Shown: positions 1-51,268 of the stretch, piece by piece | Numbering within the stretch: the first letter of the stretch is position 1 | Layout of the letters: every line of letters starts with the position of its first letter | NCBI GenBank assembly: GCA_018064725.1 | Contig: JAGHUQ010000015.1 | Location: 1-51,268, forward strand | Length of the DNA: 51,268 nucleotides | From: Candidatus Cryptobacteroides caccocaballi | GTDB taxonomy: Bacteria; Bacteroidota; Bacteroidia; Bacteroidales; UBA932 | Direction: 5' to 3' | The notes under the pieces: model-generated | Seen by the model: the letters and a program-made list of their open reading frames with translations, nothing else | The model's database searches: none | Told to the model about the DNA's origin: nothing | Translations under genes and position numbers: made by a program

Positions 1-883
1 GCATACGACCCATAGTATCGGTCATACCGTATGATGCAGGACCTGCAGCCATGTTGTCTGGATGGAGAGTACGACCTGTACCACCACCTGATGCAACTGA
101 GAAGTACTTCTTACCAGCGAGGATACGCTCCTTCTTGTAAGTACCTGCTACAGGATGCTGGAAACGGGTAGGGTTGGTTGAGTTACCGGTGATGGAAACA
201 TCAACACCCTCCTTCCACATGATAGCGACACCCTCACGTACATCGTCAGCGCCATAGCACTTAACCTTTGCACGAGGACCATCGCTGTAGGCGATCTCGC
301 GAACGACCTTAAGTTCACCAGTGAAATAGTCGAACTCAGTCTGAACGTATGTGAAGCCGTTGATACGGGAGATGATCTGAGCTGCGTCCTTGCCGAGACC
401 GTTGAGGATACAACGGAGAGGCTCCTGACGAACCTTGTCAGCCTTTGCTGCAATCTTGATTGCACCCTCTGCTGCGGCGAATGACTCGTGACCGGCAAGG
501 AATGCGAAGCACTTTGTCTCCTCGCTGAGAAGACGAGCTGCGAGGTTACCGTGGCCGAGACCAACCTTACGATCGTCAGCTACTGAACCAGGGATGCAGA
601 ATGCCTGGAGACCAAGACCGATGTTTGCTGCTGCAGAAACGGCAGTCTTGTCACCGGTAGCCTCTGCCTTCTTGATTGCAATTGCAGAACCTACTACGTA
701 AGCCCACTTTGCATTCTCGAAACAGATTGGCTGGGTAGTCTCGCAAGTCATATATGGATCAAGACCATACTTCTCACAGATTTCGTTTGCCTCCTCGATA
801 GAAGAGATACCTACTTCCTTGAGGGCTGCGAGGACCTGATTGATACGACGGTCCTGGCTTTCGAATTTTACTTCTCTAATCAT
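1..883 (-). CDS. GGGtGRT family protein (partial; C-terminus runs off the window start)
   Basis: My reverse-strand translation from ATG at 883 is open to position 1: MIREVKFESQDRRINQVLAALKEVGISSIEEANEICEKYGLDPYMTCETTQPICFENAKWAYVVG...SVASGGGTGRTLHPDNMAAGPASYGMTDTMGRM. It contains the literal GGGTGRT motif. It is absent from the ORF track because it has no stop inside the window. Confidence 0.85.
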   Translation of the reverse strand, partial: MIREVKFESQDRRINQVLAALKEVGISSIEEANEICEKYGLDPYMTCETTQPICFENAKWAYVVGSAIAIKKAEATGDKTAVSAAANIGLGLQAFCIPGSVADDRKVGLGHGNLAARLLSEETKCFAFLAGHESFAAAEGAIKIAAKADKVRQEPLRCILNGLGKDAAQIISRINGFTYVQTEFDYFTGELKVVREIAYSDGPRAKVKCYGADDVREGVAIMWKEGVDVSITGNSTNPTRFQHPVAGTYKKERILAGKKYFSVASGGGTGRTLHPDNMAAGPASYGMTDTMGRM

Positions 884-895
884 AGTCTTGCCTCC

Positions 896-1597
896 TTATT
901 CTTTACGTGGGTCAATGTATTTAACTGCACCGGCCTCCTTGGTGAAACGGCCATAGGTTCCTGTAACCTGCTTGAGAGCCTCGTTAGCATCAACGCCCTT
1001 CTTTACAGCGTCCATGAACTTGCCGAGGTGTACGAACTCGTAACCGCAGATCTCATCGTTTGCATCGAGTGCAAGAGTCTTGATGTAGCCCTCAGCGAGC
1101 TCGAGGTAACGTGGGCCCTTTGCGAGTGTACCGTAGAGAGTACCTACCTGGCTGCGGAGACCCTTACCGAGATCCTCAAGACCAGCGCCTACTGAAAGAC
1201 CACCCTCTGAGAAAGCTGACTGAGTACGTCCGTAGACGATCTGGAGGAAAAGCTCACGCATTGCAGTGTTGATTGCATCACATACGAGGTCCGTGTTGAG
1301 AGCCTCAAGGATAGTCTTGCCAGGGAGAATCTCAGAAGCCATAGCAGCTGAATGAGTCATACCTGAGCAACCGATAGTCTCGACAAGAGCCTCTACGATT
1401 ACACCTTCCTTGACATTGAGGCTGAGCTTGCAGGCACCCTGCTGAGGAGCGCACCAACCGATGCCATGAGTGAAACCTGATACGTCGGAGATTTCCTTCG
1501 ACTTAACCCACTTTCCCTCTTCAGGGATAGGAGCTGGTCCATGGTTAGGACCCTTCTTTACGCAGCACATCTGCTGCACTTCATGTGTGTAAACCAT
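896..1597 (-). CDS. NifU-like iron-sulfur cluster assembly scaffold-like protein, adjacent to GGGtGRT
   Basis: 233 aa ORF; NifU/IscU-like segment VEALVETIGCSGMTHSAAMASEILPGKTILEAL; 12 nt upstream of the GGGtGRT ORF, same strand. Confidence 0.8.
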   Translation of the reverse strand: MVYTHEVQQMCCVKKGPNHGPAPIPEEGKWVKSKEISDVSGFTHGIGWCAPQQGACKLSLNVKEGVIVEALVETIGCSGMTHSAAMASEILPGKTILEALNTDLVCDAINTAMRELFLQIVYGRTQSAFSEGGLSVGAGLEDLGKGLRSQVGTLYGTLAKGPRYLELAEGYIKTLALDANDEICGYEFVHLGKFMDAVKKGVDANEALKQVTGTYGRFTKEAGAVKYIDPRKE

Positions 1598-1651
1598 AAT
1601 TTTGTCTATATGTTTTTAAACTATTTCAGTTCACAATAAACCATAATCACG

Positions 1652-1685
1652 CAAATATACGACATTATTTTGAAATTCTATCAAA
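1652..1685 (-). promoter_or_regulatory. Bacteroidota-type promoter for the NifU-like/GGGtGRT pair (TTTG-N22-TATATTTG)
   Basis: Minus strand: TTTG (1685-1682), 22-nt spacer, TATATTTG (1659-1652), about 55 nt upstream of the 1597 start codon. Confidence 0.6.
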
Positions 1686-1706
1686 TCTGACTACTTTTAC
1701 GAAGTA

Positions 1707-3842
1707 ATGAAACTGAGAATAGAATCAAAATATAAGCCGTCAGGCGACCAGCCGGCGGCCATAGATGGCATAGTCAAGGCCATCAAGGAAGGCGTAGATG
1801 CCGTGACATTGCTCGGAGTGACAGGCTCAGGAAAGACCTTTACGATGGCTAACGTCATCGAGAGACTGCAGAGACCTGCTCTCATACTCAGCCACAACAA
1901 GACACTTGCAGCCCAGCTTTACAGCGAATTCAAGGCGTTCTTTCCCACAAACGCGGTAGAGTATTTCGTGTCATATTACGACTACTACCAGCCAGAGGCA
2001 TACATCCCCTCCACGGACACATACATCGAGAAGGACCTGAGCATAAATGACGAGATAGAAAAGCTCCGTCTGAGCGCTGCATCATCGCTTTTGTCCGGAC
2101 GCCGGGACGTAATTGTAATTTCTAGTGTATCATGCCTTTACGGCATAGGAAACCCAGAAGATTTCCATGCACAGACAGTCGTTGTCCGCAAGGGAGAGGA
2201 GAAGAGCCAGACAAGGCTGCTCTATGACTTGGTCGACGCTCTCTACAGCCGTACGGAAACAGACTTCAAGAGGGGTACTTTCAGGGTACGCGGAGACACT
2301 GTCGACATCTGTATCGGCTATGGCGACAACGCCGTGAGAGTTGAGTTCTTCGGAGACGAGATCGAGAAGATATCCATCATTGACCCGACTACCGGAGGCT
2401 TTATCGACGAGCTTGACGAAGTGAGCATATATCCGGCCAACAACTTCGTCACCACAAAGGAGAGAAGCGCACGTGCCGTAAGCCAGATTCAAGATGACCT
2501 TCAAAGCCAGATAAACTTCTTCGAAGAAATAGGTAAGTTCCAGGAAGCCAAGAGATTGAAACAGAGGGTCGAGTACGATCTCGAGATGATCAAGGAGATG
2601 GGATATTGCCCGGGAATCGAGAATTATTCACGATATTTCGACGGCCGAGATCCCGGAATGAGACCATTCTGTCTCATAGACTATTTCCCGGACGACTTCC
2701 TTCTTTTCATCGACGAGAGCCACGTGACAATTCCTCAGATCAGGGCAATGTACGGAGGCGATCACTCACGTAAGGGAGTACTTGTCGACTACGGGTTCAG
2801 ACTGCCATCGGCATCTGACAACCGTCCGTTGAAATTCGAAGAATTCGAACAGATTACAGGTCAGACCGTCTACGTCAGCGCAACACCGGCGGACTATGAG
2901 CTCGAAAGGTCATGCGGACTGATCGTCGAGCAGATCGTACGTCCCACCGGACTTCTCGACCCACCGATCGAGGTGCGTCCTACCAAGAATCAGGTCGACG
3001 ACCTGATGGAAGAAATCCGGATCAGAGCAGAGAAGGACGAAAGAGTGCTGGTAACCACGCTGACGAAGAGGATGGCGGAGGAACTCGACGGATATTTCAT
3101 GAAGATGGGAGTAAGGTGCAGGTACATTCATTCTGACGTCGACACCATGGAAAGAGTCGAAATCATAAATGACTTCAAGAACGGCCTCTTCGACGTCCTT
3201 GTCGGAGTCAATCTTCTCAGAGAAGGGCTTGACATCCCTATGGTTTCCCTCGTTGCCATATTGGATGCCGACAAGGAGGGATTCCTCCGAAGCGGAAGGG
3301 CACTAACCCAGACCGCAGGAAGAGCTGCACGCAATGTGAACGGACTTGTGATCATGTATGCAGACACAATTACTCAATCGATGCAGGAGACCATATACGA
3401 GACCGACCGAAGACGTGCCAAGCAGATGGAATACAACAAGTTGCACAACATAACACCGACACAGGTCGGAGCCCATGCAACAAGTCCGGTACTTGCAAGA
3501 CAGACCGGGGGAAAGGTCACTGCAGCAAACTCTTACGACGACCCATTCTATATACCGGATCCGAGCGATCTCGGTCGCGGAACGGTAACCGTAGGACTTG
3601 GACACGACTCAAAGAGAGAGAGCAATTCAGCCTTCGTCGACGGATATATCACAGCCGACCTGGCTGCGGTTCTCCAGGACCCTGTCATTCGCTCGATGAC
3701 CCGTACGCAAGTCGAGAAAGCAGCTGAAAATGCCAAGAAGAACATGAACAAGGCAGCAGCAGAACTCGACTTTACCGCAGCAGCGAAATACAGGGACGAG
3801 ATGTGGGCTCTCCAGGAATATCTCAAGGTCTGGAAGTCCTGA
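1707..3842 (+). CDS. uvrB: Excinuclease ABC subunit B
   Basis: 711 aa; [19 protein letters not shown]...[15 protein letters not shown] (Walker A), [22 protein letters not shown]-terminal UVR motif. Confidence 0.98.
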
Positions 3843-3877
3843 TTTTTTATTAAATTTGCGAAAATGCAGACGCTCAT

Positions 3878-6079
3878 ATGGACAGCACTCTCTTCACGAA
3901 CTTCGATGCAGCCGGTCAAGAGCTGGTGGCAAGAGCATATGATTTCGCGGATTCCGCACTTGACGGACAAAAGCGAGGTAACGGACATCCATTCATAGAG
4001 CATCCTATCGCTGTGGCCAAGATTGCAGCAGACGAGATAGGTCTGCCTGCGGAATGTCTCGCAGCAGTCTTTCTACATGAAGCAACACGGTTCAATGGCA
4101 CAGAAGGCCATCAGGACGTGGTCATTCCGGCAGGGATGTTCAGCAAGGAGGTCCTCACCATGGTCGACGGTCTCAACAAGATTGCGACCATCAACCCCAA
4201 AGACACCAGACTGGAAGCAGAGAATTACAAGAAGCTCATAGTCTCATATTCCACAGACCCAAGAGTTACGGTACTCAAGCTTGCTGACCGTCTGGAGATC
4301 ATGCGCTCGCTCGACATCTTTCCGAAGGCGTCCAGGGAGAGAAAGATTCTGGAGACATTGATGCTCTATATTCCCCTTGCCCATCAGCTCGGACTCTACA
4401 ACATGAAGAGCGAGATGGAGGACATATACTTCAAACATGCCGAGCCGGAACAATACAGAGCAATCACAAACAGGCTCAGGGCTACAGAACCGGACAGGCA
4501 GAAGATTACCACACAGTTCATAGAGCCGCTGAAGACGTCTCTTCTCGAAGCAGGTATCAGATACAAGCTTAAGGCACGTACAAAAACAGCTTTCTCCATC
4601 TGGAAGAAGATGCAGAAACAGAAAGTCGACTTCGACGGCGTTTTCGACGTCTTTGCGATAAGATTCATCATTGACAGCGACGAGTGCACTACCGCCGAAG
4701 CCGAAGGCCTTAACGGAATAGAGCGCGAACATGCTTTGTGCTGGAAGGTATTCTCTTATGTCACAGAGAAATACACTTCTGACACGAAACGACTTCGCGA
4801 CTGGATCTCCAATCCTAAGCCCAATGGATATGAGTCCCTTCATATCACGGTAAAGAACGATGACGGTGCCGCGATCGAGGTTCAGATCAGGACCAAGAGA
4901 ATGGATGACCTCGCAGAAAACGGACTGGCGTCACACTGGTCATACAAGGGCATCAAGAGGCAGGCCGCACTAGACAGCTGGCTCGCGGCCGTAAGGTACT
5001 CGCTTGAGCATGGAAAGACCGACACGCTCTCCCCTCCTGACCAGGAAGGCGACGACGACATACCGGTACTCTCCAGCAAGGAGATATTCGTGTTCACCCC
5101 GACAGGTGAATTGCGAAAACTCTCTGCCGGTGCCACTCTCCTTGATTTCGCGTTCGACATTCACAGCAATCTGGGAGTCAAATGTACAGGCGGAAGGATC
5201 AACGGAAAGGCCGTTTCCATCCGCGAGAAGCTCCACACCGGAGACTACGTGGAGATCATGAGCGGAAAGAACCAGAAGCCATCGGCTGACTGGCTCAACT
5301 TCGTCACGACGACAAAGGCTCGCAACAAGATACGTCAGAAGCTCAAGGAGTTCGAATACGAAAAGGCTGCTGCCGGAAAGGAAATACTCGAAAGAAGACT
5401 CAAGAACTGGAAACTTGAGTTCCCCGACGATGACCTTGCTGCGCTCGTCAAGAAGCATCAGATGAAAAACGCGAATGAATTCTTCGCCGCAATCGGTGAA
5501 GGAATCATTGACGTTGCCGAAATCAAGGACTATATCCAGAATAAGGCTTCGGCCTCAGAGAAGGAAACACAGGAAGACGACAAGAAGGTGTCTGCTACCG
5601 CACTGCTCTCGGAAAGGAGCAGTGACGACATACTGGTCATAGATGCCAAGAACGTCAAGAATCTTGACTACAGGATGGCAAAATGTTGCAATCCCGTATT
5701 CGGAGACGACGTATTCGGTTTCGTGACCATCAAGGAAGGAGTCAAGATACATAGGATGTCATGTCCGAATGCAGCAAGGCTCATAGACATGTATCCATAT
5801 AGAATCCAGAAGGTAAAATGGAGTACCAGTCCAAGCACGAATACCTTCCAGACGACGTTGAAGATAGTCACCGCGCAGGAACCATCTGTAATAAGCGACA
5901 TAATGAGCGTCATAGGCATATTTAAAGCCTCTGTACGCTCACTGAACGTATCCGATGACGACAGGCACGGATCACAGGTCATAACGCTCAAGATATCTGT
6001 TTCCGGAAGTTCTGAACTCGACAAGGTAATCTCACAGCTCAGGATCATCAAGAACGTATCACACGTCTCCAGGATCTGA
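3878..6079 (+). CDS. RelA/SpoT family (p)ppGpp synthetase (HD, synthetase, TGS, ACT) with a divergent HD hydrolase motif
   Basis: 733 aa; synthetase motifs PKPNGYESLHITV and IEVQIRT; TGS-like IFVFTPTGELRKLSAGATLLDFAFDIHSNLG; C-terminal CCNP and ACT-like region. Confidence 0.93.
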   Translation: MDSTLFTNFDAAGQELVARAYDFADSALDGQKRGNGHPFIEHPIAVAKIAADEIGLPAECLAAVFLHEATRFNGTEGHQDVVIPAGMFSKEVLTMVDGLNKIATINPKDTRLEAENYKKLIVSYSTDPRVTVLKLADRLEIMRSLDIFPKASRERKILETLMLYIPLAHQLGLYNMKSEMEDIYFKHAEPEQYRAITNRLRATEPDRQKITTQFIEPLKTSLLEAGIRYKLKARTKTAFSIWKKMQKQKVDFDGVFDVFAIRFIIDSDECTTAEAEGLNGIEREHALCWKVFSYVTEKYTSDTKRLRDWISNPKPNGYESLHITVKNDDGAAIEVQIRTKRMDDLAENGLASHWSYKGIKRQAALDSWLAAVRYSLEHGKTDTLSPPDQEGDDDIPVLSSKEIFVFTPTGELRKLSAGATLLDFAFDIHSNLGVKCTGGRINGKAVSIREKLHTGDYVEIMSGKNQKPSADWLNFVTTTKARNKIRQKLKEFEYEKAAAGKEILERRLKNWKLEFPDDDLAALVKKHQMKNANEFFAAIGEGIIDVAEIKDYIQNKASASEKETQEDDKKVSATALLSERSSDDILVIDAKNVKNLDYRMAKCCNPVFGDDVFGFVTIKEGVKIHRMSCPNAARLIDMYPYRIQKVKWSTSPSTNTFQTTLKIVTAQEPSVISDIMSVIGIFKASVRSLNVSDDDRHGSQVITLKISVSGSSELDKVISQLRIIKNVSHVSRI

Positions 6080-6110
6080 CACATAACCCTGTATCAAAGA
6101 ACAGATACGT

Positions 6111-6148
6111 CAAATGCCTCAAAGTCATTCGGAACTTTGAGGCATTTG
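6111..6148. terminator. Bidirectional hairpin between convergent relA/spoT-like and PCMD-operon genes
   Basis: Perfect 15-bp inverted repeat CAAATGCCTCAAAGT-N8-ACTTTGAGGCATTTG. Confidence 0.85.
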
Positions 6149-6153
6149 TCTTA

Positions 6154-7764
6154 TCAGTAGATCAGGTCGAAATCATCGACCCAGAGGGTTGTCTTGGATG
6201 AACCAGTGAGATAATCTCCACGTATGCTGGCCGCACAGATCACGATAATGTGGGTAGGCCTTCTCGTAAGGGACCTGTAATCGATAGGAATCTCGATCTC
6301 GACCCAGTCTGTCGACTTGTCCGTGACATACTCGCCATAACCGATGATACCTGGAGACTCCTTGGTGAAGTAAATTCCAGCTGTCGTATTTACGAGAACC
6401 GGAGAATCCTTGGAGCCGCCATAAGTCCTATAATCCCAGTCTCCGACAGTTGCTATGATATGGCAACGGTCATTGTCTCCGAGATGGACAGGGTCATCAG
6501 GAGGATAACTACCTATAAGATCGATTATTCCACTCTCATATTTCATCTTGAAACGGAGAGCCTTAGGTCGGGTAGACCATGGACGGCCATAATTCACCTT
6601 ACCGCCGGTTGTACCCACGAGTCCGGAGAACTGACCTGTGAAGATATTACCACATGCAAGCAGGCCGGCGAAGGACTTTGATTCGCAACGGGCGCAATAA
6701 CGACCGTCCTGAGCTTCCTTCTCATCCGGATATGTGAGCGTGATTCCGAGGCTCGAGGTTCCGTTGATGCCGTCAGGACCTTCACCGTTACCTGTACCCC
6801 AGAACATGAACCTGCCGTCCTCGTCTGCAGCGAGTGGATCGAACCATTTGTAATAGCTGTATCCGGTCACGAGACTGACGTTGTCAAGGCTGTGGTTCGG
6901 GAGCATGGTAGCTGGATCCGTCACGAAGGTCTCTGTTGCCGTATCCTCCTTGCCGCTGAATGCGTAGCACTCATATTCAGTATCCGGCTCAAGTCCGCAT
7001 ATATGTGCAGTGAATTCTCCACCGTCCGAAGTAATATCCGATTCCGGAACATCAATCCAGGCGAGCGTTCCGGTCTTACGGTATTTGAAGCCGTTCCGGA
7101 CTCCGGAAACTCCGTCTGCAGTGATATAAACCTCCTTTGTCCAAGGATTGATATCCTTGATATTTACGCTTGCATCGGAGTGTTCAACATACAGTTTCCA
7201 TGTCTCTGTCTTGTCGAAGAAACTTACTTCAAGTTCAACAAAAGATGTGAAATCCTTCAGTTGGGACATGGTCATGGAATAGCTTGAGACATCTGCAGGT
7301 CCGAGCTTAAGTGAAGTAACCTCCACGGAACTGAGGATGACAGAATTCCTGACATAAGCAATGACTCTGTGGTTTACCACGTCGAAATGCGATGAACCGA
7401 TCTGCCCCTTGACAGTGAAACTTCTCTCTATGTCCTTTGTGGCAGAAATTGTCCATTCATAGTCCTGATACGTGGAAAGAGTCACTGAAAGAGGATCGGT
7501 AAGATCATGTACACCTACCAGAGGGATTGACAATTTCGTCATTTCCTCATCGACAGAGAACGACTTGATATCTACTTTACGGGGATCTGTCTGTTCCTTG
7601 AGAGCTATCGACACTGTCCTGCCATCCATGCTCAGGCTGACAGATTTAGCTCCGTCTACTTCCATTGCAGTGATGTGAGGAACAACCACAGGATACGGGA
7701 TGTCATTCTTGAGGCATCCAGTCAAGGCCATAAGCGATGACAATATAATCAGTACCTTCTTCAT
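6154..7764 (-). CDS. Lipoprotein with C-terminal PCMD (putative carbohydrate metabolism domain)-like domain
   Basis: 536 aa; lipobox LMALTGC; C-terminal ~240 aa (VTGYSYYKWFDP...GNIFTGQFSGLVGTTGGKVNYGRPWSTRPKALRF...) closely parallels the 9319-11187 protein. Confidence 0.75.
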   Translation of the reverse strand: MKKVLIILSSLMALTGCLKNDIPYPVVVPHITAMEVDGAKSVSLSMDGRTVSIALKEQTDPRKVDIKSFSVDEEMTKLSIPLVGVHDLTDPLSVTLSTYQDYEWTISATKDIERSFTVKGQIGSSHFDVVNHRVIAYVRNSVILSSVEVTSLKLGPADVSSYSMTMSQLKDFTSFVELEVSFFDKTETWKLYVEHSDASVNIKDINPWTKEVYITADGVSGVRNGFKYRKTGTLAWIDVPESDITSDGGEFTAHICGLEPDTEYECYAFSGKEDTATETFVTDPATMLPNHSLDNVSLVTGYSYYKWFDPLAADEDGRFMFWGTGNGEGPDGINGTSSLGITLTYPDEKEAQDGRYCARCESKSFAGLLACGNIFTGQFSGLVGTTGGKVNYGRPWSTRPKALRFKMKYESGIIDLIGSYPPDDPVHLGDNDRCHIIATVGDWDYRTYGGSKDSPVLVNTTAGIYFTKESPGIIGYGEYVTDKSTDWVEIEIPIDYRSLTRRPTHIIVICAASIRGDYLTGSSKTTLWVDDFDLIY

Positions 7765-7765
7765 G

Positions 7766-8563
7766 CTACAGATGGATTGAAAGGCCGAAATTCAAGGCCA
7801 GAAGATTCAACTTCGTCTGAGCACGGAAAAAATTTCTCGTGCCGCTCACTTCCCCGGCATTGTATCCTACAGAATGATTGTAGGATAGATCCGCAAGGCT
7901 TAATGCCACATAGACGGAAACATTATTCATAGGGAAATATATCACGCCCGGACAGAAATTGAGGCTTATCTTGTCATTGACCACATAGGTATCACTCGGA
8001 TCGCCCATATAAGAGATGGTCTTTGAACGAGTATAACCCAGAGATGCATCCATGAAAAGTCCAATCCTTCCCCTGTTGTCGAGTCCAAGGTATGACCTGT
8101 TATACACATGGCCGCCATAGGAATGAGTACGTGCGTGGACATCACCTATCCCAGTGCTGAAATTTCCGAGGAGATCAAGTGTCGCCGCATCTACGACAGC
8201 ATTTGCAGAAGTGTACTGGAACCTCAGTCCGATAGACTGATTGTCCATGTAGGTATATGACACATTCGGTGCAAGCCTTAGGACTGATGCGCCGGATTTG
8301 GTATCGTTCAAAAGAAGCAGGAACTCGCTGTCGTTGGCAGATACATCCATATAGGCTATGGTTGCGCCGAACTGCCACTCCCCTTTCGGAGCAATGACAT
8401 AGGATTTGAGACTGCGATTGCTGTGCTTTGTAGTATCGTTATGGACAGGAGCGCCGAGGACTACGGTCTGTCTGACACCCTTGGCATCTCGGTTCTGTGC
8501 ACCGGCAGTAGTCACTGCAAGAATGAGCCCCAGGCTCGCTATCAATATTCTGGACTTCTTCAT
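7766..8563 (-). CDS. Outer-membrane beta-barrel protein (porin-like)
   Basis: 265 aa; signal peptide ending AGAQ; alternating amphipathic strands; C-terminal LNFGLSIHL. Confidence 0.65.
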   Translation of the reverse strand: MKKSRILIASLGLILAVTTAGAQNRDAKGVRQTVVLGAPVHNDTTKHSNRSLKSYVIAPKGEWQFGATIAYMDVSANDSEFLLLLNDTKSGASVLRLAPNVSYTYMDNQSIGLRFQYTSANAVVDAATLDLLGNFSTGIGDVHARTHSYGGHVYNRSYLGLDNRGRIGLFMDASLGYTRSKTISYMGDPSDTYVVNDKISLNFCPGVIYFPMNNVSVYVALSLADLSYNHSVGYNAGEVSGTRNFFRAQTKLNLLALNFGLSIHL

Positions 8564-8569
8564 AGGCGC

Positions 8570-9310
8570 CTAAAGATAATAGCAGAGACCCAGACTTATA
8601 CTGGCTGGATTGACCATGAAACTTGCCGCAGCGGCATCGGTCGAGCCCTGAGAGACCTGATTATGGACCTGATCTGACCAGCCATAACTGATTCCGAGCA
8701 TTCCCAAACTGAATTCCATAGCCAGGTGATTGGTGAGAAACGCAGTGAAACCAGGATTAACGCCAAAGAATATCTTATACTTCTCGACGAAGCTGCCCTT
8801 TACGGCTGAATTTATATCCACAGTGTTCTTGGACTGAGAGAAGGATGCACCGAGATTGAGTTCCGCAAACATAGCGAAGCGACCTCCAGGTCCTAGAGGT
8901 ATGAACGGACGGAGAAGTACCATCCCGGAGAAACTCTGGGAGAGTCTGAAGTAATCCTGTACGCTCATTGAAATCTCTGAGACAGATAGGTTCGCCGACT
9001 CAAGGTCGAAGTGGCTTCTGTTGTATGAGAACCTTGCACCAATACCCATGTTATCCTTCACCATGTACAGGAAGGACGGGCTGGCTGAAACGGTGCTGCC
9101 TGTAGAATTTATTCCGTTGATGACGAGCACGCTATAATCGTTCATGCGATGATGCGAGTAACGGACGTTACCGCCCAGCATGAAGCTTCCCTTCGGCGTA
9201 AAGACGGTCGAGAGAGAATTTAAGTTCTCATAGCCACGATCATAACGCTGAGCCTGGGCAGCGGTAGCGCCCAGGATCAGCATCATGCTTATGACTATAA
9301 TTCTACGCAT
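8570..9310 (-). CDS. Outer-membrane beta-barrel protein (porin-like), tandem with 7766-8563
   Basis: 246 aa; signal peptide ATAAQAQ; beta-strand pattern; C-terminal SLGLCYYL. Shares layout with the neighbouring barrel. Confidence 0.65.
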   Translation of the reverse strand: MRRIIVISMMLILGATAAQAQRYDRGYENLNSLSTVFTPKGSFMLGGNVRYSHHRMNDYSVLVINGINSTGSTVSASPSFLYMVKDNMGIGARFSYNRSHFDLESANLSVSEISMSVQDYFRLSQSFSGMVLLRPFIPLGPGGRFAMFAELNLGASFSQSKNTVDINSAVKGSFVEKYKIFFGVNPGFTAFLTNHLAMEFSLGMLGISYGWSDQVHNQVSQGSTDAAAASFMVNPASISLGLCYYL

Positions 9311-9318
9311 TTCGATGG

Positions 9319-11187
9319 TTATTCATAGAGGAGTTCCACACCATCAAGCCAAAGCTTTGACTTGTCACTTCCGGAGAAATAATCTCCGTACATTGATGCG
9401 GCACCCGAAATCACGATATGAGTTGGATATTCGTTCTCGGTATGGTACTCAAGAGGAATAGTGATCTGACGCCACTGAGTTGTCTCGGCAGCAACAATCT
9501 CACCGGAGTTGATCTGCTGACGTCCGTCACCATAGAGAATGACCTCCGCATCAGCGATGGTAGAAGGGTCGGTCCTATAGTCTACGAAAGTAGATGCATC
9601 CGTAGTATTGACAAGAATAGGACAATCCTTGTCGCCGCCATATGTCTTGTAGTTCCATGTTCCGAGAGCGATCTTGATATTCGCACGGTCATAATCATTC
9701 TTGGTAAGATCAGCACCCTCCGGAAGTGAGCCGATGATATTTACCTTATCGGTAGTATACTTGACCCAGAGACGGATTGCGGTAGGACGGCTGGTCCATG
9801 GACGGCCGAAACATACCTTACCGCCAGAAGTACCGACAAGGCCGGCAAAATGTCCGGTGAAGATATTACCTGCTGCAAGCATACCAAGGATAGATCCGGA
9901 CTGTGCACGTACAGATCTCGCACCATCCATATGCTCGGTCTCATCCACGTAGGTGATGACCATACCCATGCTGGCAGATCCCTTTACACCCTCGTTTCCT
10001 TCGCCGTTTCCTGAACCCCAGAACTGAGTCGTGGCACCAGGTACACCGCAAGAAGGATCATACCACTTGTAATAGCTTGCACCTGCGACGAGGCTCACAT
10101 ACTCGAAGCTCGGGTTAGGTACGTTAGGGCTGGCTTCAGTGGTAAAGGTCCTTGGCTCACCCTGATCCTCTCCTGCTATCACAAGCTTGTATGTATATTC
10201 GGTAGAAGCGGTAAGACCCCTGAGGACCGCGCTGTATGAACCTTCGGAATTTCGTACTGCATCAACGCTTGTCCAATTGGAACCATCGCTGGTGTATGCG
10301 AACTTGATTGCGGAAGGATCGCCGAACTCGCTCTCATCGACATCTGCATGGACAGTCGCATGTCCCGCCCAAATCTCGTAGATGCTTGAAGCTGCGAGAC
10401 CGGTAGAGGTTGCTTCGAATACGATGACGTCATCGACAATGTCCGTTCCATAGTCAACAAGAAGAGAAAGTCCGAGGAGTCCGTCCTTGATGGTGTATAC
10501 AAGGTTCATGGTATACAGCTTGCCAGGCTCAAGATTCTCGATCACACCACTCTTGGTGAAGGTGCTGCCGTCTTTCGCAAGGGTGCCGTTGAAGGTCCAT
10601 GAGAATGTAGGCTCGTCCACTCCACTGATGATGAAGTAACCCTCCTTTCCTGACTTTGCAGCATCATAAACGAGCTGTGTCGACGCATCAGATGCATCAA
10701 GTCCGATTGTGAGTGAATATCCTGCGTTGAAGTTCTCAGCGACGGTAGCATCATAATTGAGCTTGGTCACAGCATTGCATACTCCGGCAGCAACCTGCAC
10801 AGACGAATTCTGTCCTGCTGCGATGGTAAACTCCTTTGAGCCTGCGTAGCTCTTCTGATCCCATGAAGCTACTGCAGGAGCAGCCTTGACCGCTTCACCG
10901 GCAAGCACATCCACACGATATGAATCTGCAGGAAGATAGATGGTAGAAGGTGCGTCAGCATAGGTATACTGGCGTACGAGACCGCTGAAATCAGCCATGT
11001 AAATCTTTACCGAAGCGGAGTTGACAAGCTCGTCAGAGCTCATTGCAGCTTTGGTCACAGCAGGAAGCTCTACGCTGAGAGTGAGACTTCCCTCACCCTT
11101 GTCTGAAGCATTTCTGATTTCCTTTGAGCAAGAAGCCGCAAGCACAGTTGCAGCTGTGAGCATGAAAGCGTATGTAAGTCTTTTCAT
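9319..11187 (-). CDS. Lipoprotein with N-terminal DUF4493-like region, Ig/FN3-like linker and C-terminal PCMD-like domain
   Basis: 622 aa; lipobox VLAASC; GSLTLSVELPAVTKA...; C-terminus VAGASYYKWYDP...GNIFTGHFAGLVGTSGGKVCFGRPWTSRP. Confidence 0.75.
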   Translation of the reverse strand: MKRLTYAFMLTAATVLAASCSKEIRNASDKGEGSLTLSVELPAVTKAAMSSDELVNSASVKIYMADFSGLVRQYTYADAPSTIYLPADSYRVDVLAGEAVKAAPAVASWDQKSYAGSKEFTIAAGQNSSVQVAAGVCNAVTKLNYDATVAENFNAGYSLTIGLDASDASTQLVYDAAKSGKEGYFIISGVDEPTFSWTFNGTLAKDGSTFTKSGVIENLEPGKLYTMNLVYTIKDGLLGLSLLVDYGTDIVDDVIVFEATSTGLAASSIYEIWAGHATVHADVDESEFGDPSAIKFAYTSDGSNWTSVDAVRNSEGSYSAVLRGLTASTEYTYKLVIAGEDQGEPRTFTTEASPNVPNPSFEYVSLVAGASYYKWYDPSCGVPGATTQFWGSGNGEGNEGVKGSASMGMVITYVDETEHMDGARSVRAQSGSILGMLAAGNIFTGHFAGLVGTSGGKVCFGRPWTSRPTAIRLWVKYTTDKVNIIGSLPEGADLTKNDYDRANIKIALGTWNYKTYGGDKDCPILVNTTDASTFVDYRTDPSTIADAEVILYGDGRQQINSGEIVAAETTQWRQITIPLEYHTENEYPTHIVISGAASMYGDYFSGSDKSKLWLDGVELLYE

Positions 11188-11208
11188 TTTTCTATTCCTC
11201 CTATACGC

Positions 11209-12465
11209 TTATTCAACAACCATGACTACAGGAATAGAGTTCCTGCAACCCTGCTGGTCAGTGATGTTCATGCAGAAATTATGTACACCAGGATAGATAG
11301 TGATTGCTTCCTGGGCAGCGCTGAGCTCAAATGAAAGTTCAGTCTGATTAAGGAGTTCAGCACCATGAGGGAATGGAACAACCTGGAAGATGATTGCATT
11401 GTCCTCTGATGGATTGATGAGGTCAAGATGCTCAGCTGCAGCTGCCTGAACCGCAGAGACGAAAGCCTCATTGGTAGAGGTGATGTCAACGCTGAACTTC
11501 TTCACGCCGTTAGGTACGACTGCCTTGAGGACAAGCTTGATCTTCCTCTCGGACATCTGAGGCATGACAAGGTTGTTGAGATCGGTGAATTCGGCGTCGC
11601 AACCATTCTCGTAATCGAAGAGAAGCCTGATATCACCATCACCCTTAGGAGCATTAGGATCACCACCTATGATGTCCTGAAGTCCTGCAAGGCTGTTGTT
11701 GAGTTCCTCGTCATCTACCATATCATTGATTACGACATCGAAGGTAGCGTTACCTTCCTCATCTACCTTCTTTATGAACTTGACCTGACGCCACTGCTTT
11801 GCAGCGATACCGGTGAATGTCTTTGTCATCTTCTGACTGCGTCCCTCGATATTGCCCTTGAAAGTGACTTCCATGGTGGTGTTGGCTCCGTTATTGACGG
11901 CAAAATATCCTGCACCCTGCTCATATGAGACAGATCCGCCGCTGTAAGTCATGGCATAGCTGAGAGGATATCCTGAAGACACCTCGACAGTTGCAACGCC
12001 ATCACCCGTTACCATTGCAAGGAAATCATCACTGTAGCTGACAGTAACCTTGCACTGGAGAAGTGAACAGGTAAGGCTGCCAAGATTTGTGGTCTCACCT
12101 GCCTGGATAGTGAATGAGGTTGAAGCGCCGTAAATAGGCTGTTCAAATTCCGCAACAGGGACATTCTCCTCTGCAGAACGAGCTTCAAGAGTATACTTGC
12201 CAGCAGGGAGAGTAAGTGTATTGTCAGCTCCCTTTACTGCTGCATATGTCGTCTGCTTGACGACATCACCATTCTCGTCAAGAACGAAGATTGTGTAGTT
12301 ACCGCTTGCTGGTGAAACGGCCTTTGTCTCGACATAATCGTCACACTCTACGGTAAACGAATCGAAGGAAAGGGTTCCCTGTCCCTTAACCGGCTTGGCC
12401 TTGTCGCATGAAACAATAGAAAGCGCCACAAGAGCCATTGATACTATGCTGATAATCTTTTTCAT
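11209..12465 (-). CDS. DUF4493-like lipoprotein
   Basis: 418 aa; lipobox LSIVSC; GTLSFDSFTVECDDYVETKAVSPASGNYTIFVLDENGDVV...LPAGKYTLEARS pattern typical of DUF4493. Confidence 0.7.
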   Translation of the reverse strand: MKKIISIVSMALVALSIVSCDKAKPVKGQGTLSFDSFTVECDDYVETKAVSPASGNYTIFVLDENGDVVKQTTYAAVKGADNTLTLPAGKYTLEARSAEENVPVAEFEQPIYGASTSFTIQAGETTNLGSLTCSLLQCKVTVSYSDDFLAMVTGDGVATVEVSSGYPLSYAMTYSGGSVSYEQGAGYFAVNNGANTTMEVTFKGNIEGRSQKMTKTFTGIAAKQWRQVKFIKKVDEEGNATFDVVINDMVDDEELNNSLAGLQDIIGGDPNAPKGDGDIRLLFDYENGCDAEFTDLNNLVMPQMSERKIKLVLKAVVPNGVKKFSVDITSTNEAFVSAVQAAAAEHLDLINPSEDNAIIFQVVPFPHGAELLNQTELSFELSAAQEAITIYPGVHNFCMNITDQQGCRNSIPVVMVVE

Positions 12466-12482
12466 CTATTTTCCTCCTACCT

Positions 12483-13211
12483 CTAGTCATTAAGTTCGAT
12501 GTCACCGAGAGATACGGTCTCAACAGTGTCGTTGAAAGAGATGGTTACTGTTACGCCTGCGACATTATCCACATCGAAGCTGACGGTGTAGCAGGTCTTA
12601 GGCTCGAGATTGATATACTCTCTCGAGAATGACTGCTGCTTACCGCCCTGGGTTAAGAGATCTCCGGCGATGGTGAACTTGAATGCATCCACGAAAGCGG
12701 CACGAGTCTCACCCTTAGGGAAATCGATCTTAGTGCCGTTGCCGGTTGTCACCGTGAAAGAATAATCAGTAAAGAAATTCTTGAACGCGTCGGAGCAAGT
12801 AACCTTTACGATACTGTTTCCGAGCTGAACAGGAATACTTACCTGTGCGGTGTTGCCACCTACAACTGCAAACGATGAACTTCCTGAGAAGTAAGGCTTG
12901 TCGAATCCCTCGATGCCTTCCTCACCGTAGCTGGCAATTACGGTATAATTGCCTACGTTGAGTGCGGTCGAAGCATCCCAGCCGGAAATAGGGCCGCTCC
13001 ATACTGATGCATTGTCTGCATCCTTGATGGAGATGTTGAAAGAGGCTGTAGCGGGAAGAGTAGTATAGTCCGAAACCTTTCCTTTAGTGATTTCGGCCAC
13101 TTCCTCGTTACTTGTGACTGCAAATCTCACAGAGCCTACTTTGCCGTTCTCCTTGGAGCAAGCTGCTGCGAGAAGAACAGTGGCAATGACTGCAATTCTG
13201 TTAAATTTCAT
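12483..13211 (-). CDS. DUF4493-like lipoprotein, short
   Basis: 242 aa; lipobox LAAAC; VGSVRFAVTSNEEVAEITKGKVSDYTTLPATASFNISIKDADN...NVGNYTVIASYGEEGIEGFDKPYFSG. Confidence 0.7.
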   Translation of the reverse strand: MKFNRIAVIATVLLAAACSKENGKVGSVRFAVTSNEEVAEITKGKVSDYTTLPATASFNISIKDADNASVWSGPISGWDASTALNVGNYTVIASYGEEGIEGFDKPYFSGSSSFAVVGGNTAQVSIPVQLGNSIVKVTCSDAFKNFFTDYSFTVTTGNGTKIDFPKGETRAAFVDAFKFTIAGDLLTQGGKQQSFSREYINLEPKTCYTVSFDVDNVAGVTVTISFNDTVETVSLGDIELND

Positions 13212-13257
13212 GAGTCTGTCGGTTAAAAAATCTGATTCTACTTATTGATAACTATTA

Positions 13258-15111
13258 TTATTGTGCTATGCTTGCCTGGATATTGTCCAGGTATAGGTAA
13301 TATACGCTGTTCGCCGCAATGTGCGATGTATTTCGTGCCGTACAAGCGAAGAATACGAACCTGGTATTCCGGTTCACACCATCAATGACATGAGAGATAT
13401 GGGACATTTTGGAAATATCCTCAGATCTTCTCTGAGGTGAAAAATATCTTACGTTCACATTGCTCTGGATATCATTGTAATTATATCCATCCATCGCTGA
13501 CCCCATTGGTTTCTCATGGGTTCCGAGAATATAGAACGCCATGTCGCTTTGAGAGTCATCATAGCTCATACCTGCAGGGACATAGAAAGCATTGTCATAC
13601 TCAAGCTTGACCGACACCGAGACACCTGGCTTCAGATATGACATCGCCGGAGTATCAAGTCGTCCGCAATATCGTCCCACGACCCATGCGCCAGACTGGT
13701 AACGGCAGTTTATGCGGATAGCGTCACCGCCGATGATCTTGTACCTCGAAGCATTCCAGCCAGCGACAGGCATGAATTCGTCAAGGAGATAACCGCCCAG
13801 ATTCGTATCACTGCTGGTACCTGCAGAGTAGCTGTCGTTATGCTCAGAATCAAGAGCATTGTTAAAATTCTCATATATGAGGTAAGGCACCTCACCGAGT
13901 TCAAGCCTGGCGACATTATCGTCAATGACGATATCAGAAGATCTGAGGTTTTTCTCTACGATGGCGTGATCTGTCTCAAATACAAGCTTAGCCGAGCCAC
14001 TTGTCACTGCGTTGCAGATGGCATGATATCCAGACTCTCCCGCCTCTCCGAGGAATTCCTCAAAGATCTTGATATTGCTGTACTTTCCCTCGTCATTCTG
14101 ATAAGAATAGACCTCAGAGCCGCCGTTCACTATGGAAATCTTGCGTACAGTCTCTCCGATGTTATTGAGCCCCATGGCCATGACGACCCTGAAGTACTTT
14201 TCCTTGGAAACAGGAATAAGGCGGACCGGAGTAGAATGACCCGGAAGAAAATCCCTGTCCGAGAGCGATATAGGGTTCATTCCAAACTTATACGACTTGG
14301 AATACGCTGTCAGCTGCATATAATCATCCGCGCCGTAGCTGCTGCCATCGGTAAACATGGACATACATGCATAATCCCTCGCGGCATCAGCAGAAGACGC
14401 AATAGGCTTGGACAATTCTATCATCACCGAATTCGAGCCATCAACCAGACTCGCAGGAGCGTCCGGATCAGCGAGATCGGCATTCACCGTACCGACGATC
14501 TGCCTAGGCATGGTCACGAAGATATCGCGGATAAGCTCCCCCTCGAGATCCACATTCGCAGGAACATAGAAACGAAGGTGATGAAGTATATGATTCATCC
14601 TGAGTCTCAGGCTCGAATGATCATCCGGATCCGGTATCTTAGTCAAAGGACCATGCATTACCGGATCTGCTATCATGATATCAGAACCGCCGGAAACCCT
14701 TCCATCCTGTTCTGAAGGAAGGTCGAAGCTGGCAATCGTCCCCTGCACATTCTTCGGTACCGGGTATGAGGCCATGTAAAGATACCTGTCCTCCGGCATG
14801 GGGGCATCAAGAGTCGCGGTGAATACGCCGGTAGCGTCACCAGCACCATAGATACCGAATACCGTTCTTGAAAGTGTATAATCGTCAGATGAATTTCTGG
14901 CCCATACGGCCATTTTATCGCCACTCTCCCAAGCCGCAGAAAGGCCGTTATCCCCGATGACGGTACGAGTGACTTCTCCGCCGGCACGAAAGCCCACGGT
15001 AAGCTGGTCAGTTTCAGGCGAATGGGACTGCTCCTGCTGGCATGAAGCCATAAGCGTCATACCGGCGCAAAGACCAATCAAATTCGCAATCTTAGTAAAA
15101 ATGCGTCTCAC
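13258..15111 (-). CDS. Fimbrillin-like lipoprotein with C-terminal beta-sandwich-like domain
   Basis: 617 aa; lipobox TLMASC; N-terminal LTVGFRAGGEVTRTVIGDNGLSAAWESGDKMAVWA typical of fimbrillin (Mfa-like) proteins; C-terminal region from YLIYENFNNALDSEHN. Confidence 0.65.
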   Translation of the reverse strand: MRRIFTKIANLIGLCAGMTLMASCQQEQSHSPETDQLTVGFRAGGEVTRTVIGDNGLSAAWESGDKMAVWARNSSDDYTLSRTVFGIYGAGDATGVFTATLDAPMPEDRYLYMASYPVPKNVQGTIASFDLPSEQDGRVSGGSDIMIADPVMHGPLTKIPDPDDHSSLRLRMNHILHHLRFYVPANVDLEGELIRDIFVTMPRQIVGTVNADLADPDAPASLVDGSNSVMIELSKPIASSADAARDYACMSMFTDGSSYGADDYMQLTAYSKSYKFGMNPISLSDRDFLPGHSTPVRLIPVSKEKYFRVVMAMGLNNIGETVRKISIVNGGSEVYSYQNDEGKYSNIKIFEEFLGEAGESGYHAICNAVTSGSAKLVFETDHAIVEKNLRSSDIVIDDNVARLELGEVPYLIYENFNNALDSEHNDSYSAGTSSDTNLGGYLLDEFMPVAGWNASRYKIIGGDAIRINCRYQSGAWVVGRYCGRLDTPAMSYLKPGVSVSVKLEYDNAFYVPAGMSYDDSQSDMAFYILGTHEKPMGSAMDGYNYNDIQSNVNVRYFSPQRRSEDISKMSHISHVIDGVNRNTRFVFFACTARNTSHIAANSVYYLYLDNIQASIAQ

Positions 15112-15143
15112 GAAAACCTGGTTAAGAATCCTCTAAAAACATA

Positions 15144-15175
15144 CAAATTTAGCAATAATAAATCTTATATCCAAA
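15144..15175 (-). promoter_or_regulatory. Promoter of the seven-gene surface-lipoprotein operon (TTTG-N20-TAAATTTG)
   Basis: Minus strand TTTG (15175-15172), 20-nt spacer, TAAATTTG (15151-15144), about 33 nt upstream of the 15111 start codon. Confidence 0.7.
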
Positions 15176-15200
15176 AATCGGCCTTTTGGGGGATTTTCCG

Positions 15201-15208
15201 TATATTTG
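15201..15208 (+). promoter_or_regulatory. Candidate -7 element (TATATTTG) of parE
   Basis: TATATTTG 24 nt upstream of the parE ATG; no TTTG at the expected -33 spacing, so only half of the promoter is supported. Confidence 0.45.
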
Positions 15209-15231
15209 CATGAATTTCCCCAGAATTTGCT

Positions 15232-17163
15232 ATGGCAACAGATAACAATCAGACACAGGCTGTAAATTACGGTGACGAGAACATCATCACCCTGGAAGGC
15301 GTCGAGCATATCAGGCGCAGGCCAGGAATGTACATTGGACGACTTGGCAACGGAGACAAGCCAGACGACGGTATCTATGTGCTCCTCAAGGAGATCATAG
15401 ACAACTCCATCGACGAGTTCACCATGGGCTTCGGAAAGGTCATCCAGGTCAACGTGGACGAAACATCCGTGAGCGTCAGGGACAATGGACGAGGAATTCC
15501 TCTCGATTCCGTAGTAAAGGCAGTGAGCGTGCTCAACACGGGCGGAAAATATGACGACAAGGCATTCAAGAAGTCGGTCGGACTCAACGGCGTAGGTTCC
15601 AAGGCCGTAAACGCACTTTCCGAGCACTTCTTCGTGGAGTCATACCGCGACGGCATGGGCTCATTCGCAGAGTTCCAGAGAGGAAAGCTGATTGATTCGG
15701 GGAAGAGAGAGACCAAGGAGAAGAATGGAACTCTCGTCAAGTTTACCCCTGACCCTAATCTCTTCATCGGATACAAGTACAGGATGGAGTATATCGAGAC
15801 CATGATAAAGAATTACTCTTATCTCAAGAAGGGTCTCTCACTAAACTTCAACGGAACTGTATTCAAATCAGAGAATGGACTTCTTGACCTCGTGAACGAC
15901 GCGCTCAGCGAAACTCCGCTCTACGAGCCAATCCACATCGTCGGCGAGGACATAGAGATCGTGATGACCCACGGAAACAGCTACGGAGAGAACATCGTAT
16001 CATTCGTCAACGGTCAGAACACCCGTGACGGAGGAACGCACCTCGCAGCTTTCAGAGAGGCCGTCGCAAAGACACTGAAGGAATTCTACAAGACAGCCTC
16101 AAAGAAGGATTTCGCACCAGAAGACATCAGACAGGGAATAATAGGAGCCGTCAGCATACAGATCCAGGAACCGACCTTCGAGGCTCAGACAAAGACGAAG
16201 CTCGGCTCGACATACATGTGGGAAAAGGAGATCGAGAACCCTGACGGAACGAGGACATACGACAAGGGTCCTACCATCAGGAGCTTCGTGAACGACTTCA
16301 TGTCAAAGAATCTCGAGAACTATCTCCATATACATAAGGAGATCATCCCTGTCCTCCAGGAGAAGATTCAATCTTCCGAGACAGAAAGAAAAGAGATAGC
16401 CGGAATTCAGAAGAAGACCCGCGAAAGGAACAAGAAGGCGAACGTATACAACAAGAAGCTGCGCGATTGCAAGTACCACTTCAACGAGAAGATGCCGAAA
16501 GGCAAAGAGGAGGAAGCAGCAAAGACCAGCATATTCATCACTGAGGGAGACTCGGCGAGCGGTACCATCACAATGGCACGCAACGCGGACGTACAGGCAG
16601 TGTTCAGCCTCAGGGGTAAACCTATAAACTGTTTCAAGGAGAGCCACAAGAAAGTGGCCGAGAACGAGGAACTCAGCCTGCTCATCTCGGCTCTCGGAGT
16701 GGAAGACGACCTTGAGAATCTCCGTTACAACAACATCGTCGTAGCGACCGATGCCGATGACGACGGAATGCACATCAGGATGCTCGTAGTGACATTCTTC
16801 CTCAAATACTACCCGGATCTTATCAGACGCGGGCATGTACATATACTTCAGACTCCACTGTTCCGCGTCAAGAACAAGAAAGAGATGAAGTATTGTTACT
16901 CCATGGAGGAGAAGGAAGAAGCCATCAAGAAGCTCAAGACCGCAGTCGAGATCACACGATTCAAGGGTCTTGGAGAGATTTCATCTGACGAGTTTGCCGA
17001 GTTCATCGGCGAAGACATCCGTCTCGACGAAGTGAAGCTCAGCGACGAGGAGTCCATAATAGACCTTCTCGAGTTCTACATGGGTGACAACACCATCGAC
17101 AGGCAGAAGTTCATCAAGGCCAACCTCAAGTCCGAGGAAGAACTTGACGGTGTTGATTTCTAG
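15232..17163 (+). CDS. parE: DNA topoisomerase IV subunit B (type IIA topoisomerase ATPase subunit)
   Basis: 643 aa; EGVEHIRRRPGMYIG, DNGRGIPLD, GLNGVGSKAVNALS, TEGDSASG, and DADDDGMHI Toprim motif. Confidence 0.9.
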   Translation: MATDNNQTQAVNYGDENIITLEGVEHIRRRPGMYIGRLGNGDKPDDGIYVLLKEIIDNSIDEFTMGFGKVIQVNVDETSVSVRDNGRGIPLDSVVKAVSVLNTGGKYDDKAFKKSVGLNGVGSKAVNALSEHFFVESYRDGMGSFAEFQRGKLIDSGKRETKEKNGTLVKFTPDPNLFIGYKYRMEYIETMIKNYSYLKKGLSLNFNGTVFKSENGLLDLVNDALSETPLYEPIHIVGEDIEIVMTHGNSYGENIVSFVNGQNTRDGGTHLAAFREAVAKTLKEFYKTASKKDFAPEDIRQGIIGAVSIQIQEPTFEAQTKTKLGSTYMWEKEIENPDGTRTYDKGPTIRSFVNDFMSKNLENYLHIHKEIIPVLQEKIQSSETERKEIAGIQKKTRERNKKANVYNKKLRDCKYHFNEKMPKGKEEEAAKTSIFITEGDSASGTITMARNADVQAVFSLRGKPINCFKESHKKVAENEELSLLISALGVEDDLENLRYNNIVVATDADDDGMHIRMLVVTFFLKYYPDLIRRGHVHILQTPLFRVKNKKEMKYCYSMEEKEEAIKKLKTAVEITRFKGLGEISSDEFAEFIGEDIRLDEVKLSDEESIIDLLEFYMGDNTIDRQKFIKANLKSEEELDGVDF

Positions 17164-17208
17164 CAGAAGCACGAACTGAGCATGAAGCCCTGCGGGGCAT
17201 ACAAACAA

Positions 17209-17236
17209 AAATGCCGGCCATTTCTGGTCGGCATTT
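17209..17236. terminator. Bidirectional terminator between parE and rplI
   Basis: 12-bp stem AAATGCCGGCCA-TTTC-TGGTCGGCATTT (one G-T pair), A/T-rich flanks, convergent genes. Confidence 0.85.
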
Positions 17237-17255
17237 ATATTTGTTGCAAGTAGTA

Positions 17256-17696
17256 TTACTCAGCGACTACGGTTACCTTAACGGTACCCTTAACACCCTT
17301 GTAGCACTTAACGGTTGCATCGTACTCACCAAGCTCCTTGACAGAATCGATGGTGATGTCCTTCTTGTCAACCTGTACGCCTGCCTCTGCAAGAGCAGCT
17401 GCAACGTCAGCGGTAGTGACTGAACCGTAGATCTTGCCGGACTCGCTTACCTTTACCGCAACGGTAACAGGAGTTGCTGCGAGCTTTGCTGCAAGTGCCT
17501 CTGCATCTGCTACGAGCTTAGCCTCCTTGTGAGTCCTCTGACGGAGGTTCTCAGCGAGGACCTTCTTTGCAGAAGGAGTAGCGAGAATTGCATAACCCTG
17601 AGGAATAAGATAGTTGACAGCATATCCTGTCTTCACATTGACGATCTCGTCAGTGTAGCCGAGGTTGGCTACGTCTTTCTTAAGAATGATTTCCAT
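17256..17696 (-). CDS. rplI: 50S ribosomal protein L9
   Basis: 146 aa; MEIILKKDVANLGYTDEIVNVKTGYAVNYLIPQGYAILATPSAKK. Confidence 0.97.
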   Translation of the reverse strand: MEIILKKDVANLGYTDEIVNVKTGYAVNYLIPQGYAILATPSAKKVLAENLRQRTHKEAKLVADAEALAAKLAATPVTVAVKVSESGKIYGSVTTADVAAALAEAGVQVDKKDITIDSVKELGEYDATVKCYKGVKGTVKVTVVAE

Positions 17697-17711
17697 ATTG
17701 CTGTCTACTTA

Positions 17712-17978
17712 TTATTTCAAAAGGTCGGTTACATATGGGAGGAGTGCGAGATGACGAGCGCGCTTAACAGCCTGAGCGACCTTCCTCTGGAACTTGAGGG
17801 AAGTACCGGTGATGCGACGAGGGAGAATCTTACCCTGCTCGTTGAGGAACCTCTTGAGGAACTCAGCATCCTTGTAATCTACATACTTGATACCTGCCTT
17901 CTTGAAACGGCAGTATTTCTTCTTGCGAACCTCTACTGTAGGAGGGTTCAAATAACGGATTTCATTGTTCTGTGCCAT
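17712..17978 (-). CDS. rpsR: 30S ribosomal protein S18
   Basis: 88 aa; [63 protein letters not shown]. Confidence 0.97.
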
Positions 17979-17996
17979 AATTCTTGTCCTCCTTAA

Positions 17997-18332
17997 TTAT
18001 TTCTGCTTGTTTGCTCTTCTCTTCTCAGCGTATGCTACAGCGTGCTTGTCCATAGCGAAAGTGAGGAAACGCATGATGCGCTCGCCACGACGATACTGAG
18101 TCTCGAGTCTTGCTACGAGCTGAGTGTCAGCCTTGAACTCAATGAGATAGTAGAATCCTGTGGTCTTCTTCTGAATAGGATAAGCAAGCTGCTTAAGACC
18201 CCAGTCCTCTTCGTACACAATCTCTGCACCTCTTTCCTTGAGGTAATTTGTGTACTTGGCAACCGCTTCCTTCATCTGAGCTTCAGACAAAACGGGAGTT
18301 GCAATGAAAACGGTTTCGTACTGTTTGATCAT
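17997..18332 (-). CDS. rpsF: 30S ribosomal protein S6
   Basis: 111 aa; [66 protein letters not shown]. Confidence 0.97.
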
Positions 18333-18364
18333 TTTGTTTGTAATTTATTGTTTTATAAAAATTT

Positions 18365-18403
18365 ACGGTCCATCCCGTGACAAAACGCCACAAAATGGAC
18401 CGC
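18365..18403 (-). terminator. Hairpin between pepD and rpsF (candidate pepD terminator or rpsF leader element)
   Basis: Minus strand GCGGTCCAT-N21-ATGGACCGT, followed by AAATTTTTATAAAAC. Confidence 0.5.
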
Positions 18404-18433
18404 AAAGATAATAAAAATTATCTATCCAGCAAA
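18403..18433 (-). promoter_or_regulatory. rpsF-rpsR-rplI operon promoter (TTTG-N19-TATCTTTG)
   Basis: Minus strand TTTG (18433-18430), 19-nt spacer, TATCTTTG (18410-18403), immediately downstream of the pepD stop. Confidence 0.75.
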
Positions 18434-18434
18434 A

Positions 18435-19916
18435 CTATTTCTCTGGTATAGACAGAAGTACAGTCTTGAGATACTCCCAGCTGCGTTCAACAGAAGGGAT
18501 GAAGAGCTTCTCATCAGGAGAATGAGGGTACATGATTGTAGGACCGAACGAAACCATATCCCAGTTAGGATACTTGGATCCGAGGATACCACACTCGAGT
18601 CCTCCGTGGGTAGCTACGATCTGGGCAGGCTTTCCGTACATCGCCTCATAAGTCTTCTTCATGACCTTAAGGATGATCGAGTTGTTGTTAGGAGCCCATC
18701 CGGAATAACCTCCAGTGAAAGTGACCTTGCAGCCAGCAAGGACGAACGCACTCTCGATTCTGCGGGAAAGAGCCTCCTTGGCACTGTCAAGAGAACTTCT
18801 GAGGAGAGTCTTGACCATGAACTTGCCCCTGGCGATCTTCACCATTGCGAGGTTGTTAGAGGTCTCGGTAAGGCCTTCGATTGAATCACTCATCCTCTCG
18901 ACGCCGTTAGGACATGCCAGGATGGCACGCATGAAACACTCGGCAGCTGCATCTTCCACATAGAGACAGTCAGCATGGCTGCACTTCTCGCCCTCTGCAG
19001 GCACATATGGAGCAAAGATGATTTCTATGTTAGGATCAGCAATCGCAAACTCCTGCATGATTTCCTCGGCAAGCTTGGAAACCATCTTCTTTGCTGCTGA
19101 AAGCTTCTTTGCAGGAACATACACGGTACATTCGGTCTCGCGAGGGATGGCGTTTCTGAGAGTACCTCCCTCCATGTCAAGAAGTTTCACGAGTCCCTTC
19201 TGAAGGAGAGGAAGGAGAATACGGGCAGCAAGGACATTGGAATTAGCTCTGTACAGCTTGATATCCATGCCTGAGTGGCCTCCGAGCAGACCCTTGATGA
19301 TGAGGCTGTAGCAAAGATAGTCGTCCTCCGGTTCAACACGTGTGTAGGTTGCGGATACATTGGTATCAAGACCACCGGCACATCCGACGCAGAGTTCACC
19401 CTCCGCCTCGCTGTCGCAGTTGATGAGAAGATCACCCTTGAGCACACCTGCAGCGAGGGCGTCAGCACCAGTCATTCCGGTCTCCTCGTCGATGGTCACG
19501 AGAAGCTCCACCGGACCATGCTCGATATCCTTGGACTCGAGCACTGCCATTGCAAGAGCAACGCCGATACCGTTGTCCGCGCCGAGAGTCGTACCCTTTG
19601 CCTTGACCCACTCTCCGTCGATCCATGTCTGGATAGGATCCTTCTCGAAATCATGGTCAACATCTGAATTCTTCTGAGGGACCATGTCCATATGGCCTTG
19701 AAGGATGACGCCCATTCTGTTCTCGAAGCCAGGAGTTGCAGGCTTGCGGATGATTATGTTTCCGACCTCGTCCCTGATTGTCTCGAGACCGAGTGACTTA
19801 CCAAAGTTATAAAGGAATTCTGACGCCTTCTCCTCATGCTTGGAAGGACGCGGAATCTGAGTAAGCGAGTGGAAGTTCTTCCACACGACATTTGGCTTGA
19901 GTTCTGAGATGCTCAT
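18435..19916 (-). CDS. pepD: Aminoacyl-histidine dipeptidase (PepD-like, M20 family)
   Basis: 493 aa; ILQGHMDMVPQKN, TTLGADNGIGVA, LLVTIDEETGMTGA, LLGGHSGMDI. Confidence 0.93.
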   Translation of the reverse strand: MSISELKPNVVWKNFHSLTQIPRPSKHEEKASEFLYNFGKSLGLETIRDEVGNIIIRKPATPGFENRMGVILQGHMDMVPQKNSDVDHDFEKDPIQTWIDGEWVKAKGTTLGADNGIGVALAMAVLESKDIEHGPVELLVTIDEETGMTGADALAAGVLKGDLLINCDSEAEGELCVGCAGGLDTNVSATYTRVEPEDDYLCYSLIIKGLLGGHSGMDIKLYRANSNVLAARILLPLLQKGLVKLLDMEGGTLRNAIPRETECTVYVPAKKLSAAKKMVSKLAEEIMQEFAIADPNIEIIFAPYVPAEGEKCSHADCLYVEDAAAECFMRAILACPNGVERMSDSIEGLTETSNNLAMVKIARGKFMVKTLLRSSLDSAKEALSRRIESAFVLAGCKVTFTGGYSGWAPNNNSIILKVMKKTYEAMYGKPAQIVATHGGLECGILGSKYPNWDMVSFGPTIMYPHSPDEKLFIPSVERSWEYLKTVLLSIPEK

Positions 19917-19937
19917 AGTTTATGGTGTATTGATTAT

Positions 19938-20933
19938 TTATTTAGTCATGACGAAAGTGGTTGCATCAGTACCGAGCTGGTATACCGGAACACGTGTGTC
20001 GAGCAGCATGGTGGTACCCTCATAGAGCTTGACCCTGCACACGGCAGGAACCCTGTAGTGTACGAGTGCGCCCTTGCCGGCCTTTGCCTCACCACCCGTA
20101 ACCGGCGCTACAGATTCAGGAAGCAGCTCCAGCACGACAGGTGAGCCGGAAAGATTGTCCGCAGCCACGGCACCTTCCGTATCAGAAAGACGGAAGGCAA
20201 CGTACTGATGGCTGCTCTTGGAAGCCTCGGGCACGACCTCAACGTTGTACACCTGAGTCTGCACGTCAGTATATCCGACGAAAAGGCTGAGATACTCCTT
20301 CTCGAGTCTCTTCATCTCAGCGACTGCGTCACCCATAGCCTGACCGCTGTAGGTCATGTCCGTATCGCCGGTAATTATCTGAATTCTGGTATTTCGAAGT
20401 TTGAAGATCATCTCCGCAGCCTCGGCAGCACGTTTATCCGGGGTCTTCTCCACGAGTACGCTCTGAGTTATCTCACTTACGAGACCCTCTTCGTCCGTCT
20501 TATAGAGCTTTGTCGATTCTATCGCACGATTGGAAGTAACTCCCCTTTCGGAAAAATCCGTCCTCGCTGAAGAAGGGAATCTCCATGTGGAAGAAGAAGT
20601 CGCAACATCTCCGGAAACGCATACGAGTCCCTGGCTGGTGAAACTGCCGAGCGCGGACGCAGGAACAGCAGCCGAGTATCGTGCAGACATGTCAGCCTCC
20701 ACGCGCGGAGTCATGACGATCTTGACGATGTGGCTCTCACTGGAGTCTTCCAGCCGCGCATCTACTCCGAGATATTTCTTGGCATATTCTGCATAAGGAC
20801 CTGCATGGAAAGTCTCGATGACGGTCTCGACTTCCAGAGAGAGAGAGGTCTTAGGAAGGGAATACACCTCCTGAGCATGCAGAACCGGCATTGCGGCGAA
20901 CATAGCCGCTATCATTGTCAAAAGCTTCTTCAT
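19938..20933 (-). CDS. DUF4831-like family secreted protein
   Basis: Start placed at the MKKLLTMIAAMFAAMPVLHAQ signal peptide (ATG at 20933) rather than the longer ORF; resembles DUF4831 proteins of Bacteroidales. Confidence 0.7.
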   Translation of the reverse strand: MKKLLTMIAAMFAAMPVLHAQEVYSLPKTSLSLEVETVIETFHAGPYAEYAKKYLGVDARLEDSSESHIVKIVMTPRVEADMSARYSAAVPASALGSFTSQGLVCVSGDVATSSSTWRFPSSARTDFSERGVTSNRAIESTKLYKTDEEGLVSEITQSVLVEKTPDKRAAEAAEMIFKLRNTRIQIITGDTDMTYSGQAMGDAVAEMKRLEKEYLSLFVGYTDVQTQVYNVEVVPEASKSSHQYVAFRLSDTEGAVAADNLSGSPVVLELLPESVAPVTGGEAKAGKGALVHYRVPAVCRVKLYEGTTMLLDTRVPVYQLGTDATTFVMTK

Positions 20934-21063
20934 CTTATTAAAAATTAATTTTTCACCGGACATCAAGCCCAAAACAATCTAGGCTGCAACAAAGATACCA
21001 AAAAATCAAAGGATTTCACTATCTTTGTAGAACTACTGACAAATAATCAATCTCATATAAATT

Positions 21064-22731
21064 ATGTTCAAAGGTCAACCAAAAGGTCTCTACGCCCTTG
21101 CCCTTGCCAACACCGGTGAGCGCTTCGGCTACTACACCATGCTTGCCATCTTCCTCCTGTACCTTCAGGCGAAGTTCGGCTTCTCAGCAGCTGTCGCTGG
21201 ACAGATCTATGCAATTTTCCTTGCTGTAGTCTACTTCATGCCGGTAGTCGGCGGATGGTTAGCCGACAGGATAGGATACGGAAAATGCGTAGTCACCGGT
21301 GTCAGCGTAATGTTCCTCGGATACTGCTGTCTCTCCGTTCCGATCAGCGCATTCTCTGCCAGGGCTCTCTCGCTCTGCATGATGTTCCTCGCGCTGCTCC
21401 TCATCGCTGCAGGTACCGGTCTGTTCAAAGGTAACCTCCAGGTCATGGTAGGAAACCTCTATGACGACCCTAAGTATTCAGCAAAGAGAGACTCCGCATT
21501 CAGCCTTTTCTACATGGCGATCAACCTCGGCTCAATGTTCGCTCCTACCGCAGCAAAGGCGCTTACGAACTGGAAGATGGGTGCTGCCGGCCTGTTCTAC
21601 AAATCAGACGCACCTGCAATCGCACACCAGATCCTCTCAGGAGACATGGCAAACGCAGCTACCATGCAGTCATACGCAGATGCAATGCCTGGAGCTGCAG
21701 GAATGGATCTCGCAGCTTTCAGCCAGTATTACATCGAGAATCTTTCAACCGCATACAACCTTGGCTTTGCAGTGGCCTGCGTATCTCTCATCTTCTCAAT
21801 CGCAGTCTATTTTGCTTGCCGCACATGGTTCAAGCATGCTGACATCAACGCCAAGCAGCAGGCAGCAGCCAATGCAAACGTCGTTGAACTCACTCCTCAG
21901 CAGACCAAAGAAAGGATTGTCGCACTCGGCTTCGTATTTGCGGTAGTAATCTTCTTCTGGATGGCTTTCCACCAGAACGGTTCTTCACTCACCTACTTTG
22001 CAAGAGACTACACACAGGATTTCGTGACCGGACCTCTCAAGATAGGTTTCAACATCTGGGCCCTCACCCTCCTCGCAGCGTCAGTCTACACCCTCTTCTC
22101 AGTATTCCAGTCTGAGACCAGGAAAGGCAAGACCATCAGTGGAATCATCACCCTCATCCTCTGGGGTGGAGCATATGCTCTCTTCGCAGGCATGGGCGAC
22201 AAGGTCAGCATCCTTCCTTCAGACTTCCAGCAGTTCAACCCATTCTTCGTCGTAGCGCTTACTCCTGTGTCAATGGCAATCTTCTCTGCTCTCGCAAAGA
22301 AAGGAAAGGAGCCATCTGCACCTAAGAAAATCGGACTCGGAATGTTCGTTGCCGCTGTCGGATATCTCGTAATGCTCCTCGCTTCAAGCGGTCAGCCGGC
22401 TCCATCAGAGCTCAACGGCGCCGTTTCACCAGATCCGGTTGTTCCTGCTTACCTCATCAGCACCTATCTCGTACTTACCTTTGCTGAGCTTCTTCTCTCA
22501 CCTATGGGTATCTCATTCGTATCGAAGGTCGCTCCTCCGAAGTACAAGGGTCTCATGATGGGTCTTTGGTTTGCATCTACCGCAGTAGGAAATTACCTCA
22601 GCTCTATTCCTTCAATGCTGTGGAACAACGTTCCTCTCTGGGTCAACTGGACCATCCTCATGGGCCTCTGCATCATCTCAGGACTCGTAATGTTCTCAAT
22701 GCTCAAGAAGCTCGAGGCAGCTACAAACTAA
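21064..22731 (+). CDS. POT/PTR-family proton-dependent peptide transporter (MFS)
   Basis: 555 aa multi-TM; N-terminal ALANTGERFGYYTMLAIFLLYLQAKFGFS; SLFYMAINLGSMFAP. Confidence 0.9.
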   Translation: MFKGQPKGLYALALANTGERFGYYTMLAIFLLYLQAKFGFSAAVAGQIYAIFLAVVYFMPVVGGWLADRIGYGKCVVTGVSVMFLGYCCLSVPISAFSARALSLCMMFLALLLIAAGTGLFKGNLQVMVGNLYDDPKYSAKRDSAFSLFYMAINLGSMFAPTAAKALTNWKMGAAGLFYKSDAPAIAHQILSGDMANAATMQSYADAMPGAAGMDLAAFSQYYIENLSTAYNLGFAVACVSLIFSIAVYFACRTWFKHADINAKQQAAANANVVELTPQQTKERIVALGFVFAVVIFFWMAFHQNGSSLTYFARDYTQDFVTGPLKIGFNIWALTLLAASVYTLFSVFQSETRKGKTISGIITLILWGGAYALFAGMGDKVSILPSDFQQFNPFFVVALTPVSMAIFSALAKKGKEPSAPKKIGLGMFVAAVGYLVMLLASSGQPAPSELNGAVSPDPVVPAYLISTYLVLTFAELLLSPMGISFVSKVAPPKYKGLMMGLWFASTAVGNYLSSIPSMLWNNVPLWVNWTILMGLCIISGLVMFSMLKKLEAATN

Positions 22732-23208
22732 ATGGGAAAATACAATCTCGATATGGAAGCTCGTGCCGATATGGCACGGGCTTTCTTTAAAAAAGGATAT
22801 AACTGCTGTCAGTCAGTAGCCCTCGCCTATTCCGACGTAATCGGCATGGACGAGACTGCGATCGCAGCAATGGGTTCCGGCTTCGGAGGTGGATTCGGAC
22901 GGCTCAGGGAGGTTTGCGGATGCGTGAGCGGCATGACACTCGTCGCTGGAGCTGCGCTTCCATCCACGGACCCTTCCGACATGCAGCGTCGCAGCGCCAA
23001 CTATGAGCTGGTGCAGAAGCTTGCGAACAGATATAAGGAGGAAAACGGCAGCATAATCTGCAGGGAACTCCTCGGACTGGAAAAGACCGTCAAGACAGAA
23101 GAATCCATGCCATCTGCAAGGACTGACGAGTATTACAAGAAGAGGCCATGTCCCGAATTATGCGCGTGCGCTACAAGGATTCTGGCCGAGACACTTAACT
23201 CACTATAG
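22732..23208 (+). CDS. C-GCAxxG-C-C family protein
   Basis: 158 aa; FKKGYNCCQSVALAYSDVIGMDETAIAAMGSGFGGGFGRLREVCGCVSGMTLVAGAAL. ATG directly abuts the POT stop codon (TAAATG). Confidence 0.85.
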   Translation: MGKYNLDMEARADMARAFFKKGYNCCQSVALAYSDVIGMDETAIAAMGSGFGGGFGRLREVCGCVSGMTLVAGAALPSTDPSDMQRRSANYELVQKLANRYKEENGSIICRELLGLEKTVKTEESMPSARTDEYYKKRPCPELCACATRILAETLNSL

Positions 23209-23227
23209 GTCGAATACCAGGAAGCGT

Positions 23228-23279
23228 CAAGAAATAAGGCAAGGCAAACCGTGCGGTTATTGCCTTGCCTTATTTCTTG
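23228..23279. terminator. Long perfect inverted repeat between the C-GCAxxG-C-C gene and mltG
   Basis: 20-bp perfect stem CAAGAAATAAGGCAAGGCAA ... TTGCCTTGCCTTATTTCTTG with 12-nt loop; the right arm lies in the mltG 3' coding end. Confidence 0.8.
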
Positions 23280-24282
23280 CATTGAGAGCAGCCTGGAATT
23301 CCCTCGCATTCCGTAGATGCTGGTCGTACGAAACAGCAAAATTATGGGTTCCGTCAAAACTTGCGCTAGCACAGAAATATAGGTAACCATGCTTGTCCGG
23401 ATTAAGCACGGCGTCCAGGTACGCCTTCCCTGGGGTACAGATAGGTCCAGGAGGAAGTCCCGCATATTTATAGGTATTATATGGGGAATCCACCTCAAGA
23501 TGCTTCAAGAGGACCCTGTTGAGAGTATACCCGTAACAATAGCATACGGTCGGATCCGCCTGCAGCTTCATACCGATCCTGTATCTGTTCAGATACACAC
23601 CGGCGATCTTTGCGAACTCCTGCTCGGCGCGAGTCTCGCCTGACACTATAGACGCAACGGTCGACACCTGCTCCTTGGTAAGGCCCAGCGCCTTCGCCTT
23701 GGAAACTCGTTCATCCGTCCAGAAAGCATCGTATTCTTTCTTGAAGCGAGCAAAGATATCATCAGCAGATGAGGTCCAGTACATCTGGTAGGAATCAGGA
23801 AGGAAGAAACCGAAAAGATTCAGCGTGTCAGTGTCGTACTTCGCAAGGAAATCCTTATCGTACATTGCGCTATAAACCTCATCGTAACTGCACATCATCT
23901 GATTGCTGATCTGATTAGCGATCCTATCCTTCGAGCGCAGCGTTCCGGAAAGAGTAAGATTCACAGGGGTCTGCCATCCACGGGTAAGCATTCTAGCCAC
24001 ATATATGCTCTGGGATGAAGGAGCAACCAGATAATGTCCAGGCTTCAGTCCAGAAGCGACCGATTCCTTAGAAAAGGCCCTGTTCAGGCTCTTCGGATTG
24101 ATAACAACACGGCTCAGCGAATCGAGCACGTCGCTCGCGGTCGTCTCAGGATAGACATAGAGCTCATACGTATCACTGAAGTTGGCTTTCCTATTGTCCT
24201 GATACCATATAGCGGCATAAACTGCCAACACTGAACCGACAACGCACGCAATGGCCGCTGCCGCATAAATCATCTTCTTCAT
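23257..24282 (-). CDS. mltG: Endolytic murein transglycosylase MltG (YceG-like)
   Basis: 341 aa; one N-terminal TM; VSTVASIVSGETRAEQEFAKIAGVYLNRYRIGMKLQADPTVCY, SPYNTYKYAGLPPGPICTPG. Confidence 0.95.
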   Translation of the reverse strand: MKKMIYAAAAIACVVGSVLAVYAAIWYQDNRKANFSDTYELYVYPETTASDVLDSLSRVVINPKSLNRAFSKESVASGLKPGHYLVAPSSQSIYVARMLTRGWQTPVNLTLSGTLRSKDRIANQISNQMMCSYDEVYSAMYDKDFLAKYDTDTLNLFGFFLPDSYQMYWTSSADDIFARFKKEYDAFWTDERVSKAKALGLTKEQVSTVASIVSGETRAEQEFAKIAGVYLNRYRIGMKLQADPTVCYCYGYTLNRVLLKHLEVDSPYNTYKYAGLPPGPICTPGKAYLDAVLNPDKHGYLYFCASASFDGTHNFAVSYDQHLRNAREFQAALNARNKARQ

Positions 24283-25289
24283 TACCTGAGGTTAAGTATG
24301 ACACCTTCACGCAAAGTTCCGGTTGTCAACATATTATTCATTTTCTCAAGAGACTTGAGCTTGATAGCATAATGCTGGGAAATCTCCCACATAGTCTCCG
24401 AGTCAGACTCAACGACATGCTTGTCAAGGCCCTTGATTGCCTTATTGTTCTTGGCCTTGAGATATATGACCTGTCCCGGATGTATCTCCGCACCCTCCTT
24501 CAAGTCGTTGAACTTGAGAAGCTCCTTGCGGAAAAGCTGGTAGTCACGAGCAATCGAGTCAAGGGTCTCTCCCTCCATCACATAGATGAAAGGGACACCG
24601 TTGAGCTCATACACTGGCCTCGAGATAGAGAAGCTGAAACCTGACCTGTTGGCCTGCTGGAGCTTGGTCGGAGAATCAGGTATGACCTCTTCCTCCGCTT
24701 CGGAAACAGGTGTCCAGTCGCGGATAGATCCGTCTTCATGCTTCCTATCCCCTCTTTCTCTCTCATCGCGCGAATGTCTTGCAGAGCGGCCGTTTACATC
24801 GAAATCATTGAGATCATATTGTTCTATTATGCTGATAAGCTTCTTTGCATACCCGGGATCGGTGGCATATCCTGCGGCTTTGAGGCCGTTAGCCCATCCC
24901 TTGTAGTCAGTTATCTTCAGGTCGAAGAGAGACTGATATCTCTTGCTATACCTGAGGAAATCGGAATGATCTCTGAAAGAATCCTTGGCACTTGAATACT
25001 TGCGGAAGCACTCCCCCTTTGCATCATCATCGTGATAGATCGTCTGTCCAGTCCATGTACCTGCACACTTGATACCGAAGTGGTTGTTTCCCATCCTCGC
25101 AAGCACCGACTGGCCGGCAGAGGATTCAAGAAGTCCCTGCGCAAGCGTAATACTTGCAGGAACTCCGGAACGGTACATTTCGGATACAGCAATTTCATAG
25201 TACTGTACGATGTAGAGATCGTAGGAAGTCTGTGCGGAAACTGTCAGGAAACCACACAGCGTCACAAGTATAGCAAGAATCCTTTTCAT
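24282..25289 (-). CDS. Glucosaminidase-domain protein with C-terminal LysM domains
   Basis: 335 aa; signal peptide; GVPASITLAQGLLESSAGQSVLARMGNNHFGIKCAGTWTGQT; LysM-like YVMEGETLDSIARDYQLFRKELLKFNDL and HVVESDSETMWEISQHYAIKLKSLEKMN. Confidence 0.9.
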   Translation of the reverse strand: MKRILAILVTLCGFLTVSAQTSYDLYIVQYYEIAVSEMYRSGVPASITLAQGLLESSAGQSVLARMGNNHFGIKCAGTWTGQTIYHDDDAKGECFRKYSSAKDSFRDHSDFLRYSKRYQSLFDLKITDYKGWANGLKAAGYATDPGYAKKLISIIEQYDLNDFDVNGRSARHSRDERERGDRKHEDGSIRDWTPVSEAEEEVIPDSPTKLQQANRSGFSFSISRPVYELNGVPFIYVMEGETLDSIARDYQLFRKELLKFNDLKEGAEIHPGQVIYLKAKNNKAIKGLDKHVVESDSETMWEISQHYAIKLKSLEKMNNMLTTGTLREGVILNLR

Positions 25290-26215
25290 AATTTCTTCAA
25301 TGGCACATCAACGACATCAAGGTCGTGCGTAAGATAGCTTTCAGCAAATACCGTACGAGCCTCATCCAAAAATACGGACAAATCCGGATATTTGGAAGAA
25401 TAATGACCTATGAGAAGTTTTCCCACCTCTGCATCACGGGCACAGATAGCAGCCTGTTCCGCTGTAGAATGGAATCTCTGAGCCGCCTTCTCCGTCATTT
25501 CCTTGGTGTAGGTAGCCTCGTGATAGAGCAGGTCCACACCCTTTATCCATCCGGACAATTCCGGGAAAGGCGCAGTATCGCTGCAGTACGCATAGCTGCG
25601 AGGCTCATATGGCTTGAAAGCTACTTCGTCGCATTTGATGACACTGCCATCATCCCTTACGATGTCTTCGCCTCTCTTTGCCGTAGCCATTTCCGCGATT
25701 CCAAGTCCGTACTCGGCAATCTTCTCCTTTCTTATATTCAGCTGAGGTTCCGTCTCCCTGAATAGGAATCCGAAACAATCCATCTTGTGATTCAGAGGGA
25801 AAGCCTTGACGGTAAGATTCTTGATCTCAAGGACAGTCTGAGGCTCAGTCATGTCAAGAGCATGATGCTCTATCTCATAATTGAAACCCTCTCCGAACCT
25901 GCTGATGAAGAACTCCAGCATGGGGCGGAAAGCACGTGGGGCATAGATATCAAGTTTCCCGGTGCGACCTAACATTGCCATGGTGGACAAGAGTCCATAT
26001 ATACCGAACATATGGTCTCCATGCAGATGAGACAGGAATATGGCCTCGATCTTCAGATATGAGACCCCGGCTTGACGCATCCTGACCTGTGCACCTTCGC
26101 CACAGTCAATCAAAAACAAGCGCCCCCGTACATCAAGTACTTGGGCGCTTGGAAATCTATCTGAAATGGGCAGGGCCGAAGCCGTGCCCAATATATTCAG
26201 AGTGAAATTCATCAC
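25286..26215 (-). CDS. rnz: Ribonuclease Z
   Basis: 309 aa; AIFLSHLHGDHMFGIYGLLSTM metallo-beta-lactamase motif; LLYHEATYTKEMTEKAAQRFHSTAEQAAICARDAEVGKLLIGHYSSKY. Confidence 0.93.
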   Translation of the reverse strand: MMNFTLNILGTASALPISDRFPSAQVLDVRGRLFLIDCGEGAQVRMRQAGVSYLKIEAIFLSHLHGDHMFGIYGLLSTMAMLGRTGKLDIYAPRAFRPMLEFFISRFGEGFNYEIEHHALDMTEPQTVLEIKNLTVKAFPLNHKMDCFGFLFRETEPQLNIRKEKIAEYGLGIAEMATAKRGEDIVRDDGSVIKCDEVAFKPYEPRSYAYCSDTAPFPELSGWIKGVDLLYHEATYTKEMTEKAAQRFHSTAEQAAICARDAEVGKLLIGHYSSKYPDLSVFLDEARTVFAESYLTHDLDVVDVPLKKL

Positions 26216-26224
26216 GGAAGAGGA

Positions 26225-28051
26225 TTACTCACCCTTCGCGAGAGAAGCCTTGAGAGCTGCGAGAGCGTCGATGTCACCGAGAGTGGTCTTCTCGATGTTA
26301 GAGTTGATCTTCTTTACAGCCTTCTTGGTGAGATCTGCCTCAGATACTGGCCTCTCAGCCTTCTCCTCCACTGCTGCAACATAAGTCTTGGCGTGGCTTA
26401 CGGTGATCTTCTTGGTGTTCCTCTTGATATCGGTTACCTTAACCTCGAGCTTCTCACCAGCTACTGGCATGGTGCCGTCAGCCTTGACGAGCTCCTTGTT
26501 GAAGCAGAATGCCTCTACCTCTGGCTCGAGAGTAATGGTAGCACCCTTATCGGTAACAGCTGCTACGGTTCCCTCAACTACGGTACCTACAGAGTACTTA
26601 GCCTCGATCTCATCCCATGGGTTAGGAAGGAGCTGCTTGTGGCCAAGGCTGAGCTTGTGGTTAGCCTCATCGAAATCAAGGATTACAACCTCGATAGAGT
26701 CACCAGAAGCTACCATCTCTGATGGATGCTTGATCTTGTTCCAAGAAAGGTCGCTGATATGTACGAGACCCTCAACACCCTCCTCGAGCTCAGCAAATAC
26801 ACCGAAGTTGGTGATGTTGCGAACAGTTGCAGTGTGCTGGCTGCCTACAGGATACTTCTCACGGATTGACTCCCATGGGTTAGGATAGAGCTGCTTGATA
26901 CCGAGTGACATCTTCTTCTCCTCACGGTCGAGGGTAAGGATCTGAGCCTCTACCTCGTCACCTACCTTGAGGAAGTCCTGAGCGATGCGGAGACGTGGGC
27001 TCCAGCTCATCTCTGATACATGGATAAGACCCTCAACACCTGGCTCGATCTCAACGAATGCACCGTAGTCAGCGATGAGGACAACCTTACCGGTTACCTT
27101 GTCACCAACCTTGAGGTTTGCATCGAGTGCATCCCAAGGGTGCTGAGTGAGCTGCTTGAGACCGAGAGCGATTCTCTTCTTGGTCTCATCGAAGTCGAGG
27201 ATAACGACGTTGATCTTCTGATCGAGAGCAACGACCTCCTCTGGATGATTGATACGGCCCCAAGAGAGGTCAGTGATGTGGATGAGACCGTCAACACCGC
27301 CGAGGTCAACGAATACACCGTAAGAAGTGATGTTCTTGACGGTACCCTCGAGTACCTGGCCCTTCTCGAGCTTGCCGATGATCTCGCTCTTCTGCTGCTC
27401 GAGTTCTGCCTCGATGAGAGCCTTATGAGATACGACGATATTGCGGAACTCCTGGTTGATCTTGACGATCTTGAAGTCCATGGTAGTATCGACGAACTGA
27501 TCGTAGTCGCGGATAGGCTTGATGTCGATCTGGCTTCCAGGGAGGAATGCCTCTACACCAAACACGTCAACGATCATACCACCCTTGGTGCGGGTCTTGA
27601 CATAACCCTTGACGATTTCATTATTGTTGAATGCAGCATTGACCTGATCCCAAGAGCGGAGCTGGCGAGCCTTCTTGTGTGAAAGCACGAGCTGACCCTT
27701 GCGGTCCTCAGTGTTCTCTACGAGTACCTCAACCTTGTCACCAACCTTGAGGTCTGGGTTGTAACGGAACTCAGGAGCCATGATGACGCCCTCGCTCTTG
27801 TAACCGATGTTGACGATGACCTCTCTCTTGCTGATTGATGAAACGACGCCCTCGATGACCTCGTTCTCGACAACCTTTGAAAGGGTCTGGTCGTACTTAG
27901 CGGCGATCTCTGACTTGTCACCACCGTACACGTCTTCGTTCTCAAATGCATCCCAGTCGAAATTCTCTGGGGCAACTGAGGCGTTGAGGACTGCCTTAGG
28001 AGCCTCAACTGCAGGAGTTTCCTCTGCTGCGATGTTCTTGTTTTCTTCCAT
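26225..28051 (-). CDS. rpsA: 30S ribosomal protein S1
   Basis: 608 aa with repeated S1/OB domains (GTVKNITSYGVFVDLGGVDGLIHITDLSW; GKVVLIADYGAFVEIEPGVEGLIHVSEMSW; ATVRNITNFGVFAELEEGVEGLVHISDLSW). Confidence 0.96.
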   Translation of the reverse strand: MEENKNIAAEETPAVEAPKAVLNASVAPENFDWDAFENEDVYGGDKSEIAAKYDQTLSKVVENEVIEGVVSSISKREVIVNIGYKSEGVIMAPEFRYNPDLKVGDKVEVLVENTEDRKGQLVLSHKKARQLRSWDQVNAAFNNNEIVKGYVKTRTKGGMIVDVFGVEAFLPGSQIDIKPIRDYDQFVDTTMDFKIVKINQEFRNIVVSHKALIEAELEQQKSEIIGKLEKGQVLEGTVKNITSYGVFVDLGGVDGLIHITDLSWGRINHPEEVVALDQKINVVILDFDETKKRIALGLKQLTQHPWDALDANLKVGDKVTGKVVLIADYGAFVEIEPGVEGLIHVSEMSWSPRLRIAQDFLKVGDEVEAQILTLDREEKKMSLGIKQLYPNPWESIREKYPVGSQHTATVRNITNFGVFAELEEGVEGLVHISDLSWNKIKHPSEMVASGDSIEVVILDFDEANHKLSLGHKQLLPNPWDEIEAKYSVGTVVEGTVAAVTDKGATITLEPEVEAFCFNKELVKADGTMPVAGEKLEVKVTDIKRNTKKITVSHAKTYVAAVEEKAERPVSEADLTKKAVKKINSNIEKTTLGDIDALAALKASLAKGE

Positions 28052-28109
28052 AGTAAATTGTTGATCTTAACTAGTGGGTTGTACTTTATGTCTTGTGCCT
28101 CGGGGATAC

Positions 28110-28138
28110 AAAAAAGCGCACCTCTCCGAAAGGCGCGC
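28110..28138 (-). terminator. Intrinsic terminator downstream of corA, abutting the rpsA -7 element
   Basis: Minus strand GCGCGCCT-TTCGGAG-AGGTGCGC followed by TTTTTT. Confidence 0.75.
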
Positions 28139-28168
28139 AAAATTATGCATAAATTCCGAGAAATCAAA
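28138..28168 (-). promoter_or_regulatory. rpsA promoter (TTTG-N19-TAATTTTG)
   Basis: Minus strand TTTG (28168-28165), 19-nt spacer, TAATTTTG (28145-28138). Confidence 0.7.
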
Positions 28169-28185
28169 TAGTAAAGCTCAAATAA

Positions 28186-29139
28186 TCAGAGCATATTCTT
28201 CTTTCGGAATATGAGATAGATCACGATGACAGGAACGATCAGCAGGAAGGAGATCATCGGGATGGAGAGCCATGGCCTGACCTCGAGGACATCGCCGAAC
28301 ACGTTCATTCCGAAGAAACCGGTCACGAGAGTAGGAGGCATGAGCAGGAGCGACACGAGAGTGAAGACCTTCATGATCTTGTTCTGGTCGAGATTGATAA
28401 GACCGAGGACCGTATTCTGGAGATACTCAAGACGTTCGAAGCTGAAGTTCGTATGGTTGATGAGAGACGAGATATCCTTAAGGAGCACGTTCATCTTGGT
28501 CTGGTACTCCCTCGGATATTTGTTGCTCTTGAGCACGCTGCTGATGACCCTCTGCTTATCGACGATGTTCTCGCGGACGAGCATCGTATTTTCCTGCAAC
28601 TGGTTGATGTCGAGGAGGAATTCCTCATTGACATCCTCACCGAGATTGATCTTCTTGCTGAACTGTGCGATCTCCTTACTCATGAGCTCGATCATATCGG
28701 CGTCAAGGTCGACACGCTGCTCCAATATGCTCACGAACACGAGATAGCCGTTCGCATATTTCTTCGGGAACGCCTGAAGACGCCTCTGGAGATCCACGAA
28801 GCTCCTGAGCGGAACCTCACGGATTGTGGTAAGAACGCCGTCACAGATGATGAAGGAGACAGTCTCCATCGAATACTCCTCCGGACCTGGGATGACGAAG
28901 TTGGTGTTGGCGAAGATTGCCTTGTCATTTTCGAAGAATCGTGATGAACTCTCGATCTCCTCGGCCTGAGCACGGCTCTGGATAGTTGTACCGAGAAACG
29001 CCTCGGTCGACCGCTTCTCATCTCCGCTCGGAGCGAAGAGATCAATCCATATCACATCGGATCTCTGGAGTTCCTGGAAAAGGGACTCCGACTGGGAAAC
29101 CAATACCTGGCCGTTTGATTTGTAGAAAATCTCTATCAT
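28186..29139 (-). CDS. corA: CorA family magnesium/cobalt transporter
   Basis: 317 aa; C-terminal two TM with GFFGMNVFG (GMN motif) and TM2 followed by RKKNML. Confidence 0.93.
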   Translation of the reverse strand: MIEIFYKSNGQVLVSQSESLFQELQRSDVIWIDLFAPSGDEKRSTEAFLGTTIQSRAQAEEIESSSRFFENDKAIFANTNFVIPGPEEYSMETVSFIICDGVLTTIREVPLRSFVDLQRRLQAFPKKYANGYLVFVSILEQRVDLDADMIELMSKEIAQFSKKINLGEDVNEEFLLDINQLQENTMLVRENIVDKQRVISSVLKSNKYPREYQTKMNVLLKDISSLINHTNFSFERLEYLQNTVLGLINLDQNKIMKVFTLVSLLLMPPTLVTGFFGMNVFGDVLEVRPWLSIPMISFLLIVPVIVIYLIFRKKNML

Positions 29140-29216
29140 AGCATCCTGCTTTTCGCCGGCCCAGTCGCCGGAAGGGTTAGACTTCAGTATGCGGCCTATC
29201 TTCGATAGAAAGCGTG

Positions 29217-29247
29217 CAAAAGTAGGTACTTTATTTCAAAAAACAAA
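29217..29247 (-). promoter_or_regulatory. corA promoter (TTTG-N19-TACTTTTG)
   Basis: Minus strand TTTG (29247-29244), 19-nt spacer, TACTTTTG (29224-29217), just downstream of the recR stop. Confidence 0.65.
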
Positions 29248-29251
29248 CTTT

Positions 29252-29869
29252 TTACGGTCTGAATGGCTGACGGTTAGCTATCGAGCGTCCAAGTGTCAGA
29301 CTGTCAGCATATTCTATATCATCCCCGAAGCCCAGTCCACGGGCAAGCGAAGTCACCTTTACGCCAAGGCCTGAAATCTGTCGGTATATGTAGAATGCCG
29401 TAGTTTCTCCCTCTACATCTCCGCTCAGCGCAAATATGACCTCAGTCCCCTCCTCAGCATCACGCAGCCTGTTCACAAGGTCATTCACCGTGATATCCGA
29501 CGGTCCGATTCCATTGATCGGCGAAATAATTCCTCCAAGCACGTGATAGACGCCATGGTACTGTCCGGTGGCCTCGATGCTCATCACGTCTCTCACATCC
29601 TCAACGACACATATTGTACCCTTATCTCGCGAATTGTCCGAGCATATCGAGCAAACATCCTCATCGGATATCATACGGCAGGTGCGGCAATAGCGGACAT
29701 GGTCCCTGAGCTTGTCGATGGAAGCCGTGAAATGATGGACATTCTCCTGCGGCTGACGCAGAAGGTGGAGCGCAAGCCTCAGCGCGCTCTTGCGGCCGAC
29801 CCCCGGAAGCGAGTTGATCGCGTCCACGGCATCTTCCAATAGTTTCGACGGATATTTTTCCTTATACAT
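29252..29869 (-). CDS. recR: Recombination protein RecR
   Basis: Start placed at MYKEKYPSKLLEDAVDAINSLPGVGRKSALRLALHLL (ATG at 29869); zinc finger CRTCRMISDEDVCSIC; Toprim ICVVEDVRDVMSIE. Confidence 0.95.
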   Translation of the reverse strand: MYKEKYPSKLLEDAVDAINSLPGVGRKSALRLALHLLRQPQENVHHFTASIDKLRDHVRYCRTCRMISDEDVCSICSDNSRDKGTICVVEDVRDVMSIEATGQYHGVYHVLGGIISPINGIGPSDITVNDLVNRLRDAEEGTEVIFALSGDVEGETTAFYIYRQISGLGVKVTSLARGLGFGDDIEYADSLTLGRSIANRQPFRP

Positions 29870-29959
29870 AATAGAACGCAATTTAGGCATAATTCCACAC
29901 AAATCAATCGTGAAATCGGGATATTTGTGCCATATTTGCAGATAACAACTATACAAGAC

Positions 29960-30685
29960 ATGGATAGGAAAGCAGTCATAATCCCTACTTACAACGAAAA
30001 GGAGAACATTGAGAAGATCATACGCGCAGTGTTCGCCCTCGAAGGAGAATTCAACGTGCTCGTTATCGAAGATGGTTCCCCTGACGGGACAGCAGCCATC
30101 GTGAAGAGACTTCAGGCAGAGTTCCCTGACAAGTTGTTCATGATCGAGAGAAAGGGTAAGCTCGGTCTGGGAACAGCATATCTCACGGGATTCAAGTGGG
30201 CCGTAGAGAAAGGCTATGACTACATATTCGAGATGGATGCCGACTTCTCGCACAATCCTAACGACCTTCCACGTCTGTACGACGCATGCGCAAACGGAGG
30301 TGCCGACCTTGCAATCGGATCACGCTACTGCAACGGAATCAGCGTAATAAACTGGCCGATCGGCAGAGTAATCATGTCCTACTACGCATCGGTATACGTA
30401 CGCACGGTTCTCGGAATGAAGGTATATGACACCACTGCCGGATTCAAGTGCTACAAGAGAAAGGTCCTCGAGACCATCGACCTTGACGACGTGAGGATGA
30501 AGGGATATGGATTCCAGATCGAGATGAAGTACACCACCTACAAGCTCGGATTCAAGGTCAAGGAAGTGCCTATCATCTTCGCAGACAGGACCGAGGGCAC
30601 CTCAAAGATGTCCAGCAGCATATTCGGGGAGGCCTTCTGGGGCGTCCTCAGGCTTAAGTTCAGGAAATTCAAGAGAAGAGCCTAA
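29960..30685 (+). CDS. GT2-family polyprenol monophosphomannose synthase-like glycosyltransferase
   Basis: Start placed at MDRKAVIIPTYNEKENIEKII (29960); VIEDGSPDGTAAIVKRL, FEMDADFSHNPNDLPRL, IGSRYCNG. Confidence 0.9.
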   Translation: MDRKAVIIPTYNEKENIEKIIRAVFALEGEFNVLVIEDGSPDGTAAIVKRLQAEFPDKLFMIERKGKLGLGTAYLTGFKWAVEKGYDYIFEMDADFSHNPNDLPRLYDACANGGADLAIGSRYCNGISVINWPIGRVIMSYYASVYVRTVLGMKVYDTTAGFKCYKRKVLETIDLDDVRMKGYGFQIEMKYTTYKLGFKVKEVPIIFADRTEGTSKMSSSIFGEAFWGVLRLKFRKFKRRA

Positions 30686-32832
30686 GCCTTTCTCATCAGC
30701 CTGAGACCTATTCTATTCCTGTCCAGGTCGACAGAAACCACAGTCACCATGACCTGCTGTCTGAGCTTAAGTACCTTGGACGGATCCGCCATGCCCTTCA
30801 CGCCCATGTTCGAGGCATGGATAAGTCCGTTATCGTGAATTCCGATGTCCACGAACGCTCCGAACGCAGTGATGTTCGTGACTATTCCAGGAAGTTCCAT
30901 GCCGACATGGAGGTCATCTATGCTGTGCACGTCCTCTGAGAAGGCAAACTCCTGGGCAGCCTCACGCGGATCCCTGCCAGGCTTGGCAAGCTCCTTCAGT
31001 ATATCATCGATAGTCGGAAGTCCGAACTCCCCTTTCACATAGTCAGCCGGTTTGATTCTTGAAATAAGCTCCGCATTGCCCACAAGCTGAGCAGTACTTA
31101 CGCCGAGGTCCTTGGCCATCCTGTCCACGATGTGGTAAGCTTCCGGATGGACGGCAGAATTGTCCAGAGGGTTCGATGCACCTGGGATACGCAGGAAGCC
31201 GGCACACTGCTCATACACCTTTGCGCCAAGCCTCTTCACGTTCAGAAGTTCCTTCCTCGATGAATATGCACCGTTTTCCGCCCTGTACTCTACAATGCTT
31301 CCGGCAAGCGACGGACCGATTCCGGACACGTACTGGAGGAGATATGGAGATGCCGTATTGAGGTTCACACCTACGCTGTTCACACAGCTTTCAACGGTGT
31401 TGTCCAGCTTCTCACGGAGAAGGTTCTGGTCCACGTCATGCTGATACTGGCCGACTCCGAGAGACTTGGGATCAATCTTCACGAGCTCTGCCAGCGGATC
31501 CATGAGTCTACGTCCGATGGACACCGCTCCCCTCACGGTAACATCCTGGTCCGGGAATTCCTCGCGAGCAACCTCGGACGCGGAATAGATTGACGCGCCG
31601 TCTTCGCTCACAGAAAAGACACGACAGCCCTCCGGCTTCGGCACCCTCTTCACGAATTCCTCAGTCTCGCGGCCGGCGGTTCCATTACCTATCGCGATCA
31701 CCTCGACCTGATATTTCTCGATGAGACCGGAAATGGTCTGAATAGACTTCACTTTCTCACTTACAGGCGGATGTGGGAATATCACCTCATGGCAGAGCAA
31801 CTGTCCCTGCGCATCCAGACAGACGACCTTGCAACCCGTTCTGAAGCCCGGGTCGATTGCCATGAGCCTCTTCTGGCCCACTGGAGCTGCAAGCAGCAGC
31901 TGACGCAGGTTCTCTCCGAAGACCTTGATGGATTCGATGTCCGCCTTTTCCTTCGCAGCCTTGATCACCTCGTTGGAGATGGAAGGCTCAAGGAGACGCT
32001 TGTATGCGTCGTCTACAGCAGCTCTGATCTGCTCTCCGAGCAATTTCGACGGATATTTCCTCGCCTGACAGAAATCATAGTATATCTTGTTGCCGCACTT
32101 TTCTGCATCCGCATCTATCCTCAACGAGATGAAACCCTCATCTGCAGCCCTGAGCATTGCGAGAAGGCGATGAGGTGCTATGTGGGCAAGAGACTCGCTG
32201 CAATTGAAATATGAACGATACTTCTGGGCCTCCTGACTGGTAGATCCGGACTTCGTCACCTTGGTCGCGATACGACGAGTCGAGAATATGCCCCTGATGG
32301 TCTCTCGGACAGAAGCCGTCTCACTGATTCTCTCCGCAATGATATCCCTCGCTCCGGCAAGAGCTTCCTCAACCGTTGCTACCTTCTTACCGCTGCCGGC
32401 ATACTTCCTTGCTTCTGATGCAGGATCGGATACGGCAATAGTATACATCTTGTCAGCAAGCGGCTCGAGTCCAGCTTCCTTGGCAGCTGTGGCACGAGTC
32501 CTACGTTTAGGTCTGTATGGAAGGTATATATCCTCGAGCTCACGGGCATCAACAGTGGATTCTATCCTGCCACGAAGCGAATCATCGAGCGCTCCTGCCG
32601 CCTCGATGGCAGCAAGGACGGTCTCCTTTCTCTTCTCCATCTCGGCGAACACCTCAACCCAATGCCTGACCTCGGCAACCTCGACGTCGTCGAGACCACC
32701 TGTCTTTTCCTTACGGTATCTGCTGATGAACGGGATGGTAGCTCCTTCTGCGATGAGCTGTTCACAATTTTCGACCTGCCAGTCCCTGCATCCGACCTTG
32801 GACGCAATCTCCTTGATGTATATTTCCTTCAT
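30682..32832 (-). CDS. tex: Tex-like RNA-binding transcriptional accessory protein
   Basis: Start placed at MKEIYIKEIASKVGCRDWQVENCEQLIAEGATIPFISRYRKEKTGGLDDVE (32832); IDPGFRTGCKVVCLD; C-terminal S1 domain. Confidence 0.93.
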   Translation of the reverse strand: MKEIYIKEIASKVGCRDWQVENCEQLIAEGATIPFISRYRKEKTGGLDDVEVAEVRHWVEVFAEMEKRKETVLAAIEAAGALDDSLRGRIESTVDARELEDIYLPYRPKRRTRATAAKEAGLEPLADKMYTIAVSDPASEARKYAGSGKKVATVEEALAGARDIIAERISETASVRETIRGIFSTRRIATKVTKSGSTSQEAQKYRSYFNCSESLAHIAPHRLLAMLRAADEGFISLRIDADAEKCGNKIYYDFCQARKYPSKLLGEQIRAAVDDAYKRLLEPSISNEVIKAAKEKADIESIKVFGENLRQLLLAAPVGQKRLMAIDPGFRTGCKVVCLDAQGQLLCHEVIFPHPPVSEKVKSIQTISGLIEKYQVEVIAIGNGTAGRETEEFVKRVPKPEGCRVFSVSEDGASIYSASEVAREEFPDQDVTVRGAVSIGRRLMDPLAELVKIDPKSLGVGQYQHDVDQNLLREKLDNTVESCVNSVGVNLNTASPYLLQYVSGIGPSLAGSIVEYRAENGAYSSRKELLNVKRLGAKVYEQCAGFLRIPGASNPLDNSAVHPEAYHIVDRMAKDLGVSTAQLVGNAELISRIKPADYVKGEFGLPTIDDILKELAKPGRDPREAAQEFAFSEDVHSIDDLHVGMELPGIVTNITAFGAFVDIGIHDNGLIHASNMGVKGMADPSKVLKLRQQVMVTVVSVDLDRNRIGLRLMRKA

Positions 32833-32837
32833 ATCGT

Positions 32838-34598
32838 CTATTCGTGGGAGACGACTTTCAGCTGTGCACGATAAGCGGAGAATATCTTCGACTTGGATAC
32901 GAATCCCACGTAGACTCTGTTCTCGTCCACGACAGGAAGGTTCCAAGCATCCGTCTTCTCGAACTTTTTCATGACGCTGTCCATCTTCTCATCCACATAG
33001 ACGTACTCCGGAGACGATTTCATGAAATTGAACACATGAAGAGTCTCGTACTCCTCCTTCTTGAACATATCCCTCCTTATGTCTTCAAGAGACACGAAAC
33101 CCTGGAAACGGCCCTGGCTGTCAAGGACAGGGAAGATGTTTCGGGTCGAAATCGCTACGGCCTCCACCAACTCTCCGAGAGTGGCATCGATCGCCACCGG
33201 AGTGAAGTTGGACTCGATAAGGTCAGACGTCTTCAGAAGAGTGAGCACGGCCTGGTCACTGTCGTGCGTGAGAAGTTCTCCCTTCTTGGCTATTCGTTTT
33301 GTGTAAATAGAGTATGGTTCTATCATGCGCGACACACCGAATGAGATGGTCGCTGTGATGATCAAGGGAATGAGGAGCTCATATCCACCGGATATCTCGG
33401 CGATAAGGAAGATCGCGGTCATCGGAGCCTGCATGACGCCAGCCATACATCCGGCCATTCCCACAAGCACGAAGTTCTGCTCGGGAACAGTGAATCCAGT
33501 ACCGGCAGCGAGGAGGTTTATGAGCCTTGAAGCCACGAAGCCGGCCATCGCGCCCACGAAAAGCGTAGGACCGAATGTTCCTCCGACACCACCGCCTGCG
33601 TTTGTGAATGACATCGAGAACACCTTGAAGGTGAGGACCAGGGCAAAGAATATAAGCACCGTCCACTGAGAGTTCATCAGCCCGTCGAGGGCTTCTATAC
33701 CCTCGTATGAAGGTGTCTCTCCACTGAGCAGTACATTGATCGACCCGTAACCTTCACCGAAAAGAGGCGGGAATAACAGCAGGAGTACACCGAGACAGAA
33801 TGCCGAGACAAGCCATCTTACCCAGATGTTCTCCATCTTCTTTATCCTATCCTCCAGGAAAAGCGTCATCCTCGTGAAATATACCGACACCATCGCGCAG
33901 AATAGTCCGAGCAGGAAGTAGAACGGGATATTGATCATGGCGAAAGGCGCGAGGGAGCTCGTAAAGACAGGCTCGTTGCCGTACACTATGTATGAGATCA
34001 CTGTCGCCGATACCGTAGAAAGAAGCAACGGAAGGATTGACGACATCGAAATATTGAACAGGAGTATCTCCAATGTGAAGAGGACGCCCGCCAGAGGAGC
34101 CTTGAATATGCCCGCGACCGCACCCGCGGCACCACATCCCAGGAGTATGGTCATGTTCTTATAGGACAGGTTCATCCATCTTGCGATGTTGGAACCGATT
34201 GCCGCGCCCGTGTATACGATAGGCGCCTCGGCTCCCACCGAACCACCGAAGCCGATTGTAACCGAAGATGCGAGGATGGAGCTCCACATGTTGTGGGGCT
34301 TGATCTTCGAATCGTTCTTGGACACGGCGACGAGAACCTTCGTCACTCCATGACCAATGTTGTCCCTGACCACATATTTTACGAAGAGCATGGAAAGGAG
34401 CATACCTATACCTGGGAGGACCAGATAGAATACGTTCCATCCCTTCCACGTCGAAAGCAAGCCGATGCCATGCTGCACAGACTCCACCGCCGTCTTCAGA
34501 AGCACGGCAGCAAGTCCGCAGGCACATCCCACCACCAGTGACAGGACGAGCGTCAGATCATGCTCTGAGAGCTTATGTGAGAAAGGATGTCTCTTCAT
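32838..34598 (-). CDS. ClC-family chloride channel/transporter with C-terminal CBS pair
   Basis: 586 aa multi-TM; GFGGSVGAEAPIVYTGAAIGSNIA; two CBS-like segments at the C-terminus. Confidence 0.9.
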   Translation of the reverse strand: MKRHPFSHKLSEHDLTLVLSLVVGCACGLAAVLLKTAVESVQHGIGLLSTWKGWNVFYLVLPGIGMLLSMLFVKYVVRDNIGHGVTKVLVAVSKNDSKIKPHNMWSSILASSVTIGFGGSVGAEAPIVYTGAAIGSNIARWMNLSYKNMTILLGCGAAGAVAGIFKAPLAGVLFTLEILLFNISMSSILPLLLSTVSATVISYIVYGNEPVFTSSLAPFAMINIPFYFLLGLFCAMVSVYFTRMTLFLEDRIKKMENIWVRWLVSAFCLGVLLLLFPPLFGEGYGSINVLLSGETPSYEGIEALDGLMNSQWTVLIFFALVLTFKVFSMSFTNAGGGVGGTFGPTLFVGAMAGFVASRLINLLAAGTGFTVPEQNFVLVGMAGCMAGVMQAPMTAIFLIAEISGGYELLIPLIITATISFGVSRMIEPYSIYTKRIAKKGELLTHDSDQAVLTLLKTSDLIESNFTPVAIDATLGELVEAVAISTRNIFPVLDSQGRFQGFVSLEDIRRDMFKKEEYETLHVFNFMKSSPEYVYVDEKMDSVMKKFEKTDAWNLPVVDENRVYVGFVSKSKIFSAYRAQLKVVSHE

Positions 34599-34612
34599 AC
34601 AGGTCTTTACGA

Positions 34613-34641
34613 ATCAAGGCGGCCAATCTGACCGCCTTGAT
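34613..34641 (-). terminator. Hairpin between the acidic-tail ORF and the ClC gene (terminator or 5'-UTR hairpin)
   Basis: Minus strand ATCAAGGCGG-N9-CCGCCTTGAT, 10-bp perfect stem; no strong T-tract. Confidence 0.5.
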
Positions 34642-34660
34642 GAATTTATCTGTCCTATTA

Positions 34661-35011
34661 TTATTCGCTGTCCGAAGAATCGTCGTCGTTGGAATACTGG
34701 GAGATGTTGTCATCAGGAAGCTCGTCACCGCCTTCGCTGCCGCTGCCTTCGTTTCCATCATCATCGCCCTCCTCATCAAGCCATTTATCCAGTTCTGCAG
34801 GATCGTCAACCTTCATCTTTATCTTGACGAGATAGATAGCCGAAGGAATCTCCACAGTGACAGTGTAGATGCTTGTGCCGTCCGGCTTGTCAATCTTCTT
34901 GACATCTGGTAGATAATCGACAAGTCCTCTTGGATACTTGGCTGCGAACGCTGCTGCAAGTTCCTCTGACATATTCTCGTAGCTGACTACTGCTCTTTTC
35001 TTCTGCTCCAT
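34661..35011 (-). CDS. Conserved hypothetical protein with highly acidic C-terminal tail
   Basis: Start placed at MEQKKRAVVSYENMSEELAAAFAAKYPRGLVDYLPDVKKI (35011); tail DEEGDDDGNEGSGSEGGDELPDDNISQYSNDDDSSDSE. Confidence 0.75.
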   Translation of the reverse strand: MEQKKRAVVSYENMSEELAAAFAAKYPRGLVDYLPDVKKIDKPDGTSIYTVTVEIPSAIYLVKIKMKVDDPAELDKWLDEEGDDDGNEGSGSEGGDELPDDNISQYSNDDDSSDSE

Positions 35012-35087
35012 ACGGTTTGGGTCACTTTTATTAGTTTCAAATCGCTTGCAATAATAGAACAATTTTTTCTAATGCAAACAACTATTA

Positions 35088-36815
35088 TCACTTTTTTTTG
35101 AAAAAGAAGGACTTCTGCATCTTCTTACGCTCCATGTTCCTTTCCACGAGCACAGGCTTCATCGTCCTTGGATCAAGTCCGCTGTAGAACATTACAGACG
35201 AAGTTGTCATCGGGGTAGGCGTGAAATCCTGAACCTGGTCCATGTATATTCCCCTGAGTGCCGGATTATGGCAGAGCTTGTCCATGTCTGCAAGAGTACA
35301 TCCAGGATGTGAGGAAATGAAGTACGGCACAAGCTCGCAGTTCCTGTCAGAGTTCCTCACGATCTTGTCGAACTCCACCCTGAGCCTCTCGAACAACTTG
35401 AAGGAAGGCTTTCCCATCATCTTCAAGACGCTGTCCTCAGTGTGCTCAGGAGCGACCTTGAGTCGTCCGGAGGTATGCTGGAGAACAAGTTCCTTGAGAT
35501 ATGGATACGATGACTCGTCGATAAATCCGTTCTCATCAAGGAAAAGGTCGTATCGTATTCCGCTGCCTATGTACGAATGTCTGATTCCCTTGACAGTCGA
35601 CACCCTTCCGTACAGACCGAGCAGGCGTTTATGTGATCTGTCCATGTTCTTGCATGGAGAAGGGAAAAGACAGGACTGGCGGACGCACTTGGAACAGAGC
35701 TCCTGATTCTTTCCGTGCATTCCGTACATGTTCGCGGTAGGTGCGCCGAGGTCGGATATGTTACCGGCAAAATCCGGGAGTTTCTTCAGTCCCTGAACCT
35801 CACGAACGATCGAATCCTCCGAACGCGACTGTATGAACTTACCCTGATGAGCTGCGATAGTGCAGAAATTACATCCTCCGAAACACCCGCGATGGGTGTT
35901 GATGGAGAACTTGATCATGTCATAGGCAGGTATGCGCTTGCCCTTGTATCTCGGATGCGGTAGCTTCGTGTAAGGAAGGTCCCAGAATGAATCCATCTCC
36001 TGTTCGCTTGCCGGCGGATAGGTTGGATTGATCTGTACATACCCATCTCCCACAGGCTCCACGAGTACCTTTGGATACATCATGTTGGCCTGCACCTCAA
36101 TATTGTGGAAGTTCTGAGCAAACGCCTTCTTATCCTTCCTGCAGACCTCGTAGGAATTGAGGTACAGGGCGTCCTGATTCTTGCAGCGACCTTTCATCAT
36201 GAAAGCCAGCTGAGGAATCCTGCGTATGTCATTCACATTCCTGTCCGCCTCGATTGCCTTGGTAAGTTCGAGCATCGGGCGCTCGCCCATACCGTAGCAG
36301 AGCCAGTCAGCCCCGCTTGTCACAAGAATGGACGGCATCAGCTCATCCTTCCAGTAATCATAGTGGGTGACACGCCTGAGGCTGGCCTCGATACCGCCTA
36401 TCACGACAGGGACGTCAGGAAACAGCTTCTTGAGAATCTGGGTGTACACGGTCACGGCATAGTCGGGACGCGCCCCTGCCCTGCCCTCCGGAGTATAGGC
36501 ATCATCACTGCGGAGCCTCTTCGAGGCAGTGTAATGATTGACCATAGAGTCCATGGCACCGGAATTCACGGCAAAATAAAGTCTCGGACGTCCGAGCTTG
36601 CGGAAATCCCTCAGGTCATCCCTCCAGTTGGGCTGTGGGACAACGGCAACGCGATAGCCCCACTTCTGAAGCCATCGCGAAATAACTGCCGTACCGAAGG
36701 ACGGATGGTCTATGAATGCATCACCGGTAAAGAAGATGACGTCTATGTAATCCCATCCAAGAGCCTGCACCTCCTTCGCGGAGGTCGGTATCATGTATGT
36801 GTTGTCCTCGGACAT
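35088..36815 (-). CDS. YgiQ family radical SAM protein
   Basis: 575 aa; HRGCFGGCNFCTIAAHQGKFIQSRS (CxxxCxxC); FPDVPVVIGGIEASLRRVTHYDYWKD. Confidence 0.95.
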   Translation of the reverse strand: MSEDNTYMIPTSAKEVQALGWDYIDVIFFTGDAFIDHPSFGTAVISRWLQKWGYRVAVVPQPNWRDDLRDFRKLGRPRLYFAVNSGAMDSMVNHYTASKRLRSDDAYTPEGRAGARPDYAVTVYTQILKKLFPDVPVVIGGIEASLRRVTHYDYWKDELMPSILVTSGADWLCYGMGERPMLELTKAIEADRNVNDIRRIPQLAFMMKGRCKNQDALYLNSYEVCRKDKKAFAQNFHNIEVQANMMYPKVLVEPVGDGYVQINPTYPPASEQEMDSFWDLPYTKLPHPRYKGKRIPAYDMIKFSINTHRGCFGGCNFCTIAAHQGKFIQSRSEDSIVREVQGLKKLPDFAGNISDLGAPTANMYGMHGKNQELCSKCVRQSCLFPSPCKNMDRSHKRLLGLYGRVSTVKGIRHSYIGSGIRYDLFLDENGFIDESSYPYLKELVLQHTSGRLKVAPEHTEDSVLKMMGKPSFKLFERLRVEFDKIVRNSDRNCELVPYFISSHPGCTLADMDKLCHNPALRGIYMDQVQDFTPTPMTTSSVMFYSGLDPRTMKPVLVERNMERKKMQKSFFFKKK

Positions 36816-38606
36816 TTACATTCTGTATGGGAGGTCGATTCCAAGGATACCCATTGCTTTCACGAGTACCTTGGCGATCTTCTCGATGAGAACAAGTCTG
36901 TACTTGAGGAGAGCCTGATCCTCTTCGCGGAGGATAGGAGTGTCATGATAGTACTGGTTGAACTCCTTGGCGAGCTCGTATGCGTAGTTTGCGACGAGAG
37001 CCGGTGAATGTGCCGCACCTGCCTCTGCGATCTTATCAGGGAAATTGCTGAGGATCTTGATGATGCGGATCTCCTTTGCGCTGAGAGCCGATTCAGGGCA
37101 GACATCAGCCGCACCGAAGCTCAGGCCCTTCTCTGCTGCCTTGCGGAGGATTGACTGAATACGGGCATGGGTATACTGGATGAACGGACCGGTGTTACCA
37201 TTGAAGTCGATACTCTCCTTCGGATCGAAGAGCATGGTCTTGCGAGGATCCACCTTGAGGATGAAATACTTCATCGCACCGAGGCTGAGCATCCTGAAAA
37301 GTTCGTCCTGCTCCTTCTCATCCATACCGTCCAGCTTGCCGAGCTCGAGAGATGTCTCCTTTGCGGTATTGTACATCTGCTCCATGAGGTCATCAGCATC
37401 CACTACGGTTCCCTCGCGAGACTTCATCTTGCCTTCCGGGAGCTCCACCATGCCGTAGCTGAGGTGGTAGATGCTGTCCGCCCAATCGAAACCGAGCTTG
37501 CCGAGGATAAGCTTGAGTACCTGGAAATGGTAATTCTGCTCGTTACCGACGACATAGATATGCTCATCGAGGCTATATTCCGCAAAACGCTGCTCTGCTG
37601 TTCCGAGATCCTGGGTCATGTACACAGAAGTTCCGTCTCCACGGAGAAGGAGCTTGCGGTCGAGACCATCAGAAGTGAGGTCGCACCATACGGAGTTGTC
37701 GGCCTGACGCTCGAAGATGCCCATATCGAGACCCTTCTGCACGAGAGCCTTGCCGAAAAGGTAGGTCTGCGACTCATAATATGTCCTGTCGAAGCTGATA
37801 CCGAGATTCTTGTATGTCTGGCCGAAGCCCTCGTATACCCAGCCGTTCATCATCTCCCAGAGAGCACGTACCTCAGGGTCGTTGTTCTCCCAACGGAAGA
37901 GCATGTCCTGAGCCTCCTTGAGACTTGGAGCCTCCTTCTTCGCTTCGTCCTCGCTCATGCCCTTAGCCATGAGTTCCTTGACCTCAGCGACATATAGATT
38001 GTTGAACTTCACATAGTAATCACCGACGAGGTGGTCACCCTTCTTGCCAGAGCTGGCAGGTGTCTCTCCACCACCGAGCTTCTTCCATGCGAGCATGGAC
38101 TTGCAGATGTGGATACCGCGGTCGTTCACAAGGTTCACTCTCATCACGTCATGGCCGTTTGCAGCGAGCAGCTGAGAAACTGACCAGCCGAGGAGATTGT
38201 TGCGGATGTGTCCGAGGTGGAGCGGCTTGTTTGTGTTAGGTGAAGAGAACTCCACCATGATGGTCTTTCCCGTAGGTTCATGCTGTCCATAGTCCTCGAC
38301 AGCCACGATTGACGCGAAGACATTGTTCCAATAGACCTGGGAGAATGAAATGTTAAGGAAGCCTTTCACCACATTGAATGCGGCAATCTCAGGAAAGTTT
38401 GCGACGAAATAGTCGCCGAGTGCCTTACCTGTATTGTCCGGAGACGCGTGGGAAACCTTCAGAAGGGGAAACACAACAAGTGTGTAATCCCCTTCGAATT
38501 CCTTTCTTGTAACCTGTACCTGAAGGAGGGACGTATCAACGTCCGCTCCATAAAGTGCCTTGACTGCTTCAGCAGCCTTTGCGATGATAAAATTTTCTGG
38601 TGTCAT
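36816..38606 (-). CDS. argS: Arginyl-tRNA synthetase
   Basis: 596 aa; VEFSSPNTNKPLHLGHIRNNLLGWSVSQLL (HIGH-like), KMKSREGTVVDADDL, C-terminal DALR domain. Confidence 0.97.
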   Translation of the reverse strand: MTPENFIIAKAAEAVKALYGADVDTSLLQVQVTRKEFEGDYTLVVFPLLKVSHASPDNTGKALGDYFVANFPEIAAFNVVKGFLNISFSQVYWNNVFASIVAVEDYGQHEPTGKTIMVEFSSPNTNKPLHLGHIRNNLLGWSVSQLLAANGHDVMRVNLVNDRGIHICKSMLAWKKLGGGETPASSGKKGDHLVGDYYVKFNNLYVAEVKELMAKGMSEDEAKKEAPSLKEAQDMLFRWENNDPEVRALWEMMNGWVYEGFGQTYKNLGISFDRTYYESQTYLFGKALVQKGLDMGIFERQADNSVWCDLTSDGLDRKLLLRGDGTSVYMTQDLGTAEQRFAEYSLDEHIYVVGNEQNYHFQVLKLILGKLGFDWADSIYHLSYGMVELPEGKMKSREGTVVDADDLMEQMYNTAKETSLELGKLDGMDEKEQDELFRMLSLGAMKYFILKVDPRKTMLFDPKESIDFNGNTGPFIQYTHARIQSILRKAAEKGLSFGAADVCPESALSAKEIRIIKILSNFPDKIAEAGAAHSPALVANYAYELAKEFNQYYHDTPILREEDQALLKYRLVLIEKIAKVLVKAMGILGIDLPYRM

Positions 38607-38609
38607 TGA

Positions 38610-39470
38610 TTAGCCAAGGTAGCTCTTGAGAAGCTTGCTTCTCGAGTTCTGTTTAAGTCTGCGTATCGCCTTTTCCTTGATCTGGCGTACGCGTTCACGT
38701 GTGAGGTTGAATTTCTCGCCAATTTCCTCAAGGGTCATTTCCTGACAGCCTATTCCGAAGAAATACTTGACGATATCCCTTTCGCGAGGTGCAAGAGTGG
38801 AGAGCGCACGTTCGATTTCCCTGTTCAGGGATTCGTTCACGAGTCCCCTGTCAGCGCTCGGTGAATCATCGTTCACGAGCACGTCGAGAAGACTGTTGTC
38901 CTCTCCCTCTACGAAAGGAGCATCTACGGACACATGACGGCCTGAAACCCTGAGGGTGTCAGAAATCTTTTCCTTCGGAACGTCTATCATCTCCGCGAGT
39001 TCCTCGCTGGATGGCATACGCTCGTTCTCCTGCTCGAACTTTGAGAGAGCCTTATTGATCTTGTTGAGAGAGCCTACCTGGTTGAGGGGGAGTCTCACGA
39101 TACGCGACTGCTCGGCAAGGGCCTGAAGTATGGACTGGCGTATCCACCAGACCGCGTATGATATGAACTTGAAACCACGAGTCTCATCGAATTTCTCAGC
39201 CGCCTTGATAAGTCCGAGGTTGCCCTCGTTTATCAGGTCCGGAAGGCTTAGTCCCTGGTTCTGGTACTGCTTTGCCACAGACACCACGAACCTGAGGTTC
39301 GCCCTTGTGAGTTTTTCCAGAGCCTCCTGATCGCCCTTGCGGATGCGTTGGGCGAGTTCGACTTCTTCCTCAACTGTGATTAGTTCTTCTCTGCCGATCT
39401 CCTGGAGATACTTGTCGAGGGACGCGCTCTCTCGATTGGTGATCGACTTGGTGATCTTTAGCTGTCTCAT
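38610..39470 (-). CDS. rpoD: RNA polymerase primary-type sigma factor (sigma-70, short Bacteroidota form)
   Basis: 286 aa; [54 protein letters not shown]-terminal [28 protein letters not shown]. Confidence 0.95.
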
Positions 39471-39491
39471 TTATCTTGTTCGTTTTCCTTT

Positions 39492-40925
39492 CTATTTGGC
39501 GAAGCCGAAATAGGAAGCCTTACCCGAAGGTGTGATACCCTCGACATAGACAGCCCTCTCTGACTTCTTGACGATATCCGTCACGTCCTGAGGCTTGCTT
39601 ACAGGCTTGTTGTTGACGTACAAGATAATGAATCCCTCACTCACACCGGCATCCTGAACCTTGCCCGGAGCCACTGACACGATCTCCACGCCGTGCTTGA
39701 TTCCGTACTTTGCAAGGGTCTCCTTGTCGGCTTCCTTGATCTTGGAGCCATAGAATGCAACAGCTCCCTCATCATCCACGGCACCATTCTCAGAAGACTG
39801 TGCGAGGAAGGTAACCTCCACATCCTTGGATTTGCCATCCCTGATGACAGTTACAGTCGCCTTGTCACCTGGGTGATATGTGCTGACAAGAGCCTGCACC
39901 GAGGCACCGTCGACCACCTTCACGCCATTGATCGCAACGAGTACGTCACCCTTCTTGATACCAGCCTTGTCGGCTGCGCCACCTGCTGAAACCTCATAAA
40001 CATATACTCCGTTCGAAGACGAAAGTTTCAATTCGTCAACTATTTTTTTATCAACATTTTGCATAGTTATTCCGAGCATCGCTCTCTTCACGGAACCGAA
40101 ATCGATGAGGTCATCTACTATCCTCTTCACGATGTTGACAGGGACCGCAAACGAATAACCAGCATAAGAACCTGTCTGTGAGATAATTGCAGTATTTATA
40201 CCGACAAGCTGGCCGGCCTTGTTGACGAGGGCTCCGCCACTGTTTCCAGGATTTACGGCAGCATCGGTCTGGATGAATGATTCAATCTTGAATTCGCCGG
40301 TGTAATTCGGCATTGAACGGCCCTTCGCGCTGACGATTCCGGCAGTGATGGTAGAGCGGAGATCGTAAGGGCTTCCGATTGCTATCACCCACTCGCCGAG
40401 CCTGAGAGCGTCAGAGTCGCCGAACGGTACGACAGGGAGTCCGTTCGCATCGATCTTGATAAGAGCGACGTCAGTTGCAGGATCGGTTCCTACGAGAGTC
40501 GCGGTATAGGTTTCGTTGTTGTTGAGCGTAACCTCAATCTTGCTGGCATTCTCAATCACATGGTTGTTGGTCACGATGTAACCGTCCTCACGGATGATCA
40601 CGCCTGAACCGCTGCCGGTACGCTCACGCTCCTGCGGAGTGCCTTCGTAGCCGAAGAAGAAATCAAATATGGAGTTCGGTGCGGATGCCACCTTGTCAGT
40701 GACAGTCACTTTGACATATACGACGGCATCGACAGCCGACTCTGCCGCGTAGGTAAAGTCAGGATAGTCCTCAAGATTGAGATTAACTGTCCTGTATGGA
40801 TTGCCCGCAGGTGCGTCCATATCCGATGAAGGGTCAGTGGCGTAAGCCGCTTTAGCTACGCCGAAAGAGGTAAGCCCGGCGATGAGAGCCGAGCATGCGA
40901 ACATTGCTATAAGGGTCTTTTTCAT
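39492..40925 (-). CDS. Do/DegP/HtrA-family periplasmic serine protease
   Basis: Start placed at MKKTLIAMFACSALIAGLTSFG (40925); VTNNHVI, TDVALIKID, DAAVNPGNSGGALVN triad; PDZ domains. Confidence 0.95.
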   Translation of the reverse strand: MKKTLIAMFACSALIAGLTSFGVAKAAYATDPSSDMDAPAGNPYRTVNLNLEDYPDFTYAAESAVDAVVYVKVTVTDKVASAPNSIFDFFFGYEGTPQERERTGSGSGVIIREDGYIVTNNHVIENASKIEVTLNNNETYTATLVGTDPATDVALIKIDANGLPVVPFGDSDALRLGEWVIAIGSPYDLRSTITAGIVSAKGRSMPNYTGEFKIESFIQTDAAVNPGNSGGALVNKAGQLVGINTAIISQTGSYAGYSFAVPVNIVKRIVDDLIDFGSVKRAMLGITMQNVDKKIVDELKLSSSNGVYVYEVSAGGAADKAGIKKGDVLVAINGVKVVDGASVQALVSTYHPGDKATVTVIRDGKSKDVEVTFLAQSSENGAVDDEGAVAFYGSKIKEADKETLAKYGIKHGVEIVSVAPGKVQDAGVSEGFIILYVNNKPVSKPQDVTDIVKKSERAVYVEGITPSGKASYFGFAK

Positions 40926-41060
40926 AGTGAAAATATTTAACATTCAATTTTTGGTTTGCTACGGATGATTTTTCAAAATATATGCCACAACATTCATGCG
41001 GATTTTGTATATTTGTAACCTATATAGACCACCGATTATTGATCAATAAATCCTATACTT

Positions 41061-42182
41061 ATGAAACTGGTTATTTCAAGTTCCGAATTGCTCAAGGGCA
41101 CCCTGGCCGTATCGAAGGCCATCCCGGCAAAGTCGTCGAACCCGATTCTCGAGAACTTCCTTTTCGTGCTTGCTGACGGCAAGCTCGAGATCACGGCCTC
41201 GGATACCGAGCTCACCCTCAAGACCACCATCGATGTAGAGAATTCTGCATCCGAAGGTAGAATCGCCGTCCCTGCAAAGCATCTTATCGAACTCCTCAAG
41301 GAGCTTCCTGACCAGCCGCTCACCATCAACACCGTAAGCGACAGCTCATTCGAGTGCATCTGGGCCAGCGGTCAGTCGACACTCCCATATTTCCCAGCAG
41401 AGGATTATCCTGACATCACAGGTACCGACGAGACGGCAGTGAGCGTACAGTTCCCTGCAGCAGCCCTTGTCGAGGGTATCTCAAGCACCATATACGCGAC
41501 TGCCGACGACGAGATCCGTCCTACCATGAACGGTATCTTCTTCGACATCGACACCGAGTCCACCACTCTCGTGGCATCAGATGCGCACAAGCTCATCTGC
41601 TATACCACCAAGGACGTGAAGTCTGAGCAGAAAGCCTCATTCATCCTCCACAAGAAGACAGCTGCCATCCTCAGGGCTATCATCGGCAAGGATGTAGAGG
41701 AAGTGACCGTCGCATTCGACGCCAAGAACGCATCATTCAGCTTCGACAACACTCTCGTCATCTGCCGCCAGATCGTAGGCCGCTACCCTAAGTACCGCGA
41801 CGTGATCCCGCAGAACAACGCCAACACCCTCAAGATCGACCGCGCTCTGTTCCTCAACACAGTACGTCGTATCGCAGTCTGCTCGAACAAGGCCTCGAAC
41901 CAGATCAAGTTCGACCTCAGGGAGAATTCACTCGAGATTTCAGCTCAGGACCTCGGATTCTCAATCGCAGCATACGAGAAGGTCGCATGTCAGTATGACG
42001 GAGAGGAACTCACCATCGGCTTCAAGTCAACCTTCCTCGCCGAGATTCTCAGCAACATGTCATGCAACGAGATCGTGATGAAGTTTGCAGACAGCAAGCG
42101 CGCTGCCCTCATCGTTCCAGCCGAGGATGAAGCAGAAAGCGAGAAGCTCTGCGGCATCATCATGCCAATCATGTTCTCTTAG
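41061..42182 (+). CDS. dnaN: DNA polymerase III beta subunit (sliding clamp)
   Basis: 373 aa; MKLVISSSELLKGTLAVSKAIPAKSSNPILENFLF...GIIMPIMFS. Confidence 0.96.
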   Translation: MKLVISSSELLKGTLAVSKAIPAKSSNPILENFLFVLADGKLEITASDTELTLKTTIDVENSASEGRIAVPAKHLIELLKELPDQPLTINTVSDSSFECIWASGQSTLPYFPAEDYPDITGTDETAVSVQFPAAALVEGISSTIYATADDEIRPTMNGIFFDIDTESTTLVASDAHKLICYTTKDVKSEQKASFILHKKTAAILRAIIGKDVEEVTVAFDAKNASFSFDNTLVICRQIVGRYPKYRDVIPQNNANTLKIDRALFLNTVRRIAVCSNKASNQIKFDLRENSLEISAQDLGFSIAAYEKVACQYDGEELTIGFKSTFLAEILSNMSCNEIVMKFADSKRAALIVPAEDEAESEKLCGIIMPIMFS

Positions 42183-42191
42183 TCGTAGGCC

Positions 42192-43112
42192 ATGGAACTG
42201 AACCTCAAGAGACCGCTGCTCTTCTTTGACATAGAGAGCACCGGTCTTAACATTGCGTCCGATTGCATCGCGGAGCTCAGCTTCGTCAAGATACTTCCAG
42301 GCGGAGAACAGCGCATCAAGACCTGGCGTGTACGTCCGTGGGACTATGTCAACAACTGTCAGAAGCTGATGAATCCGTCAGCTCAGGCTGTCCACGGCAT
42401 CAGCGACGAGGAACTCGCTGACAAGCCACGCTTCTTCGAGATACTCCCCGAAGTCTGCGAATGGCTATCAGACAGCGACCTTGCCGGATATAACTCAGCA
42501 AAGTTCGACCTTCCTCTCCTTGCAGAGGAGATAGAAAGAGCAAGGGCCGCCGTTCCAGGCATCGGCGTCGACATCGACCTTCACCAGAAGAAGATGGTCG
42601 ACGTGCAGGTAATCTACCACAAGAACGAGCCAAGAAATCTCAAGGCAGCGTACAACTTCTATGTCGGAGGCGACTTCGAAAACGCACATGCAGCCGAAGC
42701 TGACACGCTCGCCACATATGCTGTGCTCAAGGGCCAGCTCGACAAGTACCCTGAGGAAGTGATCAAGAACGATGTCGACTGGCTTGCGAACTACACCGAG
42801 AACCAGAAGGTCGTGGACTATGCAGGAAGGATTGTCCTGAATGCAGACAAGGAACCATGCATCAGCTTTGGCAAGCATAAGGGAAAGACCTGCCGTGAAG
42901 TATATATGAGCGAGCCATCATATTTCGCATGGATCGCGAACGGAGATTTCACGCTTGACACGAAGAGACAGTTCGCACTGCTCAAGGAAAAATACGAAGC
43001 AGAGAAGAAAGCCGCAAGGACTAGGCCGCTGAATGAGCAGCAGATGAATGACGCCGCTGCCCAGCTCCGCGGGAAATGGGGCGGTAACGGAAGATCCGGA
43101 AGTCTTTTTTAG
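42192..43112 (+). CDS. DnaQ-like 3'-5' exonuclease
   Basis: 306 aa; LLFFDIESTGLNIASDCIAELS (ExoI), DLAGYNSAKFDLPLL (ExoII), NAHAAEADTLATYAVL (ExoIII). Confidence 0.92.
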   Translation: MELNLKRPLLFFDIESTGLNIASDCIAELSFVKILPGGEQRIKTWRVRPWDYVNNCQKLMNPSAQAVHGISDEELADKPRFFEILPEVCEWLSDSDLAGYNSAKFDLPLLAEEIERARAAVPGIGVDIDLHQKKMVDVQVIYHKNEPRNLKAAYNFYVGGDFENAHAAEADTLATYAVLKGQLDKYPEEVIKNDVDWLANYTENQKVVDYAGRIVLNADKEPCISFGKHKGKTCREVYMSEPSYFAWIANGDFTLDTKRQFALLKEKYEAEKKAARTRPLNEQQMNDAAAQLRGKWGGNGRSGSLF

Positions 43113-43121
43113 GAAGCAGAT

Positions 43122-43670
43122 ATGAACATAATCGTAAGAACGGCATCAGGGGCGACCTACTGCAGACCGGACACTACTTGGGAGAGAGAGAACAAGGACC
43201 TCTTCGTTCCCGACGATGTGGCGGCTTATCGCTATGCTCCCGTACTGTTCGCCAGGATCAGCAAGGCAGGAAAGTGTGTCAGCGAGAAATTCGCCGGGCG
43301 CTATTACGACAGCATAGGATTCGGCGTTCTGCTCTATGTAGGGAATGACCTCGCCACAGGCTCTTGCCACGACCATACTTCAATCCTACCAACCCCTCTG
43401 AAGGAGAAGGCAGGCTTGGATGACAATGCTCTCACCTGCTCTTTCAAGATGGACGACAAGCTCATTTTCGACACCATACTCGAAGGTTGTGCAGACATGA
43501 TATGCAAGGCAATTTCCGAAGCCTCGAAGATCGTGTCCATGAGAATAGGTGACTATATTGCCATCGAGCTTCAGCAGATGATGGAGCTCACCGAAAGGGA
43601 AAAGCAGAGCAGGCATCTCAGCGCGGACATGGACGGAGAAAGCCTATTCGACTTCAATATGGTATTCTAG
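43122..43670 (+). CDS. Short fumarylacetoacetate hydrolase (FAH)-like protein
   Basis: 182 aa; weak FAH-like features (VLFARISKAGKCVSEKFAGRYYDSIGFGVLLYVGNDL); assignment tentative. Confidence 0.55.
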   Translation: MNIIVRTASGATYCRPDTTWERENKDLFVPDDVAAYRYAPVLFARISKAGKCVSEKFAGRYYDSIGFGVLLYVGNDLATGSCHDHTSILPTPLKEKAGLDDNALTCSFKMDDKLIFDTILEGCADMICKAISEASKIVSMRIGDYIAIELQQMMELTEREKQSRHLSADMDGESLFDFNMVF

Positions 43671-44672
43671 ATCCGACGCGTTGCCGGAGAATATCGAAAT
43701 AAGATCCTTCAGGATAAGATCTGGACGCATCGCGCCGCTTTCATAAAAGTCATTACCACCCTCGGAATTCTTTCTGAGGGTGTTATTGTATATCCTCAGC
43801 CCGTCTCTGCAAAACTCAATGAAAAGCGGGTGCATGGCTATCAGCGTCTCCTTGATGTCTGCGATACCCGGATTCAGCCACACATCAGCTTCCCTGGAAA
43901 AACCGTACGCTGTCTCAAGAGAGATAAGCGAGGACTCAAGCCCGTCTTCCGAGCCAAGCAGCACTCCGCCGGCATCGCTGACAAGCCTGCTCATATAGCT
44001 GTCCTTACCAGGTACATACCAGGCATCGCCATACGGGGCATTGATCATTACCTTGACATCGTTGCTCCGGACATCATCCATGGCTTTGTAGTATGAGGAT
44101 GAGACCGAGGCATATATGGAATCTGCCTTATCCCTTTCTGCAGTCAGGGCTGCGCATAACCTTATATATTCTGCACGCGCGAGAGGATGAGACTCGAAAT
44201 TATCATAGACCATCAGAACTTTCACTCCCAGCGAGCGAAGCTTCTGGACATAAGGTGGCTCAACGGAAGATACGGCATAAGCAAGCACAAGGTCCGGATT
44301 CAGCGAAAGCATGGTCTCATAGTCAAGGGCAGAGTCAAATCCGACTTCTGCAACATATGGATTTTCCGAAATTCTTGGATCCGTGACATAATTCTTTCCT
44401 GAGACCCCGGTCACGACATCAGTTCGTCCAAGCTGCTCAAAAGCTGCCACCATGGTGGTAGACATGCACACAATGCTCTTCATCGGGTCGCTCACCACGA
44501 GAGAATCCGTAGTACCGTCAAACGGAGATGAAATCCTCACGACAACGCCAGCAGGTCCGTCAGTGACACTGAAATAGCGCGCAGAATCCGACAGATGTCG
44601 AGCTTCCGGAGCAGAACATGCGAAAAAAAAGAAAGCCGCGATTAGCGGCATTATAAGTCTGAAGTATTTCAT
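43644..44672 (-). CDS. ABC transporter substrate-binding lipoprotein, BtuF/FepB-like
   Basis: Start placed at MKYFRLIMPLIAAFFFFACSAPE (44672), lipobox FFAC; KSIVCMSTTMVAAFEQLGRTDVVTGVSGKNYVTDPRI...LDYETMLSLNPDLVLAY. Confidence 0.88.
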   Translation of the reverse strand: MKYFRLIMPLIAAFFFFACSAPEARHLSDSARYFSVTDGPAGVVVRISSPFDGTTDSLVVSDPMKSIVCMSTTMVAAFEQLGRTDVVTGVSGKNYVTDPRISENPYVAEVGFDSALDYETMLSLNPDLVLAYAVSSVEPPYVQKLRSLGVKVLMVYDNFESHPLARAEYIRLCAALTAERDKADSIYASVSSSYYKAMDDVRSNDVKVMINAPYGDAWYVPGKDSYMSRLVSDAGGVLLGSEDGLESSLISLETAYGFSREADVWLNPGIADIKETLIAMHPLFIEFCRDGLRIYNNTLRKNSEGGNDFYESGAMRPDLILKDLISIFSGNASDLEYHIEVE

Positions 44673-44677
44673 ATCAG

Positions 44678-44750
44678 AGCCACCTATGGGAATCGAACCC
44701 ACGACCTTCGCGTTACGAATGCGATGCTCTACCGACTAAGCTAAAGTGGC
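44678..44750 (-). tRNA. tRNA-Thr (anticodon CGT)
   Basis: Minus strand GCCACTTTAGCTTAGTCGGTAGAGCATCGCATTCGTAACGCGAAGGTCGTGGGTTCGATTCCCATAGGTGGCT: cloverleaf with acceptor GCCACTT/AGGTGGC, T-loop GGTTCGATTCC, anticodon loop TTCGTAA; CCA not encoded. Confidence 0.95.
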
Positions 44751-44811
44751 TGATGCGTTTTTGGAAGCGCGCTGCAAATATATGTTATTTTTTTCAGATA
44801 TTTGCCGTGAT

Positions 44812-46050
44812 ATGAAAGAAGCAGGAATTATTGTTATTGGAGCCGGAGCGGCCGGCCTGATGGCAGCCTACGGTGCTGCATCGTGCGGAGAAGATGTCGT
44901 AGTACTGGAAAAGATGCCACGTCCGGGTAGAAAGATCATGATTACCGGGAAAGGCAGGTGCAACTTCACAAACGTCAAGGAGTGGAATGACTTTCAGGAA
45001 CACGTACATCCAAAGGCGAATTTCCTGCGTCCTTCTTTCCAGAACCTTACTCCGGAGAGGCTAATATCGTTCTTCGAGGAACAGGGCATGTCCTGCGTGG
45101 TAGAAAGAGGAGATCGAGCATTCCCAAGCTCGCACCTGGCTTCCGACGTCGTTGACAGCCTGGTATATGCCGCCAGCCATGCTGGTGCGAAGATCATTTG
45201 TGAATGTACCGTCACGAACGTGATTGACGACAATCTTGAAGAGGGGTTCATCGTCAACTGCGGAGACGGATCTTCATGGCACTGCCGCAAGCTCATAATA
45301 ACCACGGGTGGTCTCTCCTACCCCAAGACAGGATCCACAGGAGACGGATACGGTTGGGCAGAATCTTTCGGTCACAAACTTACTCCCCGATTTCCAAGCC
45401 TGACTGCAATTACGCCAAAGGACTACCGGTTTACAGAATGGATTTCACTCAAGAACGTAGGTCTCAGCACGATCATAGACGGAAATCTCTCACAGGAAGA
45501 ATTCGGCGACCTGGACTTCACCAACGGTGGTATCGAGGGGCCTATAGGATTCAAGGTCAGCAGAAAGTGTGTCAAGGCGCTTCTCAACGGCTCTAAGGTC
45601 CAGGCAGTCATCGACCTCAAACCTGCAGTTGAAGAGTCAGATCTCGACAGAAGGATACAGAAACTCTGGGATGAGGTCTGCAAGGACAAGCGTAGCGAAG
45701 GAAAGCCATCCAAGACACTTTTCAGTGTGCTTCTTGGAAAGGTGCTGCCGATGGAAGTAATCCCTATGTTCATGGCAGGAAATCCCGAGATAGACCACAA
45801 GAGACTGGCAAAGGCACTCAAGAACTGGAAGATAGACATAGCCGGCAATGTCGGATACGAGCGTTGTGTCATCACCGCCGGTGGTGTCAGTCTCGATGAA
45901 GTCAATCAAAAGACTCTCGAATCCAAGAAAAGAAAAGGACTCCACCTTGCAGGCGAAGTCCTTGACCTTGACGCCGACACCGGCGGCTATAATCTTCATA
46001 TTGCCTTCTCGACCGGCTATCTCGCCGGTCTTTCGGCAAGTCGTTCCTAA
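44812..46050 (+). CDS. NAD(P)/FAD-dependent oxidoreductase, HI0933 family
   Basis: Start placed at MKEAGIIVIGAGAAGLMAAYGAASCGEDVVVLEKMPRPGRKIMITGKGRCNFTN (44812); C-terminal GEVLDLDADTGGYNLHIAFSTGYLAG. Confidence 0.93.
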   Translation: MKEAGIIVIGAGAAGLMAAYGAASCGEDVVVLEKMPRPGRKIMITGKGRCNFTNVKEWNDFQEHVHPKANFLRPSFQNLTPERLISFFEEQGMSCVVERGDRAFPSSHLASDVVDSLVYAASHAGAKIICECTVTNVIDDNLEEGFIVNCGDGSSWHCRKLIITTGGLSYPKTGSTGDGYGWAESFGHKLTPRFPSLTAITPKDYRFTEWISLKNVGLSTIIDGNLSQEEFGDLDFTNGGIEGPIGFKVSRKCVKALLNGSKVQAVIDLKPAVEESDLDRRIQKLWDEVCKDKRSEGKPSKTLFSVLLGKVLPMEVIPMFMAGNPEIDHKRLAKALKNWKIDIAGNVGYERCVITAGGVSLDEVNQKTLESKKRKGLHLAGEVLDLDADTGGYNLHIAFSTGYLAGLSASRS

Positions 46051-48953
46051 TATCCGAAGATATCCTCGAGGCTGACGATCTTAACGTCACCGAGAGTCTT
46101 GAGGTATGCCACGTCGAGATCCTTGATATCACCGAGGATTGCGTAGGTGTAGTCACGACCCTTGACCCACTTCTGCTGAGTAGCCACCACATCCTGGAGA
46201 GTCATGCCCTGAAGTGCCTGGAACACCTGCCTGTCAAGAGGCTCGTCGAGTCCGAGTTCACGGCAGCTGCGATATGCGCTGAGCACGGCAGCACCGACGG
46301 TCCTGTCGGTACGCATACGTGAGATGATGGCCTCCTTGGCAATTGCGAACGAAGACTCAGACTCCGGCATCTGGTTGATGATGTCGTCGAATGCCTCGAT
46401 GGCGATTCGCATCTTGTCGTTCTGGGTCGCGATGAATGCCATATAGTAGTAGTCACTCTTGAGGAAGCTTGGCTGATAGAGGCGTGCCCATGCCGAATAG
46501 GCAAGACCACGGGCCTCGCGCATCTCCTGGAACACCACTGTATTCATGCCGCCACCGAAGTACTCATTGTAGAGGTTGATTGCTGCTGCCTCCGGTGCCA
46601 TGAACTTCTCTCCCCTGTTGGAATACTGTATATAGTAGATCTGCTTAGCATCATACTGAGCCATGACGACAGAGTTTCCGGCATTCTGCTTAAGGGTCGG
46701 ATAAGACTTCTGAAGCGGAGTAAGGTCAGCATTCATCAAATGACTGTCAGTGATGAGAGCCTTAGCTTCTGATTCTGATGCAGGACCATAATAGAGGACC
46801 TCATGAGCATTTGTATAGAGCTGGGAGAACTTCGAAAGAAGATCCTCAGACTTGAGCGACGCAAGCTGAGCGTTGCTGAGGGTCACCTTGTCAATGTACT
46901 CTCCACCATATACGACATAGTTGGTGAGAGCATTGTAGCAGGCACGCTGATTGAGCTTGCGGTCAGCCCTTGACTTGAGGGCATCAGCCTTGAGCGCAGC
47001 GAGGATGTTCTCGTCAGCCTTGGCTTTGAAGAGGAGGTTCTCGACGATCTTGACAGCCTCAGGGACGTTCTCATTGAGACCGCTGACGCTGATGGTTGTC
47101 TCACTCGAACCTACACGCACGCTGTAGCTGCATGCCAGTTCATACATCCTGGTCGCAATCTGCTCAGCACTCATATCCTCAGTACCGAGGTAGTCGATGT
47201 AATCGGAAGCAAGACCGAGGGCAGGATCATTCTCAGAACCGGTGTTGAAGACAAATGACACGCTGGCAATATCATTGATCGTATTCTTCTTATAGAGCAC
47301 GTTCACGCCTTCCGCAGCAGCGAACTGGCCCATATCCTTGCTGAAATCCACGAACACAGGTTCGATAGGCTTCACCTGAGAGTTGGTCATCTCCACAAGG
47401 AATGCACTCTGCTTGTCGCGGTTTGTTGCGATAGGAGTGATGGCTGGAGCCGAGATCTTCTGGACATCCTTGTCCTCGCCCATCCTCTTATAGATTACGA
47501 CATAGTTGTCATCGCGGAGGAATTCGTCAGCCCACGCAATCACGTCATCCTTGGTCACAGCGGAATAACGCTCGATATCCTTGCATGCATCAGACCAGCT
47601 GATACCGTTGATGAAGGCATCGATATAGAGCTGCGCACGGGACTCGTTGTCCTCGAGCTCCTTCATCTTGGAAAGCTTGATATTGTTGATGGTAGCCTCT
47701 ATGAGAGCCTCGCTGAAATCGCCTGAACGAAGCTTCGCGACCTCTTCGAGAAGAAGTGAACTGAGCTCCTCGAGGGACTGTCCTGCCTTAGGGTTACCCA
47801 TCGCGATGAAGCTTGAACAATCCGGCTGAATCTGGGTTCCGGCATAAGCGGAGAGCACCTTCTGCTGCTGATTGAGGTCGAGGTCCATGAGACCGGCCTG
47901 ACCATTGGAAAGGATTGAGCCGGCAATTTCAGCTACGGCAGTGTTCCTGAGATCGGTAGCTGCAGGAAGACGCCATCCGAGCGCAACGTTCTCAGACTCG
48001 AGGCCATAGACATCGCGTACGATAGGGCTGGTGATTGGGCTCTCCTTCTCGAACTGGAGAGCAGGGATATTCGGATTTGGCTTCCACTCGCCGAAGTACT
48101 TCTCGATGGTCTTCACCATCTCGTCAGGATCGAAGTCACCGGAAAGACAGATACGGATGTTGTTAGGGACATAGTAGGTGTCATGGTACTTCTTGACATT
48201 GGTGATTGAAGGATTCTTGAGATGGTCCTGGAAACCAAGCACGTCATGTATTCCATAAGGATGGTGAGGATAGAGAGCATTGTCGAGAGCCTGCCATACC
48301 TTGCGGCTGTCCTGGGTAAGGGACATGTTCTTCTCCTCATAGATGGTCTCAAGCTCGGTATGGAAACCACGGAGCACCGGGTGCATGAAACGGTCCGACT
48401 GGATACGAGCCCAGTTGTCGATCTGGTTTGAAGGAATATCCTCGGTATAGACAGTCTCGTCATGGGATGTCCAAGCATTGGTTCCGTCAGCACCGATGAG
48501 GGCCATGAGCTTGTCATACTCGTTAGGGATGGCGATCTGCGAAGCAAGGTAGCTCACGGAGTCGATCTTGTGGTAGATAGCCTCGCGCTGTGCCGGGTCC
48601 ACGGTCTGACGGTAAGTCTCGAAGAGGGCCTCGATCTCATCGAGGAGAGGCTTTTCCGCGGCATAATCTGAAGTACCGAACTGCTCCGTTCCCTTGAACA
48701 TGAGATGCTCGAAATAATGTGCGAGACCGGTGGTCTCGAGAGGATCGTTCTTTGCACCGACCTTCACCGCGATGTAGGTCTGGATGCGTGGAGTCTCCTT
48801 GTTTACCGTCATATACACCTCGAGTCCGTTGTCGAGAGTATAGATCTTCGTGTTGAGAGGGTCGCCTGCGACGGTCTCATACTTGATGCCAGAGCATGAC
48901 GCTGCAATAAGCAGGGACGCTGCGGCAACTACGACTGTGATTATACGTTTCAT
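46047..48953 (-). CDS. M16-family zinc metallopeptidase, lipoprotein
   Basis: Start placed at MKRIITVVVAAASLLIAASCSG (48953), lipobox; TTGLAHYFEHLMFKGTEQFG (HxxEH) plus second inactive-like M16 half. Confidence 0.93.
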   Translation of the reverse strand: MKRIITVVVAAASLLIAASCSGIKYETVAGDPLNTKIYTLDNGLEVYMTVNKETPRIQTYIAVKVGAKNDPLETTGLAHYFEHLMFKGTEQFGTSDYAAEKPLLDEIEALFETYRQTVDPAQREAIYHKIDSVSYLASQIAIPNEYDKLMALIGADGTNAWTSHDETVYTEDIPSNQIDNWARIQSDRFMHPVLRGFHTELETIYEEKNMSLTQDSRKVWQALDNALYPHHPYGIHDVLGFQDHLKNPSITNVKKYHDTYYVPNNIRICLSGDFDPDEMVKTIEKYFGEWKPNPNIPALQFEKESPITSPIVRDVYGLESENVALGWRLPAATDLRNTAVAEIAGSILSNGQAGLMDLDLNQQQKVLSAYAGTQIQPDCSSFIAMGNPKAGQSLEELSSLLLEEVAKLRSGDFSEALIEATINNIKLSKMKELEDNESRAQLYIDAFINGISWSDACKDIERYSAVTKDDVIAWADEFLRDDNYVVIYKRMGEDKDVQKISAPAITPIATNRDKQSAFLVEMTNSQVKPIEPVFVDFSKDMGQFAAAEGVNVLYKKNTINDIASVSFVFNTGSENDPALGLASDYIDYLGTEDMSAEQIATRMYELACSYSVRVGSSETTISVSGLNENVPEAVKIVENLLFKAKADENILAALKADALKSRADRKLNQRACYNALTNYVVYGGEYIDKVTLSNAQLASLKSEDLLSKFSQLYTNAHEVLYYGPASESEAKALITDSHLMNADLTPLQKSYPTLKQNAGNSVVMAQYDAKQIYYIQYSNRGEKFMAPEAAAINLYNEYFGGGMNTVVFQEMREARGLAYSAWARLYQPSFLKSDYYYMAFIATQNDKMRIAIEAFDDIINQMPESESSFAIAKEAIISRMRTDRTVGAAVLSAYRSCRELGLDEPLDRQVFQALQGMTLQDVVATQQKWVKGRDYTYAILGDIKDLDVAYLKTLGDVKIVSLEDIFGY

Positions 48954-49020
48954 GATAACTGTTTGAATATCCAAAGTAAATGACCGGAAGGCAGTCTGGA
49001 AGACACGCCGCCGGTCATGG

Positions 49021-49093
49021 AGCGGAAAACGGGTTTCGAACCCGCGACCTTCGGCTTGGGAAGCCAACGCTCTGCCAACTGAGCTATTTCCGC
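49021..49093 (-). tRNA. tRNA-Gly (anticodon CCC)
   Basis: Minus strand GCGGAAATAGCTCAGTTGGCAGAGCGTTGGCTTCCCAAGCCGAAGGTCGCGGGTTCGAAACCCGTTTTCCGCT; anticodon loop TTCCCAA; acceptor pairs. Confidence 0.95.
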
Positions 49094-49101
49094 AAAGAAA
49101 A

Positions 49102-49200
49102 AGGGTAAGCTGATTACATCGCACCGCTACGACCTCCTACCCTTGCTGCCTTCCGACCCTGGGGGAATTCAGAGGGAGCTGGTCGTGTAAGACTTACCCC
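49102..49200 (-). ncRNA. ffs: Signal recognition particle RNA (small bacterial type)
   Basis: Minus strand GGGGTAAGTCTTACACGACCAGCTCCCTCTGAATTCCCCCAGGGTCGGAAGGCAGCAAGGGTAGGAGGTCGTAGCGGTGCGATGTAATCAGCTTACCC: conserved CAGGGTCGGAAGGCAGCAAGGGTA apical region, terminal GGGTAAG/CTTACCC pairing. Confidence 0.93.
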
Positions 49201-49204
49201 GATG

Positions 49205-49235
49205 CAAATTTATGTAATTTTTAGAGACTGTCAAA
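49205..49235 (-). promoter_or_regulatory. ffs promoter (TTTG-N19-TAAATTTG)
   Basis: Minus strand TTTG (49235-49232), 19-nt spacer, TAAATTTG (49212-49205); SRP RNA 5' end about 5 nt after the -7 G. The -33 box lies in the 3' end of cdd. Confidence 0.75.
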
Positions 49236-49694
49236 AATAAATGGAAGAATGCACTCCACTCTTTCGAATTTGAGGACCTTCTTCTTACCGACGAGCAGAA
49301 TCTCAAGCGGATGTCCGGACTTGGTCTGGAACTCAGCCATTACCTGACGGCAGTCCCCGCATGGGGATGCAGGAGAATCGAGCAGCACGCCGCCCTGACT
49401 TGCAGCAACAGCAATCTTGCTGAAATAAGCACCGTCCGCATGGGCATGGGCATAGAACATGGTAGTCCTCTCAGCACAGAGTCCAGAAGGATACGCGGCA
49501 TTCTCCTGATTGGCTCCGGTGAACACGCGTCCGTCCGAGAGAAGCAGGGCTGCACCTACGTCGAACTTGGAATATGGCGCATATGAAAATCTGGTTGCAT
49601 CCACAGCTTTCTGTGCAAGTTCCTTGTCTTCCTGTGGAAGCTCTTCGATTGATCCAAACTCCTGATAGGAGATTTTTAACTCTTTGTTTGTCAT
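49221..49694 (-). CDS. cdd: Cytidine deaminase
   Basis: 157 aa; AVDATRFSYAPYSKFDVGAALLLSDGRVFTGANQENAAYPSGLCAERTTMFYAHA...SPASPCGDCRQVMAEF. Confidence 0.95.
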   Translation of the reverse strand: MTNKELKISYQEFGSIEELPQEDKELAQKAVDATRFSYAPYSKFDVGAALLLSDGRVFTGANQENAAYPSGLCAERTTMFYAHAHADGAYFSKIAVAASQGGVLLDSPASPCGDCRQVMAEFQTKSGHPLEILLVGKKKVLKFERVECILPFIFDSL

Positions 49695-49719
49695 TGGCGG
49701 TCAATTAGTGTTATCTTTG
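49687..49719 (+). promoter_or_regulatory. mnmA promoter (TTTG-N21-TATCTTTG)
   Basis: TTTG 49687-49690, 21-nt spacer, TATCTTTG 49712-49719; the -33 box overlaps the first codons of divergent cdd. Confidence 0.6.
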
Positions 49720-49764
49720 CATGTCTGCATGCCTAACAAAGTTAAACATAATATCCAAAAGTCA

Positions 49765-51177
49765 ATGAAAGTTTGCATAGGTCTGTCCGGAGGCGTGGAC
49801 TCCAGCGTCGCTGCCCTGCTGCTCAAGCAGGCAGGATACGATGTCTTCGCTCTTTTCATGCAGAACTGGCATGACACCACCGGAACCCTACACGGTGACT
49901 GCGAATGGGAGGAGGACCGCTTCGTCGCTGAGCTCGTAGCCCGCAAGATAGGAATACCGTTCTATTTCGTGGATCTAAGCAAAGAGTACCGCCAGAGGGT
50001 GGTAGACTATATGTTTGACGAATATTCAAAGGGCAGGACTCCGAACCCGGACGTTCTCTGCAACAGGGAGATAAAGTTCGACGCCTTTCTCAAGACCGCA
50101 GAGAAACTTGGTGCGGAAATGGTTGCGACCGGACATTACTGCCGCAAGGAGACCGCACTTGACGCCGACGGCAATGAGATAATGGGAAAGGACGGCAAGC
50201 CGGTTTACAGGATACTCGCAGGAAGCGACCCCAACAAGGACCAGAGCTATTTCCTCTGCCAGCTCACCCAGGAGCAGCTCTCCAAGGCGATGTTCCCTAT
50301 AGGGGACATCATCAAGCCGGAAGTAAGAAGAATTGCAAAGGAAGCAGATCTGCCGTCAGCAGAGAAAAAGGACTCACAGGGAATATGTTTCGTAGGAAAG
50401 GTTGATTTGCCGACATTCCTCCAGCAGCAGCTCAAGTCCGTGACAGGAAACGTAGTCGAGGTATTCGACCCGTTCTACGAGGCCTCGGAGCAGTACGCCT
50501 GGCTTAAAGAAACCCTCCAGGGCCTTCTGAAGGATGGCGCAGGGGAAGTGAACATGGTCACCAGCTACATCTCCGAGGACAAGGGTATGGTGACCGACCC
50601 GGGCATCATCAACGACTGGGACCAGGAAAAGATGGCGCAGCTTTCCGACGAGGACTGGCTGAGGCTCTCGATGCCGGTGCGCCATGGATCGATAAAGTTC
50701 GAGACGGAGACCTACCGAAGTGGGAAGAAGCATGTCAGGAAGACCAGATACAAGGAGAATCCTTTCGGGAAGATAGTCGGAGAGCATGTCGGAGCCCAGT
50801 TCTACACCATAGGACAGCGCAAGGGCCTCAACATCGGCGGCCATCAGGACTCCATATTCGTCATTGAGACGGACATCGAGAACAACATAATCTATGTCGG
50901 TGAAGGCCACAGGCACAAGGGCCTCTCACGCAGCGTGCTCCGCGTCGCCCCGGAGGAGATACACTGGATACGCGAGGACCTTGAGATGAGGATTGGAGAG
51001 ATCCGCCGCCAACGCGTCCGCATCCGTTACCGCCAGCCTCTTCAGGAGGCCACCCTCATCCGCAGGGAGAACGGTCTGTACATCATCTTCGACACGCCTC
51101 AGAGGGGCATCACCCCCGGTCAGTTCGCCGTATGGTATACGGCTGACGACGAAATGACAGGCTCCGGAGTCATCTAG
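49765..51177 (+). CDS. mnmA: tRNA-specific 2-thiouridylase MnmA, with internal insertion
   Basis: Start placed at MKVCIGLSGGVDSSVAALLLKQAGYDVFALFMQNW (49765); NPDVLCNREIKFDAFL, SQGICFVG, GAQFYTIGQRKGLNIGG. Confidence 0.93.
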   Translation: MKVCIGLSGGVDSSVAALLLKQAGYDVFALFMQNWHDTTGTLHGDCEWEEDRFVAELVARKIGIPFYFVDLSKEYRQRVVDYMFDEYSKGRTPNPDVLCNREIKFDAFLKTAEKLGAEMVATGHYCRKETALDADGNEIMGKDGKPVYRILAGSDPNKDQSYFLCQLTQEQLSKAMFPIGDIIKPEVRRIAKEADLPSAEKKDSQGICFVGKVDLPTFLQQQLKSVTGNVVEVFDPFYEASEQYAWLKETLQGLLKDGAGEVNMVTSYISEDKGMVTDPGIINDWDQEKMAQLSDEDWLRLSMPVRHGSIKFETETYRSGKKHVRKTRYKENPFGKIVGEHVGAQFYTIGQRKGLNIGGHQDSIFVIETDIENNIIYVGEGHRHKGLSRSVLRVAPEEIHWIREDLEMRIGEIRRQRVRIRYRQPLQEATLIRRENGLYIIFDTPQRGITPGQFAVWYTADDEMTGSGVI

Positions 51178-51182
51178 ATAAA

Positions 51183-51211
51183 AAGAGAGGGCTGTTGCAC
51201 AGCCCTCTCTT
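51183..51211. terminator. Terminator hairpin between mnmA and the next (partial) gene
   Basis: 13-bp perfect stem AAGAGAGGGCTGT-TGC-ACAGCCCTCTCTT; TTTTTATC follows on the minus strand. Confidence 0.9.
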
Positions 51212-51214
51212 CTA

Positions 51215-51268
51215 TTATTCCATAAGTTTCTTGTACTTGAACCTCTTAGGCTCCTCGTTGCCAAGGCG
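51215..51268 (-). CDS. Partial CDS: C-terminal 17 aa of an unidentified protein (...RLGNEEPKRFKYKKLME*)
   Basis: Open minus-strand frame running off the window, stop TAA at 51217-51215, just outside the terminator hairpin. Confidence 0.55.
   Translation of the reverse strand, partial: RLGNEEPKRFKYKKLME

Follow-up and report, generated by a model that had tools for sequence, protein, structure and literature searches.

A conserved operon of seven minus-strand genes (6154-15111) of an uncultured gut Bacteroidales bacterium, found in the window (the whole stretch of 51,268 nucleotides analysed here), probably specifies a pilus, or a short adhesive fibre, of a variant type V (Bacteroidales) kind, a reading to which we assign a probability of roughly 0.7. 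The products are five lipoproteins and two barrels, in the order FIM-D1-D2-DP-B1-B2-PC (Table 1). The system is better described as a variant of type V pili than as an unknown class, because the pilin fold, the lipoprotein start and the basic processing-site signature are common to both. The candidate undescribed appendage put forward in the sequence-only reading is given up on account of these same three features; in other respects that reading proved largely correct.

Organization and conservation of the operon

The seven minus-strand reading frames described in the sequence-only reading were recovered exactly on rechecking, with successive gaps of 46, 17, 21, 8, 6 and 1 nt. A search for TTG-N18-22-TAnnTTTG on the minus strand of 6100-15231 returned a single match, 15174-15144, in agreement with the claim of one promoter. 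This motif preceded FIM in 21 of 72 loci, compared to 2% in shuffled sequence, and a promoter common to all relatives was not found. At the other end of the operon, the inverted repeat previously taken for a terminator corresponds to a real hairpin (16 bp stem, -27.1 kcal/mol, z = -7.67 vs shuffles), but convergent genes flank it and it has no U-run, so that it falls short of a textbook intrinsic terminator.

Pfam confirmed the earlier domain list of three DUF4493 and two PCMD proteins, except that DP carries both domains (DUF4493 5e-34; PCMD, PF13201, 2.4e-27) and had been listed twice; DP and PC are both members of PF13201. FIM itself gave no Pfam match, and Mfa_like_1 was matched by 7 of its 35 orthologues (best 1.8e-10). 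NCBIfam yielded nothing useful. Lipoboxes were found in nearly all sequences of each lipoprotein family (FIM 64/73, D1 67/75, D2 73/75, DP 74/77, PC 75/81).

Table 1. Genes, conserved basic codons and flanking elements of the operon.
Feature	Positions	Strand	Remarks
FIM, lipoprotein	13258..15111	-	GTG start; pilin-like N-terminal part and C-terminal jelly-roll
FIM conserved R49 codon	14965-14967	-	K/R in 71/72
D1, DUF4493 lipoprotein, pilin-like	12483..13211	-	Pfam DUF4493 1.2e-39
D1 conserved K43 codon	13083-13085	-	K/R in 68/74
D2, DUF4493 lipoprotein with extra C-terminal domain	11209..12465	-	Pfam DUF4493 6.3e-32
D2 conserved K48 codon	12322-12324	-	K/R in 71/75
DP, lipoprotein: DUF4493 (31-255), FN3-like (about 262-350), PCMD jelly-roll (361-619)	9319..11187	-	Pfam
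DP conserved K46 codon	11050-11052	-	K/R in 62/63
B1, outer-membrane beta-barrel with Sec signal	8570..9310	-	OMP_b-brl in orthologues; B2 paralogue
B2, outer-membrane beta-barrel with Sec signal	7766..8563	-	B1 paralogue; BBP2/OmpL-like 1.5e-3
PC, lipoprotein: Ig-like N-terminal domain(s), FN3-like segment, C-terminal PCMD (301-535)	6154..7764	-	Pfam PCMD 8.9e-31
Promoter, Bacteroides-type, TTG-N20-TAAATTTG	15144..15174	-	upstream of FIM
Hairpin	6111..6148		between convergent operon end and rel-like gene

Lipoprotein genes are abundant in Bacteroidales genomes, and the operon might be viewed as a chance run of co-oriented surface genes. The gene-neighbourhood survey, suggested as a check in the sequence-only reading, refuted this explanation and leaves it practically no credit: all seven genes were present together in 73 of 81 loci, the surroundings being varied, and shortened versions or related forms were recovered from 26 of 294 Bacteroidales genomes belonging to 13 families, and also from Parabacteroides distasonis, a gut species that can be cultured. 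In one genome (G170), the gene set was divided between contigs (L150 and L161). A single good match in a plasmid collection was rejected as a sign of plasmid mobility; this record is probably a mislabelled chromosome, since it carries metG and pckA.

Predicted pilin-like folds and a putative basic processing site

AlphaFold models were obtained for FIM (pLDDT 84) and DP (pLDDT 87). When compared to solved structures with Foldseek, the FIM model matched the Bacteroides pilins 4k4k (8.9e-9), 3t2l, 3ufi and 4eps as well as Mfa2 (5nfi, 4.5e-4), and also CBM22 (4xuo) and the Kgp K3 adhesin domain (3m1h). The DP model matched the PCMD structures 3hbz (9.7e-14), 4het, 4jrl and 3s30, the pilins 3up6 (9.2e-7), 4gpv and 3pay, and the FimA prepilin 6jzk (3.8e-5). 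The pilin matches of both proteins are partial (TM-score by target about 0.3-0.56), and a PDB profile search with FIM, D1 and D2 found no pilin by sequence, so that the likeness suggested by the models is one of fold only. The earlier view that gene 1 and the DUF4493 proteins are fimbrillins or pilins is supported by the predicted type V pilin folds of FIM and DP, and extends to D1 and D2 through their common DUF4493 family. Tip pilins of type V pili carry C-terminal jelly-rolls (PMC12632263), and FIM and DP each end in such a sugar-binding-type domain. FIM would combine a type V pilin-like part (about residues 37-410) with a jelly-roll (about 411-617), which is why we propose that it is a tip adhesin rather than the generic fimbrillin initially described.

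In type V pilins, an Arg/Lys protease cuts the loop that follows the first strand. At the sequence level, FIM, D1, D2 and DP each contain just one alignment column in which the residue is always basic yet varies between Lys and Arg, against none across about 950 columns of B1, B2 and PC; in mature D1, the K43 column is the sole conserved basic column. In the models of FIM and DP, this residue falls in the loop after the first strand. The T[KR] signature was also present in 5 of 5 DUF4493 proteins of P. distasonis. It is a short motif, which counts against the pilus reading. A processing protease of the gingipain or clostripain type was looked for in the window genome, where a clostripain-family Peptidase_C11 gene was found (G000:C10, E 7e-25), a candidate protease that speaks for the pilus reading; its lack of linkage to the operon speaks against. 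In type V pili, the N-terminal cut is made by a surface clostripain and the anchor keeps its lipid (PMC12632263).

The same lipoproteins could be non-polymeric adhesins, displayed singly on the surface or on vesicles, with a fimbrillin fold that they share purely through common descent. Each subunit carries a lipobox of its own, the pilin matches are restricted to the fold level, and single fimbriae-like lipoproteins such as PG1881 are described (PMC11225709). We nevertheless hold this explanation to be very improbable: the subunits are strictly co-conserved with the barrels, even in the split locus, and PC alone among the lipoproteins is devoid of the K/R site.

For the type V-like pilus, we infer polymerisation, processing, the order of the subunits, the role of the barrels and a sugar ligand as follows. 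FIM, D1, D2 and DP would be exported to the cell surface as lipoproteins, where a clostripain-like Arg/Lys-specific surface protease, encoded elsewhere, would cut after the conserved K/R behind the first strand. This cut would remove the lipid together with the strand and expose a groove, to be filled by the C-terminal strand of the next subunit. FIM (pilin and jelly-roll) would act as tip adhesin, D1 and D2, without a C-terminal binding domain, as shaft or adaptor subunits, and DP (pilin, FN3 and PCMD) as a second ligand-bearing subunit. PC would remain uncut and keep its lipid, thereby anchoring the fibre, its Ig-like domain probably docking on the B1/B2 barrel pair, which would form the fibre base.

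The lipoprotein PC and the paired barrels

The start of PC is invariant (C-x-x-N-D-[LIV]-P-Y-P), and the PCMD protein of P. distasonis reads C-x-x-N-D-I-P-Y-P. Compared to solved structures, the PC profile matched PCMD structures (3e-23) and the N-terminal domain of the levan surface glycan-binding protein BT1761 (8a9y, 2.2e-9), residues 36-101 corresponding to the lipidated Ig-like domain of the latter. Judged by its sequence, PC resembles glycan-binding lipoproteins that dock on barrels. This resemblance, the invariant start and the lack of a processing site make PC the likely lipid-retaining anchor, and we propose that it may also be a sugar-binding subunit. A Mfa2/FimB-family anchor (PF08842) was found neither in the operon nor in the window genome (94% complete). 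The initial view of the two PCMD lipoproteins as ligand-binding or capping components had to be revised, since DP is itself a pilin of the DUF4493 family to which FN3 and PCMD domains are fused, and PC, without a processing site, points to an anchor and not a cap.

Barrel matches of single proteins were weak (OMP_b-brl 3.5e-4; BBP2 1.5e-3) and those of the B1 family firmer, 10 of 26 orthologues matching OMP_b-brl. B1 and B2 are paralogues (HHalign E 8.7e-46), and a profile search of solved structures with the barrels gave no match. Kinship with the DUF3575 barrels of classical fimbrial loci was tested since one such locus, of the order DUF3575-DUF3868-Fimbrillin-Mfa2 (L187), pairs a barrel with pilins. 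B1 scored 0.004 against DUF3575 (PF12099), below the cut-off for membership, and the HHalign match covered only 30 columns (probability 84%); B1/B2 were therefore treated as a separate family. A tentative and rather unlikely extension of the pilus reading is that B1/B2 form a dedicated outer-membrane platform, either usher-like exporter or base, with PC docked as glycan-binding anchor, which would define a subclass of type V pili that has an assembly pore to itself. We know of no such subclass.

The resemblance of PC and DP to surface glycan-binding proteins of sugar-uptake loci counts against the pilus reading. It leads to another explanation, a TonB-independent surface glycan capture (or porin) complex, in which the PCMD and jelly-roll lipoproteins would bind polysaccharide and B1/B2 would be the channel, with no filament. 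For the PCMD protein BT2081, a putative carbohydrate pocket is described, as are relatives in polysaccharide loci (PMC2954218), the Ig-like domain of the levan-binding protein matched by PC forms a rigid unit with SusC (PMC7618045), and B2 weakly matches OmpL-like porins. We consider this complex improbable, as the conserved genes include no SusC/SusD, glycoside hydrolase or inner-membrane transporter, four of the five lipoproteins bear a K/R site of the pilin type and the models of two match type V pilins. That SusC/SusD are missing from the seven genes also upholds the earlier statement that this is not a standard polysaccharide utilisation locus.

Relation to known systems

Among the surface families of gut Bacteroidales that still lack an explanation are DUF4493 and PCMD, and the present analysis offers a concrete role for DUF4493, as putative type V-like pilin, with PCMD proteins as candidate tip or anchor partners. 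No published description of the seven-gene set, and no paper on DUF4493, PF14900, PF13201 or the 'PCMD domain', was found in a literature search confined to openly accessible journal papers. The conserved gene set defined here would escape searches for fim/mfa homologues; a survey that looked for fim/mfa homologues in P. distasonis reported no complete mfa-like cluster (PMC9409006). The occurrence of the present gene set in this culturable species makes the processing site, the anchor and the barrels directly testable.

With type V pili (FimA/Mfa1 of Porphyromonas gingivalis; Bacteroides 4k4k, 3ufi and 4eps), the operon has in common surface lipoprotein pilins, the pilin fold (here from models), a basic residue following the first strand, C-terminal binding domains on the tip subunits and a lipid-keeping anchor (here PC, as proposed). 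It differs in that the Mfa2/FimB anchor, the DUF3575 barrel and the DUF3868 gene are missing; the absence of these classical markers (Mfa2, DUF3575, DUF3868) counts against the pilus reading. A PCMD protein without cleavage site stands in the place of the anchor, the paired barrels show no more than a marginal relation to DUF3575 (one 30-column match), and the pilins belong to DUF4493. With PCMD proteins (BT2081/3hbz, 4het, 4jrl, 3s30), it has in common the C-terminal jelly-roll of DP and PC and an Ig-like N-terminal part, but relatives of BT2081 adjoin SusC-type transporters in polysaccharide utilisation loci, whereas in the operon PCMD is joined, by fusion or by linkage, to pilins and small barrels. 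As for BT1761, the lipidated Ig-like N-terminal domain is common to it and PC, whereas its C-terminal domain is ThuA-like, that of PC being PCMD, and BT1761 works with SusC/SusD.

Gene content of the operon and related loci

The seven minus-strand open reading frames with their spacings, the promoter and the terminal hairpin were each located as the sequence-only reading had claimed. Its domain counts, three DUF4493 and two PCMD, agreed with Pfam, which assigned DUF4493 to genes 2, 3 and 4 (D1, D2 and DP) and PCMD to genes 4 and 7 (DP and PC), but one gene is counted under both: DP is a fusion, since the two domains are assigned to it together. The first gene of the window, FIM, had no Pfam match; Mfa_like_1 was found in 7 of 35 FIM orthologues (best 1.8e-10). 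Genes 5 and 6 (B1 and B2) encode paralogous outer-membrane barrels.

Other loci of the window genome are listed below. L186 is likely to be a second fimbrial locus, and the proteins of L191 are a further pilin-like pair.

Coordinates of the operon and of other features in the window genome
Feature	Location	Positions	Content
Operon	window, minus strand	6154-15111	FIM, D1, D2, DP, B1, B2, PC
DUF4831 gene	window	19938-20972	DUF4831 protein (6.8e-44)
L186	G000:C128	5516-11302	DUF3575 barrel (1.9e-37), weak Mfa_like_1 match (2.5e-5), without Mfa2; separate from the operon
L191	G000:C119	8688-12837	DUF4493 + DUF6359 lipoprotein adjoining a DUF4906 protein; outside the operon

Conservation of the gene set

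A profile of PC gathered 80 loci of named genomes besides the window, chiefly from Bacteroidales MAGs of horse or ruminant gut labelled Cryptobacteroides, Alistipes or Rikenellaceae. The neighbourhood survey proposed earlier as a check on recurrence recovered the complete seven-gene set in 73 of these 81 loci, window included, and the genes absent from incomplete loci were mostly at contig ends. The order FIM-D1-D2-DP-B1-B2-PC was kept in complete loci with the exception of one variant, and median intergenic gaps were 3-27 nt across loci. The variant (L127, L130 and L132) has B1-B2 divergent and immediately upstream of FIM rather than between DP and PC, which indicates that the barrels can move as a pair. 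Neighbouring genes vary from group to group of loci, and the operon is therefore the conserved unit.

Order-wide, PC was present in 26 of 294 Bacteroidales genomes (13 families), 24 of which also carried a DP-like gene. In many of these loci the first gene encodes one large DUF4493 + PCMD-like protein, which replaces FIM and the small D1, and some loci have a single barrel. One genome, G170, retained both B1-B2-PC and D1-D2-DP, on separate contigs (L150 and L161).

A related operon was found, via a plasmid collection, in cultured Parabacteroides distasonis (NZ_OY725756.1, L193). It is preceded by a divergent helix-turn-helix regulator and reads DUF4493, DUF4493, DUF4493/PCMD, 'hypothetical', PCMD, DUF4493, DUF4493, the 'hypothetical' gene encoding a B1-type barrel (5e-82). 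The sequence, labelled plasmid 11, has metG, pckA and other housekeeping genes, and is probably a chromosomal contig. In another locus, L081, PC is followed by three extra DUF4493-type genes, as in P. distasonis; this arrangement suggests that such genes encode optional accessory subunits.

Predicted folds and putative N-terminal processing

AlphaFold models of FIM (pLDDT 84) and DP (pLDDT 87) were searched against the PDB, and both matched type V pilins. The best matches of FIM were Bacteroides type V pilins (4k4k, 8.9e-9; 3t2l, 3ufi, 4eps, 4h40), and Mfa2 (5nfi) was also matched. Its weaker matches were to jelly-rolls, those of CBM22 (4xuo) and of the K3 adhesin domain of Kgp (3m1h), and are consistent with the C-terminal part of the model; C-terminal binding domains are typical of tip pilins, according to a 2025 review (PMC12632263). 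DP matched structures of the PCMD family (3hbz, 9.7e-14) as well as several type V pilins, namely 3up6, 4gpv, 3pay and the FimA prepilin 6jzk (3.8e-5). TM-scores over whole chains were modest because both proteins are multi-domain.

Family-wide alignments revealed a basic column in each pilin-like protein: FIM R49 (71/72 sequences; R32 when numbered from the ATG start), D1 K43 (68/74), D2 K48 (71/75) and DP K46 (62/63). Lys and Arg interchange there, and the preceding residue is usually Thr. A strict scan of the mature regions (Lys and Arg each at 30% or more, and jointly at 85% or more) returned exactly these columns, one per protein, and no such column in B1, B2 or PC. In the FIM and DP models the conserved residue lies in a loop immediately behind the first strand, and T[KR] occupies the equivalent position in each of the five P. 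distasonis DUF4493 proteins. Polymerisation of Mfa1 and FimA is triggered by Arg-specific proteolysis behind the N-terminal strand (PMC5954841), and in gut Bacteroidales a surface clostripain performs N-terminal proteolysis of pilins (PMC12632263). The window genome has a gene for a clostripain-family lipoprotein.

Proposed anchor and comparison with type V loci

The anchor of type V pili retains its lipid (PMC12632263). A search of the window genome for Mfa2, the classical anchor, found none. In PC the residues behind the lipid Cys are invariant (N 78/78, D 74/78, P 81/81), and the P. distasonis PCMD protein shares this start (C-A-I-E-N-D-I-P-Y-P). The N-terminal Ig-like domain of PC matched the N-terminal domain of a levan surface glycan-binding protein (8a9y, 2.2e-9), and that domain forms a rigid unit with its SusC barrel (PMC7618045). 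We infer that PC is the anchor, docked on B1/B2. The main rival explanation, to which the levan match is also pertinent, invokes a complex that captures glycans and forms no filament. Taken together, the sequence signatures and predicted folds are best read as those of a putative type V pilus variant.

A literature search limited to openly accessible journal articles found no paper mentioning DUF4493, PF14900 or PF13201. A classical locus such as L187 comprises a DUF3575 barrel, DUF3868, Fimbrillin_C and Mfa2, followed by more pilins; the profile match between B1 and DUF3575 was only a short one. The operon has the pilin principle in common with classical type V loci, but differs from them in its anchor, its barrels and its pilin family.
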